Below are positions 1 through 64,000 of a stretch of DNA of 64,000 nucleotides, piece by piece. Location of the stretch: the NCBI RefSeq assembly GCF_001463705.1, contig NZ_BBWH01000039.1, positions 1-64,000 on the forward strand, given 5' to 3'. The position numbers and the translations under genes were made by a program. This stretch comes from Aureimonas sp. AU12. GTDB taxonomy: Bacteria > Pseudomonadota > Alphaproteobacteria > Rhizobiales > Rhizobiaceae. The notes under the pieces are model-generated. The model ran no database searches. It was not told the origin of the DNA and saw only the letters and a list, made by a program, of their open reading frames with translations. Every line of letters starts with the position of its first letter. Within the stretch, counting starts at the first letter, position 1.

Positions 1-140
1 GCCCGTCCCCGCCCCTTGTCGTTTCCGCCCCCCGCGCCGTGCCTCCCCCGTCCCGCTTGAAGCGGCCCGGTGTTGAGAGCCACAAGCCGCCCGATCGCCG
101 CGACGACCCGCCGCCCGGGCCCGCGTGAGAGGATCCGCCC
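1..140. other. upstream leader of the sugar ABC operon, no gene recognised
   Basis: The sequence is C-rich and I recognise no coding frame. A YtfQ-type periplasmic binding protein gene would be expected upstream, and its end is not visible here. A GAGAGGA ribosome binding site lies just before the ATG at 141. Confidence 0.5.
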
Positions 141-1652
141 ATGCCAGAACCGCTTCTCGTCATCCAGGATCTCGGCAAGAGCTTTGCCGGCATGACCGCG
201 CTCGCCGGCGTCGATCTCAACCTACGCGCCGGCGAGATCCACGCGCTGCTCGGCGAGAACGGCGCCGGCAAGTCGACCCTGATCAAGACGCTCACCGGCA
301 TCTACCGCCGCGACGGCGGCACGATCCGCCTCGACGGGGCCGAGATCCATCCGACCGACAGCCGCGAGGCGCAGGCCCTCGGCATTGGCACCGTCTACCA
401 GGAGGTCAACCTCCTGCCGAACCTCTCGGTCGCCGAGAATCTCTTCCTCGGCCGCCAGCCGATGCGTTTCGGCTTCACCGACGGGCGCACCATGCGCCGG
501 CGCTCGCGCGAACTTCTCAAAAGCTACGGGCTCGACGTCGACCCCTCCGCCACGCTCGGCCAGCTCTCCGTCGCCGTGCAGCAGCTCATCGCCATCATTC
601 GCGCCGTCGACGTCTCGGGCAAGGTGCTGATCCTCGACGAGCCCACCGCCAGCCTCGACGCCGCCGAGGTCGAGACGCTGTTCAAGGCCATGCGGCGCCT
701 GCGCGACCAAGGCCTCGCCATCCTCTTCGTCACCCATTTCCTCGATCAGGTCTTCTCGGTCTGCGACCGTGCCACCGTGCTGCGCAACGGCCGTCTGGTG
801 GGCGAGCGCGCCATCGCCGAGACCTCGCAGATGGAGATCGTGACGATGATGCTCGGCCGCGAGCTGACCGAGGCGGTGTCGCATCCGGTGCGGGCCACGG
901 CCCCGGGCGGTCCGCCGCGCGTCGCCTTCCGCGGCTTCGGCCGCAAGCGCTCCGTCGAGCCCTTCGACCTCGAGATCCGCCCCGGCGAGGCCGTGGGCGT
1001 CGCCGGGCTTCTCGGCTCCGGGCGCACCGAGACCGCCCGCCTCGTCTTCGGCGCCGATCGCGCCGACTCGGGCGAGGCCCTCGTCGACGGCCAGGTCGTG
1101 CGCCTCGCCAACCCGCGCGCGGCCATCGCGGCCGGCTTCGGCTACTGCCCGGAGGAGCGCAAGGTCGAGGGCATCGTCGGCGATCTCTCGGTGCGCGAGA
1201 ACATCATCCTCGCCCTCCAGGCCCGACGCGGCTGGACGAAGCCGCTGCCGATGCGCGAGCAGGTGCGCATCTCCGAGCGCTTCGTGAAGGCGCTGGACAT
1301 CCGCACCACCGACATCGAGAAGCCGATCAAGCTCCTCTCCGGCGGCAACCAGCAGAAGGCGATCCTCGCCCGCTGGCTCGCCACCGAGCCGAAGTTCCTC
1401 ATCCTCGACGAACCCACCCGCGGCATCGACGTCGGCGCCCATGCCGAGATCGTGCGCCTCATCGAGGCCCTCTGCGCCGACGGCATGGCGATGCTCGTCA
1501 TCTCTTCCGAGCTCGAGGAGATCACCACCTATTCCCAGCGCGTGCGCGTCCTGCGCGATCGCCGCCATCTCGGCGACCTCGTCGGCGACGAGATCAATCC
1601 CGCCGCGATCATGCGAACGATCGCCGGCACCGACGCCCCGGCCCGCGCATGA
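141..1652 (+). CDS. ytfR: sugar ABC transporter ATP-binding protein (YtfR/RbsA/MglA type)
   Basis: This 503-residue protein has two tandem ABC ATPase domains and would energise uptake of a sugar, possibly galactofuranose or another aldose. The first domain has a Walker A motif (GENGAGKST, near residue 39) and a Walker B motif (LILDEPTAS). Its signature is degenerate (LSVAVQQ). The second domain has a degenerate Walker A (GLLGSGRTE), a canonical signature (LSGGNQQK) and LILDEPTRGID. This asymmetry is normal for carbohydrate-type CUT2 ATPases. The start has a good ribosome binding site. The stop overlaps the next gene as ATGA, so the two are probably translationally coupled. The two permeases downstream are separate proteins, as in YtfT/YjfF systems. 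The substrate is inferred only from this arrangement. Confidence 0.9.
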   Translation: MPEPLLVIQDLGKSFAGMTALAGVDLNLRAGEIHALLGENGAGKSTLIKTLTGIYRRDGGTIRLDGAEIHPTDSREAQALGIGTVYQEVNLLPNLSVAENLFLGRQPMRFGFTDGRTMRRRSRELLKSYGLDVDPSATLGQLSVAVQQLIAIIRAVDVSGKVLILDEPTASLDAAEVETLFKAMRRLRDQGLAILFVTHFLDQVFSVCDRATVLRNGRLVGERAIAETSQMEIVTMMLGRELTEAVSHPVRATAPGGPPRVAFRGFGRKRSVEPFDLEIRPGEAVGVAGLLGSGRTETARLVFGADRADSGEALVDGQVVRLANPRAAIAAGFGYCPEERKVEGIVGDLSVRENIILALQARRGWTKPLPMREQVRISERFVKALDIRTTDIEKPIKLLSGGNQQKAILARWLATEPKFLILDEPTRGIDVGAHAEIVRLIEALCADGMAMLVISSELEEITTYSQRVRVLRDRRHLGDLVGDEINPAAIMRTIAGTDAPARA

Positions 1653-2716
1653 TCCTCTCCCGCCTCCGCTCCGCCCTGCCCCAGATCCTGGCGCTCGCCG
1701 TCGTCCTGACGGCGAACTGGCTGGTCTTTCCCTCCTTCTTCGATCTCGCGCTGCGCGGCGACCGGCTCTACGGGCCGCTCATCGACGTGCTCAACCGCGG
1801 CGCGCCGGTGATGCTGCTCGCCATCGGCATGACGCTCGTCATCGCCACGAAGGGCGTCGACCTCTCCGTCGGCGCCACGATGGCGATCTCGGGCGCGGTC
1901 GCAGCCTCGCTCACCGTCGCGGGATATCCGGTGCCGCTGGTGATCCTCGCCGCGCTCGGCGTCGGCCTCGTCTGCGGGCTCTGGAACGGCTTTCTCGTCG
2001 CCGTCCTCGACATCCAGCCGATCATCGCGACGCTCATCCTCATGGTGGCCGGGCGCGGCATCGCCCAACTCGTCACCTCCGGCACCATCGTCACCTTCAA
2101 CGATCCCGTGCTCTTCTTCATCGGCGGCGGCTCGTTTCTCGGCCTGCCGATGCCCGTGGTCATCGCCTTCGCCGTCGCGCTCCTGGCGATCCTCCTCGTG
2201 CGGCGCACCGCTCTCGGCCTCCTCATCGAGGCCACCGGCATCAACCGCCGCGCCTCGGCGCTGGCCGGCATCGACGCCAAGGCGATGCTGTTCGCCGCCT
2301 ACATGACCTCGGGCCTCTGCGCGTCGGTGGCCGGCGTCATCGCCGCCGCCGACATCCGCGGCGCCGACGCCAACAATGCCGGCCTCTGGCTGGAGCTCGA
2401 CGCGATCCTCGCCGTGGTCATCGGCGGCACCTCGCTGATGGGCGGGCGCTTCTCGATCCTGCTTTCGCTCGTCGGCGCCCTCATCATCCAGGCGATGAAC
2501 ACCGGCATCCTCCTCTCGGGCTTTCCGCCGGAGATGAACCTCATCCTCAAGGCCGTGCTGATCGCCCTGATCCTCGTCCTCCAGTCGCCGGCCTTCGCCC
2601 GGGCCGCCGGCGCCTTCCGCTCCGCCGCCTCGCCGCCGCCGCCCGCCGCACGGCCCCGGACGATGTCCCCCACCTCCAGCCGCCCCACTCCCAGCCACGA
2701 GGTGCCCGGCCGATGA
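1649..2716 (+). CDS. ytfT: sugar ABC transporter permease (YtfT-like)
   Basis: This 355-residue hydrophobic membrane protein belongs to the BPD_transp_2 (CUT2) permease family. It carries the family signatures TLVIATKGVDLSVG and VVIGGTSLMGGR. The ATG overlaps the stop of the ATPase gene. A longer upstream extension of this frame is only a shadow of the ATPase gene. The last 30 or so residues are Pro/Ser/Ala-rich and hydrophilic, a cytoplasmic tail longer than usual for the family. Together with the next gene it should form the heterodimeric channel. Confidence 0.88.
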   Translation: MILSRLRSALPQILALAVVLTANWLVFPSFFDLALRGDRLYGPLIDVLNRGAPVMLLAIGMTLVIATKGVDLSVGATMAISGAVAASLTVAGYPVPLVILAALGVGLVCGLWNGFLVAVLDIQPIIATLILMVAGRGIAQLVTSGTIVTFNDPVLFFIGGGSFLGLPMPVVIAFAVALLAILLVRRTALGLLIEATGINRRASALAGIDAKAMLFAAYMTSGLCASVAGVIAAADIRGADANNAGLWLELDAILAVVIGGTSLMGGRFSILLSLVGALIIQAMNTGILLSGFPPEMNLILKAVLIALILVLQSPAFARAAGAFRSAASPPPPAARPRTMSPTSSRPTPSHEVPGR

Positions 2717-3675
2717 ACGCCCGCTTCCTGCCGCTCGCCGTCACGGTCAGCGTCTTCGTCCTCGCCTTCGCCCTGTCCTCGATGCAGTTTCCGGCGATCC
2801 TCACCACCCGCGTCGCCGCCAACCTCCTCACCGACAACGCCTTTCTCGGCGTCATCGCCGTCGGCATGACCTTCGTGATCCTGTCGGGCGGCATCGACCT
2901 CTCGGTCGGCTCCGTCGTGGCCTTCACCGGCGTCTTCCTCGCCGTCACCATCCGCGACGGCTTCCATCCCTACCTGATGATCCCCGCGATCCTCGTCGTC
3001 ACCGCGCTCTTCGGCGCCGGTATGGGCGCGATGATCCACTACCTCCAGACCCCGCCCTTCATCGTGACGCTCGCCGGCATGTTCCTCGCGCGGGGCGGCT
3101 GCTACCTCCTCACCACCGAATCCGTGCCGATCGATCATCCCGCCTTCGACGCCCTCAAGCAGCTCTACTGGGTGATCCCCTCGGGCGGGCGCCTCACCTT
3201 CGTCGCCATGGTGATGCTCGCCGTCTTCGCCCTCGGCATGATCATCGCCCACAAGACCCGCTTCGGCACCTACGTCTACGCGCTCGGCGGCGACCGGACC
3301 TCGGCCGAGCTGATGGGCGTGCCCGTCGCCCGCGTCACCGTCGGCATCTACGCCCTCTCCAGCCTGCTGGCCGGCGTCGCGGGCGTCGTCTTCGCCCTCT
3401 ACACCTCGTCGGGCTATTCGCTCGCCACCGTCGGCGTCGAACTCGACGCCATCGCCGCGGTGGTCATCGGCGGCACCCTCCTCACCGGCGGCGTCGGCTT
3501 CGTCGCCGGCACCTTCGTCGGCGTCCTCATCTCCGGCCTCATCCAGACCTACATCGTCTTCGACGGAACCCTCTCCTCCTGGTGGACGAAGATCGCCATC
3601 GGCTTCCTCCTCTTCGCCTTCATCACCCTCCAGCGCGGCCTCACCCAACGCACCAGCCTGGCCGCCGCGGCCTGA
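2713..3675 (+). CDS. yjfF: sugar ABC transporter permease (YjfF-like)
   Basis: This 320-residue second CUT2 permease shows TFVILSGGIDLSVGSV and VVIGGTLLTGGVG, the paired family motifs. The ATG overlaps the stop of the preceding permease (ATGA), giving a three-gene coupled operon. It is the likely partner of the permease at 1649. The operon ends here, and several hairpins follow in the convergent intergenic region. Confidence 0.88.
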   Translation: MNARFLPLAVTVSVFVLAFALSSMQFPAILTTRVAANLLTDNAFLGVIAVGMTFVILSGGIDLSVGSVVAFTGVFLAVTIRDGFHPYLMIPAILVVTALFGAGMGAMIHYLQTPPFIVTLAGMFLARGGCYLLTTESVPIDHPAFDALKQLYWVIPSGGRLTFVAMVMLAVFALGMIIAHKTRFGTYVYALGGDRTSAELMGVPVARVTVGIYALSSLLAGVAGVVFALYTSSGYSLATVGVELDAIAAVVIGGTLLTGGVGFVAGTFVGVLISGLIQTYIVFDGTLSSWWTKIAIGFLLFAFITLQRGLTQRTSLAAAA

Positions 3676-3760
3676 GCCGGCGTGTCGCGGGTGGGATGGC
3701 GGGGCTGCCGCCCCGTGCCCCGCCCGAGGGCTGACACTCCCGGACCCCCGCTTCTTTTGA

Positions 3761-3803
3761 ATCGATGATTTAGGAGGGCCGGCGGCCCTCCCAAATCATC
3801 GAT
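3761..3803. repeat. long inverted repeat (20-bp arms) between convergent genes
   Basis: The arms 3761-3780 and 3784-3803 are complementary apart from one mismatch and leave a 3-base loop (ggc). The hairpin lies between the sugar permease and malic enzyme stops. No T-tract follows, so it may be a repetitive palindromic unit or a bidirectional processing/termination structure. Confidence 0.75.
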
Positions 3804-3818
3804 GGAAGTGATGGGGTT

Positions 3819-3865
3819 CCAAGGGCCTCAGGCCCTTGGCAGGGGCGTGGGGGCAGCGCCCCCAC
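3819..3865. repeat. two further GC-rich hairpins, REP-like block
   Basis: The first hairpin has arms 3819-3827 and 3831-3839 (ccaagggcc/ggcccttgg, loop tca). The second has arms 3847-3854 and 3858-3865 (gtgggggc/gcccccac). Such paired hairpins are typical of alphaproteobacterial intergenic palindromic repeats. They lie directly downstream of the malic enzyme gene and may end both transcripts. Confidence 0.65.
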
Positions 3866-3874
3866 ATCTCACCG

Positions 3875-6154
3875 CTACTCGCCGGCCGAGAACGCCGCGA
3901 AGGCGGCCATGTTGACGATGTCGGTGTCCTTGGCGCCGAGGCCGACGATCTGGACGGGCTTGTCGAGGCCGACGAGAACGGGACCGATGACGGTGGTTCC
4001 GCCGAGTTCCTGCACCATGCGGGTGGAGATCGAGGCGGAGTGGAAGGCGGGCATGACGAGGACGTTGGCGGGTCCGGTGAGGCGGCAGAACGGATAGGCG
4101 GCCATCAGCTCGGGGTTGAGGGCGACGTCGGCGCCCATCTCGCCGTCGAATTCGAAGTCGACGCTGTTCTGGTTGAGGATACCGACGGCCTCGCGTACGC
4201 GCTCGGACCGCTCCGAGGGCGGATGTCCGAAGGTGGAATGGGCGAGGAAGGCGACGCGGGGCGTGTGGCCGAGCTTTTTGGCGAAGCGGGCGGCCTCGAT
4301 GGCGATGCGGGCGAGTTGCTGGGCGCTCGGCATGTCGTGGACGGCGGTGTCGGCGACGAAGGTGGTGCGACCCTTGGCGATGACGATGGAAATGCCGATC
4401 ACGGCGCGGCCGGGCTTGGGGTCGATGACGTGGCGTACGTCTTCCAGAACCACCGAGTAGTTGCGGGTGAGGCCCGAGACCATGGCGTCGGCATCGCCGA
4501 GCGCCACCATGGCGGCGGCGAAGTGGTTGCGGTCGGTGTTGATGAGGCGATGGCAGTCGCGCTGGAGGTAGCCCTCGCGCTGCAGGCGGGCGTAGAGATG
4601 CTCGGAATAGGCCTGCGTACGCGTCGAGAGCTTGGCGTTCTGGATCTCCATCCCGTCCTTCAGCTCGACGCCGGCAAAGCGGGCAGTCTCCTCGATGCGA
4701 TCCTCGCGGCCGACGAGCACGGCACGGCCGAGCCCCTGCGCCACGTAGGAGGCGGCGGCGCGGATCACCTGCTCCTCTTCGCCTTCGGCGAAGACCACCT
4801 TGCGCGGGCTCTGGCGCAGCTTGGCGAAGATGTTCTGGAAGGTGCCGGCGGTGGGGTCGCGGCGCGAGGCCAGCTGGTTGCGATAGGCGTCCCAGTCGGC
4901 GATGTCCTTGCGTGCGACGCCCGATTCCATCGCGGCGCGGGCCACCGCCTCGGGAATGTGAGTGATGAGGCGCGGGTCGAAGGGCGCGGGGATGATGTAG
5001 TCGCGCCCGAATTTCGGCCGCCCCGCGCCCTTGTAGGCGGAGGCGACGGCATCGGGCACGTCCTCGCGCGCCAGCGCCGCGAGCGCGTTGGCGGCGGCGA
5101 TCTTCATCGCGTCGTTGATCTGCGTGGCGCGCACGTCGAGCGCGCCACGGAAGATGTAAGGGAAGCCGAGGACGTTGTTGACCTGGTTCGGGTAGTCCGA
5201 ACGCCCGGTCGCCACGATCGCGTCGTCGCGGATCGCATGGGCCTCCTCGGGAGTGATCTCCGGGTCGGGATTGGCCATGGCGAAGATGATCGGGTTCGGC
5301 GCCATCGCCTTCACCATCTCGGGCGTCAGCGCGCCCTTGGCGGAGACGCCGAAGAACACGTCGGCATCGACCAGCGCCTCGGTCAGGGTGCGGGCGGGCG
5401 TGTTGGCCGCGTGCGCGGACTTCCACTGGTTCATGCCCTCGGTGCGGCCCTGGTAGATGACGCCCTTGGTGTCGCAGAGGATGACGTTGTCGTGGGCGAC
5501 GCCCATCGCCTTGACGAGCTCGACGCAGGCGATGCCCGCCGCGCCGGCGCCGTTGCAGACGAGCTTGATGTCCTTGATCTCGCGGCCGGTGAGGTGCGCG
5601 GCGTTGATGATGCCGGCGGCGGCGATGATCGCGGTGCCGTGCTGGTCGTCATGGAAGACGGGAATGTCCATCAGCTCGCGCAGGCGCTGCTCGATGATGA
5701 AGCATTCGGGGGCGCGGATGTCCTCGAGATTGATGCCGCCGAAGGACGGCCCGAGATAGCGCACCGCGGCGATGAATTCGTCGGGATCCTCGGTGTCGAT
5801 CTCGAGATCGATGGAATCGACGTCGGCGAAGCGCTTGAACAGCACCGCCTTGCCTTCCATCACGGGCTTGGAGGCAAGCGCGCCGAGATTGCCGAGGCCG
5901 AGGATGGCCGTGCCGTTCGAGATCACGGCGACCATGTTGCCGCGCGTCGTGTAGTCGAACGCCTTGGACGGGTCGGCGGCGATGGCGTTGACCGGCACCG
6001 CGACGCCCGGCGAGTAGGCGAGGCTGAGATCGCGCTGCGTCGCCATCGGCTTGGTCGGCGTGATCTCCAGCTTGCCCGGCCGCCCCTCGGCGTGGAAGGC
6101 CAGCGCCTCCTCCGGCGTGGTGCGGATGCCGCTGCGTCGGTTCTCGTCGGCCAT
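3875..6154 (-). CDS. maeB: NADP-dependent malic enzyme with phosphotransacetylase-like C-terminal domain
   Basis: This enzyme oxidatively decarboxylates malate to pyruvate with NAD(P)+. The 759-residue length matches the MaeB class. Residues up to about 430 are the malic enzyme and NAD-binding domains, with [11 protein letters not shown] and [10 protein letters not shown]. The remainder (from about residue 440, [13 protein letters not shown]) is the phosphotransacetylase-like domain, usually regulatory. It reads through without interruption. A purine-rich ribosome binding site precedes the ATG. With pyruvate carboxylase (54603-58064) and transketolase in the same window, it suggests active C4/C3 interconversion. 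Confidence 0.95.
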
Positions 6155-6282
6155 GAACTGCCCTCGCTCGGGACCGCGCGAACCCCGGCGGCCTTCCTTC
6201 GAGCCCCCTGTTTCGCCAGCCCCGCGCGCGGCGTCAACCGGCGTTCATGGTGCGGCGCGGCATGGACGGGCCGGGCCCGGCC

Positions 6283-9200
6283 CTACTCGGCGGGTGCGGG
6301 AGCGCCCGGGGAAGCGCCCGCAGGGGCACCGCCGAAGCGCGTGCGCAGGAAGCCGGCGAAGCGTTCGACGAAGACGAAGATGACGGGGGTGATGAAGAGG
6401 GTGAGCACCTGGCTGACGAGGAGGCCGCCGACCACGGCGACGCCGAGCGGCTGGCGCAGCTCGGACGACGCGCCGGAGCCCAGCGCGATCGGCAGCGCGC
6501 CGAGGAGCGCGCAGAAGGTGGTCATCATGATCGGGCGGAAGCGGCGCACGGCGGCCTCGCGGATCGCCCCTTCCGCATCGTGCGTGCCGTCGCGCCGCAG
6601 CTCCAGCGCCACGTCGATCATCATGATCGCGTTCTTCTTGACGATGCCGATGAGCATGAGAAGGCCGATCACGGCGATGATCGAGAGGTCGTAGCCGAAG
6701 AGCGCCAGCGAGGCGAGCGCGCCGAGCGCGGCCGAGGGCAGGCCCGAGAGGATCGTCAGCGGGTGCAGGAAGCTCTCGTAGAGAATGCCGAGCACGATGA
6801 AGATCGTGAGGATGGCCGCGCCGATGAGGAGGCCGAGATTGCCGGTGGCCTGCTGGAAGACCTGCGCGGTGCCGGCATAGGCCGTGAAGACCGTGGAGGG
6901 CAGGCCGATCTCGGCCTCGATCGCGGTGACGCGGGCGGTGGCGGTGCCGAGCGAGACGCCTTCGGGCAGGTTGAAGGAGAGGGTGACGGAGGTGAGCTGG
7001 CCCGTCTGGTTGACCGTGACCGGGCCGGCCGTGCGGGTGACGGTGGCAAAGCTCGCCAGCGGCACGAGGGTGCCACCGCCGGCCGGCACGCGGATCGCCT
7101 CCAGCGCCGCCTCGTCCCATTGGAAGCCCTCGTCATATTCGAGGATCACGTCGTAGCTGTTGCCGGTGGACTGGATCTGCGTCGCCGTGAGCGTGCCGAA
7201 GCCGGCTTCGAGCGCCGCGCGCAGCGCCGTCGCGGAGACGCCGAGCGCGTCGGCGCGCGGGCGATCCACCGTGATGCGGGCCTGAAGTCCGTCGTCCTGC
7301 AGGTCGGTCGCGACATCCGAGAAGGTAGCGCGGTCGGTGCGCAGCGCGCCTTCGAGCTTCGACGACCAGTCGCGCGCCGCGGCGGCATCGAGCGACTGCA
7401 CCACGAGCTGATACTGGCTCTGCGAGGAGCGACCGCCGAAGCGCAGGCTCTGTACCGGCGTCGGGAAGCTCTTGAGCCCGGGGATCTCGGCGAGACTCCT
7501 GCGCAGCGAGGCGACCGTCCGGTCGAGCGGCGGGCGCGCGTCCTTGGGCTTCAGCTGCACGAACATGTTGCCAGCATTGGGGGCGGAGCCGCCGGGTCCG
7601 GCGCCGAGCGTCGAGGTGACGTGGAGGACGGCCGGGTCGGCCGAAACGAGCGCGGCGGCCTTGGCCTGCAGCGCCGACATGGCGTCGTAGGAAATGTCCT
7701 GCCGGGCCTGCGTCGAGATCGTCAGGAGGCCAGTGTCCTCCTGCGGAAAGAAGGAACGCGGCAGGTCGGCCATCAGCACGGCCGAGGCGGCGAAGGAGAG
7801 CACGAAGATCGCGAAGACGAAGCCCTTGCGGCGCAGGCACCAGTCCACCGCACGGCCGTAGCCCAAGGTGACGCGGTCGAAGCCGCGCGAGAACTGGAAG
7901 GCGACGCCGCGCGTCGCCGGCGCCGCATGCGGCAGGCGGGCGGCGAGCATCGGCGTCAGCGTCAGCGACACCACGGCCGAGGCGAGGATGGCGAGCGTCA
8001 CCACCATGCCGAACTCGACGAGGACGCGGCCGACGACGCCGCCCATCAGCAGGATGGGCAGGAACACCGCGACGAGCGAGAGCGACATGGAGACGATGGT
8101 GCCCGACACCTCGCCCGCGCCCTTCAGCGCGGCCTCGAAGGGGCGCATCCCCTCCTCGGTGTGGCGAACGATGTTCTCCAGCATAACGATGGCATCGTCG
8201 ACCACGAGGCCGACCGACAGCGTCAGGGCGAGAAGCGAGAGATTGTCGATGGAGTAGCCGAGCCCGTACATGGCCGCGAAGGTGGCCACCAGCGACAGGG
8301 GCACGGCGAGCGCGGGAATGAGCGTCACCGAGACGCGGCCGAGAAAGAGATAGATCACCAGCACGACGAGCGCGATCGTCAGCATCAGCGTGAACTGCAC
8401 GTCCTCGACGGCTGCCCGGATCGAGGTGGAAGCGTCGTTCGTCGGCTGGATGTGCATGGAGGCCGGCAGGCTGGCCTCGATCTCCGGCAGCTTGGCCTTG
8501 ATCGCATCGACGACCTCGACCGTGTTGGCGCCGGGCTGGCGCTGCACGGCGAGCACTATGGCGGGCCGGCCGTCGAGCCAGGAGCCCTGGCGCAGGTTGT
8601 CGACGCTGTCGACGACGTCGGCGACGTCTTCGAGATGCACGGACTGGCCGTTCGAGCGGGCGATGACGAGAGTGCGGAATTCGGCGGCGCTGGTGCGCTG
8701 CGTCGGGGCATCGACGGTCAGCGTCTGCGTCGCGGTCTGGATCGTGCCGACCGGGGTCTGGTCGTTCGAGGACTTCAGCGCCGAGGCGACATCGGCCATC
8801 GACAGCGAGCGCCCTTCGAGCTTGGCGGGATCGACCTTGACGCGCACCGCATAGGTCTTGGCGCCGTAGACCTGCGCCTGCGCCACGCCCGAGACGGTGG
8901 AGAGCGCCGGCGAGACGACGTTCTCGGCGATGTCGTCGATCTTCGTCAGCGGCGCCCCGTCGGAGACGAGGGCGAGCAGCAGCACCGGCGCATCGGCGGG
9001 GTTGGCCTTGCGGTAGGAGGGCGGCGTCGTGAGATTGTCGGGCAGCTGGCGCGTGGCCCGCGCGATGGCGGCCTGCACGTCGGCGGCGGCGGCATCGATG
9101 TCGCGCGAGAGGTCGAACTGCAGCGTGATGCTGGTGTTGCCGAGCGAGGAGCGCGCCGAGATCGTGTCGATGCCGGCGATGGTCTCGAACTGCTTGATGA

Positions 9201-9399
9201 GGGGCGTCGCCACCGCGCTCGCCATCGTGTCGGGCGAGGCGCCGGCCAGCTGCGCCGAGACGTTGACGGTGGGATAGTCGGCCTGCGGCAGGCTGGCGAC
9301 CGGCAGCAGGCGATAGGCGGCGATCCCGCCGAGCATCACGGCGAGCGAGAGCAGCAGCGTCGCGACGGGGCGGCGGATGAAGAGGGTGGAAATGCTCAC
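6283..9399 (-). CDS. RND efflux pump inner-membrane transporter (AcrB/MdtB family)
   Basis: This 1038-residue HAE1-type RND transporter should pump substrates out using proton flow, as a trimer with the adaptor encoded just upstream. The N-terminus (SISTLFIRRPVATLLLSLAVM) is the classical first transmembrane helix. The protein has two porter-loop regions and two six-helix bundles. The proton-relay helix includes LSVGLVVDDAIVMLEN. The start is a GTG whose bases overlap the adaptor stop (GTGA), so the pair is translationally coupled. I saw no TolC-like outer-membrane gene or local regulator next to it. The substrate cannot be predicted. Confidence 0.93.
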   Translation of the reverse strand: MSISTLFIRRPVATLLLSLAVMLGGIAAYRLLPVASLPQADYPTVNVSAQLAGASPDTMASAVATPLIKQFETIAGIDTISARSSLGNTSITLQFDLSRDIDAAAADVQAAIARATRQLPDNLTTPPSYRKANPADAPVLLLALVSDGAPLTKIDDIAENVVSPALSTVSGVAQAQVYGAKTYAVRVKVDPAKLEGRSLSMADVASALKSSNDQTPVGTIQTATQTLTVDAPTQRTSAAEFRTLVIARSNGQSVHLEDVADVVDSVDNLRQGSWLDGRPAIVLAVQRQPGANTVEVVDAIKAKLPEIEASLPASMHIQPTNDASTSIRAAVEDVQFTLMLTIALVVLVIYLFLGRVSVTLIPALAVPLSLVATFAAMYGLGYSIDNLSLLALTLSVGLVVDDAIVMLENIVRHTEEGMRPFEAALKGAGEVSGTIVSMSLSLVAVFLPILLMGGVVGRVLVEFGMVVTLAILASAVVSLTLTPMLAARLPHAAPATRGVAFQFSRGFDRVTLGYGRAVDWCLRRKGFVFAIFVLSFAASAVLMADLPRSFFPQEDTGLLTISTQARQDISYDAMSALQAKAAALVSADPAVLHVTSTLGAGPGGSAPNAGNMFVQLKPKDARPPLDRTVASLRRSLAEIPGLKSFPTPVQSLRFGGRSSQSQYQLVVQSLDAAAARDWSSKLEGALRTDRATFSDVATDLQDDGLQARITVDRPRADALGVSATALRAALEAGFGTLTATQIQSTGNSYDVILEYDEGFQWDEAALEAIRVPAGGGTLVPLASFATVTRTAGPVTVNQTGQLTSVTLSFNLPEGVSLGTATARVTAIEAEIGLPSTVFTAYAGTAQVFQQATGNLGLLIGAAILTIFIVLGILYESFLHPLTILSGLPSAALGALASLALFGYDLSIIAVIGLLMLIGIVKKNAIMMIDVALELRRDGTHDAEGAIREAAVRRFRPIMMTTFCALLGALPIALGSGASSELRQPLGVAVVGGLLVSQVLTLFITPVIFVFVERFAGFLRTRFGGAPAGASPGAPAPAE

Positions 9400-10691
9400 G
9401 TCGCATCCCCTCCGCGCGAGGCCGTGGCCGGCAGCGGCTTGGCGGCGTCCGGCGCGCCCGATGCCGGTGCCGTGCCGGTGTCGCCGCCCGGAGCCGGCGT
9501 GGCCTCGGAAGGCCGCGCAGCATCGTCGGGCTTGACGCTGACGGCGGCGCCTTGCGACAGGGCGCCCTGCCCCTCGACGACGACCCGCTCGCCCGCCGCC
9601 AGCCCGGCCGAGAGGCCCGCCCGGTCGCCGACCCGCAGGGCGACCTCGACGGGGCGGATCTCGACCGTATCGTCAGGCTTGACGACCGTCACGACCGACC
9701 CGTCGTCGCGTGGCTCGACGGCGACGCCGGGCACGATCACCAGCCCGTCGCGGGTTCCCGCCCGCGCCTCCACCGAGATCGACTGGCCCGGCACGAAGGC
9801 GCGGGCCTCGTTGGGCAGGAGCGCGCGCAGGCGGATCGTGCCGGAATTCTGGTCGACGGCATTGTCGATGAAGACCACCGGCCCCTCGCCCGCCATCGCC
9901 CGCGCGCCGGCCGGCATCGCCTTGGCCGTCAGCGTCCCGGCTTCGAGCGCCCCGTGCAGGAGGTCGAGATCGCTTTCGGGCAGCGAGAATTCGGCATAGA
10001 CGGGCGTGTCCTGCGTCAGCGTCACGATGGCGGTGCCCGGCGTCACCAGAGCGCCGACCGAGAGCGCGATGGCGCCGAGCCGACCGTCGAAGGGCGCGCG
10101 GATCTCGGTCTTGGCCAGCGCCACCTTGTCGGCCTCCAGCGTGGCGCGGTCGACATTGAGGCTGGCGGTGGCGCTGCGCACGGCGGTCGTGGCGTCGTCG
10201 CCGGCCTGCTGCGTGTTGGCGCCGGACTGGACGAGCCGCTGGATACGGTTGAGCGAGGCGTTGGCGGCATCGAGCGTCGACTGATCGCGGGCGATCGCCG
10301 CCTCGTCCTTATCCACCAGCGCGCGCGCCGCCCGGTCGTCGAGGCGCACGAGAAGATCGCCGCGCCTCACGCGCGCGCCGTCGCGCTCCTCGATCTCGGT
10401 GACGATGCCGGTGGTCTCGGTGCTGAGAACGGTGGAGGCGACCGGGCGCACCCAGCCCACCGTCGTCCGCAGAATCGGCAGCGAGCCGCCTTGCGCAGTC
10501 GCGACGCTGACGGCGACGGGGCCGCCCGATCCGCGCCGCGCAGGTCCGCCGCCGCCGTGCCCCGTCCCGGCCGGCTCGGCCGACGTCAGCCAAGCTGCGA
10601 GAGGCGCAGGCGCATAAGGCGCGATCCGCTCGCGCTCGTACCAGCCGCCGGCAATGACGAGGCAGAGGACGAGAACAATCCATCGACGCAT
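9396..10691 (-). CDS. RND efflux periplasmic adaptor (membrane fusion protein)
   Basis: I take the ATG at 10691 (MRRWIVLVLCLVIAGG), which gives a clean membrane anchor. The frame runs further upstream but that part looks non-coding. The 431-residue protein has a biotinyl-lipoyl-like domain (GDLLVRLDDRAARALVDKDEA), an alpha-helical hairpin region, a second lipoyl half (TEIRAPFDGRLG) and beta-barrel and membrane-proximal domains. A linker of about 40 residues rich in Gly/Ala/Arg follows the anchor. It should bridge the RND pump to an outer-membrane channel encoded elsewhere. The gene overlaps the transporter gene by four bases. Confidence 0.92.
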   Translation of the reverse strand: MRRWIVLVLCLVIAGGWYERERIAPYAPAPLAAWLTSAEPAGTGHGGGGPARRGSGGPVAVSVATAQGGSLPILRTTVGWVRPVASTVLSTETTGIVTEIEERDGARVRRGDLLVRLDDRAARALVDKDEAAIARDQSTLDAANASLNRIQRLVQSGANTQQAGDDATTAVRSATASLNVDRATLEADKVALAKTEIRAPFDGRLGAIALSVGALVTPGTAIVTLTQDTPVYAEFSLPESDLDLLHGALEAGTLTAKAMPAGARAMAGEGPVVFIDNAVDQNSGTIRLRALLPNEARAFVPGQSISVEARAGTRDGLVIVPGVAVEPRDDGSVVTVVKPDDTVEIRPVEVALRVGDRAGLSAGLAAGERVVVEGQGALSQGAAVSVKPDDAARPSEATPAPGGDTGTAPASGAPDAAKPLPATASRGGDAT

Positions 10692-10813
10692 GCCGGCCGT
10701 CCCCACGGCAGACCGACCCGATGTCCGACACGCCGCTTCCACCGTTCTACGCCACGGGGCAACGCCTTCAATGCGAAGGCTCCCTTAAATTCCCGCAATG
10801 CAACGCAGACGGG

Positions 10814-14602
<3,789 letters not shown>

Positions 14603-14665
14603 GGAAACCCTCGGGAAGATTGGGGGGGCGCGCCGCCGGCTCTAGCGCCGGCCGCACGCCCCATC

Positions 14666-14685
14666 ATATAAGGAGATCCTTATAT
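14666..14685. promoter_or_regulatory. palindromic operator upstream of metH, SahR-like
   Basis: Perfect 9-base arms (atataagga / tccttatat) flank a 2-base centre, 64-83 bases upstream of the metH ATG. Methionine-cycle genes of many proteobacteria are repressed by the ArsR-family SahR protein, whose sites are AT-rich palindromes of this kind. The assignment rests on position and symmetry and on my memory of the motif. Confidence 0.55.
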
Positions 14686-14713
14686 CATTCCGCAAGCCTT
14701 GGCGAGGCGGGCG

Positions 14714-15568
14714 TCAGGCCGGCTCGCGCGCCGCCGACTGCGCTTCCACGAGGGCATCCAGAAACCGCGCGACGCCGTTCTCCTCGTTCGTGGCGCCCGT
14801 CAGGGTGGCATGCCGGCGCACCTCGTCCGGCGCCTGCCCCATCGCCACCGACAGGCCAGCGCGCAGGAACATCGGCACGTCGTTCGGCATGTCGCCGAGG
14901 ACGGCGACCTCAGCCATGGGCACCCCCATCGCCTCGGCGAGGAAGGCGACGCCATCGCCCTTGTTGGCCGACCTGGCGGTAACGTCGAGGAAGTAGACCT
15001 GCGAGCGCACCACGGTGGCGTCGGCGCCGATCTCGGCAGCAACCTCGCCTTCCAGCCGGCGCATCAGCGGATGGTCGTCGGAGACGCCGGAAATCTTGTC
15101 GGCAGCCGCCAGCCACGGCCCGAAATCCTCGACCCGTGTCGGCGCGAGGCCGGAAGCCAGGCGCTCTCGCGCGCCGTGCGGCGAGGCGTCGGCATCCTCG
15201 CGCGCCAGCCATTTCCCGGCGGCGAAGAGCCAGACCGTGACGCCGGCTGCATCCAGCATCTCCACCGCCCGCCGCGCCTCACGCTCGGGAATGCGGTGCG
15301 AGGCGATCACCGACCCGTCGCGGCGCGACAGCGCGCCGCCGTTGAAGGCGCCGATCGGCTCGTCGGTGATCTCGATCCGGCCGGCGAGATCGACGAGCCC
15401 GCTCGGTGGGCGGGCGGAGATCACCGTGAAGGCGATGCCCGCCGCCCTCGCCCGGCGGATCGCCGCTACCGTCTCGTCGGCGAGCGACTTGTCGTTGCGC
15501 ACCAGCGTTCCGTCGATGTCGGATACGACGAGGCGGATGCGCGCGGCGCTCTCGGGAAGAACCGTCAC
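14714..15568 (-). CDS. HAD-superfamily hydrolase, Cof subfamily (sugar-phosphatase-like)
   Basis: The GTG at 15568 overlaps the stop of gnd as GTGA and gives 284 residues starting with [22 protein letters not shown] is the HAD motif I, with the nucleophilic Asp. [15 protein letters not shown] and [13 protein letters not shown] are the Cof-type Lys and acidic motifs. The family dephosphorylates sugar phosphates and other small phosphates. Coupling to 6-phosphogluconate dehydrogenase suggests a substrate from the pentose-phosphate or sugar-acid pool, but this is only inferred. Confidence 0.85.
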
Positions 15569-16542
15569 TGCGGGATCTCGACATGGCCGCCGAAGCCGAA
15601 GCGCATGGCCGAGAGCAGCTTGTCGCCGAACGTGTTGTCGGAGCGCGAGCGATAGCGGGCGTAGAGCGCCGCCGAGAGGACGTGGGCCGGCACCGCCTCC
15701 TCCATCGCCGCGTCGATCGTCCAGCGCCCCTCGCCGCTGTCGGCGACCTGACCGGAGAAGCGCTTGAGATCGTGGTCGGAGGCCAGCGCGTCGGCCGTGA
15801 GATCGAGCAGCCACGACGAGACCACCGAGCCCCGACGCCAGACCTCGGCGATATCGGGCAGGTTGAGCTGGTAGCGCTCGCCCTCCGGCAGGTGCGGCGC
15901 GTTCTTCGAGTTGAGGATGTCGAAGCCCTCGGCATAGGCCTGCATCAGGCCGTATTCGATGCCGTTGTGGACCATCTTGACGAAATGGCCGGCACCGGCC
16001 GGGCCGGCATGGATATAGCCACGCTCGGCGCGATCGTCGGGCGCGTCGCGCCCGTGGGTGCGGGCGATGTCGCCATAGCCGGGCGCAAGCGCCGCGAAGA
16101 TCGGGTCGAGATCGCGCACCGTCTGCTCGGGGCCGCCGATCATCATGCAGTAGCCGCGCTCGAGCCCCCAGACGCCGCCGGACGTGCCGACATCCACGTA
16201 AGCGATGCCCTTGGGCTCCAGGTCCTTCGCCCGGCGGATGTCATCCTTGTAGAAGGAGTTGCCGCCGTCGATGATCACGTCGTCCTTGGCGCAGACGCCG
16301 GCGAGATCGCGGATCGTCGCCTCGGTCGGCTCGCCCGCCGGCAGCATGACCCAGAAGACCTTGCGGCCGGAAAACTTCGAGGCGAGCTCACCGAGCGAGG
16401 CGGCGGGCACGGCGCCCTCGCCCGCCAGCGCCGTGACGGCGTCAGCCGAGCGGTCGTAGACGAGGCACTCGTGGTCGTTCTTCATCAGGCGGCGGGCGAT
16501 GTTGCCGCCCATCCGGCCGAGGCCGATGATTGCGATCTGCAT
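15565..16542 (-). CDS. gnd: 6-phosphogluconate dehydrogenase, decarboxylating, short type
   Basis: This enzyme oxidises 6-phosphogluconate to ribulose 5-phosphate plus CO2. The 325-residue length matches the short (GndA/YqeC-like) class rather than the 470-residue E. coli type. The N-terminal Rossmann motif is [34 protein letters not shown] and [11 protein letters not shown] form the substrate and catalytic segments. The ATG at 16542 is chosen because the Rossmann fold starts there. It lies between transketolase and a HAD phosphatase on the same strand, which fits a pentose-phosphate operon. Confidence 0.93.
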
Positions 16543-16622
16543 GAAACGTCTCTTCGATGGTGGGAAACGGGAGGCCGGCCGCCGCCTCCCGTCGGCCGCC
16601 GGCAGTGTCGGGATGGAAGACT

Positions 16623-18725
16623 TCAGGCGCGGCGGGCCGCGATCTGCTGCTTGGCGGCCTCGGCGATATGATCGGGGGTGAAACCGTATTTCGTCTGCAG
16701 CTTGGCGAGCGGCGCGGAGGCGCCGAAGGTCGACATGGTGATCTTGGCGCCCTTGGCCCCGGTGTAGCGATCCCAGCCGAGCGAACCCGCCTGCTCCACG
16801 GCAACACGCGCCATGATCTCCGGCGGCAGCACGCTGTCCCGGTAGGCGTCCTCCTGTTTCTCGAACAGCTCCCACGAGGGCAGCGAGACGACGCGCGACC
16901 TGACGCCTTCCGCTGTGAGTTTCTCGTGCGCGGCGAGGCAGAGCGAGACTTCGGAACCCGTGCCGATGAGAATCACCTCCGGCGTCTCGTCCGGCGATCC
17001 CGCCAGCACGTAGCCGCCCTTCCGCAGGCCATCGGCTCCCGCATATTTCGTGCGGTCGATCGTCGGCAGGTTCTGGCGCGAGAAGACGAGGCAGGTCGGC
17101 TCGTGTGTCTGCGAGATCGCGACCTTCCAGGCTTCCACCGTCTCGTTGGCGTCGCAGGGGCGGATCGTGTTGAGGCCGGGGATGGCGCGGAGCGAGGCCA
17201 GGTGCTCGATCGGCTGGTGCGTCGGGCCGTCCTCGCCGACGCCGATCGAATCATGGGTGAAGACGAAGATCGTCGGCACTTCCATGATCGCGGCGAGGCG
17301 AATGGTCGGGCGCATGTAGTCGGAGAAGACGAGGAAGGTGGCGGTGAAGGAGCGCAGGTACGACAGCGCCATGCCGTTGGCGACCGCGCCCATCCCGTGC
17401 TCGCGAATGCCGAAATGCAGGTTGCGCCCGCCATAGGACCCCGCTTCGAAGGAGCCGGCGCCCTCGAACGTCAGCTTCGTCTTCGTCGAGGGGGCCAGAT
17501 CCGCCGAACCGCCGATGAGAAAGGGGACCTTCTCGGCGATGGCGTTCAGCACCTTGCCGCCGGCATCGCGCGAGGCGACGCCCTTGGCGTCCGCCTCGAA
17601 GCTCGGCAAATCAGCGTCCCAGCCCTTCGGCAGCTTGCCCTGCCGCATCAGGTCGATCTCGTCGGCGAGATCGGGATGCGCCTTGCGATACGAGGCGAAG
17701 TTGCGCTCCCACTCTTCGCGCAGTGGCCGGCCGCGCCCCGCGACCGCCGCCTGGAAGGCCTGCGTCACGCTTTCGGGAACGCGGAAGCTCTCGCTTTCCG
17801 GCCAGCCGTAGGAGCGCTTGGCGGCCTTCACGTCCTCGGCGTCGAAGGCCTCGCCATGGGCCGCCGCCGTGCCCTGCTGCTTCGGCAGGCCGTAGCCGAT
17901 GATGCTGTCGACGACGATCAACGTCGGCCGGTCGTCGGTCTCGCGGAACTCGGCGATCGCCTTCGCGATCGCCTCGGCGTCGTTGGCATCCGCGACGTGG
18001 AGCGTCTTCCAGCCGTAGCCGCGGAAGCGCTCGGCGACGTCCTCGGAGAAGGCGAGCTCGGTGTTGCCCTCGATCGAGACGTGGTTGTTGTCGTAGATCC
18101 AGCAGAGGTTGGACAGCTTGAGGTGCCCGGCGAGCGAAGCCGCCTCGCTGGCGACGCCCTCCATCAGGTCGCCGTCGCCGCAGAGCACGTAGACGTCGTG
18201 GTCGAAGACCGTCGCCTCCGGCCGGTTGTAGTGCGCGGCGAGATAGCGCTCGGCGATGGCCATGCCGACCGAGTTGCCGCAGCCTTGGCCGAGCGGCCCG
18301 GTGGTGGTCTCGACGCCGGTGGTCATCCGGTATTCGGGGTGGCCGGGGGTCTTGGAGCCCAGCTGACGGAACTGCTCGATGTCCTCCAGCGACACCGCCG
18401 GCTTGCCGGTCTTAGCGCCGTCGGCGTCGATTTCCTTGACGCCCGCCAGATGCAGCAGCGCATAGAGCAGCATGGAGCCGTGGCCGACCGAGAGCACGAA
18501 GCGGTCGCGATTCGGCCAGTCCGGCTGATCGGGATCGGTGCGCAGGAAGCGCGACCAGAGCGTATGGCCGACCACGGCAAGACCCAGCGGCGCGCCGACA
18601 TGGCCAGAATGGGCCTTGAGCACGGCATCCATCGCCAGCGTGCGGATCGTGTCGACGGCCAGCTGACCGGAAGCATCGCCGGCCTCGCCGGTGTCGTGGG
18701 GGGAAACGGATTTGACCGCGCTCAT
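16623..18725 (-). CDS. tkt: transketolase
   Basis: This thiamine-diphosphate enzyme of the pentose-phosphate pathway is 700 residues, slightly longer than E. coli TktA. The TPP motif [13 protein letters not shown] with the downstream IYDNNHVS is clear, as are [14 protein letters not shown] and the pyrimidine-domain [24 protein letters not shown] good GAGGA ribosome binding site precedes the ATG. It is the first gene of the run tkt-gnd-HAD hydrolase, with an 80-base gap to gnd. Confidence 0.96.
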
Positions 18726-19054
18726 CGGATCGTCCTCTTCGCGTCTCGTCGGGCCCGGCCTTGCGGGGATCGAAAGGAAAGGGCCGGCCGCACTGGTTCG
18801 GCGCGGGCGCTTCCCCGTCCGGGATGATCGCGGCGCCGAACTGACTGGCTCCTATGGTGGAGCGCGGCTTCGTCATGTCGATGGGGCAGCCCCGCCGAAA
18901 TATTAAGGCTTGCCGCCTTTACCCGCTGTCGCATATGGAAACATGAATTAAGAAGTCATGATTTGACGAGCGCGGTGCGCGGCCCCATCGACATGGGGAA
19001 GGCCTCGGCCTTCCAGCCGCATCCCTGGCCCCGCTCGGCTGTGGAAGGTTCGCC
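18726..19054. other. divergent intergenic region between transketolase and exbB
   Basis: This 329-base region must hold both divergent promoters. The middle (about 18895-18966) is AT-rich for this genome. It contains the 14-base inverted repeat listed separately and a perfect hairpin at 18997-19014 (ggaaggcc/ggccttcc). I could not identify a convincing Fur, RirA or Irr box by eye, though iron control of the exb-ton genes would be expected. Confidence 0.6.
18874..18995. repeat. 14-bp inverted repeats bracketing an AT-rich segment
   Basis: catgtcgatggggc at 18874-18887 is the exact reverse complement of 18982-18995. They are 94 bases apart, with an AT-rich core between them. The match is too long to be chance over this distance. 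It could be a small mobile remnant or a regulatory structure. Confidence 0.7.
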
Positions 19055-20161
19055 ATGAAGGCACTGTCATTCCGGGGTCCCATGGCGGACCGCATGATCC
19101 GCGGCCGTCGAGGCATCCTCGCGGTCGCCGCCGCGATCCTGCTTGCCTCAGGCGCGATCGCGTCCGCGCAGGAGGCAGGCTTCGGAGCGCCGGCCACCGT
19201 CGCGCCCGTGGCCCCGGCCCCTGTCGCGCAGCCCGCTGTGCCCTCCGCCTCGGAGGCGCCTGCCGCACCGCCGGCCTCAAACCCCTCTTCTGCGGCCGCG
19301 CCGGCGATGGCCCCATCGTCCCCCGCCCTCGTCGGCGCACCGCAGGAGACCGCGCCCGCCGCCGCCCCGTCGCTCGAAGTCACGAGCCCCATCGAGGCCG
19401 GCGAGGTCCCCGCCGCTGACGAAGCGCCCGCCGCCACGGGCGCGTTGCCGCACGACCTGTCGCCTTGGGGCATGTTCCTCGCCGCCGACTACGTCGTGAA
19501 GGCGGTGATGCTGGGCCTCGCCTTCGCCTCGCTGGTGACGTGGACGATCTGGCTCGCCAAGGTGCTGGAACTGGCCGCCGCCAAGCGCCGGGCGCTGGCA
19601 GGTGTCAAGCGTCTCGGCTCGACCGCCGGCCTGCCGGCGCCGGACGGGCTGGACGCCGCCGGCTGGCGGCGCGGTCCGGTGGCCGCGCTCGTGCGGGCCG
19701 CCGTGGAGGAACGGGCGAAATCGGCCGACCTGCCGGCCGACGGCGTGAAGGAGCGCGCGGCCGCCGCGCTGCACCGGATCGAGGCGCGCGCCGGACGCAG
19801 GATGACACGCGGCACCGGCCTTCTCGCCACGATCGGCTCGACGGCACCCTTCGTCGGCCTGTTCGGGACGGTCTGGGGCATCATGAACTCGTTCATCGGC
19901 ATCAGCCAGGCCAACACGACCAACCTCGCCGTGGTTGCCCCCGGCATCGCCGAGGCGCTGCTCGCCACCGCCATCGGCCTCGTCGCGGCCATCCCCGCGG
20001 TCATCATCTACAACGTATTCGCCCGCGCCATCGCCGGCTACAAGGCGGTGCTCTCGGACGCCTCGGCCGGCGTCCTCCAGCACCTGTCGCGCGATCTCGA
20101 CCGGGCGAAGTTCGCGGCGCGCCCGGCGGGCGGGCGTCCCTCGCTGCAGGCGGCGGAGTAA
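19055..20161 (+). CDS. exbB: TonB-system energiser ExbB (MotA/TolQ/ExbB family)
   Basis: This 368-residue inner-membrane proton-channel subunit powers TonB-dependent outer-membrane uptake. It starts with a signal peptide ([19 protein letters not shown]). An Ala/Pro-rich periplasmic stretch of about 90 residues follows, and then the three-helix MotA/ExbB domain with [24 protein letters not shown]. The extended periplasmic N-terminus is common in alphaproteobacterial ExbB. GGAAGG precedes the ATG; an in-frame ATG at 19082 is an alternative. It heads exbB-exbD-tonB. Confidence 0.95.
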
Positions 20162-20165
20162 TCCC

Positions 20166-20651
20166 GTGGGGGTCAGTCTCAAGTCCGGCGACGACGACGA
20201 CACCGGCGAAGTCGCCGACATCAACGTCACGCCCTTCATCGACGTCGTGCTGGTGCTGCTCATCATCTTCATGGTGGCGGCCCCCCTCTCCACCGTCGAC
20301 GTGCCGGTGGACCTGCCGGTCTCGAACGCGCGCCCGCAGGAACGCCCGGACGAGCCGCTCTATCTGACCGTGCAGGACGACCTCAACCTCGTGATCGGCG
20401 AGGAGCCGGTGTCGAAGGAAACGCTGCGTGCCGTTCTCGACGCTCGCACCGGGGCCAACCGCGAGGAGCGCATCTTCCTGCGCGCCGACGGGGCCGTCGC
20501 CTATGGCGACCTGATGGAAGTCATGAACGCGCTGCGCGATGCCGGCTATCTGAAGATCGCGCTCGTCGGCCTCGAGAACGCCGCGCCCGGGAGCGCACCC
20601 GCCGCCGCGCCTTCGTCCGCCGCTCCCGCCGGATCGCCGCCGCAGCCATGA
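20166..20651 (+). CDS. exbD: TonB-system subunit ExbD
   Basis: The 161-residue protein starts at a GTG four bases after the exbB stop. It has a cytoplasmic tail ([21 protein letters not shown]), one transmembrane helix containing the conserved proton-carrying Asp, and a periplasmic domain, all typical of ExbD/TolR. The last 20 residues are Ala/Pro/Ser-rich. The stop overlaps tonB as ATGA. Starts further upstream in this frame belong to a shadow of exbB. Confidence 0.93.
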
Positions 20652-21655
20652 GCACCGCCAACCCGCAGGATTGGGAGAAGCCCGGCGGCTGGCTGGGCGG
20701 AATGCGCTGGGGCGTCGCGGCGCTGGCCGTGTTGACCGCACATGCGGCCGCCGCCTGGTTCTTCGTGCAGATGCCGCCCGTCGCCGCGCCGCCGCAGGGC
20801 GTGCCGGAGGCGCCGATCTTCATCGACCTCGCGCCCCCCGCCGAAGCCGCGCCGGCCGCGCCCGCCGTCGAGACGCCGCCAACCGAGGCCGAGCCGGTGC
20901 CGGAGGCCGTGCCACCAGAGCCGGTGCCGCCCGAGCCCACGCCGGAGCCGCAACCCGAGCCCGAGCCGCAGGTGACGCCGCCGCCCGAACCGCTTCCGCC
21001 CGAACCGCCCCCACCAGAGCCAGTACCGGAGCCCGTTCCGCCGCCGCCCGAGCCCCTGCCGCCCGAACCGGTGGTACCCGAGCCGTTGCCGCCCGAACCG
21101 GTCGTGCCAGAGCCCGTGGTACCCGAGCCGCCACCCGAGGTGCCGCCGCCGGAGCTGCCGTTGACCGAGCAGCCTGCGGAGGCCGTCATCAACGCGCCGG
21201 TTCCGCGCGCCCGTCCGGCCCCGCCGCCGGAGCCGCAGGTAACCGAGCGTCGTCGGCCGCCGGAGCAACGGGAGACACCGGTTCGGCGCGAGGTCAGGCC
21301 GCGCGTCGAGCGCAAGGCCGCGCCGCCGCCCTCTCGCGCTTCAACCGCGAGCGCCGCCGCAAATGCCTCACAAGGTGCCAAGCCGAGGGTTTCGGCCAAC
21401 GACGAGCAACGTTGGCGTGCGCAGCTCAACGCTCGCGTACGCCGGTTCACGCGGTCGATCCGCGGTTCGGGGACGGCCACGGTGGCATTCCGGGTCACCG
21501 CCAGCGGGGCGGCGACGGGCATCCGGCTGGTCTCCTCGTCGGGGAATGCGATGGTCGATCAGGCCGCCCTGTCGGTCGTCCAGCGGGCCAGCCCGTTTCC
21601 GCCCAACCCGAGCGGAGAAGCGACGAACGTGACGATCCCCATCCGCTACAAGTGA
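20648..21655 (+). CDS. tonB: TonB energy transducer
   Basis: This 335-residue protein is anchored by one N-terminal helix (about residues 20-41). A very long Pro/Glu/Val-rich spacer follows (about 62-175), then a basic linker and a C-terminal TonB domain (from about 245) with GTATVAFRVTASGAATGIRLVSSSG and the terminal VTIPIRYK. It transmits the proton-motive force to outer-membrane receptors for siderophores, heme or B12. No receptor gene is next to it. The spacer is encoded by imperfect repeats around 20930-21150 and is likely to vary in length between strains. Confidence 0.94.
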   Translation: MSTANPQDWEKPGGWLGGMRWGVAALAVLTAHAAAAWFFVQMPPVAAPPQGVPEAPIFIDLAPPAEAAPAAPAVETPPTEAEPVPEAVPPEPVPPEPTPEPQPEPEPQVTPPPEPLPPEPPPPEPVPEPVPPPPEPLPPEPVVPEPLPPEPVVPEPVVPEPPPEVPPPELPLTEQPAEAVINAPVPRARPAPPPEPQVTERRRPPEQRETPVRREVRPRVERKAAPPPSRASTASAAANASQGAKPRVSANDEQRWRAQLNARVRRFTRSIRGSGTATVAFRVTASGAATGIRLVSSSGNAMVDQAALSVVQRASPFPPNPSGEATNVTIPIRYK

Positions 21656-21728
21656 TCGGAGCGCTTGGGGATCGGGCGGGCTCGTCCCCGCGCTCTCTGC
21701 CGGTCCGCCGTTCCTACCTGATCTCAGC

Positions 21729-23048
21729 CTACGCGAAACGTGCGTCGGCCTCGTCGAGACGCCCTCGGATCTGCGTCACCTCCAGCGTCTCGTCCGGGGT
21801 GCAATTGGCGTAGGTCAGCTTTTCGCCCGCCTTCACCGGCCGTGTCACCCGCGCCTGCTCGGCCAGACCCAGCGGCAGTCCACGCGCGGCGCGCGCCTCG
21901 GTCCAGGTCATCGCGAAGCCGCGATACTGGGTCTCGCCAATGCGCCCGAGCGTCTCGCCTGCCGCCAGATCGCGCTTGGCCACCGCGATGCATTCGGCCA
22001 CCGGCCGCTCCAGCGGCTCCATGTGCGGCGTGCCCTTCATCACCGCGTGAAGCGCCGAGAGCGGCACCTCGATCGAGGTCAGGTGGAAGGGCCGATAGAG
22101 CGCGAAGCAGGGGCCGGGTCCGACTTTCAGATCGGCGATGCGCTCAAGCACGCGCGGATGGCGCGGCTTGACGATGCAGAAGACGCCGGGTGCGACGCCC
22201 CGCCCGATCGAATAGTCGACGCAGCCGGGCTTCGACAGGATGCCGCCGTCCTCTCGCGTGCAGAGAACCTGCGCCAGATCCTCGGACGTGGCATTCGGCC
22301 CGTGCATGCCGGGAACGTCGGGCACGAGGCCGGTAGCATTGGCGATGGCGGTCATCTCCACCATCGTCTTCGAGCCGTCGACGAACTCGACGAGCATGCG
22401 CGCGTTCATCTGGCGCCGCGCCGCCTCCTCCTCGTAGTCGGCAGGCACGGCGTTGAAGTCGAGCGGGTTGTTCTTGCCCTTGCCGGCCGCCACGATGTCG
22501 AGTCCGAGCGACTGGGCGAGGCCGATGAGTTCGAGCGTCGCATGCGGCTCGTCGCCCGCCGCACCCGTGTAGACGACCCCGGCGCGTTTGGCCTCGGCCG
22601 CGAGATAGCGCCCGATCGTGATGTCGGCCTCGACGTTCAGCATCACCACGTGCTTGCCGTTGCGAAACGCGTCGAGCGCGATGCGGGTGCCCGCGCTCGG
22701 GCTGCCCGTGGCGTCGATCACGACGTCGATCCGCCCCGCGGCGCAGAAGGTGCGGAAGTCCTCGACCAGCGCCACGCGCCCCGCCTCGATCGCGGCGTCG
22801 ACCGCAGCCGGCGTCCCGGCGCGCGCCACGTCCGCCGCGTCGTAGCCGGCAAAGGCGAGCGTCTGCGTCGCCTTGTCGGGCTTCGAGGTCGACACCGCGC
22901 CGAGCCGCACGCCCGGCATCAGCAGAAGCTGCACCATGAGATCGGTGCCCATCTGGCCCGCGCCCGCCAGCCCGACGGTGACGGGACCGTTGCGCTCTGC
23001 ATAGGCCAGGAGTTCGGCGGCGAGCCCGACCTTCGCGATGCTGTTCAT
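21729..23048 (-). CDS. NAD(P)-dependent oxidoreductase with SAF domain (homoserine-dehydrogenase-like, COG4091 type)
   Basis: The ATG at 23048 gives 439 residues. The frame continues upstream but the sequence there loses family character. The N-terminal Rossmann fold has TVGLAGAGQMGTDLMVQL. The middle contains DATGSPSAGTRIALDAFRNGKHVVMLNVEAD, a homoserine-dehydrogenase-like segment. The C-terminal part (YGRAVAKRDL-like, here AVAKRDLAAGETLGRIG) is a SAF domain, which often causes misannotation as FlgA. The reaction is unknown. It is divergent from the tctD/kinase/tctCBA cluster, so it may act on the imported compound, but that is inference. Confidence 0.8.
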   Translation of the reverse strand: MNSIAKVGLAAELLAYAERNGPVTVGLAGAGQMGTDLMVQLLLMPGVRLGAVSTSKPDKATQTLAFAGYDAADVARAGTPAAVDAAIEAGRVALVEDFRTFCAAGRIDVVIDATGSPSAGTRIALDAFRNGKHVVMLNVEADITIGRYLAAEAKRAGVVYTGAAGDEPHATLELIGLAQSLGLDIVAAGKGKNNPLDFNAVPADYEEEAARRQMNARMLVEFVDGSKTMVEMTAIANATGLVPDVPGMHGPNATSEDLAQVLCTREDGGILSKPGCVDYSIGRGVAPGVFCIVKPRHPRVLERIADLKVGPGPCFALYRPFHLTSIEVPLSALHAVMKGTPHMEPLERPVAECIAVAKRDLAAGETLGRIGETQYRGFAMTWTEARAARGLPLGLAEQARVTRPVKAGEKLTYANCTPDETLEVTQIRGRLDEADARFA

Positions 23049-23289
23049 GTGCCTGACGCCTTCCCGATCCCGATGCCCTTGGCGACGCCGGAGACCGACG
23101 CCATGAGGGCTTTGGCGGCAGGGATAGTGGGTCTTGGGCGAGGGGATCAACAGCCAAGGCGCAAACTCTGCCGAAGAAAACCGGTCCACCTGCGACGCGG
23201 ACCGCCCATCGAACCGTTTGAAAAGCCTCCCTCCCCGCCTATGCTCTCGTCTTCGACCCCTTCTTCCTTCGATTCCCGGCCGGTTCGCC

Positions 23290-23964
23290 ATGCGCATGCT
23301 TCTCGTCGAGGACAATGAAGGCCTCGGCGACGCCGTGAACCGGCATCTGCGCAATGCCGGCCATTCCGTCGAATGGGTGCGGTCAGGCGAGGACGCGCTG
23401 GAGGCCTGCGCCCATGAGCGCTTCGACGCCGTCATCCTCGATTTGACGCTGCCCGGCCGCGACGGGCTGTCGGTGATCGCCGAGTTGCGGCGCGCCCGCT
23501 CGGCCGTGCCGGTGCTGGTGGTCACCGCGCGCTCGGAGATCGACGACAAGATCAGCCTCCTGGATCTCGGCGCCGACGACTATCTGGTGAAGCCGTTCGA
23601 CCTGCGAGAGCTCGAGGCCCGTCTGCGCGCGCTGCTGCGCCGTCCCGCCGGGCAGACCACGAGCGTCGGCGTCTTCGGTAATGTCGCCGTCGATCTCGCC
23701 GGCCATGCGGTGACGGTGGCGGGCCGCTCGGTGGATCTCGGCCGCCGCGAGTTCCGGCTGCTTGAGATCCTCCTCTCGCGGCCCGGCGCCGTCGTGCAGA
23801 AGGAGCAGCTGATGGCGCAGCTCTTCTCCTTCGACGAAATGGTTTCGACCAACGCGCTCGAACTCTACGTCTCGCGCCTGCGCCGCAAGCTGGAGGGCTC
23901 TTCCGTCGAGATCGGCACCGTGCGCGGCGCCGGCTATGTCGCGCGGGTCCGCGATGCCGGCTAG
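23290..23964 (+). CDS. tctD: response regulator, OmpR/TctD family
   Basis: The ATG at 23290 gives 224 residues. The receiver domain has acidic residues (LVEDNEG), the phospho-acceptor Asp in FDAVILDLTLPGRDG, and the conserved Lys in DDYLVKPFD. The C-terminal half is a winged-helix DNA-binding domain ending with LYVSRLRRKLEGS and VRGAGYV. It should be phosphorylated by the kinase encoded in the overlapping gene. It is expected to control tctCBA as in TctD/TctE systems. The start codon has no strong Shine-Dalgarno sequence. Confidence 0.92.
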   Translation: MRMLLVEDNEGLGDAVNRHLRNAGHSVEWVRSGEDALEACAHERFDAVILDLTLPGRDGLSVIAELRRARSAVPVLVVTARSEIDDKISLLDLGADDYLVKPFDLRELEARLRALLRRPAGQTTSVGVFGNVAVDLAGHAVTVAGRSVDLGRREFRLLEILLSRPGAVVQKEQLMAQLFSFDEMVSTNALELYVSRLRRKLEGSSVEIGTVRGAGYVARVRDAG

Positions 23965-26464
23965 GGCGGTGTCGATCCGCCGGCGCATCCTCGTCGCCGC
24001 GACGGGGCTGCTCCTCCTCGCCGCGCTCGCGCTCGTCGCCTTCATCGGCGACTATGCCGCCCGCGCCTCGGACCGCGCCTTCGACCGCCTGCTCGCGGCC
24101 TCCGCGCTCACCATCGCCGGCGCCGTGCAGCTTGAAGAGGGCACGGTGACGGTGGAGCTGCCGCTCGCGTCCTTCGCCATGTTCTCGGGGCAGGACCGGA
24201 TCTTCTATTCGGTGAAGGCCCCCTCTGGCGCGGAGGTCACAGGCTACGGCGACCTCGCGGGCGCCCTGCCGCCGGCCGCCGACGACGACGCCGTCTTCGC
24301 CGATCTCGCCTATCGCGGCGAGCCGGTGCGGGTCGCCAGCGTCGGGCGCCTCGTTTCCACCGCCGACGGCACGGGCTGGGTGACGATCCGCGTCGCCGAG
24401 ACGCGCGGCGAGCGCGACGCCCTGGCGCGCGAGATCTTCGGCAACGCCATCGTGCCCGTCCTGGCGATGACGGCGCTGGCGCTGGGGCTGCTCTGGTTCG
24501 GCATCGGCCGCGTCTTCGCCCCGCTCCTGTCGCTGGAGCGGCATCTGCGCTCACGCTCGCCAGACAATCTGGCGCCGGTCGACCTGCCGGCGCCGCTGGA
24601 GGTGGCCCAGCTCGTCGGCGCGCTCAACGGCTTCATGGCGCGCCTCGCGACGGCACGCGAGCGGCTGGAATCGCTCGTTGCCGAGGCGGCGCACGAGGTC
24701 CGCACCCCCCTCGCTTCGCTGCGGGCGCAGGCCGAGGTGGCGCGCGGCGAGCGCGACGTGGCGGCGCTCCGCCGACAGGTCGAGCGGATCCACGACGGCG
24801 CGGTGCAGGCGAGCCAGCTGGTGACGCAGCTCCTGATGGACGCGACGATCTCGCACCGGCTGGAGACGAGGGCGGCGAGCGCCCCGACCTCGCTCGCCGC
24901 CGCGCTGAGGGAGGTCGTTCAGCGCCTCGACCCCGATCTCGCCGACCGCGTGACGCTGCAAGCCGACCCGGCGGCGGCGGACCTGCGGCTCGACGCCGAC
25001 CGCGTGGTCCTTCGCGAGATGCTGCGCAATCTCGTCGACAATGCCCTGCGCTACAGCGACGGCCCCGTCGATCTCGACGTGGCGACGACGCCGGGCGGCC
25101 TCGTCGAAATCCGCGTCGGCGACCGAGGCCCGGGCATCAGCGACGCCGAGAGGCCGCTCGTCTTCGAGCGCTTCCGGCGCGGCGCGGCGTCGGCCGGTAT
25201 CGCCGGCTCCGGCCTCGGCCTGCCGATCGTGGCGCGCGTCGTGGCGGCGCAGGGCGGCACGATCGCGCTGGAAGACCGGCCGGGCGGCGGGCTGACGGTT
25301 CGCCTGCGCCTGCCCCTGTCGGCCGAGCCGGCGGAGCGGCGGGCGCGTCCGATGGCGGCAGCGCTCGGGATCTTGGCCGTGGTGCTGGCAGGCGCCATTT
25401 CGCCGCCGACGCCCGCCCACGCGGCCGAAACCTTCTATCCCGCGCCGGACGGCACCCCCCGTGAGGTGCTGCACATCGCCGGCACCACCGACACGCCGCT
25501 CTTCGCCCCGCTCGCACAAGGCTTCCAGCGCACACGTCCGGACGTCGCGATCGCCTACGAGGAGGGCGACACGCTGCCGATCTTCGAGCGCTTCGTCGCC
25601 GGGGGATCGCCGGTTCCCGACATCCTGATGAGTTCGGCCGCCGACCTGCAGGTCAAGCTCGTCAACGACGGCCACGCGCGCCGCTACGCCTCGCCTGCCG
25701 TGGCGGCGATCCCGCCCTGGGCGACCTGGCGTTCCGAGGTTTTCGGCTTCTCCTTCGAGCCGGCCGTGATCGTCTACAACACGGCGAGCCTTGCCGAGAG
25801 CGAGGTGCCGCGCACTCACCTGGAACTCGCCGAACTGCTCGAGCGCGAGGCGTCGCGCTTTCGCGGCCGGGTCGCCACCTACGACGTCGCGCGCAGCGGC
25901 GTCGGCTATCTCCTGGCCGCGCAGGACCAGGCGATCTCGTCCTATTTCTGGCGTCTCGCCAGCGCCTTCGGGCGCACCGACGTGCGCCTCAGCGGATCGA
26001 GCCCGGCCATTCTCGACGGCCTCGCCACCGGCGAATTCGCCATCGGCTACAACATCCTGGGATCCTACGCCTTCGCCCGCCAGCAGGCCGGCGCGCCGAT
26101 CGGCATCGTGGTGCCCGACGACTACGTGCTCGTGCTCACCCGCTCCATGCTCATTCCACAGGGCGCGCCGCGCCCGGATCTTGCCGAAGCGTTCCTCGAC
26201 TTCACGCTCTCGCCGGCCGGACAGTCGATCCTCGCTGGCGCCGCCGCGCTCGGATCGGTGGTGCCGGGCTCGGCCGGTCGCTGGACGAGCGAGAGCATCG
26301 CGGCGCTCGGTCGCGGCGCGGTGCAGCCGATCGCGCTCAGCCCCTCGCTGCTCGTCGGCCTCGACCGGCAGCGCCGCGCCCGCTTCCTCGACACCTGGCA
26401 CGAGATCGTCTCGCCCCGCGTGCCCGACCCGCCGGGAGCCGACGCACCGCCCGTTCGCCCGTGA
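23954..26464 (+). CDS. TctE-like sensor histidine kinase fused to a periplasmic solute-binding protein
   Basis: This is one uninterrupted 836-residue frame. Residues 12-35 form transmembrane helix 1, about 36-165 a periplasmic sensor, and 166-187 helix 2. A HAMP-like region and HisKA domain (phospho-acceptor H247 in HEVRTPLASL) follow, then an ATPase domain with the N box near N363, DRGPG and GSGLGLP. Where a kinase normally ends (about residue 456), the chain continues. A third hydrophobic segment (467-485, MAAALGILAVVLAGAIS) is followed by an Ala-X-Ala site and about 345 residues of extracellular solute-binding protein (VLHIAGTTDTPLFAPLAQGF onwards; FbpA/PgtC-like). The topology is consistent: kinase inside, binding protein tethered outside. 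The gene overlaps tctD by 11 bases. The ATG at 25352 could also give a free, secreted binding protein. Confidence 0.88.
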   Translation: MPARAVSIRRRILVAATGLLLLAALALVAFIGDYAARASDRAFDRLLAASALTIAGAVQLEEGTVTVELPLASFAMFSGQDRIFYSVKAPSGAEVTGYGDLAGALPPAADDDAVFADLAYRGEPVRVASVGRLVSTADGTGWVTIRVAETRGERDALAREIFGNAIVPVLAMTALALGLLWFGIGRVFAPLLSLERHLRSRSPDNLAPVDLPAPLEVAQLVGALNGFMARLATARERLESLVAEAAHEVRTPLASLRAQAEVARGERDVAALRRQVERIHDGAVQASQLVTQLLMDATISHRLETRAASAPTSLAAALREVVQRLDPDLADRVTLQADPAAADLRLDADRVVLREMLRNLVDNALRYSDGPVDLDVATTPGGLVEIRVGDRGPGISDAERPLVFERFRRGAASAGIAGSGLGLPIVARVVAAQGGTIALEDRPGGGLTVRLRLPLSAEPAERRARPMAAALGILAVVLAGAISPPTPAHAAETFYPAPDGTPREVLHIAGTTDTPLFAPLAQGFQRTRPDVAIAYEEGDTLPIFERFVAGGSPVPDILMSSAADLQVKLVNDGHARRYASPAVAAIPPWATWRSEVFGFSFEPAVIVYNTASLAESEVPRTHLELAELLEREASRFRGRVATYDVARSGVGYLLAAQDQAISSYFWRLASAFGRTDVRLSGSSPAILDGLATGEFAIGYNILGSYAFARQQAGAPIGIVVPDDYVLVLTRSMLIPQGAPRPDLAEAFLDFTLSPAGQSILAGAAALGSVVPGSAGRWTSESIAALGRGAVQPIALSPSLLVGLDRQRRARFLDTWHEIVSPRVPDPPGADAPPVRP

Positions 26465-26701
26465 CAGGTTTTTGACAGGTCCGCCGCGCTAGGGTCGCGC
26501 CCGACGGCCGGGAGGCTTGGCGAGCAGTCATGGAACGAGGGCAATGCGGCTTTCACCCGAAGGGGTTGGGGCCGCTCCGGTGCGGAAAGGTCTGGAGGGA
26601 TCGTCCGCAGCGGTTTACCCGATCATTCGTTCGTGGTCTCTTCACGCGATGACTCCGCCGTTCAACGAATATCGGCGTAGCCATTCCTCGGGAGGACCAC
26701 C
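26465..26701. other. leader region of tctCBA
   Basis: This 237-base non-coding gap probably holds the TctD-controlled promoter of tctC. The direct repeat tgacaggt occurs twice near 26461-26482. I saw no clear palindrome or standard -35/-10 pair. Confidence 0.4.
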
Positions 26702-27658
26702 ATGAAGACCCTATTGCTCGGCGCCATCTTCGCCGCCGGCCTCGTTTCCACGAGCGCTTTCGCCCAGACCGCCAGCTATGAAATCATGGCGCCGGCCTCG
26801 CCGGGCGGCGGCTGGGACCAGACGGCCCGCGCCATGCAGAACGTCATGCAGGAAGCCAAGATCGCCGGCGACGTGCAGGTGGTCAACGTTCCCGGCGCCG
26901 GCGGCACGATCGGCCTCGCCCAGTTCGTCTCCGCCAAGTCCGGCAATCCGGAAGCCCTGCTCGTCGGCGGCTACGTGATGGTCGGCGCGATCCTCACGAA
27001 CAACTCCCCCGTCAGCCTCGACGACGTGACGCCGATCGCGCGCCTCACCGGCGAAACCGAGGCCGTCGTGGTGCCGGCCGCATCGCCGTTCCAGACGATC
27101 GGCGACCTCGTCACCGCGATGAAGGCCGATCCCGGCGCGGTGGCGATCGCCGGCGGCTCGGCCGGCGGCACCGACCACATCGCGGCCGGCCTCATCGCGC
27201 AGGCCGCCGGCGTCGATCCCAAGCTGATCAACTACATCGCCTTCTCGGGCGGCGGCGAAGCGCTCGCCGCGATCCTCGGCCAGCAGGTCGCGGCCGGCAT
27301 TTCCGGTTACGGCGAGTTCGAGTCGCAGATCAAGGCCGGCACGCTGCGCCTCCTCGCCACCACGGGCGACGAGAAGGTGCCAGGCACCGAAGCCCCGACG
27401 CTGAAGGAAGCCGGGCTCGACGTCTCGCTGCAGAATTGGCGCATGGTCGCCGCCGCGCCCGGCATCTCGGCCGAGCAGCAGGCCGCCATTACGGCCGACA
27501 TGGAGAAGCTCTCGAAGTCGCCGGAGTGGCAGGCCGTGCTCGAGCGCAACAACTGGCAGGACACGTTCCTCGCTGGCGACGCGTTCAAGACCGAGTTGGC
27601 CAAGAACGTCACCGACACGAAGGCGGTCCTCACCGCGATCGGCCTCGTTCAGCAATGA
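26702..27658 (+). CDS. tctC: tripartite tricarboxylate transporter substrate-binding protein TctC
   Basis: This 318-residue periplasmic receptor (Bug family) has a signal peptide ([18 protein letters not shown]). The family motifs are [13 protein letters not shown] near the N-terminus and [13 protein letters not shown]. It captures a carboxylate for the TctA/TctB permease. A strong GGGAGGA lies before the ATG. The stop overlaps tctB as ATGA. The ligand could be citrate, another di/tricarboxylate or a different acid. The sequence does not settle this. Confidence 0.93.
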
Positions 27659-28155
27659 GCGAGCGGCTCGACCAGGAGATCCAGCATCGCCGCCCCGATC
27701 GGGCGGCGATGGCCATCGGCGTGGCGCTCGGCGTTCTCGGGCTGCTCGTCGGCTGGGACGCGAGCCATGTCGGCGGCGGCGCCTATGCCCGCGTCGGCCC
27801 GGCGACCTTTCCCTATGTGATCGCCCTCGCCCTCGTCGGCCTCTCGGTCTGGACCGTGATCGAAGCCTGGCGCGGCAAGTTTCCCGAGCGCGACCACGAC
27901 GAGATCGGCCCGATCATCTGGATCGTCGGCGGCCTCTCGGCACAGCTGATCCTCCTCAACACCGCCGGCTTCGCGATCGCCACCGGGCTTCTCTTCGCCG
28001 CGACGGCGCGGGCCTTCGGCAAGCGCGAACTCTGGATGACGATCCCGATCGGCATCCTTCTCAGCCTCGGCATCTGGCTGGTCTTCACGCAGGTCCTGCG
28101 GCTCGCCCTGCCCCGTGGTCCGCTGGAAAACCTCGTCCTCGGCCTGTTCACCTGA
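27655..28155 (+). CDS. tctB: tripartite tricarboxylate transporter small membrane subunit TctB
   Basis: This 166-residue protein has about four transmembrane segments and an RVGPATFPYVIALALVGLSV stretch typical of TctB. The ATG overlaps the tctC stop. The function of TctB within the permease is poorly understood but it is essential in characterised systems. A gap of 98 bases separates it from tctA, with no promoter evident. Confidence 0.92.
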   Translation: MSERLDQEIQHRRPDRAAMAIGVALGVLGLLVGWDASHVGGGAYARVGPATFPYVIALALVGLSVWTVIEAWRGKFPERDHDEIGPIIWIVGGLSAQLILLNTAGFAIATGLLFAATARAFGKRELWMTIPIGILLSLGIWLVFTQVLRLALPRGPLENLVLGLFT

Positions 28156-28253
28156 GACTGCCGGCGCCCCGGCCCGTCCGGAGCCCCGCCTGCCTTCCCG
28201 TTCCGTCCGGTGCGCGCGCCGGTCGCGTTCCCTCCTGACGACGGGTCCAGCCC

Positions 28254-29864
28254 ATGGATACATTCGCACTGCTCGGGCAAGGCCTCCTGACGGCCGCCCA
28301 GCCGATGAACCTTCTCTACGCGCTGATCGGCGTGACGCTCGGCACCGCCGTCGGCGTGCTGCCCGGCATCGGCCCGGCGCTGACGGTGGCGCTGCTGCTG
28401 CCCGTCACCTACCAGCTCGACGCGGCCGGCTCGCTCATCATGTTCGCCGGCATCTACTACGGCGGCATGTACGGCGGTTCGACGACCTCGATCCTCCTCA
28501 ACACGCCCGGTGAGAGCGCCTCGATCATCACCGCGCTCGAGGGCAACAAGATGGCCCGCGCGGGCCGAGGCGGCCCCGCGCTCGCCACCGCCGCCATCGG
28601 CTCCTTCGTCGCCGGCTTGATTGCGACGCTGGGTCTGGCCTTCCTCGCGCCCGTCATCGTCTCCTTCGCGCTCTCCTTCGGCCCGGCCGAGTATTTCGCG
28701 CTGATGATCCTCGCCTTCGTCACCGTCTCGGCCGCCTTCGGCGACTCGGCGCTGCGGGGCCTGACCTCGCTGGCGCTCGGCCTGACGCTCGGCCTCGTCG
28801 GCATCGACCTGCAGACGGGACAAGCCCGCCTCACCCTGACGGCGGCCGCCAAGACCTTCCGCACGCTGGCCGCCGATCCCACCGCGGCGCTGGCGCCGGT
28901 CTACGGCGCGTTCGCCTCCTTCTTCGGCGGCATCTCGGCCAATCTCCTCGACGGCATCGAAGTGACGACGCTGGCCGTGGCGCTCTTCGCCATCGGCGAG
29001 GCGCTCGTCGTGGCAGCGGCCGGCGCGCGCATGCCCGACAAGATCGAGGCGGTGAAGGGTTCGCTCTGGATGACGAAGGAGGACTGGAAGCGGTCCTGGA
29101 AGCCCTGGCTGCGCGGCACGGCGGTCGGTTTTCCGATCGGCGCGATGCCGGCCGGCGGCGCCGAGATCGGCACCTTCCTCTCCTATTCGATGGAAAAGAG
29201 CCTGTCGAAACACCCGGAAGAGTTTGGCCACGGTGCCATCGAGGGCGTCGCGGGACCGGAGGCCGCCAACAACGCCTCGGCCGCCGGCACGCTCGTGCCG
29301 CTGCTGACGCTGGGCCTGCCGACCTCGGCGACCGCCGCGATCATGCTCGCCGCGTTCCAGCAGTTCGGACTGCAGCCCGGTCCGCTCCTCTTCATCACAT
29401 CGCCGCAGATCGTCTGGGGCCTCGTCGCCAGCCTTCTCATCGCCAACCTGATGCTGGTGGTGCTCAACCTGCCGTTGATCGGTCTGTGGGTGCGCTTGCT
29501 GACGATCCCGCGCCCCTGGCTCTATGCGGGCATCCTCGTCTTCGCGACGCTGGGCTGCATCGGCGCCAACCCGTCCTCGGTCGAACTCGGCATGCTGCTC
29601 GCCTTCGGTCTGCTCGGCTACATGCTCCGTCGCTTCGGCTATCCGATCGCGCCGGTGGTGGTCGGCCTGATCCTCGGGCCGATGGCCGAGCAGCAGCTGC
29701 GCCGGGCCCTGGCGATCAGCCAGGGCGATCCGAGCGTGCTGGTGCATTCCTGGCTGGCCATCGCGCTGCTGACGCTCGCCGCGCTGGCGCTGTTCGTGCC
29801 GATGATCCTGCGGGCCCGCGGACGCGGCAAGCTTCTCGCCGCCATGGCGTCCGACGAGGACTGA
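28254..29864 (+). CDS. tctA: tripartite tricarboxylate transporter large permease TctA
   Basis: This 536-residue membrane permease has about 12 helices and the family signatures [37 protein letters not shown] and [17 protein letters not shown]. It is the transport channel of the Tct system. The ribosome binding site is weak. The start was chosen because TctA proteins begin just before the first helix. A strong terminator follows at 29912. Confidence 0.94.
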
Positions 29865-29911
29865 CCGCAGGCGACGAAGTCGGCTATCGACCGGCTATCG
29901 AAACGCAAAAA

Positions 29912-29942
29912 GGGACGGTCGCCGAGCGACCGTCCCTTTTTT
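29912..29942 (+). terminator. Rho-independent terminator after tctA
   Basis: A perfect 11-base stem (29912-29922 with 29926-29936), three-base loop cga, then a run of six T. A-residues precede the stem, so it could also stop transcription from the minus strand. Confidence 0.93.
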
Positions 29943-29975
29943 ATTTACGACTCCTAACGCGGAGCCCCCGATCCT

Positions 29976-30155
29976 TCAGCCCTGGCTGATGCCATAGAAG
30001 GCGTCCGCGTCGATGCCGGCGGCCTTCAGGGCCGAGCGGGACGGACGCTTGCCGGCCTCGGCGGCCGCGGCGCAGGATGCAACGCCGCCAAACGTGTCGG
30101 TGAAGGAGCGGATCTGGCGGCCGAACTGGCGAAAGCGGCTGGGCTGGGTGGTCAT
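29976..30155 (-). CDS. small conserved-looking protein of 59 residues, unknown function
   Basis: An ATG at 30155 is preceded by AAAGGA at good spacing. The frame encodes MTTQPSRFRQFGRQIRSF and ends ...FYGISQG. It has one Cys, a basic amphipathic N-terminus and a second half (RPSRSALKAAGIDADAF) resembling small alphaproteobacterial proteins that end in a helix followed by a G-x-D/N-x-x-A-F motif. There is no signal peptide or membrane segment. It is divergent from the AI-2E family gene. I cannot assign a role. Confidence 0.65.
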   Translation of the reverse strand: MTTQPSRFRQFGRQIRSFTDTFGGVASCAAAAEAGKRPSRSALKAAGIDADAFYGISQG

Positions 30156-30437
30156 CGGGTGAATCCTTTGGGTCGCTGGTCTTCGTTGACCTCAAGATGG
30201 TCGCTTGCTCCTCAGATCGGAAGTCGGGAAACTGCCGGCCCTGCCATGCACCTTGCGCATGTCTCATCGGTTTCGTTGGTAAAGGACGGGTTGCCGTCGC
30301 AGCTCATACAATGGGCACAGCGGCCACTCCGTCGCCTTCCGGCGAATTTGATGACATCGGTTGGAACCTTGGGGGAGGACGCGCGCTTACGAGCGGGGAT
30401 GTGCAGCCTGAGGCTGCGAAGGTGCTGGAGTCGGGTC

Positions 30438-32423
30438 TTGGATATCGTCACCTCGCAGATGCTGCGCCGCGCGCTGCCGCTGTTCACGGCGCTTGCCGTC
30501 AGCGTCCTCATCCTCACCGTCTCTTCGATCCTCTATCTCGGCCGCGAGATCTTCGTTCCCTTCGCGCTGGGGATTCTTCTCTCGTTCATTCTGGCGCCGA
30601 TCGTCATCGGGTTGCAGCGGATGCGGGTGCCGCGCATCCTTGCGATTTCCGGCGCGATCACCTTCGCCTCCGTGGTGATCCTGGCGCTGGGCTTCGTCAT
30701 CGCCATGCAGGTCACCTCGCTCGTCGGCGAGATCCCGTCCTACCGCATCACGGTGCAGCAGAAGCTCGAGAACCTGTCGCAATCGGCGCAGGCACAGGGC
30801 GACGGTCCCTTCGCGCGCGCCGCGCGCGCCCTCGAAGACATGGCTGCCGACATCCAGCAGCTCGGCGCACCTGCGCCCGCCGAGACCACGGGCGCCGCTG
30901 CGCCGCGCGAGCCCATCCCCGTCGTCGTCCAGAGCGAGCAATCGATCATCGACACGGTGACCACCGTCGTCACGCCGCTGCTTCACCCCGCGGCGACGCT
31001 CGGCGTCGTCATTATCTTCGCGATCTTCATTCTCCTGCAGCGCGAGGACCTTCGAAACCGCTTCATCCGCCTCGCCGGCACCGACGATCTCCAGCAGACC
31101 ACCGCGGCGATCGACGATGCCGCCAAGCGCCTGTCGAAGCTTCTCCTGTTTCAGCTCGGCGTGAACACGGCCTTCGGCATCATCACCGGCTGCGGTCTCT
31201 GGTTGCTCGGTGTCCCCTCGCCGTTTCTCTGGGGCATTCTCGGCGGTATCTTGCGCTTCATCCCCTATGTCGGCGGCATCGTCGGCGCCGGCCTGCCGAT
31301 GCTGCTAGCCTTCGCGGTGGATCCCGGCTGGAGCATGGTGATCTGGACCGCCGTCCTCTTCCTCGGCGCCGAGGCCGTCCTCTCGAACGTCGTCGAGCCC
31401 GTGCTCTACGGTCACTCCACAGGCCTGTCGCCGGTGGCGATCCTCTTGGCCGCCACCGTCTGGGCGCTGCTTTGGGGTGCGGTCGGCCTCATTCTCGCGA
31501 CACCGCTGACGATCTGCCTCGTGGTGATGGGCCGCCACGTGCCGCGCCTCGCCTTCATCGACGTGATGTTCGGCGATCGACCCGCTCTCTCGCCGGCGCA
31601 GATTTTCTACCAGCGAATGCTGGCCGGAGCACCGCAGGAAGCGGCTGATCAGGCGCGCGAGTTCCTGCGCGAACGCGAGCTCGCGACCTATTACGACGAG
31701 GTGGCGCTCGAAGGATTACGCATCGCCCACGAGGATGTCGCACGCTTCGCCGTCAAGGACGATCGGCTCGATACGCTGAGAGCCTCGACCCTGGAGCTGG
31801 TGGACGATCTCGCCAACGTGCGCACGTCCGCCACCAAGCGCGGCTCCAAGCACCTGACGGCGGAAGCCGCCGCCGCCGTCGATGCGGCCGGCCCCGACCA
31901 GCAGATCACGCGCGTCGTGCAGCGCGCCGAGGATCTGAGGCCCGAATGGCGCGGCAAGACGCCGGTCATCTGCATCTCCGGCTTCAACGCACTCGATCAG
32001 GCGGTGACGGCGATGCTCTCGCAGGTGCTCGATCGGCATGGGCTGGGTTCGCGCCACGTCACGCTGCGGGAGTTGCAGGAAACGCCGCCGACGGCCGAGG
32101 ATGCACGCGAGGTCGCACTCGTCTGCCTGTCCTTCATCGAGCCGCTGTCGACCGTGCATTTGCGACAGGCGGTGCGTCGGGTTCACCGCGTGGCACCAAA
32201 GGCGCGCATCCTCGTCGGCATCTGGCGCCAGCGCGACCCCGCCATGCTGCGGGAGCTGAAACGCCGCGTTCATGCCGACGCACTCGTCACCACGCTGAAC
32301 TCGGCCCTGGCCGCGGCGCTCGAGATGTCGGGCCAGCGGATGGTTCCTGCTCCCAGCGCCGAGCCGAAGAAGCCGGACCCGGCCGATGCGACACGCGTCG
32401 AATCGGCGGCGGTGCCCGCCTGA
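30438..32423 (+). CDS. AI-2E family (PerM-like) transporter with cytoplasmic C-terminal domain
   Basis: I start at a TTG preceded by GGAG at 30427, giving 661 residues. The ATG at 30459 is the alternative. The longer upstream extension (from 30159) has no family character. Residues up to about 375 form the eight-helix UPF0118/AI-2E permease domain (GILLSFILAPIVIGLQ, GVPSPFLWGILGGILRFIPYVGG). The last 280 residues are soluble. They contain helical parts and a Rossmann-like segment (VICISGFNALDQAVTAMLSQVL to ARILVGIWR) that recalls cobalamin-binding or flavodoxin-like folds without the DxHxxG motif. The family includes exporters and Na+/H+ antiporters. The substrate here is unknown. Confidence 0.8.
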   Translation: MDIVTSQMLRRALPLFTALAVSVLILTVSSILYLGREIFVPFALGILLSFILAPIVIGLQRMRVPRILAISGAITFASVVILALGFVIAMQVTSLVGEIPSYRITVQQKLENLSQSAQAQGDGPFARAARALEDMAADIQQLGAPAPAETTGAAAPREPIPVVVQSEQSIIDTVTTVVTPLLHPAATLGVVIIFAIFILLQREDLRNRFIRLAGTDDLQQTTAAIDDAAKRLSKLLLFQLGVNTAFGIITGCGLWLLGVPSPFLWGILGGILRFIPYVGGIVGAGLPMLLAFAVDPGWSMVIWTAVLFLGAEAVLSNVVEPVLYGHSTGLSPVAILLAATVWALLWGAVGLILATPLTICLVVMGRHVPRLAFIDVMFGDRPALSPAQIFYQRMLAGAPQEAADQAREFLRERELATYYDEVALEGLRIAHEDVARFAVKDDRLDTLRASTLELVDDLANVRTSATKRGSKHLTAEAAAAVDAAGPDQQITRVVQRAEDLRPEWRGKTPVICISGFNALDQAVTAMLSQVLDRHGLGSRHVTLRELQETPPTAEDAREVALVCLSFIEPLSTVHLRQAVRRVHRVAPKARILVGIWRQRDPAMLRELKRRVHADALVTTLNSALAAALEMSGQRMVPAPSAEPKKPDPADATRVESAAVPA

Positions 32424-32689
32424 TCTGCCGCCTGACGGCGAGCGGCAATCGGTTGCCAGCTGTATCGTGGGGTCGGGCCGATCGCTCATACCGTCGCCAC
32501 GGATGCCGGATGGATCCATAGCGGCGACCCGGACCCTAATTCGGTCCCTTTCACCCCGCATGGGCAGGGCGGGACAGCGACGGGTGCGAATTCCAAATCT
32601 CTGTTGCGCACCAACCCTTTCGCATCGGGCCTGAGTGCGGGTAGATCGAGCGTTCCGTCGACGCGGCGCGTTCAGGGGAAGAATCGGGC

Positions 32690-34237
32690 ATGGGGCATGA
32701 CGTTCGATCGCAGGAGAGGGACGGCCGGAGCATTGCGCTACGGTCCCGCTCGATCCGGCTGGCCGCACTTGCCCTGCCCTTCCTGACGCTGGCCGGCTGC
32801 ACCACGATGGGTGCAGGGCTGGAGGAAACCGCCGCAACCGCCGATCTGCAGACCGGCTTCCTACCGGGCCAGAGCCGCCAGCCGGTCTCGTTCGAGACCG
32901 TGCAGGGCAACGACCCGCAATCGACGATCGGCAAGTCGCAGCATCCCAAGATTCTCGCCGCCTATGGCGGCGCCTATTCCGACCCCAAGCTCGAGTTGAT
33001 GTTGGCCGGGATCGTCGGCAAGCTCGGCGCCGTGTCGAGCGATCCCGGCCGCGCCTACAAGATCACCGTGCTGAATTCGCCCAACATCAACGCCTTCGCG
33101 CTGCCGGGGGGCTATCTCTACGTGACGCGCGGTCTTCTGGCTCTCGCCAACGACTCGGCCGAGGTCGCCGCCGTGCTCGCCCACGAGATGGGCCACGTGA
33201 AGGCCAATCACGGGATCGAACGCCAGCAGCGCGAAGAGGCGGCGGAACTCGCTGGCCGCGTCGTTTCCGAGGTCCTGTCGAGCGATACGGCCGCACGCGC
33301 GGCGCTGGCTCGCGGGCGGCTGAACCTCGCGAGTTTCTCGCGCAATCAGGAACTGCAGGCCGACGAGATGGGCATCAAGCAGACGGGCGATGCCGGCTAC
33401 GATGCCTACGCGGCCGCGCGCTTCCTGAAGACGATGGATTCCTTCTCCTCGTTCCGCAACGCCTTCCAGGCCAACAACCCCAATCTCGATTTTCTAGCCT
33501 CTCACCCGGCCGCGCCGCAGCGCGTCGAGCTGGCGCGCCGTCATGCCTCGGTCTTCGGGCCGGAGGGTTCGGGCGCCACCGACCGCGACCGCTACCTGTC
33601 GGGCATCGACGGCATGCTCTTCGGCGACACCGCTTCGGAAGGCTACGTGCGCGGCCGCTCCTTCTATCATCCGGGCCTCGGCATCACCTTCGCCGTGCCG
33701 GAGGGCTTCTCGATCGACAACACGGCCGAGGCGGTGCTCGCGACCGGCCCCGGCGACGTCGCGGTGCGCTTCGACGGCATCGCCATTCCCGAGCGCACCA
33801 GCCTCGTCGACTACATCCAGAGCGGCTGGGTCGGCGGGCTTGATGCCACAACGATCCGCCCGTTCAGGATCGGGACGCTCGATGCCGTCGCGGCGCAGGC
33901 CTCCGGCGGTTCCTACGTCTTCAACGTGACGGTGGTTCGGGTGGGCGGACAGGTCTATCGCTTCCTCACCGCCCTCCCCGCCGACAATGCCGCACGCCTG
34001 CCGGGCATTGCCACGAGCATTGCCGACTCGTTCCGCCTGCTCGGGCCATCCGAGCGCGAGCAGTTGAAGCCGCTGCGCATCCGCATCGTCACTGCGCGTG
34101 CCGGCGATACGGAAGCGGCACTCGCGGCCAAGATCCAGGGCGTCGATCGGAAGGTCGAGATGTTCCGCCTGCTCAACGATCTTGAAGGCGTCAGCACGGT
34201 ATCGGTGGGCACGCGCTATAAGATCGTCGCTGAGTAA
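32690..34237 (+). CDS. M48-family metalloprotease, probable lipoprotein
   Basis: A lipoprotein signal peptide with lipobox LAGC (Cys37) would anchor this 515-residue protein in a membrane facing the periplasm. The zinc motif HEMGH is at 165-169, with the third ligand in ELQAD at 221-225. This layout matches BepA/LoiP-like quality-control proteases of the cell envelope. The C-terminal third (about 320-515) is a family-specific extension, seen in rhizobial homologues, that ends in a LysM-like fold. The n-region is long (about 24 residues), so the true start may lie further downstream. A hairpin terminator follows. Confidence 0.88.
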   Translation: MGHDVRSQERDGRSIALRSRSIRLAALALPFLTLAGCTTMGAGLEETAATADLQTGFLPGQSRQPVSFETVQGNDPQSTIGKSQHPKILAAYGGAYSDPKLELMLAGIVGKLGAVSSDPGRAYKITVLNSPNINAFALPGGYLYVTRGLLALANDSAEVAAVLAHEMGHVKANHGIERQQREEAAELAGRVVSEVLSSDTAARAALARGRLNLASFSRNQELQADEMGIKQTGDAGYDAYAAARFLKTMDSFSSFRNAFQANNPNLDFLASHPAAPQRVELARRHASVFGPEGSGATDRDRYLSGIDGMLFGDTASEGYVRGRSFYHPGLGITFAVPEGFSIDNTAEAVLATGPGDVAVRFDGIAIPERTSLVDYIQSGWVGGLDATTIRPFRIGTLDAVAAQASGGSYVFNVTVVRVGGQVYRFLTALPADNAARLPGIATSIADSFRLLGPSEREQLKPLRIRIVTARAGDTEAALAAKIQGVDRKVEMFRLLNDLEGVSTVSVGTRYKIVAE

Positions 34238-34259
34238 CGCACGACCGAACGTCGGATAC

Positions 34260-34293
34260 GAAAAAGGGCTGCACGATGCGGCCCTTTTTCGTC
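34260..34293. terminator. bidirectional Rho-independent terminator
   Basis: Stem 34260-34269 (gaaaaagggc) pairs with 34281-34290 (gccctttttc). T-rich flanks occur on both strands, so it can end the M48 protease gene and the convergent rpoH gene. Confidence 0.88.
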
Positions 34294-34313
34294 GTCACAG
34301 GCTTTGCTGAGGA

Positions 34314-35180
34314 TCAGGCGACGAAAGCGGCTTCGTCCGGGTTCGACTGCAGGAGAGCGGCGCGCAGCTTCTCGAGCGCACGGGTCTCGATCTGGCGCAC
34401 GCGCTCCTTCGAGATGCCGAGCTTCGAGCCGAGCGCTTCCAGCGTCGCGCCATCATCCTGCAGGCGGCGCTCGCGGATGATCTTAAGCTCGCGCTCCGAC
34501 AACACGTCGAGCGCGGACCGCAGCCACACGACGCGGCGCTCGTCGTCGATCGAGGCCGATACCATCTCGTCCGGCAGCGGATCGTTGGAGACGAGGAAGT
34601 CTTGCCGGTCGGCGGAGCCCGACTCGTCTTCCATCAGCGGGGCGTTCAGTGAGGAGTCGGGGCCAGACAGGCGCGAGTCCATCAACGCCACGTCGCTCTC
34701 GGACACCTTCAGCGCCGTGGCGATCTCGCGGTACATGGCCGTGCCCGACAGGCTTTCGGAACCCTGGCTGAGACGGGCACGCAGGCGACGCAGGTTGAAG
34801 AAGAGCGCCTTCTGGGCCGAGGACGTGCCGCCGCGAACGATCGACCAGTTGCGTAAGATGTAGTCCTGAATCGAGGCCCGGATCCACCACGTCGCGTAGG
34901 TCGAAAAACGTACTTCGCGCTCCGGCTCGAAGCGGGCGGCGGCTTCGAGGAGGCCCACATGACCTTCCTGGATCAGGTCGTTCATCGCCAAGCCGAAATG
35001 GCGGAACTTCGAGGCCATCGAGATCACGAGGCGCATATGCGCCGAGGTGATCTTGTGCAGCGCTTCCTGGTCCCGGTTCTCCTTCCAGCGCACGGCCAGC
35101 TCGTACTCTTCCTCCCGCTGCAGGTAGGGAGCGGCCATTGCGGCCTGGATGAGGTGACGGCGGGTGGATTGAGACTTCAT
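34314..35180 (-). CDS. rpoH: heat-shock/stress sigma factor, RpoH2 type
   Basis: The 288-residue sigma-70 family factor begins at MKSQSTRRHLIQAAM, which fits the RpoH family. Region 2 contains DLIQEGHVGLLEAAARFEPE and VRFSTYATWWIRASIQDYILRNWSIVR, with the QKALFFNLRR RpoH box. Region 4 has the helix-turn-helix (LEALGSKLGISKERVRQIETRALEKL). The sequence resembles rhizobial RpoH2 more than RpoH1, which fits the general-stress-like promoter found upstream (35261-35285). It is convergent with the M48 gene. Confidence 0.92.
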   Translation of the reverse strand: MKSQSTRRHLIQAAMAAPYLQREEEYELAVRWKENRDQEALHKITSAHMRLVISMASKFRHFGLAMNDLIQEGHVGLLEAAARFEPEREVRFSTYATWWIRASIQDYILRNWSIVRGGTSSAQKALFFNLRRLRARLSQGSESLSGTAMYREIATALKVSESDVALMDSRLSGPDSSLNAPLMEDESGSADRQDFLVSNDPLPDEMVSASIDDERRVVWLRSALDVLSERELKIIRERRLQDDGATLEALGSKLGISKERVRQIETRALEKLRAALLQSNPDEAAFVA

Positions 35181-35260
35181 GGCGCGGACCTTCCGAAGAC
35201 GTCGGGACACTGATGATCCGAACGCCGGATGGCTCGTGGCCGGGGCGCTCATGTCGGTAA

Positions 35261-35285
35261 AACACCGCGCGCGACCAAACGTTCC
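35261..35285 (-). promoter_or_regulatory. candidate EcfG/RpoE2-type promoter of rpoH
   Basis: On the minus strand GGAAC (35285-35281) is followed by 17 bases and GTT (35263-35261), equal to the GGAAC-N18-TT pattern of alphaproteobacterial general-stress promoters. It lies about 80 bases before the rpoH ATG. In Sinorhizobium rpoH2 is known to depend on RpoE2, which supports the call. Confidence 0.6.
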
Positions 35286-35400
35286 CGTTGAAGGAAACTT
35301 TTTCGCCGAATGTAGGCAGAAAACCGAAAAAGCAAGAGAACGAGGGAGATACGGGGAGCAGTGCTCGAACCCGCCGGACTGTTCTATCAGCCGTTGCATC

Positions 35401-35433
35401 ATAAGAAAAGCCGGCCGTCGAGGACGGCCGGCT
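35401..35433 (-). terminator. Rho-independent terminator of carD
   Basis: A perfect 11-base stem (35409-35419 with 35423-35433) with three-base loop. On the minus strand it is followed by ttttcttat. It lies 50 bases after the carD stop. Confidence 0.9.
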
Positions 35434-35483
35434 CTGTCATTGCAAATTCATGCGGCCGGGCGATTCAGCTCGGCGCAAGAGGC

Positions 35484-36092
35484 TCAGGCCGCTTCTTCCT
35501 GTGCCGGAACGACTTCGACCTCGGTCTCGCCCTCGGCGTCTTCCTCGTCCTCTTCCAGCGACTTGGCGGTGCGCTTGGGACCCTTGTTGAGGTTGGTCTC
35601 GATGAGGCGGACGGCCTCGGTTTCGCTCACCTCGTTGACCGCGGCGAGCTCGCGGGCCATGCGGCTCAACGCAGCTTCATAGAGCTGGCGCTCGGAGTAA
35701 GACTGCTCGGGCTGCGAGTCCGCGCGGTAGAGATCGCGCACCACCTCGGCGATCGAGATGAGGTCGCCCGAGTTGATCTTCGCGTCGTATTCCTGCGCGC
35801 GGCGGCTCCACATGGTCCGCTTCACCCGAGCCCGCCCCTGCACGACCTTGAGGGCGCGCTCGACGAAATCGGTCTCGGACAGCTTGCGCATGCCGACCTG
35901 CTCGGCCTTTGCGACCGGCACCTTCAGGCGCATCTTGTCCTTCTCGAAGTCGATGACGAAGAGTTCGAGCTTCATGCCCGCGACCACCTGCTCTTCGATC
36001 GCAACGATCTGGCCCACGCCGTGAGCGGGATAGACGATGCTCTCGCCGGTCTTGAAACCCTGACGCTGGGAGGTCTTCTTCTGAGTGCTCAT
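35484..36092 (-). CDS. carD: CarD-family transcription regulator (CdnL-like)
   Basis: CarD/CdnL proteins bind RNA polymerase beta and stabilise open complexes at rRNA and housekeeping promoters. The N-terminal Tudor-like domain has FKTGESIVYPAHGVGQI and DKMRLKVPVAKA. The helical DNA-binding domain follows (RALKVVQGRARVKRTMWSRRAQEYDAKI). The C-terminus is very acidic. I take the ATG at 36092 because homologues begin MxTQKKTS. The ATG at 36101 and a TTG at 36119 are also in frame. A strong promoter lies about 250 bases upstream, giving a long leader. It is syntenic with fdxA and rpoH in rhizobia. Confidence 0.93.
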   Translation of the reverse strand: MSTQKKTSQRQGFKTGESIVYPAHGVGQIVAIEEQVVAGMKLELFVIDFEKDKMRLKVPVAKAEQVGMRKLSETDFVERALKVVQGRARVKRTMWSRRAQEYDAKINSGDLISIAEVVRDLYRADSQPEQSYSERQLYEAALSRMARELAAVNEVSETEAVRLIETNLNKGPKRTAKSLEEDEEDAEGETEVEVVPAQEEAA

Positions 36093-36349
36093 ACGCTTCA
36101 TAAACTCCCTGTTGTGCAAAGCCGCGAACGCCGCTATGCACGGAACGACCGACGAGGCCGCGGATTGAGCATGCAGACCGGGTAGACCGGCCGCAGCCTG
36201 ACGCCTCGCAAATCGTTTCCACGCCGATGACGAAGGCAGCGCCCAAGGGCGGCACCTGGCGTCAGCGATGATCGGGGAAGACCTTTCGGAAGCGCCGTGA
36301 TTGCCGGGTCGAGCGTGAGGCTCAAGTCCGCCATTCGACTGTTGCAGAA

Positions 36350-36378
36350 ATAATACCCTGTTTCCGAAGAAAATTCAA
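36350..36378 (-). promoter_or_regulatory. sigma-70-type promoter of carD
   Basis: On the minus strand, -35 TTGAAT (36378-36373) and -10 TATTAT (36355-36350) are separated by exactly 17 bases in an AT-rich patch. Transcription would begin near 36343, leaving a leader of about 240 bases before carD. Confidence 0.7.
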
Positions 36379-36405
36379 CCGAATTGCGTATCGCCAACGC
36401 AAACG

Positions 36406-36444
36406 AACGGGCGCCGTCCACCGGCAAGGTGAACGACGCCCGTT
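36406..36444. terminator. probable terminator hairpin after fdxA
   Basis: Arms 36406-36413 (aacgggcg) and 36437-36444 (cgcccgtt) enclose a partly paired 23-base loop. It lies 84 bases beyond the fdxA stop with moderately T-rich flanks. Confidence 0.5.
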
Positions 36445-36527
36445 TTCCGTCACTTCAATTCGTTTCCGATCCTGCCGCACGACGGGCCGGGTGGCAACCG
36501 CCGATGTACTGGCGCGTCTTTTGGGTG

Positions 36528-36866
36528 TCAGTCGCCCTGGCCGGGTTCGGGCGAGAAGTACTTCTCCAGCTTGCCTTCCTCGCCGTCGAGGTCCTTGGCA
36601 TCGGCCGGGGCGTCGCGCTTGACCGTGATGTTGGGCCATTTCACAGCATAGTCGGCGTTCAGCTTCAACCACGCGTCGAGATGGGGCTCGGTGTCGGGCT
36701 TGATCGCCTCGGCCGGGCACTCGGGCTCGCAGACGCCGCAGTCGATGCACTCGTCGGGGTGGATCACCAGCATGTTGTCACCCTCGTAGAAGCAGTCGAC
36801 GGGACAGACTTCGACGCAATCCATGTACTTGCAGCGGATGCAGTTGTCGGTGACGACATAGGTCAT
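36528..36866 (-). CDS. fdxA: seven-iron ferredoxin FdxA
   Basis: This 112-residue protein carries one [3Fe-4S] and one [4Fe-4S] cluster. Cys9, Cys17 and Cys50 match the 3Fe ligands, and Cys21, Cys40, Cys43 and Cys46 the 4Fe ligands, of Azotobacter-type 7Fe ferredoxins. An extra Cys12 is present. It is a low-potential soluble electron carrier. The gene lies between the S4/helicase pair and carD, a conserved rhizobial order. Confidence 0.96.
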
Positions 36867-37097
36867 GGCGGGTTCCCGGGACTGGCTCGTTTCGCGGCGG
36901 TTCGGCCCGACCGCGGAACGAGACGGAATGTGATCGTTGGGGCAGTTCGGCAGGCGAACCGCGCGCGGACCGTTTTCAGCGAGGTCCGGAGATGCCGGAG
37001 GTAGCGGCTCGGCGACGCACTGACAAGGGCCGAGCGTTGCGCCGCGAGAGCCGATCGAAAAACGCGATTGCTTTCGCGCTCATCGGAGCCCGTTCGA

Positions 37098-37532
37098 TCA
37101 GTCGTCGCCGACCGTCGCCAAGAGGCGCCCCGCCTCGCGCCGCTCGCGCTTCGTCGGGCGCCCATGCACCTCGATCGTCGGAGAGAGACGAAATCCGACG
37201 GGCCGCTTCGCTCCGGCGTCGTCGTCGTCGCCGTCCTCACCTGCGAGAGGGAGGTCGGTATCCGGACGCGGCGTCAGGTCCTCGAACAGCGTTGCCGCCT
37301 CGCTCGCCGGCCCCCGGCGCTCGCCCGGCGCCAGCACCCGCAGAACACGGATGCGCTCCTGCACGGAGATGGTGAGAACGTCGCCCGGCCGCACGATGCG
37401 CGCGGAATGTCCGACCTTCTCGCGGTTGACGCGAACCGAACCTGACAATGCGAGCTTCTGGGCGAGTGAGCGCGATTTAACGACGCGCGCGAAGAACAGC
37501 CATTTGTCGATGCGCTGTTCGAGGCCCGTCAT
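37098..37532 (-). CDS. S4-domain RNA-binding protein (Hsp15-like)
   Basis: The 144-residue protein has an N-terminal S4 domain (RIDKWLFFARVVKSRSLAQKLALSGSVRVN) as in Hsp15/YbcJ-type proteins that bind stalled 50S particles or rRNA. A charged tail rich in Asp/Glu then Arg follows. It starts 10 bases after the helicase stop, so the two are probably one transcript. Confidence 0.87.
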   Translation of the reverse strand: MTGLEQRIDKWLFFARVVKSRSLAQKLALSGSVRVNREKVGHSARIVRPGDVLTISVQERIRVLRVLAPGERRGPASEAATLFEDLTPRPDTDLPLAGEDGDDDDAGAKRPVGFRLSPTIEVHGRPTKRERREAGRLLATVGDD

Positions 37533-37542
37533 GCGCTCTCCC

Positions 37543-40500
37543 TTACTTTCCCAGCTTGTCCTTCAACGCCGCCAGCTTCGCGAAAGGCGAATCGGGGTCG
37601 ATCGCCTTCGGCTTATCGAACCGGCGCTCGGTGCCGGCCTTGCCAGCATCGCGCTCCGGCATGGCGTGGGGCTTGCCCGGCTTAGCCCCGGGCCGTCCCG
37701 ATCCGAAACGCTCGTCGCGCGAACCGGCTTCACCACGCGGCGAACCGTCGCGCCGCTCGGATCCGCCGCCCTTGCCGCCGAAGCGCGACCGTCCCTCGCC
37801 ATCCGGCCGGGCAGCACCCGGCGCCCCGCCACGACCGCCGCGTTCGTTGCGGCGTTCGCCGCCACGAGCCTCACCTGCGACGGCATCCGCCGCAGGTCGG
37901 GGTCCGCGACCAGCACCGGCACCCGCCGGGCGAGCGCCCGCCCCGCGTCCCGCACCCGGCGCACCACGTGCGTCGCGCCGTCCGCGATGCTCGGTGCGCT
38001 GGGGACGCCAGAGCTGAACCATTTTGACGGGCTCAGCGGCGGCTTCCGTGTCGGTCGGGGCGGCGGCGCCGATATCAACCGGCTCCGACGTCCCGGACTC
38101 GGGCATTGCCGCCGAAGTCTCTTCGGACGCGTCCCCGGTGAAATCATCGTCGGGGGTACCGACTTCGACCTCGTCCTGTGTGTTCGGAGCAGCATCGGAC
38201 AGGATCGCATCGACCGGCCGGGGCTCGTCGACGGGAACCTCCGTCAGATCGGTCTCGTCGACCGCAGCGTCCGGCTCCATGGCCGGCGCCGTCTCCACCG
38301 CAGTCTCAACCTCGTCTGCGCCCGCATCTGACGCCGGAGCGTCGGTGGCCAGAAGAGCCGCCTCCTCCAGGATTTTCGCGTCATTCGCGGAGGCCGCTGC
38401 GGAGGCAGCCACCTTCGCCTGCTCAGCTGCAACTGCGGCCTGGTCCTGCGTCGCGATCACGGATTCGACCTCGCGCTGCGCCATGCCCTGCGAGCGATAG
38501 CCGAGGCCCTTGAGGATCTCGTCCATATCGTCGGCGGTGGCGCCGAGGATCGACATCATCGCCGGGGTCACAAGGAATTCGCGGCCGTTGAAGGCGCCGT
38601 CCGGCCGCTTGGCCGAGCCTGGCGTCCAGGCGAGCGCGGGCCGGATGAGATCGGCGAGGCGCTCGAGAATGTCGATGCGCACGGCGCGTCGCCCGAGCAG
38701 CCGATAGCCGGCGAGCGCGTAGAAGATCGGATCGAACTCGGCGTTCGGCTGTACCGAGGTGCGGCCCGTCGCCAGAAGCTGCGTCACCTCGCCGAAGCCC
38801 GGCTTGTCGCGCCCGTCATGGGCGATGCCCCAAAGAAGCGTCATCAGCGCGGCGGGTGCCGGCTTGACGAGGGCCGGCATGAAGATGTGATAGGCGCCGA
38901 AGCGCACGCCGAGACGACGCAGCGCGGCCCGCGCTTCCTGATCGAGCGAGCGCACCTCGTCCGAGACGTCGCGCCGCTGCAGCAGCCCGAAATTCTCGAC
39001 GAGCCTGTAGGAGATCCCCTTGGCGGCGCCCTCGATGCTCTCGGCATCCTTCAAGTCGACCAGGGGCTTGAGCACCGTAGAGACCTGATAGGTGACGAAG
39101 CGCTCGGCGCGCTGCGCCACACGCTCGCGCGCCGGGCCGTTCAACTGGTCGTCCGCCAGGAGCACGATGCGCGGCCGCAGCGGATCCTCGCCGGCCGTCA
39201 GCATCGCCACCGGCGCGCCGAGCCAGCGCAGCAGCGCGTCGGACCCCAGCGCCAGATCGCCGTTGGGCGCGTTGAAGAAACGCTCGCCGCGCTTCTCATA
39301 CTCGCTTGCGAGCGCCTTCTGGGCCGCCGCGCGAATGGCCTTGGCATCCGGACCGTCGGACTTCACGTCCGGCGTGAACCTGAAGCCCTGCAGCTCGCCC
39401 ACAAGGTGCCCCTCAACGAGCACCGTGCCGTCGCCGCCGATTTCAGCTTCCATGAATGCGTTCTCTCTCAGCCGCTTCATCAAGACGCTTGTCCTGCGGT
39501 CTACGAAGCGTTTCGTCAACCGCTCGTGAAGAGCGTCCGACAATCGATCCTCGATGGCCCGGGTGTTTTCCTGCCAGTGTGTCGGATCGGCAAGCCAGCC
39601 TGGGCGGTGTGAAATGTAGGTCCAGGTCCGGATCTCCGCGATACGTTGCGAGAGCGTATCGATGTCGCCCTCGGTGGAATCGGCGCGCCGCACCTGGCTT
39701 GCCATGTAGTCCTCGGCCACCGTGCCGCGCCGCACGAGATCGGCATAGACCGAAGCGATGATCTCGGCGTGCTGGGCTGGCGCGATGCGCCGGTAGTCCG
39801 GCAGCTTGCAGGCCTCCCACAGGAGTTCGACGCTGCGCGCGTCCTTGGCCCATTTCACGACGCCCTCGTCGCGCGACAAGAACTCGAGCGCGCGCTGGTC
39901 GACCGAGGGCAGCGCACGGGCCAGCTGGTCGGTCGGCGGCAGTGCGTCAAGCGAGCGCTTCAGTGCGTCGAGCGAGGCGAAGTCGAGCTTGCGCGAGCGC
40001 CATTGCAGGACGCGCACCGGCTGGAACGTGTGGGATTCCAGATGCTCGACCAATTCCTGGGGCATCGGATCAACACGCCCGGTGACGCCGAACGTGCCGT
40101 CGCGCACGTGCCGGCCTGCACGTCCGGCGATCTGGCCGAACTCGGACGGGGTCAGCTGGCGATACTGGAAACCGTCGTATTTCCAGTCCTGCGCGAACGC
40201 GACGTGATCGACGTCGAGATTGAGACCCATGCCGATGGCATCGGTGGCGACGAGGAAGTCGACCTCGCCGTTCTGGTAGAGCTCGACCTGCGCGTTGCGG
40301 GTGCGCGGGCTGAGCGCGCCCAGCACCACCGCCGCGCCGCCGCGCTGGCGGCGGATCAGTTCGGCGATGGCGTAGACCTCTTCGGCCGAGAAGGCGACCA
40401 CGGCCGAGCGGCGCGGCAGGCGTGTGATCTTCTTCGAGCCGGCGTAAAGCAGCTGCGACATGCGCGGGCGCGTCACGCACTGGATGCCCGGCAGCATCCG

Positions 40501-40950
40501 CTCGAGAACGCCGCGCATCGTCGACGAGCCGAGCAGCAGCGTCTCGGCGGTGCCGCGGGTGTGCAGGATGCGATCGGTGAAGACGTGCCCGCGCTCCAGA
40601 TCGGAGGCGAGCTGCACCTCGTCGATGGCGACGAAGGCCGCGTTCGTCTCGCGCGGCATCGCCTCGACGGTGCAGACCTGATAGCGCGCGTTCGGCGGCT
40701 TGATCTTCTCTTCGCCGGTGATGAGCGCGACCGCGCCGACCCCCACGCGCTCGACCACCCGTCCGTAGACCTCGCGCGCCAGAAGGCGCAGCGGCAGGCC
40801 GATGACGCCCGAGGAATGCGCCACCATCCGCTCGATGGCGAGGAAGGTCTTGCCGGTGTTCGTGGGTCCGAGGACCGCGGTCACGCCGCGTCCGTCGAGC
40901 CCGCTATCGGCACGGCGCAAAGGCCGGGGGGGAAAATGCGCATCCATCAT
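37543..40950 (-). CDS. SUV3/MgpS-like superfamily 2 RNA helicase
   Basis: This 1135-residue protein has Walker A GPTNTGKT near residue 28, motif II DEVQ and ITGEE/IGMGLN/QIAGRAGRHVRDG segments like mitochondrial SUV3. The middle is helical. The last 330 residues are low-complexity: first Ala/Asp/Glu-rich, then a Gly/Arg-rich basic tail (GRGGAPGAARP), likely disordered and RNA-binding. Alphaproteobacterial homologues are annotated as helicases. Two adjacent ATGs (40950, 40947) are possible starts. Confidence 0.88.
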   Translation of the reverse strand: MMDAHFPPRPLRRADSGLDGRGVTAVLGPTNTGKTFLAIERMVAHSSGVIGLPLRLLAREVYGRVVERVGVGAVALITGEEKIKPPNARYQVCTVEAMPRETNAAFVAIDEVQLASDLERGHVFTDRILHTRGTAETLLLGSSTMRGVLERMLPGIQCVTRPRMSQLLYAGSKKITRLPRRSAVVAFSAEEVYAIAELIRRQRGGAAVVLGALSPRTRNAQVELYQNGEVDFLVATDAIGMGLNLDVDHVAFAQDWKYDGFQYRQLTPSEFGQIAGRAGRHVRDGTFGVTGRVDPMPQELVEHLESHTFQPVRVLQWRSRKLDFASLDALKRSLDALPPTDQLARALPSVDQRALEFLSRDEGVVKWAKDARSVELLWEACKLPDYRRIAPAQHAEIIASVYADLVRRGTVAEDYMASQVRRADSTEGDIDTLSQRIAEIRTWTYISHRPGWLADPTHWQENTRAIEDRLSDALHERLTKRFVDRRTSVLMKRLRENAFMEAEIGGDGTVLVEGHLVGELQGFRFTPDVKSDGPDAKAIRAAAQKALASEYEKRGERFFNAPNGDLALGSDALLRWLGAPVAMLTAGEDPLRPRIVLLADDQLNGPARERVAQRAERFVTYQVSTVLKPLVDLKDAESIEGAAKGISYRLVENFGLLQRRDVSDEVRSLDQEARAALRRLGVRFGAYHIFMPALVKPAPAALMTLLWGIAHDGRDKPGFGEVTQLLATGRTSVQPNAEFDPIFYALAGYRLLGRRAVRIDILERLADLIRPALAWTPGSAKRPDGAFNGREFLVTPAMMSILGATADDMDEILKGLGYRSQGMAQREVESVIATQDQAAVAAEQAKVAASAAASANDAKILEEAALLATDAPASDAGADEVETAVETAPAMEPDAAVDETDLTEVPVDEPRPVDAILSDAAPNTQDEVEVGTPDDDFTGDASEETSAAMPESGTSEPVDIGAAAPTDTEAAAEPVKMVQLWRPQRTEHRGRRDARGAPGAGRGAGARPAGAGAGRGPRPAADAVAGEARGGERRNERGGRGGAPGAARPDGEGRSRFGGKGGGSERRDGSPRGEAGSRDERFGSGRPGAKPGKPHAMPERDAGKAGTERRFDKPKAIDPDSPFAKLAALKDKLGK

Positions 40951-40984
40951 GGTCGGAGCATAGGTGGGGCCGGATGGATTAAAC

Positions 40985-41008
40985 GCAAACGCGAAATCCT
41001 GCGTTTGC
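40985..41008. promoter_or_regulatory. 8-bp inverted repeat upstream of the helicase gene
   Basis: gcaaacgc at 40985-40992 and gcgtttgc at 41001-41008 are exact inverted repeats with an 8-base AT-rich spacer, 35 bases before the helicase start. It could be an operator or part of a terminator-proximal structure. Confidence 0.35.
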
Positions 41009-41020
41009 CAGGCTCTGCCA

Positions 41021-41056
41021 CAACAAAAAGCGGCTGCGACCCAAAGGTCGCAGCCG
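41021..41056 (-). terminator. Rho-independent terminator after the PepSY-like gene
   Basis: Perfect 11-base stem (41031-41041 with 41046-41056), loop caaa. On the minus strand it is followed by ctttttgttg. It lies 25 bases after the stop at 41081. Confidence 0.9.
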
Positions 41057-41080
41057 CCTTACCCGTTCATTGCGTTGATG

Positions 41081-41458
41081 TCAGCGGATGTCGATCACGT
41101 CGCCCGAACGGCTGTCGATGATCACCGTCATGTCGCGACCACGACGATCGCCGCCTTCCACGCGGATGGAACGGCGCTGGCGATAGACGTCGTCGACCTC
41201 GCGCATGCCCTCGGAGCGGGCGATGCGCACCGCTTCGCGCTCGCTGATCTCGCGCCGACGTGGCGGCGGGCCGTCGCGGAAATCATCGCGGCGATCGAAG
41301 CCGGGGCCCGGCGGCGGCGGCGGCGGGCCGCGACGATCGTCCTCGGGGCGAACGCGCACGCCGTTGGGTCCGATCTCCAGCGACTGCGCCATCGACGGCG
41401 CGGCCGTAGCGACCGCAAGGCCGACCATGAGACCAAGGCGAACAAGGGACTTCATCAT
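41081..41458 (-). CDS. secreted PepSY-like small protein, first of a tandem pair
   Basis: The ATG at 41458 has GAGGAG at good distance and gives 125 residues with a signal peptide (LVRLGLMVGLAVATAAPSMAQ). The mature part has a Pro/Arg/Asp-rich low-complexity region (residues about 40-70). A C-terminal PepSY-like module follows (SEREAVRIARSEGMREVDDV ... VIIDSRSGDVIDIR). PepSY modules are often inhibitors or metal/peptidase-associated sensors. The role here is unknown. It is paralogous to the next gene. Confidence 0.75.
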   Translation of the reverse strand: MMKSLVRLGLMVGLAVATAAPSMAQSLEIGPNGVRVRPEDDRRGPPPPPPGPGFDRRDDFRDGPPPRRREISEREAVRIARSEGMREVDDVYRQRRSIRVEGGDRRGRDMTVIIDSRSGDVIDIR

Positions 41459-41630
41459 CGTCCGAAACTCCTCTTCCGGCGACTTTCTCATCGATCCGGG
41501 TGCCGTGAAATCCGCGAAGGCGACGAAAGGTTCCGAGCCGGGCCTCGTAAATCGATGCAAGCCGCCGTCATCGACGAAAAGGGCGACGCGGCTTCCCGCA
41601 TCGCCCCGAACTCATCGGAAACTGGATATC

Positions 41631-41996
41631 TCAGCGAACGGCGATGACGTCGCCGCTGCGACGATCGACGTCGACCTGGATGTCGTCGCCGCGGCGATCC
41701 GTACCCATCACCCGGTAGGCATTACGGGTGCGCGTCACGTCGTCGACTTCGCGAACGCCCTCGGACCGGGCAATGCGGATCGCGTCGCGCTCGCCGATCT
41801 CGCGGGCCGGGCGACGGTCGTCGCGGCGCACGTCGCGGTCGCCCGGACGGCCGTCGCGCTCGCCGGGACGCGGTGCGTTGGGGTCGACGAGACGCACGCC
41901 GTCGCGGCCGATCTCGATGCCCTGCGCGAAGCTCGGCGCGGCCGAGCCGAGGAGAGCGATGGCGACGAGCGCAGTTGTCCACTTGGTGCGGATCAT
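41631..41996 (-). CDS. secreted PepSY-like small protein, second of a tandem pair
   Basis: The ATG at 41996 has GGAGG upstream and gives 121 residues with a signal peptide ending SAAPSFAQ. It shares with its neighbour the I-E-I-G-x-x-G-V-R start, a charged Asp/Arg-rich spacer and the C-terminal ARSEGVREVDDV ... VDRRSGDVIAVR module. The pair arose by tandem duplication. About 170 bases separate the genes, so each may have its own promoter. Confidence 0.75.
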   Translation of the reverse strand: MIRTKWTTALVAIALLGSAAPSFAQGIEIGRDGVRLVDPNAPRPGERDGRPGDRDVRRDDRRPAREIGERDAIRIARSEGVREVDDVTRTRNAYRVMGTDRRGDDIQVDVDRRSGDVIAVR

Positions 41997-42173
41997 GGAA
42001 GCATTCCTCCGGTGCGGGACGGGGGCGTCCCGGCTGTCCTTCTTCGGAAGCTTCAACAAGATGGCATCGATTCGGTTCCTCGTGCGGCCCCGACGCAAGG
42101 ACGCCGCCAAACCCTGTCGATCGGGTCCGGCGGCGCGAGAAGATAGGCGGAGTTTTCCTTCAGAGCGCTCCCG

Positions 42174-42899
42174 TCAGTGGAAGTACTGGCCGCCGTTCAC
42201 CGTAAGGGTCGAGCCGGTGATGTAGCCGGCGGCATCGGAGGCGAGGAAGACGACGCAGCGGGCGATCTCGTCGGGCTCGCCGAGACGGCCGACGGGGATC
42301 AGCGGCAGGATGCGCTCGTTCAGCACCTTCTCGTCGATCGCGCGCACCATCTCAGTGGCGATGTAGCCGGGGCAGATGGCGTTGACGGTGATGCCGACGC
42401 GCGCGCCCTCCTGTGCCAACGCCTTGGTAAAGCCGACGTCGCCGGCCTTGGCGGCGGAGTAGTTCACCTGCCCCGCCTGCCCCTTCTGGCCGTTGATCGA
42501 GGAGATGTTGACGATGCGGCCGAACTTGCGAGCGCGCATGCCCTCCCAGACCGGGCGGGTCATGTTGAAGAGGCCGGTGAGATTGGTGTTGATCACCGCG
42601 CCCCACTGTTCCGGCGTCATCTTGTGGAACATCACGTCGCGGGTGATGCCGGCATTATTGACGAGCACCTCGACCGGGCCGAGTTCGGCCTCGACGGACC
42701 GAATGCCGGCCTCGCAGGATTCGTAGGACGAGACGTCCCACTTGAAGACCGCAATGCCGGTCTCGGCCTTGAAGGCCTCGGCGGCCTCGTCGTTGCCCGC
42801 GTAGTTGGCGGCGACCGTGTAGCCCTCCGCCTTCAGCGCCTTCGACACTGCCGCGCCGATGCCACGCGTTCCCCCGGTTACGATGGCGACCTTGCCCAT
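42174..42899 (-). CDS. phaB: acetoacetyl-CoA reductase PhaB
   Basis: This NADPH-dependent enzyme reduces acetoacetyl-CoA to (R)-3-hydroxybutyryl-CoA in PHB synthesis. The 241-residue SDR protein has the coenzyme motif TGGTRGIGAA, NNAGITRD and the catalytic Ser/Tyr/Lys region (ISSINGQKGQAGQVNYSAAKAG). AGGAG precedes the ATG. It follows phaA on the same strand at a gap of about 150 bases. Confidence 0.95.
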   Translation of the reverse strand: MGKVAIVTGGTRGIGAAVSKALKAEGYTVAANYAGNDEAAEAFKAETGIAVFKWDVSSYESCEAGIRSVEAELGPVEVLVNNAGITRDVMFHKMTPEQWGAVINTNLTGLFNMTRPVWEGMRARKFGRIVNISSINGQKGQAGQVNYSAAKAGDVGFTKALAQEGARVGITVNAICPGYIATEMVRAIDEKVLNERILPLIPVGRLGEPDEIARCVVFLASDAAGYITGSTLTVNGGQYFH

Positions 42900-43051
42900 G
42901 GGGCTCCTCCCGAATGATGCCGAATGATGATGACGGTGTCCGGTGGCCGACTTGAACGGCAGCCTTGCCGAAGCGGATCGCGGCGGACGGCTCCAAGCCA
43001 TCCGGTCCGCGACCCCATTTCAAATGCCGGCCCCAGAGGCCGGCTTTAAAG

Positions 43052-44239
43052 TCAGAAACGTTCGACGCACATGGCGACGCCCATGCCGCCGCCGATGCAG
43101 AGCGTGGCAAGCCCCTTCTTGGCGTCGCGGCGCGCCATCTCGAAGATCAGCGTGTTGAGGCAGCGTGCGCCGGACGCGCCGATCGGATGGCCGATGGCGA
43201 TGGCGCCGCCATTGACGTTGACGATGTCGGAGTTCCAGCCGAGTTCCTTGTTCACGGCGCAGGCCTGCGCCGCAAAGGCCTCGTTGGCCTCCACGAGGTC
43301 GAGATCCCCAACGCTCCAGCCAGCCTTTTCCAGCGCCCGGCGCGATGCGGGGATCGGCCCGGTGCCCATGACGGCAGGGTCGACGCCGGCGGTGGCCCAG
43401 GAGACGATCCGCACCATCGGCGTCACGCCGCGGCGCGAGGCCTCGGCCTCGCTCATCAGGACGAGCGCGGCAGCGCCGTCGTTGATGCCGGAGGCGTTGG
43501 CGGCGGTGACCGTGCCCTCCTTGTCGAAGGCGGGCTTCAGCTTCTGCACCTTGTCGAGCGTCGTGCCGTGCTTGATGTATTCATCTTCGGAGACGATGAC
43601 GTCGCCCTTGCGGCTCTGCACCGTGAAGGGCGCGATCTCGTCGCGGAAGCGGCCCGCGGTCTGCGCGGCCTCGGCCTTGTTCTGCGAGCGCACGGCGAAC
43701 TCGTCCTGCATCTCGCGGGTGATCTGCCACTGGCGCGAGACGTTCTCGGCGGTATTGCCCATGTGGTAGCCCTGGAAGGCGTCGATCAGGCCGTCCTTCA
43801 GCATCGTGTCGACGAGCTTGAGATCGCCCATCTTGGTGCCGGCGCGAAGATGCGCGGCGTGGGGCGCCATCGACATCGACTCCTGACCGCCGGCGACGAT
43901 GATGCGCGCGTCGCCCATCGCGATCTGCTGCATGCCCAGCGCCACGGCGCGAAGGCCCGAGCCGCAGAGCTGGTTGAGGCCCCAGGCGGTGGCCTCCTTC
44001 GGGATGCCGGCCTTCATCGCGGCCTGACGCGCGGGGTTCTGCCCCTCGCCCGCCGACAGAACCTGCCCGAGGATCACCTCGTCCACCTCGCCGGCCTCGA
44101 CCCCGGCACGCGCCAGCGCCTCGGTGATGGCAGCGGCGCCGAGTTCATGGGCGGCGACGTTGGCGAAGGCGCCGTTGAAGGCGCCGACCGGCGTGCGCGC
44201 GGCACCGACGATCACGATGGATTCACCTGCGGAACTCAT
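43052..44239 (-). CDS. phaA: acetyl-CoA acetyltransferase PhaA (beta-ketothiolase)
   Basis: This thiolase condenses two acetyl-CoA for PHB synthesis. It is 395 residues with nucleophilic Cys92 (LNQLCGSGLRA), His351 (GHPIGASGAR) and Cys381 (CIGGGMG). With phaB downstream and phaR divergent, it forms a standard rhizobial PHB locus. The phaC synthase is not in this window. Confidence 0.96.
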   Translation of the reverse strand: MSSAGESIVIVGAARTPVGAFNGAFANVAAHELGAAAITEALARAGVEAGEVDEVILGQVLSAGEGQNPARQAAMKAGIPKEATAWGLNQLCGSGLRAVALGMQQIAMGDARIIVAGGQESMSMAPHAAHLRAGTKMGDLKLVDTMLKDGLIDAFQGYHMGNTAENVSRQWQITREMQDEFAVRSQNKAEAAQTAGRFRDEIAPFTVQSRKGDVIVSEDEYIKHGTTLDKVQKLKPAFDKEGTVTAANASGINDGAAALVLMSEAEASRRGVTPMVRIVSWATAGVDPAVMGTGPIPASRRALEKAGWSVGDLDLVEANEAFAAQACAVNKELGWNSDIVNVNGGAIAIGHPIGASGARCLNTLIFEMARRDAKKGLATLCIGGGMGVAMCVERF

Positions 44240-44511
44240 GGGATGACCCTTTCCTCGCTTCGGTATCGTTCTTGGCGGGCGTCGGTGCGCCGGCCTCGTT
44301 ACTTCGCAGACGCCGCTTCGCCCTGTCAAACCGGGTTTTCGCGCTTTCGTTGCAGCCGCCCAAGGCTCTCTCGCCCTGCGATCGTGCGATCATCCACCCT
44401 TATCGCAACGGCGAAGGCGCGAAGGGTTTGGAAACGAGGCGGAATTATGCCTATCTCTTCGCAAGGGCAGCGAGAAACGTGCCCGGAGCCAAGCATCTGG
44501 GGAGAGAGCGG

Positions 44512-45108
44512 ATGGCCCGCAACACCGAAACCACCGTCATCAAGAAGTACGCCAACCGCCGCCTCTACAACACCGGCACGTCCATGTACGTGACGCTCGA
44601 AAACCTCGCCGCCATGGTCAAGGGCAACGAGGACTTCGTCGTGCAGGACGCCAAGACCGGCGAGGACATCACCCATGCGGTGCTGACGCAGATCATCTTC
44701 GAGCAGGAGAACAAGGGTGGGCAGAACCTGATGCCCATCACCTTCCTGCGCCAGCTGATCCGCTTCTACGGCGACCAGATGCAGATGGTGATTCCCGCCT
44801 ATCTCGAAAGCTCGATGACCGCCTTCTCGCGCGAGCAGGAGACGTTTCGCGGCGCACCGACGGCGACGCACAACCCGCTGCAGCTTGTGGAGGCGCAGGT
44901 GCGCCGCAACACCGAACTGTTCCGCGAGGCGATGGGCATGTTCAACCCGTTCGTCGCCAACGCGATGGGTGCCTCGGATACCGGCGCCAAGCGCCCGGCG
45001 GGAGCGACGCCGCCCAAGCCCGCCGATCCCGACGATCTCGCCGCCATGCGTGATCAGCTCGCCGAGATGCAGAAGCGCTTGGAAGCTCTCGACGCGAAGA
45101 AGAGCTGA
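44512..45108 (+). CDS. phaR: PHB synthesis repressor PhaR
   Basis: PhaR binds DNA and PHB granules and represses phasin and pha genes. This 198-residue protein has the N-terminal PHB_acc_N domain (KKYANRRLYNTGTSMYVTLENLA) followed by PHB_acc repeats (TFLRQLIRFYGDQMQMVIPAYLE). The C-terminal part contains a helical segment, probably coiled coil. GGAGAG precedes the ATG. It is divergent from phaAB, and the 272-base gap should hold both promoters. Confidence 0.95.
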   Translation: MARNTETTVIKKYANRRLYNTGTSMYVTLENLAAMVKGNEDFVVQDAKTGEDITHAVLTQIIFEQENKGGQNLMPITFLRQLIRFYGDQMQMVIPAYLESSMTAFSREQETFRGAPTATHNPLQLVEAQVRRNTELFREAMGMFNPFVANAMGASDTGAKRPAGATPPKPADPDDLAAMRDQLAEMQKRLEALDAKKS

Positions 45109-45140
45109 CAGCGCGTCACCACGGTATCCGATCACAACGA

Positions 45141-45170
45141 AAAGGCCGGGCGCTCGCGCACCCGGCCTCC
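45141..45170. terminator. bidirectional hairpin between phaR and rpmF
   Basis: Stem 45143-45150 (aggccggg) pairs with 45161-45168 (cccggcct). On the minus strand it is followed by TTTTCG, so it best terminates rpmF. On the plus strand it follows phaR by 35 bases. Confidence 0.7.
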
Positions 45171-45217
45171 TTCCTATCGGAGATCGACGTCGCTACAAGC
45201 GCGCCGACGGCCTGAAA

Positions 45218-45403
45218 TCAGGCGCTTTCCTTGACGGTGAGGATCTGCTTGCCCCGATACATGCCGGTCTTCAGGTCGATGTGGTGCGGGCGGCGCAGTT
45301 CGCCGGAGTTCTTGTCCTCGATGTAGGTCGGCGCGGACAGGGCGTCGGCCGAGCGGCGCATGCCGCGCTTCGAGGGGGAAGTCTTTCGCTTGGGGACGGC
45401 CAT
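45218..45403 (-). CDS. rpmF: 50S ribosomal protein L32
   Basis: The 61-residue basic protein [17 protein letters not shown]... is a typical L32 without the zinc-ribbon cysteines, as usual in alphaproteobacteria. It lies just downstream of mtgA on the same strand. Confidence 0.97.
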
Positions 45404-45651
45404 GGGGCTCTCCGTTCGGGTGTCGGCGGCGTCTCGCCCGAAGGCGCGAAGCCGCGTCGCAGCTGTTATCGGCTCTGGCCAGCCGCAGGGGTTCGCGAAA
45501 GGCCGATCCCGATCATGCAACGAACAGCCGATCCTCGTCGGATCGATCCTGCCTGTCGCGAGAGCGGGAAATCGCGTGAGCCCATAGCAAACCCACCCCC
45601 CTTTGGAAAGGCCCGCGCCGGAATTTCTCCCGCGCGGACCCCTCCGGCGCA

Positions 45652-46416
45652 TCACCCCACGCAGCCCGCATAGTCGGCGGAGGCCCGCGCCCGCGCCTCG
45701 ATGACGCCTGCCAGCCGGCTCAGCCCGCGCGAGGGATTGGCGGGGTCGCGCGTGCGCGGCGAGGGCAACGACACCGCCAGGAGCGCGGCCTGGCGCGGCG
45801 TCAGCTGGGCGGGGCTCTTGTTGAAGTAGAATCGCGAGGCCGCGCCGATGCCGTAGATCCCGTCGCCCCATTCGGCGACGTTCAGGTAGATCTCCATCGT
45901 GCGGTTCTTGCGCCAGATGAGGTCGGCATAGAGCGCCAGCGGCAGCTCCAGTCCCTTGCGCAGGAAGGACCGCCCGTTCCAGAGGAACAGGTTCTTCACC
46001 GTCTGCATCGGGATGGTCGAGGCGCCCCGCCCCGCCTCCCCCTCGTTCACCGCCTGGTCCACCACCGTGCCCAGCGCATCCCAGTCGACGCCGCCGTGGA
46101 AACAGTACTGGCCGTCCTCCGACATCATCACCGAGCGCACGAGCACCGGGGCGACGTCCGCGAGCGGGGTCCACTCGCGGTCGTAGGGCTGGAACGAGAA
46201 ATGCTCGGCGAGCATCAGGGTCGAGATCGGCTTGACGCCGGGGATCGCGTAGATCGGCACGAGCACGAGGGGAATCGCCACGATCGCCACGAGGACGAAC
46301 AGCACTCCGTAGATCAGGCGTCGGGTCATCGGCGTCGGGCGGTCCACGAAGGCGGGAGAATCGGTACGATTCGTTCGCCCGGATGCGGGTCCGGGCGGCG
46401 TCGAGGCCTCCCTCAT
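45652..46416 (-). CDS. mtgA: monofunctional peptidoglycan glycosyltransferase
   Basis: The protein polymerises lipid II into glycan strands. It has one N-terminal transmembrane segment ([21 protein letters not shown]). The transglycosylase-family 51 domain includes the catalytic Glu in [14 protein letters not shown], with [18 protein letters not shown] and [11 protein letters not shown]. It is 254 residues from the ATG at 46416. The ATG at 46329 (MTRRLIYG) is equally possible, since neither has a clear Shine-Dalgarno sequence. Confidence 0.93.
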
Positions 46417-46583
46417 AGCAAAGGGCGGGAAAGCGGGGCAACGACGCTAAGCTCGGCGGGCGCCGAAGCGGCCGTACATCCCATGCGCCAAAGGGCTTGC
46501 TCCCGTGCGGCCGGGCGGGCAGACACGGGGTGGGGTTGGTAAGGCGCGGCGGGATCGGCGCGGGGACTGAAGGACGGCATGGC

Positions 46584-47492
46584 ATGAGCGAGACCGGGAC
46601 CGCGTTCGACGAGGCGCTGCGGACCTCAGCCCAGCGCATGGAGCAGGTGCTGGGCGAAGCGCTCGGCGCCGAAGCGCCGCTGATGGCGGGAACCCCGGAG
46701 CGGCTTCTGGCCGCGATGCGCCACGGCGCGCTCGATGGGGGCAAGCGGCTGCGGCCCTTTCTGGTGGAGGCCAGCGCCGCCCTGTTCGGCGCCGATGCGG
46801 CCCGAGCCGCGCCGGTCGCCGCGGCGCTCGAATGCATCCACTGCTACTCGCTCGTCCACGACGACCTGCCGGCGATGGACGACGACGACCTGCGCCGCGG
46901 GCGCCCCACCGTCCACCGCGCCTTCGACGAGGCGACGGCGATCCTCGCCGGCGACGCGCTGCTGACGCTGGCCTTCGGGCTCGTCGCGGACGCCGAGGCG
47001 ATCGACGCGCGTGCCCGCCTCTCGCTCATCGCGCTCCTGTCGCGCGAGAGCGGCGCGGCCGGCATGGTCGGCGGACAGGCGCTCGATCTCGAAGCCGAAC
47101 GCCAGGCACTGGGTGAGCCCGAGATCCGGCGCATGCAGGCGATGAAGACGGGCGCCCTCATCGCGTTCGCCGCCGAGGCGGGCGCGATCCTCGCGGGCGC
47201 GCCGGACGAGGACCGCCGGCGACTGCGCCGGTTCGGCGAGATCATCGGCCTCGCCTTCCAGCTGGCCGACGACCTTCTCGACGAGACCGCCGATGCCGCG
47301 ACCCTCGGCAAGGCGGCCGGCAAGGACGCCGCGCGCGGCAAGAAGACCCTCCCCGCCCTCCATGGCCAGGACTGGACGCGCACTGAACTCGCCCGGCTGG
47401 TGGCCGAGGCCGAAGCCCTGCTCGCGCCCTACGGAGCCCAAGCCGAGACGCTGAAGGCAACGGCGCGGTTCGTGGCCTTCCGCGATCGGTAG
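46584..47492 (+). CDS. ispA: farnesyl/geranyl diphosphate synthase (polyprenyl synthetase)
   Basis: This 302-residue trans-isoprenyl diphosphate synthase has the first Asp-rich motif ([13 protein letters not shown]) and the second (QLADDLLDE). The basic GGKRLRP binds isopentenyl diphosphate. It probably makes farnesyl diphosphate for ubiquinone, bactoprenol and hopanoids. The start at 46584 has AAGGAC upstream. IspG lies nearby (49452-50738). Confidence 0.94.
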
Positions 47493-47528
47493 AGGGTGGT
47501 GACGCGCGACCGGATCCGCTCGTTCCGG

Positions 47529-48014
47529 TCAGGGGCTGCGAACGAGCCGCGGATCGTACAGCCACCGTCGCACCTTGCGCACGCCGATGCGCCTGGCGTC
47601 GGGATGCGACGGGTTCACGAGGGCGTTCTGCTCCTCGGGCACGATGACCGAAGGGACCAGAAGCAACGCGGTGCGGTTCGCGGCGACCCAGTTCGTGCCG
47701 AAAGACGCGCTGACCCGTCCCGCCGGCTCGGCATCCCAGCCGATGCCGAGCGTCGCAGAATCGGCGATTTCGGCGGCATCCCAGACGTCGTCGGGAACCT
47801 CGATCTCGACGAGATAGCGATTGAGCGGAAGGCCGCCGGCATTGAGGTGAACGATGGTCTCGAGGCAGGCCAACGCGCGGCTGCTGGCGGCATAGACCAT
47901 CGCGGTGCCGACCTCGTTCCATCGACCGCCCGAAAGTCTGGCACCCGTGCCGGACATGTCGTCGGCCTCATAGATTCGGGTATCGGTCCCGATCCGCCAG
48001 AGCCATCGGCTCAC
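47529..48014 (-). CDS. RES-domain toxin of a type II toxin-antitoxin system
   Basis: The GTG at 48014 overlaps the antitoxin stop as GTGA and gives 161 residues. The RES family motif GARLSGGRWNEVGTAMVYAASSRALACLET is clear, and the protein is full length. RES proteins (MbcT/ParT relatives) consume NAD+ or modify targets with ADP-ribose and cause growth arrest. A larger frame upstream is only a shadow of the antitoxin gene. The pair looks intact. Confidence 0.88.
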   Translation of the reverse strand: MSRWLWRIGTDTRIYEADDMSGTGARLSGGRWNEVGTAMVYAASSRALACLETIVHLNAGGLPLNRYLVEIEVPDDVWDAAEIADSATLGIGWDAEPAGRVSASFGTNWVAANRTALLLVPSVIVPEEQNALVNPSHPDARRIGVRKVRRWLYDPRLVRSP

Positions 48015-48490
48015 GCATAGGCTCCGCTCTCGATCTGGGCAAGCGCTCGCGAGACGAGAGCCTGTCCCTCCATCGTGTCCAAGAGATCCATCGGCTTGCC
48101 GCCACCGAAGGCGGGCAGCGGCTCGCGCAGCCACCGGGACAACCATTCCCGGGCGTCGAACCCTTCGCCATCGCCGGACGCCTCCATCATCGCCTCGATC
48201 TGCCCCACCAGCTTGGCAAGGCCGACCACGCGCTCGCTGTCCTCCGGCGACAGCCGCTCGTCCCGGGCCGCCTTCTTGTTGACCGTCGCGGTCTTGAGAT
48301 TGAGCGCGTCGAACATCACCCGTTGATCGAGATGGAATTCGATGACGAAATTTTTGACCTTGCGGGCGGAGACCCCGGCCTTGATGACGCCGATGCGATC
48401 GAGCGGCGACGCCCTGTAGAGTTCGACATAGGCAAACGCTGCCGTATCGGGGCCATCGGCCGTGATACGCTTGGCAGTGATTTCGACCAT
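48011..48490 (-). CDS. Xre/MbcA/ParS-type antitoxin
   Basis: The ATG at 48490 with GGAG seven bases upstream gives 159 residues, the usual size of antitoxins paired with RES toxins. The N-terminus (residues 1-80) should hold the Xre-like helix-turn-helix region. The C-terminus (DAREWLSRWLREPLPAFGGGKPMDLLDTMEGQALVSRAL) is the conserved DUF2384/MbcA toxin-binding part. It should neutralise the RES protein and repress its own promoter. Confidence 0.87.
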   Translation of the reverse strand: MVEITAKRITADGPDTAAFAYVELYRASPLDRIGVIKAGVSARKVKNFVIEFHLDQRVMFDALNLKTATVNKKAARDERLSPEDSERVVGLAKLVGQIEAMMEASGDGEGFDAREWLSRWLREPLPAFGGGKPMDLLDTMEGQALVSRALAQIESGAYA

Positions 48491-48511
48491 GGCTCTGCTC
48501 CTTTGAGCAAA

Positions 48512-48539
48512 GATGTAGCGCAAAAGAGCAGCCGGTCAA
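48512..48539 (-). promoter_or_regulatory. candidate promoter of the toxin-antitoxin operon
   Basis: On the minus strand TTGACC (48539-48534) and TACATC (48517-48512) are 16 bases apart, just upstream of the antitoxin. The -10 element is a poor match. A short palindrome (cttt-gagc-aaag, 48501-48512) overlaps the probable start site and could be the autoregulatory operator. Confidence 0.35.
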
Positions 48540-48562
48540 AGCCGCCCCGTGTCAGGCAAGTC

Positions 48563-49441
48563 TCAGTTGCGCATCACCACGCAGTCGCCGCCGGCCGCGC
48601 GGTACTTCGTGCAGAAGCTGTTGGCCTGTCCGCGCGAGTCGGCGCCGATGCGCACGGCGGTGATGCGGCGGGGGCCGGAGATCGGGCGGGTGCGCATGAC
48701 GATGGGCTCGACGCCGCCGAGGACGCCGGGATAGCGGTCCTGCAGCTTGCGATAGAGGCGCACCGCGATCGCCTCGTTCGGATGGCCGGCCACCTGCACG
48801 CCCCAGGGGCGCATCGGCGCGGACTCGGCGACCGCGAAGACGGCGCGCGTCGAGAGCACCGGCAGCTTGCGACAGGCGCTCGCGAAATCGAGATCCTTCA
48901 CCAGCGGCAGGACCTCGGCCTCGCGCCGCTCGTCGCGAAACCAGGCCGCCGGCTGCGCGGTGATCGAGAGGACGTAGTCTTCGGTCTCGTAGGGCAGGCG
49001 CCCGCCCGCGTTCATCCAGCGCTTCACCCGGTTGATCCCGCCATTGTAGGCCGCCGCCGCCAGGCCCCAGGAGCCGAGTTCGGAGCGAAGGTCGCGCAGG
49101 TAGGTGGCGGAGTGGTAGATCGCCTGTGTCTTGTCGTAGGGGTCGGCGAGACCGCGCTCCTTGGCCGTATAGGGCATGAACTGGGCGATGCCCTGCGCAC
49201 CCACCGGCGAGCGCGCGCCCTCGTCGAAGCGCGATTCCTTCCAGATCAGCCGCGCGAAGAATTCCGGGGGCATGCCGACCTTGCCGGCGTTCTCGGCGAT
49301 GAGATCGCAGATCGCGCTGACGCGCGGATCGGCGGCCTTTTCGGGCTGCTCAGCACGAGCCGGCAGGGCGACGAGGCCAGCGAGTGCGACCAGCCCCACT
49401 TTGAAACAGCGCGCCCGCCGGCGGCGCTCGCCCGCGCTCAT
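48563..49441 (-). CDS. lytic transglycosylase, SLT domain
   Basis: This 292-residue protein has a signal peptide (VGLVALAGLVALPARA) and a goose-type lysozyme SLT domain with the catalytic Glu in LIWKESRFDEGARSPVGAQGIAQFMP. The C-terminal 120 residues contain RTRPISGPRRITAVRIGA and paired Cys, and may be an SPOR-like cell-wall-binding module. It should cleave peptidoglycan. It starts 11 bases after the ispG stop and may be cotranscribed. Confidence 0.9.
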   Translation of the reverse strand: MSAGERRRRARCFKVGLVALAGLVALPARAEQPEKAADPRVSAICDLIAENAGKVGMPPEFFARLIWKESRFDEGARSPVGAQGIAQFMPYTAKERGLADPYDKTQAIYHSATYLRDLRSELGSWGLAAAAYNGGINRVKRWMNAGGRLPYETEDYVLSITAQPAAWFRDERREAEVLPLVKDLDFASACRKLPVLSTRAVFAVAESAPMRPWGVQVAGHPNEAIAVRLYRKLQDRYPGVLGGVEPIVMRTRPISGPRRITAVRIGADSRGQANSFCTKYRAAGGDCVVMRN

Positions 49442-49451
49442 GCGCCCGCCC

Positions 49452-50738
49452 TCACTCGGCGGCAGCGATGGAGGCGACAGCGGTCGCGGGACGCCCGAAG
49501 CGGCGCTCGATATAGGCGAGCACCATCTCATGGAAATCCTCGGCGATCCGGGCCCCGCGCAGCGTCGCGACCTTCGTGCCGTCCATGTAGACGGGCGCCG
49601 AGGGCACCTCGGCGGTGCCGGGCAGCGAGATGCCGATATCGGCGTGCTTGGATTCGCCGGGACCGTTGACGATGCAGCCCATCACCGCGACCGTCAGCGC
49701 CTCGACGCCGGGATAGCGCTCGCGCCAGACCGGCATGTTGGTGCGGATGTCGGTCTGGATCGTCTCGGCGAGCTGCTGGAAGAGGGTCGATGTGGTGCGC
49801 CCGCAGCCGGGGCAGGCCGCGACGATCGGGATGAACTGGCGGAAGCCCATCGTCTGCAGGATCTCCTGCGCGACCTGCACCTCCTTCGTGCGGTCGCCGC
49901 CGGGCTCGGGCGTCAGCGAGACGCGGATCGTGTCGCCGATCCCTTCCTGCAGGAGGATGCCCATCGCGGCAGACGACGCGACGATGCCCTTCGAGCCCAT
50001 GCCGGCCTCGGTCAGGCCGAGATGGATGCAATGGTCGGTGCGGCGCGAGAGGTCGCGGTAGACGGCGATGAGATCCTGGACGTTCGAGACCTTGGCTGAG
50101 AGGATGATCCGATCGCGCGCGAGGCCCGTCTCCTCGGCGAGCTCGGCCGAGAGCAGCGCCGACTGAACGATCGCCTCGCGCATCACCGCGCGGGCCGGCA
50201 GCGGGTTCGACAGGAGCGAATTCTGGTCCATCAGCCGCGTCAGCAGGTCCTGATCGAGCGAGCCCCAGTTGACGCCGATGCGCACCGGCTTGTCGTGCCG
50301 GATCGCCATCTCGACGATCTCGACGAACTGGCGGTCCTTCTTGTCCTTGAAGCCGACATTGCCGGGATTGATGCGGTACTTGGCGAGCGCGGCAGCGCAG
50401 TCGGGATAGTCGGCCAGGAGCTTGTGGCCGATATAATGGAAATCGCCGACGAGCGGCACGGTCACGCCGAGCCGATCCAGACGCTCGCGGATGCGCGGCA
50501 CGGCGGCGGCCGACTCGTTGCGGTCGACGGTGATGCGCACGATCTCAGAGCCGGCGCGGGCGAGTTCCGCCACCTGCCGCACCGTGCCGTCGACATCGGC
50601 CGTATCGGTGTTCGTCATCGACTGCACCACCACCGGCGCCGTGCCGCCGACGAGAACCCCGCCGACATCGACCGACACGGTGCCGCGACGCGGCAGCGGA
50701 TCGACGAGAACGGGTTCGATCGGAGCTTGCAGGGTCAT
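49452..50738 (-). CDS. ispG: (E)-4-hydroxy-3-methylbut-2-enyl-diphosphate synthase (flavodoxin/ferredoxin)
   Basis: This [4Fe-4S] enzyme carries out the penultimate step of the MEP isoprenoid pathway. The 428-residue protein has [18 protein letters not shown] at the N-terminus, and cluster cysteines in ACPGCGRT and in GCIVNGPGE. FdxA in the same window could donate electrons. It lies near ispA. Confidence 0.96.
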
Positions 50739-50965
50739 CGGTTCGGGTCCGGTTGGGCGAGACGTTGGCGGGCAGGCAAATGGGGGCAGGCGTCTGGGCG
50801 AGGTCTATCCTGCCCCGCGTCCTTGTCAACGAAGACGAGGGAGGAGCTGCTCGAACGATCCATTGAAGCGTCGCAACTTGTCGCGAGCATGACGGCGGCG
50901 ACTTGATTGCGCGCGCTCGCCCTGCCAATCGGCGGCGTCCAGAGTTTTTCGAACCCGGAGGTCCC
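50739..50965. other. divergent intergenic region between ispG and the DUF3309 pair
   Basis: Non-coding, 227 bases, with presumably two promoters. I saw no striking palindrome or consensus -35/-10. Confidence 0.4.
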
Positions 50966-51124
50966 TTGCCGATCGGTCCCGCCTTCGCCCTCTTCCTTCT
51001 CCTGATGCTCGTCGCGCTGCTTCCGGTCTGGCCGTGGTCGCGCGGCTGGAGCTACCGGCCGGCGATGAGCTTCGCGATCGCCTTCACGGTGGTCATCCTC
51101 GGATGGGTGACGCTGCTCATCTGA
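50966..51124 (+). CDS. DUF3309-like membrane peptide, 52 residues
   Basis: A TTG start is preceded by GGAGG four bases upstream, the best ribosome binding site in the region. It encodes two hydrophobic stretches with VWPWSRGWSYRP between them. Length, topology and the W-P/G-W-S-R core match the DUF3309 peptide that follows, so the two are diverged duplicates. The function is unknown. Confidence 0.6.
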   Translation: MPIGPAFALFLLLMLVALLPVWPWSRGWSYRPAMSFAIAFTVVILGWVTLLI

Positions 51125-51216
51125 GCGCTGCGACGAAATGTGGCATCTTTGGGGAACCGTGTGGTGTCCTTACCGTTTTGGCGGCGAAGGAACGCGTTCA
51201 CACCGGAGTTACATCG

Positions 51217-51375
51217 ATGTCCATCGGCACCATTCTTCTGATCGTCCTTATCCTCCTTCTCATCGGCGCGTTGCCCTCTTGGGGCCACTCGCGCTCCTGG
51301 GGATACGGGCCGAGCGGCATCCTGGGCTTCCTGCTCGTAGTCGTGCTGATCCTGTTCCTCATGGGCCGCATCTAG
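51217..51375 (+). CDS. DUF3309 family membrane peptide, 52 residues
   Basis: The ATG at 51217 has CGGAG at good spacing. The peptide is MSIGTILLIVLILLLIGALP then WGHSRSWGYGPSG then a second helix ending FLMGRI. This is the classic DUF3309 pattern seen widely in alphaproteobacteria. The role is unknown. A very stable hairpin overlaps the end of the gene region. Confidence 0.85.
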   Translation: MSIGTILLIVLILLLIGALPSWGHSRSWGYGPSGILGFLLVVVLILFLMGRI

Positions 51376-51376
51376 C

Positions 51377-51416
51377 AGGCCAGCAGGCGGCGGATCAGTC
51401 CGCCGCCTGCTGGCCT
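51377..51416. terminator. very stable perfect hairpin between DUF3309 and the MFS gene
   Basis: 18-base perfect arms (51377-51394 and 51399-51416) with tetraloop tcag lie two bases after the DUF3309 stop. There is no T-tract, so it may act as a blocker, a processing site or a bidirectional terminator for the convergent MFS gene. Confidence 0.6.
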
Positions 51417-51463
51417 TGCTTGTGGCCTTGCTTGGCGTGGCGGCGGATCAGTCCGCCGCCACG
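51411..51463. repeat. tandem 12-bp repeat and second copy of the hairpin core
   Basis: The 12-mer tggccttgcttg occurs twice in tandem (51411-51434). A 22-base palindrome core from the preceding hairpin (51386-51407) recurs identically at 51439-51460 and overlaps the stop codon of the MFS gene. The region looks like a local duplication. Confidence 0.8.
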
Positions 51464-52677
51464 CGGGCCGGGCTTGCGGTCGCCTCCGCAGCGGCCCGAT
51501 CCGCCCCGCGCATCAGGCCGGAGAGCAGGAAGATCAGGACGAGACAGGCGCACAGCGCCAGGAAGACCGGCGGGAAGCCGAAATGCTCGGCGAAGAAGCC
51601 GATCGCCGAGGGCGCGATGAGAATGCCGCTGTAGCCGATCGTCGTGGCGATCGAGATGGCGATGCCGGGCTTCAGGCCCTCGATGTTGCCGGCCGCCGAG
51701 AAGGCGATGGGCACGAGGTTGGAGAGGCCGACGCCGAGGATGGCGAACCCCAGGAGCGCCAGCGGCAGGCCGGGCGCCAGCGCCACCACCAGAAGCCCCG
51801 CGATGCCGAACCCGACGGAGACACGCACGGTGGCCACCGCACCCAGCCGGTCGCGGATCCCGTCGCCGAAGAAGCGGAACAGCGCCATCGTCGCCGAGAA
51901 GGCCGCGAAGGCGAAGCCCGAACTCACGACGTCGGCGCCGAGATCCTGCCGCAGGTAGATCGCGCTCCAGTCGATCGTCGCGCCTTCCGGCACCATGCCG
52001 AACAGCGCGCAGGCGCCGATCGCGACCGCCGCCAGCACCGCCGTCCGCCGGCCGCCGAGCGCAAGCGCCGCGTGCCCGCCGCCGACCTGCGGCACGGCGC
52101 CCGTCGGGGCGTCGCCGTGGTCCTCGCGCAGCGCCCGTGAGATCGGGACGAGCGCCACGAGCACCACCGCCCCGACGATCGCCGTGTGCCAGACCGAGCC
52201 GACGAGTGCGATGAGCGGCCCGCCGATGGCGGCCCCCGCAAAGCCGCCGATCGACCAGAAGCCGTGGCAGGACGACATCATCGCCTTCGGAAGGCGGCGC
52301 TCCACCGCGACGGCGTTGGCGTTCATCGCCACGTCCATGCCGCCCATCGTCATGCCGAAGAAGAACACAGCGGCCGCCGCCAGCGCCGGGCTCGGCGAGA
52401 GGGCGAGCGCCAGCAGCGCGAAGGCCAGGAGCGCCTGACAGAGAAGCACCGGCCGGCGCGAACCGAAGCGCGAGATCGCGGCGCCGACGATCGGCATCGC
52501 CACCACCGCGCCGACGCCCAGCGCGAGGATGAGGAGACCGAGCCGGCTTTCCGTCAATCCCAGACGCTCGGCCTGCACCGGCACCTGCGGCGTCCAGTTG
52601 CCGAGCACGAAGCCGTTGACGAGGAAGGCGAGCGAGACGGCGATGCGGCTCGGCGGAAACGAGGTCGGGGCGGCCAT
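51448..52677 (-). CDS. MFS transporter (YbjJ-like)
   Basis: This 409-residue carrier has 12 predicted helices, with an N-terminal helix (AVSLAFLVNGFVLGNWTPQVP) and a conserved MDVAMNANAVAVERRLPKAMMSSCHGFWSIGG-like central region resembling YbjJ/fucose-permease relatives. The ATG at 52677 is chosen because upstream residues are not typical. It lies 44 bases after the DeoR regulator stop and is presumably controlled by it. The substrate is unknown, possibly a sugar. Confidence 0.85.
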   Translation of the reverse strand: MAAPTSFPPSRIAVSLAFLVNGFVLGNWTPQVPVQAERLGLTESRLGLLILALGVGAVVAMPIVGAAISRFGSRRPVLLCQALLAFALLALALSPSPALAAAAVFFFGMTMGGMDVAMNANAVAVERRLPKAMMSSCHGFWSIGGFAGAAIGGPLIALVGSVWHTAIVGAVVLVALVPISRALREDHGDAPTGAVPQVGGGHAALALGGRRTAVLAAVAIGACALFGMVPEGATIDWSAIYLRQDLGADVVSSGFAFAAFSATMALFRFFGDGIRDRLGAVATVRVSVGFGIAGLLVVALAPGLPLALLGFAILGVGLSNLVPIAFSAAGNIEGLKPGIAISIATTIGYSGILIAPSAIGFFAEHFGFPPVFLALCACLVLIFLLSGLMRGADRAAAEATASPARVAAD

Positions 52678-52721
52678 GGGGAATCGGCTTTCGAAGGTCT
52701 GGAAGAACGCGGCGGACGGCG

Positions 52722-53501
52722 TCAGCGCGGCAGGGGCACGCGCACGATGTCGGTTCCGGCATGAGCGAGAGCGCCGAGCAGCGTCTCGTCGCCGCCGGCA
52801 TCGGTGACGAGGCGGGTGAGGCCGGCAACGGGCAGGACGGCAAAGGGCGCGGCGGTGCCGAGCTTGTCGCGCGTGGCGACCACCATGACGGCCCCGGCGG
52901 CGGCCGCGACGCGCCGCTTGAACTCGGCCTCGTCCTGGCTGAAGGCGGTGATCCCCGCGCGGGCATCGATGCCGCAGGCGCCGAGGATCATCAGGTCGGC
53001 GCGAAACCCCTCGGCGTCGCTGACGGCGCGAGCGCCGAGGCACGCGCCGATCACGGGATCGTAGCGCCCGCCGACGAGGACGGTCTCGACGCCGGCGCGC
53101 GGGATGATGGCCATCGCGATGGCCGGCGCATTCGTCACCACCGTGAACCGTCCGCCGCTAGGCAGCGCGGCGGCGACGGCGGCGTTGGTGGAGCCGGCGT
53201 CGATGAAGATCGTCATTCCGCCGGTGAGGAAGCCGGCGGCGGCCCTGGCGAGCGCGCGCTTGGCGTCGCCGTCCTGCCCCTGGCGCTGAACGAGCGTGCC
53301 CGTGCTCGGCGCCACGGGCAACGCGCCGCCATAGACGCGCTCGCAGAGGCCGGCGGCGGCCATTTCGCGCAGGTCCCGGCGCACGGTGTCCTCGGAGACG
53401 CGGAACTCGCGGGCGAGCGCTGCGGCGACGACGCGCCCGTCCGCGGCGAGCCGGTCGCGGATGACGTCCTGTCTCTGGCGCGTCAGGAGGAGATCGGACA
53501 T
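52722..53501 (-). CDS. DeoR/GlpR-family transcriptional regulator
   Basis: The ATG at 53501 gives 259 residues. The N-terminal helix-turn-helix (RVVAAALAREFRVSEDTVRRDLREM) is typical of DeoR. The C-terminal sugar-phosphate sensor domain has FIDAGSTNAAVA and a DEAEFKRR motif. These proteins usually repress sugar or polyol genes and respond to phosphorylated sugars. It likely regulates the MFS gene and itself. A much longer frame upstream is a shadow. Confidence 0.88.
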   Translation of the reverse strand: MSDLLLTRQRQDVIRDRLAADGRVVAAALAREFRVSEDTVRRDLREMAAAGLCERVYGGALPVAPSTGTLVQRQGQDGDAKRALARAAAGFLTGGMTIFIDAGSTNAAVAAALPSGGRFTVVTNAPAIAMAIIPRAGVETVLVGGRYDPVIGACLGARAVSDAEGFRADLMILGACGIDARAGITAFSQDEAEFKRRVAAAAGAVMVVATRDKLGTAAPFAVLPVAGLTRLVTDAGGDETLLGALAHAGTDIVRVPLPR

Positions 53502-53557
53502 GGCCCCGCCGGTTGTCATTCGAATCTGCACGTTCATGCACGATTTGACGGCGGAGA

Positions 53558-53572
53558 TCAACGGAACGTTGA
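53558..53572. promoter_or_regulatory. palindrome upstream of the DeoR gene
   Basis: tcaacg-gaa-cgttga (6-base arms) lies 57 bases before the regulator ATG. The direct repeat tgcacg at 53527 and 53537 sits closer to it. Either may be the autoregulatory operator. The family's sites vary widely. Confidence 0.35.
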
Positions 53573-53623
53573 AGGTCAGGCGCGGTCGCGTGTACCCGCC
53601 GCGACGTCCGCGCCCGGCCCGGC

Positions 53624-54490
53624 TCAACGCTCCTTGAGGTAGGCGTACCAGTAGGCGATGCCGATCGAGGCGCCGCCGAGGATGTTGCCGATCGTGACGA
53701 ACAGGAGGTTCCAGAGGAGACCACCGAGCGTGATGCTCGGGAAGTCCGCCGCGCTGTGGGCGATGCCGGTCCAGAACTCCGGCGCGGCGAAAGCCTTGAT
53801 GAAGAGGGCGATCGGAATGATCGACATGTTGGCGATCGAGTGCTCGAAGCCGGCGGCGACGAAGGCGGCGACCGGTAACAGGAGCGCGGCGATCTTGCCG
53901 GGCACGGTGCGGGCGGCCTGCGTCACCCAGATCGCCAGGCACACCAGCATGTTGGCGAGGATGCCGCCGGCCAGCAACGCCACCCAGCCCTTGCCGGTCT
54001 TCGTCGCCGCGATCTCCAGGGCGCTGAGGCCGACCGCGCCCTCCCCCGGCAGATGCCCGCCCGCCGCCACGAAGAGCGCTGCGATCAGCAGCGCGCCGAG
54101 AAGGTTGCCGCCGTAGACGAGCGCCCAGAAGCGCCACATGGTTCCGGCGTCCAGCGTGTCGCGGACCCGGTTGATGACGAGCATCGTGTCGCCGGTGAAG
54201 AGTTCGGCGCCGGCCACCACCACGAGCACGAGGCCGACCGCGAAGCTGGCCCCCGCCAGAAGATGCCCCGGCCCGGAAAACCCTCCGCCGCCGGCCGAGG
54301 TCACGATGTAGAGGATCGAGCCGAAGGCGATGTACGCGCCCGCGAGGATGGCCAGAAGCAGCACGTCGCCGGCCGGCTTCTTCACCTTGCCGGAGAGATA
54401 GTCGAGGGCGATCTTCGCCGCCTCGGCAGGCGCGGCATCCTTGACGATCACGCTGGGTGGCGCGGTCTTGCCCTCGGTCTCGCTCGCCAT
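53624..54490 (-). CDS. formate/nitrite-type (FNT) anion channel
   Basis: This 288-residue protein has six helices. ILYIVTSAGGGG, GAELFTGDTMLV, NLLGALLIA, GILANMLVCLAIW and FEHSIANMSIIPIALF match FocA/NirC family motifs. It would pass formate or nitrite, or possibly another small acid. GGGAG precedes the ATG. The gene appears monocistronic. No formate dehydrogenase or nitrite reductase is nearby. Confidence 0.93.
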   Translation of the reverse strand: MASETEGKTAPPSVIVKDAAPAEAAKIALDYLSGKVKKPAGDVLLLAILAGAYIAFGSILYIVTSAGGGGFSGPGHLLAGASFAVGLVLVVVAGAELFTGDTMLVINRVRDTLDAGTMWRFWALVYGGNLLGALLIAALFVAAGGHLPGEGAVGLSALEIAATKTGKGWVALLAGGILANMLVCLAIWVTQAARTVPGKIAALLLPVAAFVAAGFEHSIANMSIIPIALFIKAFAAPEFWTGIAHSAADFPSITLGGLLWNLLFVTIGNILGGASIGIAYWYAYLKER

Positions 54491-54602
54491 CCCTCAAAGC
54501 TCCCTTGTGCACCGGGCGCCCGTTCGGGCGCGTCAGAGCAGGAAGATGGGGCGAGATCCCAAGGCGACGAGCCTGCCGGCCACAAGGGCCGGCCGGGACC
54601 GT

Positions 54603-58064
<3,462 letters not shown>

Positions 58065-58143
58065 GGCCGTTCTCCCGTACGCTGCACCGGGACGAGAGTG
58101 AACGCCAAGTTTCCGCGCGTTGCAATGCAGCACGAGCCGTCGA

Positions 58144-58171
58144 TTGTATCGGGCGATAAACTCTTCATACT
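58144..58171 (+). promoter_or_regulatory. candidate promoter of the ribbon-helix-helix gene
   Basis: TTGTAT (58144-58149) and CATACT (58166-58171) are separated by 16 bases, 31 bases upstream of the ATG. A palindrome overlaps the transcription start region. Confidence 0.45.
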
Positions 58172-58184
58172 GGAATCATTCCAG
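58170..58184. promoter_or_regulatory. 15-bp perfect palindrome, possible RHH operator
   Basis: ctggaat-c-attccag sits between the -10 element and the Shine-Dalgarno sequence of the ribbon-helix-helix gene. This is a classic place for autoregulation by the encoded DNA-binding protein. Confidence 0.55.
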
Positions 58185-58202
58185 CCTCTCGGAGGATCGT
58201 CC

Positions 58203-58496
58203 ATGTGCCACCTCTTCTCGGGGATTCCCGTCAGCGAATACGAGGGCGAGACGCGCTCGGTGCGCCTGGGTGGTCACGCGACCTCGATCCGGCTCGAAGC
58301 CGTGTACTGGCGGGCTCTCGAAGAGCTGGCGCGCTCGCAGGGCATGTCGCTGCCGCGTTTCCTGACGGTTCTCTACGACGAGGTGCTGGATCTCCACGGC
58401 GAGGCCCGCAACTTCACCTCGCTCCTGCGCTGCGCCTGCCTGCAGCAGGCCGAGCGGCAGGGCGCCGTGGGTGCCCCGGTGCGGGTCGCCGCCTGA
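58203..58496 (+). CDS. ribbon-helix-helix domain protein
   Basis: This 97-residue protein has GGAGGA upstream of the ATG. RSVRLGGHATSIRLEAVYWRALEELARSQGMSLPRFLTVLYDEV fits the ribbon-helix-helix (RHH_4, aryl-sulfate-like) fold common in alphaproteobacteria. The C-terminus contains two Cys close together. It is divergent from pyc and has a palindrome in its own promoter. The regulon is unknown. Confidence 0.85.
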   Translation: MCHLFSGIPVSEYEGETRSVRLGGHATSIRLEAVYWRALEELARSQGMSLPRFLTVLYDEVLDLHGEARNFTSLLRCACLQQAERQGAVGAPVRVAA

Positions 58497-58588
58497 TCGT
58501 GCCGACCTGAACCGAAGGCGCACCGAACCGCCGAGATGCGGCATTCGGTGCACCCCCTTGCGCCCCGACCGATCCCGCTTGGCTCCCG

Positions 58589-59032
58589 TCAGCCGCCGGC
58601 GGCCACCTGCGCCAGCAGTCCGGTGAAGACGGGCTGCGCCTTGCCGGGATGCTTCACCGCCTTGGCGGCCTCGAGATTGACGGGCGCGCCGACCTCGATG
58701 AGCGCCACCATGCCCATCCCGTAATGCGGTGTGCATTTCACGCCGTAGAGCCCCTCGGCCGGGACGGTCAGCGTGTAGGGCTTGTTGAAGTCGCCGCGAA
58801 ACGGCGCGGCACCGTCCGGCATCATGCCCTTGATCCCCTCGACATTGTGGCCGGGCTGGGTCGGCACGAATGTGACGGTATCGCCCGGCGCGGCTTTCAC
58901 GAAGTCCGGCTCGAAGACCATCGGCCCCTTGGCGCCGACATTGAGCATCTGCACCACGTGATCGGCGGCCTCGGCGGCCAATCCGGACCCGAAGAGCACG
59001 AGGGCGGCGAGAAGAGGTGTCTTGAGGGTCAT
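58589..59032 (-). CDS. pseudoazurin (blue copper electron carrier)
   Basis: This 147-residue precursor has a signal peptide (about 1-23, ending AEA). The type I copper ligands H62, C100, H103 and M108 match pseudoazurin spacing exactly. Pseudoazurins carry electrons in the periplasm, classically to nitrite reductase. Here it is the last gene on the same strand as a GMC dehydrogenase set, 219 bases downstream, so it may accept electrons from it. That is inference. Confidence 0.9.
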
Positions 59033-59251
59033 CGAACGCTGTTCCGTGGGACTGACATGAAAGTGCGAGAAGCGGGCGCCGGAGGCACGTGCCAAGCGCA
59101 TGGGGCGCCCCGCCGACATGGACGGGCAAGACCCGAGACCGCGAACGGGGAGGAGCCGGACGCGGTCTCGGCGCGACATCGGGGCGCGAAACCGCGCCTC
59201 CGGCGTCGCTGAGGCGAGCCGCCCGCGCCGGGCGGCTGCGACATGCAGGCG

Positions 59252-60820
59252 CTACAACTCGCCGCGCCCGATACGGCCGGCGATGTGGTCGGCCTGGCGC
59301 AGCGCCAAGGCGACGATCGTCAGCGTCGGGTTCTCGGCCGCGCCCGTGGTGAACTGCGAGCCGTCGGACACGAAGAGGTTGGGAATGTCGTGCGTCTGGC
59401 CGAAGCGGTTGACGACGCCGTCCTGTGCCCGCTCGCTCATCCGGTTGGTGCCCATGTTGTGGGTCGAGGGATAGGGCGGGGTCTGGATGGTGCGGATCGC
59501 GCCGACCGCATCGTACATGGCGGCGCCCTGCTTGTAGGCGTGATCGCGCATTGCCGTGTCGTTCTCGTGATCGTCGAAGTTGACGGAGGCGACGGGCATG
59601 CCGAAGGCGTCCTTCTCCTCGGCCAGCGTGATCCGGTTGTCCTCGCGCGGCATGTCCTCGCCGACGATCCACATGCCCGCGAGGTTCTTGTAGTTGTCGA
59701 GCGCGTCGGAGAAGTCGCGGCCCCATTTCAGCGGGTCGAGGAAGGCCGCCATGAAGGGCAGGCCGAGCGACAGCGTCTCGAACTCGTAGCCGCCGGCAAA
59801 GCCGCGGCTCGTGTCGTGGCGCGCCTCGTCGCGCACGATGCCGGCCATCGTCGTGCCCCGATACATGTGCACCGGCTTGTCGAAGAGGCCGTACACCGTG
59901 CCGGTCGTGTGGCGCATGTAATTGCGCCCCACCTGCCCGGAGGAGTTCGCGAGGCCGTCGGGGAACTTCGACGAATGCGAGTTGAGGAGGAGGCGCGGGC
60001 TCTCGATCGAATTGCCGGCCACCGCCACGGCGCGCGCCTTCTGGCGCTGCTCGACGCCGTCGGCATCCGCGTAGACGACGCCCGTCACCTTGCCCGAGTC
60101 GTCGTGCTCGATGCGCAGCACCTGACAGCTCGGCCGCACTTCCAGCTTCCCGGTCGCCTCGCCCTTGGGGATCTCGGCCACCAGCGTCGACCATTTGGCG
60201 CCGGACTTGCAGCCCTGGAAGCAGAAGCCGAGCTGCATGCACGAGCCGCGATCGTCGCGCGGCTCGGAGTTGATCGCCATGTTGCCGGTGTGGACTTCCT
60301 TGTAGCCGATCTTGCGGGCGCCGGCCTCCAGCACCTTGAAGTTGTTGTTGCCGGGCAGGCCGGGAATGCCGTTGGTGCGCGTCACGCCCATCCGCGTCTC
60401 CGCCTGCGCATACCAAGGCTCCATCTCCTTCAGGTCCACCGGCCAGTCGAGGAGGTTGGCGCCGGCCAACTCGCCATAATGGGTGCGCGTCTTGAACTCG
60501 TGCTCCTGGAAGCGCAGCGAGGCGCCCGCCCAGTGGACCGTGGAGCCGCCCACCGCCTTGACGATCCAGGCCGGCAGGTTCGGGAAGCTCTTGGTGATCG
60601 CCCAGGAGCCCGAGGTCATCCGCTTGTCGGTCCAGGCCAGCTGGGCGAAGCTGTCCCACTCGTCGTTGATGAAGTCCCAGGTCTCGTGCCGCTTGCCGGC
60701 CTCGAGGATGACGGTGTCGATGCCCTTGAGGGCGAGCTGCGAGCCGAGCGTTCCGCCGCCGGCGCCGGAGCCGACGATGACGAACACGCTGTCGTCGTTG
60801 AGATCGTAGGGTGCGGGCAT
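59252..60820 (-). CDS. GMC-family FAD dehydrogenase, large subunit (gluconate/sorbosone/alcohol type)
   Basis: This 522-residue protein has an N-terminal FAD fold (VFVIVGSGAGGGTLGSQLALKG). The GMC C-terminus is STHNMGTNRMSERAQDG then NLFVSDGSQFTTGAAENPTLTIVALALRQADHI. The GCxxQ-rich segment (CMQLGFCFQGCKSGAKW) may hold an iron-sulfur centre, as in gluconate 2-dehydrogenases. It has no own signal peptide and is probably carried by the Tat-signal small subunit. GGAGG precedes the ATG at 60820. The substrate is unknown. Confidence 0.88.
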   Translation of the reverse strand: MPAPYDLNDDSVFVIVGSGAGGGTLGSQLALKGIDTVILEAGKRHETWDFINDEWDSFAQLAWTDKRMTSGSWAITKSFPNLPAWIVKAVGGSTVHWAGASLRFQEHEFKTRTHYGELAGANLLDWPVDLKEMEPWYAQAETRMGVTRTNGIPGLPGNNNFKVLEAGARKIGYKEVHTGNMAINSEPRDDRGSCMQLGFCFQGCKSGAKWSTLVAEIPKGEATGKLEVRPSCQVLRIEHDDSGKVTGVVYADADGVEQRQKARAVAVAGNSIESPRLLLNSHSSKFPDGLANSSGQVGRNYMRHTTGTVYGLFDKPVHMYRGTTMAGIVRDEARHDTSRGFAGGYEFETLSLGLPFMAAFLDPLKWGRDFSDALDNYKNLAGMWIVGEDMPREDNRITLAEEKDAFGMPVASVNFDDHENDTAMRDHAYKQGAAMYDAVGAIRTIQTPPYPSTHNMGTNRMSERAQDGVVNRFGQTHDIPNLFVSDGSQFTTGAAENPTLTIVALALRQADHIAGRIGRGEL

Positions 60821-60927
60821 GGTTGGAGTCCTCCCCGCCCGTCGGGGTCCGTCCTCGTCTTGTTTTGCGCGAGGTCTCGGCTTGCGGGCGCTTGATGGAT
60901 GAAAGTTGGCGAGGCGTTCCGAACGGC

Positions 60928-61470
60928 TCAGACGAGCCAGTCGATGTCGTCGAAGCCGCGTTCGAGATAGCCGCCCTTGTCGAAGGACGAGCCCTCGTAG
61001 CCGAAGACCGGCCAGAGATCCTTCTGGTTGTAGAGCCCCACCACGAGATTGCCGCGCACCTTCTGGAAGAAGGGATCGGGCTCGATGGCCTTGAGCAGCG
61101 CCACCCGGTCGGCTTCCGCCTTCACCTGCGCATAGGGCACGCCGTGCGCCGCCGCCGCCGCCTTGTTCAACGCCGCCATCCCGGTTTCCAGGAGGTCGAG
61201 CTGGTCGGGCGAGCCGCGCGCCGCCTCGTCGATGATCTCGACCGCGGTGGCGTAGTGCTTGTCGGGGATCTGGTCGTGCGGGTAGCAGTCGCGCGACATC
61301 TGCACGAGCGAGGCGAAGGTCTCCGGCTTCGTCGCCTTCGGCATCTGCGCGAAGGCCTCGCCCACCACGAGGCCGCTCGGCAGGATGGACATCGCGACAA
61401 GGCCGGTCGCCGCGCCCTTGAGGAACCCGCGGCGGGACAGGCCGCCGACGGCTGGTTGCAGGACTGTCAT
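60928..61470 (-). CDS. gluconate 2-dehydrogenase subunit 3-like protein with Tat signal
   Basis: The 180-residue small subunit begins with a twin-arginine signal (LSRRGFLKGAATGLVAM). The mature part (MSRDCYPHDQIPDKHYATAVEIIDEAARG) is the subunit 3 family. It is 107 bases upstream of the FAD subunit and should export it folded as a complex (hitchhiker export). The usual third subunit, a c-type cytochrome, is absent here. Confidence 0.88.
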   Translation of the reverse strand: MTVLQPAVGGLSRRGFLKGAATGLVAMSILPSGLVVGEAFAQMPKATKPETFASLVQMSRDCYPHDQIPDKHYATAVEIIDEAARGSPDQLDLLETGMAALNKAAAAAHGVPYAQVKAEADRVALLKAIEPDPFFQKVRGNLVVGLYNQKDLWPVFGYEGSSFDKGGYLERGFDDIDWLV

Positions 61471-61555
61471 GGTGCGTCTCGAGCCTCCCGTTCGAGGGGC
61501 TCGGCCGGTCCACGCCTCCCAGCGCCGGCCGCCCCCGGTTGTCGTTGCCGCGCGC

Positions 61556-61951
61556 CTAGCGGAACCGCCAGCTGCGCTCGAGAACCTCGATCTTGTAGCC
61601 GTCGGGGTCCTCGATGAAGAAGAAGCGGGCCCCGCCGCCGCCGGGGGCGTTCAGCACCTTGATGTCCTTTGGCGTCAGGCCGGCGGCGCGCAGCCGTGCA
61701 TGCTCGGCCTCGAGATCGCCGACGGAGACCGCGAGATGGCCGTAGCCGCTGCCGAGGTCGTAGGGGCCGGACTGGCCCTTGTTGACGGTGAGTTCCAGCT
61801 CGAAGCCGCTCTCGGCGTTGCTCATGTAGATGAGGGTGAAATCGTCGAAGGCGATGCGGTCGGCGACCGCCAGCCCGAAGGCCATCTCATAGAAACCCAC
61901 CGACCTCGTCTCGTCGAGAACCCGGATCATCGAATGAATGAGCTTGGCCAC
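61556..61951 (-). CDS. VOC family protein (glyoxalase I/lactoylglutathione lyase-like)
   Basis: I take a GTG start at 61951 (MAKLIHSMIRVLDETRS), giving 131 residues, the usual size. Longer upstream residues lack family character. The fold has paired beta-alpha repeats. HSMIRVLDETRSVGFYE, YGHLAVSVGDLE and FFIEDPDGYKIEVLE include metal-ligand His/Glu positions. It probably detoxifies methylglyoxal with glutathione, or it is a related isomerase. The start is uncertain. Confidence 0.82.
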   Translation of the reverse strand: MAKLIHSMIRVLDETRSVGFYEMAFGLAVADRIAFDDFTLIYMSNAESGFELELTVNKGQSGPYDLGSGYGHLAVSVGDLEAEHARLRAAGLTPKDIKVLNAPGGGGARFFFIEDPDGYKIEVLERSWRFR

Positions 61952-62147
61952 GCTGCTGGGCTTTCCCTTGCCGTCCGAGGAGGCCGTCCGGTGGACGCCC
62001 TCAGTCGATGTCACGAGCCTAGGACGGGCGAATTTACGGCGGGTAGTAGCATGATACGACACCGCCCCACGCCCTGATGCAGCGCAAACGAACGAGGCCC
62101 GCCGCGGGTGCGACGGGCCTCGTCATCGGCAGGAAATGCGAGGCGCT

Positions 62148-63038
62148 TCAGGCCTTGCGAAGGCGCAGGAAGCGATGGCGCGGCGCGTTCGCGGCCCGCG
62201 GAGCATCACCGCCGAGCGTCATCACGCCGCAGAAGCCGACGAGCGCCATGCCCGCCACCGCGATCGGATCGGGAACCTCGCCGAAGATCGCGGCGCCGAG
62301 CACCGCCGCCCAGACGATCTGGCTGTACTGGGTCGGCGCGATGCGGCTGGCCGGGGCGATGCGGGCCGCCATCACCATCGCGATATGACCGATGCCCGCG
62401 CACAGGCCGCCGACGACGAGGATCGGCCAATGCGCGGTGGTCGGCATCGTGAAGCTCGGGATCATCAGAAAGCCGTTCACCACGGTCGCGGCCACCAGCA
62501 CCGCGCCGACCAGCGTCAGGCGTTTCTCCGTCGGCCCGAGCTGGCGCAGCAGAATGGCGGTGAGCGCGCCGGAAAAGGCGCAGGCGATGGCGGCTAGATG
62601 GCCGAGCGTCAGGGCGTTGAAGCCGGGGCGCACGACGAGCAGCACGCCGGCGAGCCCGCCGAACAGCGCCAGCCAGCGCGACAGGCCGACGACCTCCTTG
62701 AGGAAGGTGCTGGAGAGCACCGCGACGAAGACCGGCAGGAGGAAGATCAGCGAATAGGCCTCGGCCATCGGCAGATGGGTGAAGGCGTAGATGGCGCAGA
62801 TGCCGCCGAACGTGCCCGTGCTCATACGGGCGAGGACGAGAAGCGGGCGCTTGGGCCGCGCGATCGAACGCCAGCTGTCCTCGGGCCGCTTGAGGAGCAG
62901 CGCCGGAGCGAGCGCGATGAGGGACATGAAGAAGCCAATCTCGAAGATCGGCAGCTGGCCGCCCAGCATCTTGCCGGCGGCGTCGGAACAGGAATAGGCG
63001 AGATATGCCAGGAAGGCGAGAAGGATACCGGTCTGCAT
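62148..63038 (-). CDS. DMT family (EamA) transporter
   Basis: This 296-residue protein has about ten transmembrane helices in two EamA repeats (GGICAIYAFTHLPMAEAYSLIFLLPVFVAVL, and a second AAIACAFSGALTAIL half). It starts at MQTGILLAFLAYLAYS. The family exports amino acids and other metabolites. The substrate is unknown. The C-terminus is basic. Confidence 0.88.
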   Translation of the reverse strand: MQTGILLAFLAYLAYSCSDAAGKMLGGQLPIFEIGFFMSLIALAPALLLKRPEDSWRSIARPKRPLLVLARMSTGTFGGICAIYAFTHLPMAEAYSLIFLLPVFVAVLSSTFLKEVVGLSRWLALFGGLAGVLLVVRPGFNALTLGHLAAIACAFSGALTAILLRQLGPTEKRLTLVGAVLVAATVVNGFLMIPSFTMPTTAHWPILVVGGLCAGIGHIAMVMAARIAPASRIAPTQYSQIVWAAVLGAAIFGEVPDPIAVAGMALVGFCGVMTLGGDAPRAANAPRHRFLRLRKA

Positions 63039-63877
63039 CGCGGGCGACTTTTCATGGGGTATGGACAAGCCGGCATCGCGATCGGGCGATCGTTTGCTCC
63101 TTTCGGAGCGCGTCTTCGTGTGGAGGGCGGTCGGCGTGCGCACTATCGCGCAAATCGGTTGATAGAACCTTTAAGGCAGGCGGATCAATCGGCGCAAACC
63201 TCTGATTCCGATCATATTCTCTTACCGCCGACGCATCGGCGTGATCATGCTGCAGCGCGAGGAGATTGCGCCGAAATCATGGAATCGGATGTGGCGGGAA
63301 TAAGAAAAACGTACTGATGCGGATGCGCCAATGGCGGGTGGTCTCAACGGCTGGACGGTCCGCGCGGTCCCGGGCTTGGGTGGAGCGCCAGCCCTTGTCA
63401 GGCGACATCGATGAACGGTCCGAACGGTCTTCCGCGCTGTTCCAAGTGGTCCTTGCGGTCGGTTCTTCACCTCGCCGTCTTTCCGTCTTCGCCCTGCTCG
63501 TCCTTCTGCCTCCTTGGCCAGCGGCTCTCCTCGGCCTCGTTGGCTCGGGGCGCTTCCACGGCCTTCCTTATCCGCCCCTTCCGCCTCAACCGCGCCCCTC
63601 AAACTCGCCATCCCGGGCCTGATCCGGGATCCATGCCCGAACTCAGGAAGAGCCAGAACCGGTTTACAGCACGCCTTCCCCCGCACAGTCGTCGAACGCC
63701 GTCCACCCTCGCGGCATGGATCCCGGGTCAAGCCCGGGATGACGATGCGGAAAAGAAAAGGCAGCGCGGCGAGGCACGAGGCAGCGAAGCGGTGAGCAAG
63801 ACAAGGGCGAAACGCCCAAGCCTCGCTAAACGCTCGCGGCCACGATGGCCCTCCCGGCGCGCCCATCGCGCCCCCGC
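63039..63877. other. long intergenic region with a palindromic repeat
   Basis: This 839-base region has no gene I can support. The 233-residue frame inside it (63222-63923, minus) lacks a family look, and its composition follows the intergenic repeat. It contains the inverted-repeat element at 63609-63741 and lower-GC patches around 63150-63320. Confidence 0.65.
63609..63741. repeat. alphaproteobacterial palindromic intergenic repeat
   Basis: Arms 63609-63637 and 63713-63741 are inverted copies of 29 bases with two mismatches, separated by 75 bases. Each arm is itself a palindrome of cccggg and gatcc type. Similar sequences are scattered between genes in many alphaproteobacterial genomes. 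Confidence 0.8.
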
Positions 63878-64000
63878 TCAATCCACCGGCAGCATCCGCC
63901 CTTCGCGGTCGGACACGAAGCACAGGTCGAGCAGCTTCTGGATCTCGGCGGCGCGCCGGAAATCCGGCTGGCCGTTGTCGCCGGTCATCATCGCCATGGC
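63878..64000 (-). CDS. C-terminal fragment of a probable Gfo/Idh/MocA oxidoreductase, cut by window edge
   Basis: Forty residues are visible, ending MMTGDNGQPDFRRAAEIQKL then CFVSDREGRMLPVD and a TGA. This is the typical end of sugar-dehydrogenase-like Gfo/Idh/MocA proteins, which often pair with ABC sugar transporters. The rest lies beyond the window. Confidence 0.6.
   Translation of the reverse strand, partial: AMAMMTGDNGQPDFRRAAEIQKLLDLCFVSDREGRMLPVD

What the first reader, a model, noticed from the sequence alone, without database searches (positions are those of the whole stretch)
23954..26464. Histidine kinase fused in one frame to a periplasmic solute-binding protein
The frame runs from a TctE-like kinase straight into a third hydrophobic segment and a complete extracellular binding-protein domain, with no stop between them. 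The topology is coherent: kinase cytoplasmic, binding protein outside. The linked tctCBA transporter and tctD suggest the kinase could read ligand directly through its own receptor, like a covalent version of the Salmonella PgtB/PgtC arrangement, where a separate binding-protein-like PgtC modulates the kinase. An internal ATG at 25352 with its own signal-like sequence could also make a free binding protein. I do not know how common this fused architecture is.
Basis: partly seen in the sequence, partly recalled or inferred. Interest (0 to 1): 0.8.

Follow-up and report, generated by a model that had tools for sequence, protein, structure and literature searches.

The report
Citrate sensor made as cleavable polyprotein
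One bacterial gene encodes a sensor kinase joined to a relative of a magnesium-citrate-binding protein, with a conserved signal-peptide-like joint between them, so the cell likely makes sensor and detector as one chain that is predicted to be cut in two and would then switch on the citrate-type uptake genes next door.

The parts
23290..23964 (+). OmpR/PhoB-type response regulator, TctD-like; its stop lies inside the start of the fused gene
   Evidence: Pfam Response_reg and Trans_reg_C; best NCBIfam hit TctD NF012023, 204 bits, below its cut-off of 337
23954..26464 (+). fused gene: TctE-like histidine kinase plus C-terminal solute-binding protein, 836 aa
   Evidence: 85 of 101 loci fused
24011..24436 (+). 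2CSK_N periplasmic sensor domain (with flanking membrane helices)
   Evidence: Pfam E 1.2e-34; model helices 8-56 and 152-187
24668..24850 (+). HisKA, with the invariant H247 of AAHEVRTPL (named as phospho-acceptor by recalled convention)
   Evidence: H247 invariant in the 66 aligned fused proteins
24998..25321 (+). HATPase_c catalytic domain
25352..25354 (+). internal in-frame ATG (M467), not conserved, no Shine-Dalgarno-like 4-mer in place
25364..25399 (+). short hydrophobic core (residues 471-482), signal-peptide-like
   Evidence: no helix and pLDDT under 50 in the model
25415..25423 (+). AHA (residues 488-490), predicted signal peptidase I site; predicted cut after A490, between 25423 and 25424
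   Evidence: Ala at this column in 99% of 187 fused proteins; nearly invariant in 66
25427..26413 (+). solute-binding protein domain (residues 492-820), MctA-like, predicted (metal-)citrate binder
26462..26479 (+). direct repeat TGACAGG-TTTT-TGACAGG, predicted operator of the TctD-like regulator, starting in the stop codon of the fused gene
   Evidence: only match at <=1 mismatch in the 4.67 Mb genome; conserved before tctC in relatives
26702..27658 (+). tctC, binding protein of the tripartite tricarboxylate transporter
   Evidence: Pfam TctC 1.3e-24
27655..28155 (+). tctB
   Evidence: Pfam TctB 1.4e-20 on the longer ORF; start chosen from the sequence
28254..29864 (+). tctA
   Evidence: Pfam TctA 2.5e-144

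Best explanation
One gene encodes a TctE-like histidine kinase joined in frame to a solute-binding protein whose nearest solved relative of named ligand is the Mg-citrate-binding protein MctA; the conserved signal-peptide-like joint is predicted to be cut by signal peptidase I after Ala490, and the freed binding protein would likely report metal-citrate to the kinase and switch on tctCBA through the TctD-like regulator. Steps. (1) Shown: one ORF, domain order, linked regulator and transporter. (2) Shown by comparison: the joint keeps a short hydrophobic core and an Ala at the predicted cut in the fused lineages aligned or printed here. (3) Inferred: the export machinery and signal peptidase I handle the joint as an internal signal peptide, leaving its core as a third membrane segment on the kinase and releasing residues 491-836. 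(4) Inferred: the binding protein closes on (metal-)citrate and touches the 2CSK_N domain, as citrate-loaded BctC does with BctE. (5) Inferred: the phosphorylated regulator binds the TGACAGG repeats before tctC. Making both parts as one chain would give equal amounts at the membrane; the transporter has a binding protein of its own (TctC here, a second free SBP in Alcaligenaceae).
Against: No protein evidence of cutting, and no citrate or phosphorylation data. The joint's core is more hydrophobic over 12 residues (2.67) than the free signal peptides (2.21-2.29), so it may anchor some molecules uncut. The joint is Ala-rich: shuffling its residues still gives an [AVST]xA in about 161 of 187 (180 observed; largest of 200 shuffles 175). 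A matrix trained on TctC-type signals passes only 36 of 187 joints (3 of 187 helix-1 controls), although it also passes only 4 of 16 unfused SBP N-termini. In the clade the motif is almost as common after helix 1 (85 of 115) as in the joint (103 of 115), and hydropathy differs less (2.04 against 2.49). If the parts separate at once, the benefit of fusion is unproven. MctA S26 is not kept across the family (Thr, Val, Pro or Ala). The operator resembles a reverse-complement Pho box, and 11 of 38 loci lack a good match (10 at 7-10 of 14, one at 11).
Confidence: 0.62

Rival explanations
1. Permanently tethered receptor: the third hydrophobic segment stays as a membrane anchor and the covalently held binding protein touches the 2CSK_N domain of the same dimer.
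For: One ORF, coherent topology, positively charged residues before the core in the window; 12-residue hydropathy somewhat above free signal peptides.
Against: 19-residue hydropathy is that of cleavable signals, not of the kinase's own helices; 99% Ala at the predicted -1 column in a free-running joint is not needed by an anchor; no helix in the model; a Devosia MAG has the parts unfused.
Confidence: 0.22
2. Mixed population: partial cutting gives both a tethered and a free binding protein, the tethered one for sensing and the free one for other use.
For: Core hydropathy lies between free signals and anchors over 12 residues.
Against: No direct evidence; Ala490 conservation suggests efficient cutting.
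Confidence: 0.1
3. Two separate proteins made by two starts: the internal ATG at 25352 makes the binding protein and the fused product is of no use.
For: Internal ATG in frame before the core in the window; unfused relatives start the SBP at the joint.
Against: In-frame ATG in only 22 of 82 fused loci, a start with a Shine-Dalgarno-like 4-mer in 8 of 82; the frame is open across the joint in 85 loci.
Confidence: 0.04
4. Independent of the cutting question: the ligand is not citrate, and the fused SBP senses another anion, for instance an iron complex, a sugar phosphate or another carboxylate.
Against: MctA stands about 15 Z units above the ferric and sugar-phosphate binders, its ligand-critical residues are kept, and the neighbour is tctCBA.
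Confidence: 0.25

Closest known systems
BctDE/BctC of Bordetella pertussis and TctDE of Salmonella (regulators of tctCBA-type citrate transporters)
   Same: Two-component system beside a tripartite tricarboxylate transporter, with a binding protein as signal relay in Bordetella (PMC9602780, PMC5812351, passages). That TctE carries 2CSK_N is recalled.
   Different: In Bordetella the relay is TctC-family BctC, a separate protein that also serves transport; here it is a different SBP family encoded in one frame with the kinase, besides TctC.
MctA, Mg-citrate-binding SBP of an ABC transporter (7f6e, 7f6f)
   Different: MctA is titled an ABC transporter protein; here the domain is joined to a kinase beside a TTT transporter; S26 is not kept.
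BvgS/EvgS kinases with Venus-flytrap sensor domains
   Same: SBP-type domains within a histidine kinase polypeptide (PMC8534201, passages).
   Different: There two tandem domains form the periplasmic sensor region ahead of the catalytic core (order partly recalled); here the SBP follows the catalytic domain and needs its own export segment.
Cytochrome b/c1 precursor FbcH of Bradyrhizobium (recalled; searches found no paper on it; PMC6256036, passages, only cites the gene cluster)
   Same: One gene, two proteins, separated at an internal signal sequence (recalled).
   Different: Respiratory enzyme, not a sensor; the window's own genome keeps cytochrome b and c1 in separate frames.

Membership tests
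TctDE/BctDE two-component systems | 2CSK_N + HisKA + HATPase_c kinase | tested here: met
   Pfam above cut-offs
TctDE/BctDE two-component systems | regulator reaches NCBIfam TctD equivalog cut-off | tested here: not met
   NF012023 is the best hit but 204 of 337 bits; hence 'TctD-like'
TctDE/BctDE two-component systems | adjacent tctCBA transporter | tested here: met
   Pfam TctC, TctB, TctA
TctDE/BctDE two-component systems | citrate-dependent induction of tctCBA | not testable with these tools
   needs a reporter assay
MctA-type metal-citrate-binding SBP | MctA fold at high similarity | tested here: met
MctA-type metal-citrate-binding SBP | residues whose mutants were deposited as apo (S79, S164, T199, Y221) | tested here: met
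   S561, S648, Y705 identical; S683 for T199, a conservative change; Ser, Ser, Ser/Thr, Tyr in 186-187 of 187
MctA-type metal-citrate-binding SBP | S26 (mutant still titled Mg-citrate-bound) | tested here: not met
   T511 here; Thr 72, Val 62, Pro 26, Ala 23 of 187
MctA-type metal-citrate-binding SBP | works with an ABC transporter | tested here: not met
   window has a TTT transporter; an ABC importer follows in Achromobacter L144
signal peptidase I substrate | small residues at -3 and -1 after a short hydrophobic core | tested here: met
signal peptidase I substrate | score of a matrix trained on TctC-type signals | tested here: inconclusive
   window scores 13.5 against a threshold of 8.7, but only 36 of 187 joints and 4 of 16 unfused SBP N-termini pass
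signal peptidase I substrate | cleavage | not testable with these tools
   needs protein data
BvgS/EvgS-type Venus-flytrap kinases | SBP-type domain N-terminal to the kinase core | tested here: not met
   SBP at 514-775, after HATPase_c 349-456
PgtB/PgtC | homology of kinase and of binding protein to PgtB and PgtC | not tested
   no PgtB or PgtC sequence was compared

The most novel reading that the evidence does not exclude
A bacterial receptor polyprotein: kinase and ligand-binding subunit are translated as one chain, signal peptidase I matures them into a one-to-one pair, and the spent signal sequence stays as a third membrane segment that leashes the C-terminus of the kinase's catalytic domain. 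The arrangement arose repeatedly from gene pairs coupled by a four-base overlap and kept its operator while the regulated importer switched between TTT and ABC types.
Probability: 0.58. Interest if true: 0.78.

Novelty: new variant of a known kind. Interest (0 to 1): 0.62.

Why it matters
Kinases that sense through a partner binding protein are known (about 10 characterised cases, per a passage of PMC9602780), but how partner supply is matched to the kinase is, as far as I know, open. A recurrent fusion with a conserved cut site would be a natural way to fix the ratio, a rare bacterial example of one gene yielding two signalling proteins, and a ready-made test system: regulator, kinase, ligand subunit, operator and target lie within 6.6 kb. 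It also warns that database entries named either 'sensor histidine kinase' or 'extracellular solute-binding protein' hide the other half.

Tried and rejected
Rejected: sequencing or assembly artefact (the frame is open in 85 loci; 65 other full-length fused proteins align). Rejected: conserved internal start. Rejected as a precedent in this genome: cytochrome b and c1 are in separate frames here. Weak tools that I keep but do not lean on: the TctC-trained matrix, biased to its training families; the shuffle control on an Ala-rich joint; the helix-1 motif control, which discriminates in the main set but not in the clade.

Not found: a paper describing the architecture. Searches (held PMC library only; listings seen) gave none; PMC4618731 (passages) counts SBP_bac_1 among input domains of classic histidine kinases in three of four Azospirillum strains, without comment in the passages seen. 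No paper on MctA or FbcH was found; what I say of FbcH is recalled, and of MctA comes from PDB titles.

Limits: of the 101 loci, 20 were regions that I chose (6 fused, 14 with kinase and SBP adjacent) and 80 are the best of 533 confirmed, so 85 of 101 is not a frequency. L129 is cut by a contig end, so its 'helix 1' is not one. In one search my script took a start downstream of the NTGA overlap for the SBPs of L088-L090, so 3 of the 16 unfused N-termini there and are not the true ones. For L100 chose an ATG 19 bases inside the kinase gene, another the TTG of the TTGA overlap. The tree is a 'quick' one of 83 representatives out of 180 rows, with one very long row (L016); 24 of its 80 inner branches are open; counts cannot tell gain from loss. 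One search examined the 42 loci whose TctC matched at E < 1e-60, with mononucleotide shuffles. With up to 3 mismatches the operator pattern has 3 matches in the window against 2.86 expected; only the exact match is telling.

Full report
What is there. The + strand ORF at 23954-26464 encodes 836 residues without a stop. Pfam finds, in order, 2CSK_N (20-161), HisKA (239-299), HATPase_c (349-456) and an SBP domain (within 514-775). An OmpR-type regulator, TctD-like but below the NCBIfam TctD cut-off, overlaps its start, and tctC, tctB, tctA follow.

How common. Among proteins of 0.55 to 1.75 times its length, 631 match residues 480-830 at E <= 1e-5 of 7992 scored candidates; in the 120 listed the precomputed Pfam rows carry a kinase ATPase domain and SBP domains together, and the names shown include Aureimonas, Devosia, Pelagibacterium and Mesorhizobium. 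In genome samples, single full-length matches were seen in 5 of 150 genomes of the order (E <= 1e-60), 3 of 385 of the class (E <= 1e-55) and 1, the window's own, of 398 of the phylum (E <= 1e-50); separate kinase and SBP matches are commoner. A scan of named genomes returned the best 80 of 533 confirmed loci. Over 101 loci (window, 20 regions that I chose, these 80), 85 are one ORF and 16 are not; this is no frequency, since the sample leans to relatives. Fused taxa include Aureimonas, Devosia, Pelagibacterium, Labrys, Pararhizobium, Paracoccus, Alsobacter, Azospirillum, Skermanella, Achromobacter, Bordetella and Alcaligenes. Searching with the divergent fused protein of G473 gave a further set (159 at E <= 1e-10 of 7994 scored, 120 listed) with names such as Paracoccus, Sulfitobacter, Roseovarius and Salipiger, which I call Rhodobacterales from memory.

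History. On a tree of 83 representative SBPs (of 180 rows) the fused state needs 5 changes, of which starred branches force at least 3: an Azospirillum/Skermanella group, a large Alsobacter/Alcaligenaceae/Devosia/Aureimonas/Labrys group holding one unfused row, and two single rows (G394, G473). Of the 16 unfused loci, 15 overlap by four bases (12 ATGA, 2 GTGA, 1 TTGA) with the SBP frame open from that point; one indel there could fuse them (inference). The sixteenth, a Devosia MAG (L138), is the unfused row inside the large group: it has regulator, SBP and kinase as separate genes in a new order, the kinase stopping soon after its catalytic domain.

The joint. In 66 aligned full-length fused proteins the only nearly invariant residue between P454 and P496 is A490. 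In 187 distinct fused proteins that column is 99% Ala, the best other column in 455-494 being 75%; among 81 loci read the codon is GCC 34, GCG 33, GCA 10, GCT 3, and TAC once (L165, where the alignment sets Tyr before an Ala; L087 has a gap there). The hydrophobic stretch is short: best 19-residue hydropathy 1.85, beside 1.63-1.69 for three sets of free SBP N-termini and 3.02 and 2.51 for the kinase's two membrane helices. [AVST]xA follows it in 181 of 187 and follows helix 1 in 36 of 187. AlphaFold2 (mean pLDDT 86.5) gives confident long helices for segments 1 and 2 and no helix, pLDDT under 50, for segment 3. These are the marks of a cleavable signal peptide, hence the polyprotein reading. 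Results that temper it: over 12 residues the core (2.67) is more hydrophobic than free signals (2.21-2.29); the joint is Ala-rich, so shuffles give the motif in about 161 of 187 (180 observed); a TctC-trained matrix accepts 36 of 187 joints, 3 of 187 helix-1 controls and 4 of 16 unfused SBP N-termini; in 115 proteins (of 120, those of 770 residues or more) hydropathy differs less (2.04 against 2.49), the motif is also common after helix 1 (103 against 85 of 115), and the best Ala column of the joint is 89%.

The output. TGACAGGTTTTTGACAGG at 26462-26479 begins in the stop codon of the fused gene and is the only match with at most one mismatch in the 4.67 Mb genome; the reversed control pattern has none. 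The same 7-4-7 repeat lies within 300 bp before tctC in 37 of 42 loci at 12 or more of 14 bases (25 perfect), although in Devosia loci tctCBA lies on the other strand; the misses are L084, L142, L091 (11), L085 and L097 (9). In L144-L180 and L182, 27 of 38 have 12 or more of 14 within 400 nt after the fused gene, mostly near-identical Achromobacter sites. In 32 of these 38 loci a second, free SBP follows; in Achromobacter L144, the one checked, it is followed by a permease and an ABC ATPase. Thus the predicted operator seems to stay while the importer changes. In P. aeruginosa a TctD motif alone marks the tctD and opdH-tctCBA promoters (PMC4513871, passages). The repeat also resembles a reversed Pho box, and one perfect Pho-type box lies elsewhere in the genome, so PhoB input is not excluded.

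Mechanism and rank. I rate the cut polyprotein at 0.62, the permanent tether at 0.22. The signalling logic, a binding protein loaded with citrate touching the kinase's periplasmic sensor domain, has a direct precedent in BctC/BctE (PMC9602780, PMC5812351, passages), but there the relay is the transport SBP itself; here sensing and transport would use different binding proteins. I class it as a new variant of a known kind.

Noticed in passing
L138:4797-7459 (Devosia sp. MAG RYN_485): Same system split and reordered as regulator-SBP-kinase, the kinase ending soon after the catalytic domain: a natural unfused version inside a fused group (one MAG).
   Followed up: partly
L088, L089, L090 (unfused pairs; genomes G701, G866, G718): The partner SBPs begin with twin-arginine-like stretches (for instance SPTRRAFLAGLA) rather than a plain signal, read by eye from the translations.
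   Followed up: no
L144:6151-10219; similar second SBPs in 32 loci of L144-L182: Fused kinase gene followed by a free paralogous SBP, a 592-aa permease and an ABC ATPase (L144), with a related TGACAGG repeat in between.
   Followed up: partly
P0147, P0172, P0211: Source names place some relatives of the second fused set on plasmids.
   Followed up: no
26462-26478 read on the - strand; genome C28:20533-20549: The predicted operator resembles a reversed Pho box; a perfect CTGTCAT-N4-CTGTCA box lies elsewhere in the genome and its neighbours were not examined.
   Followed up: partly
19055-21655 (+): Three ORFs that read like ExbB, ExbD and a Pro/Glu-rich TonB; by eye only.
   Followed up: no
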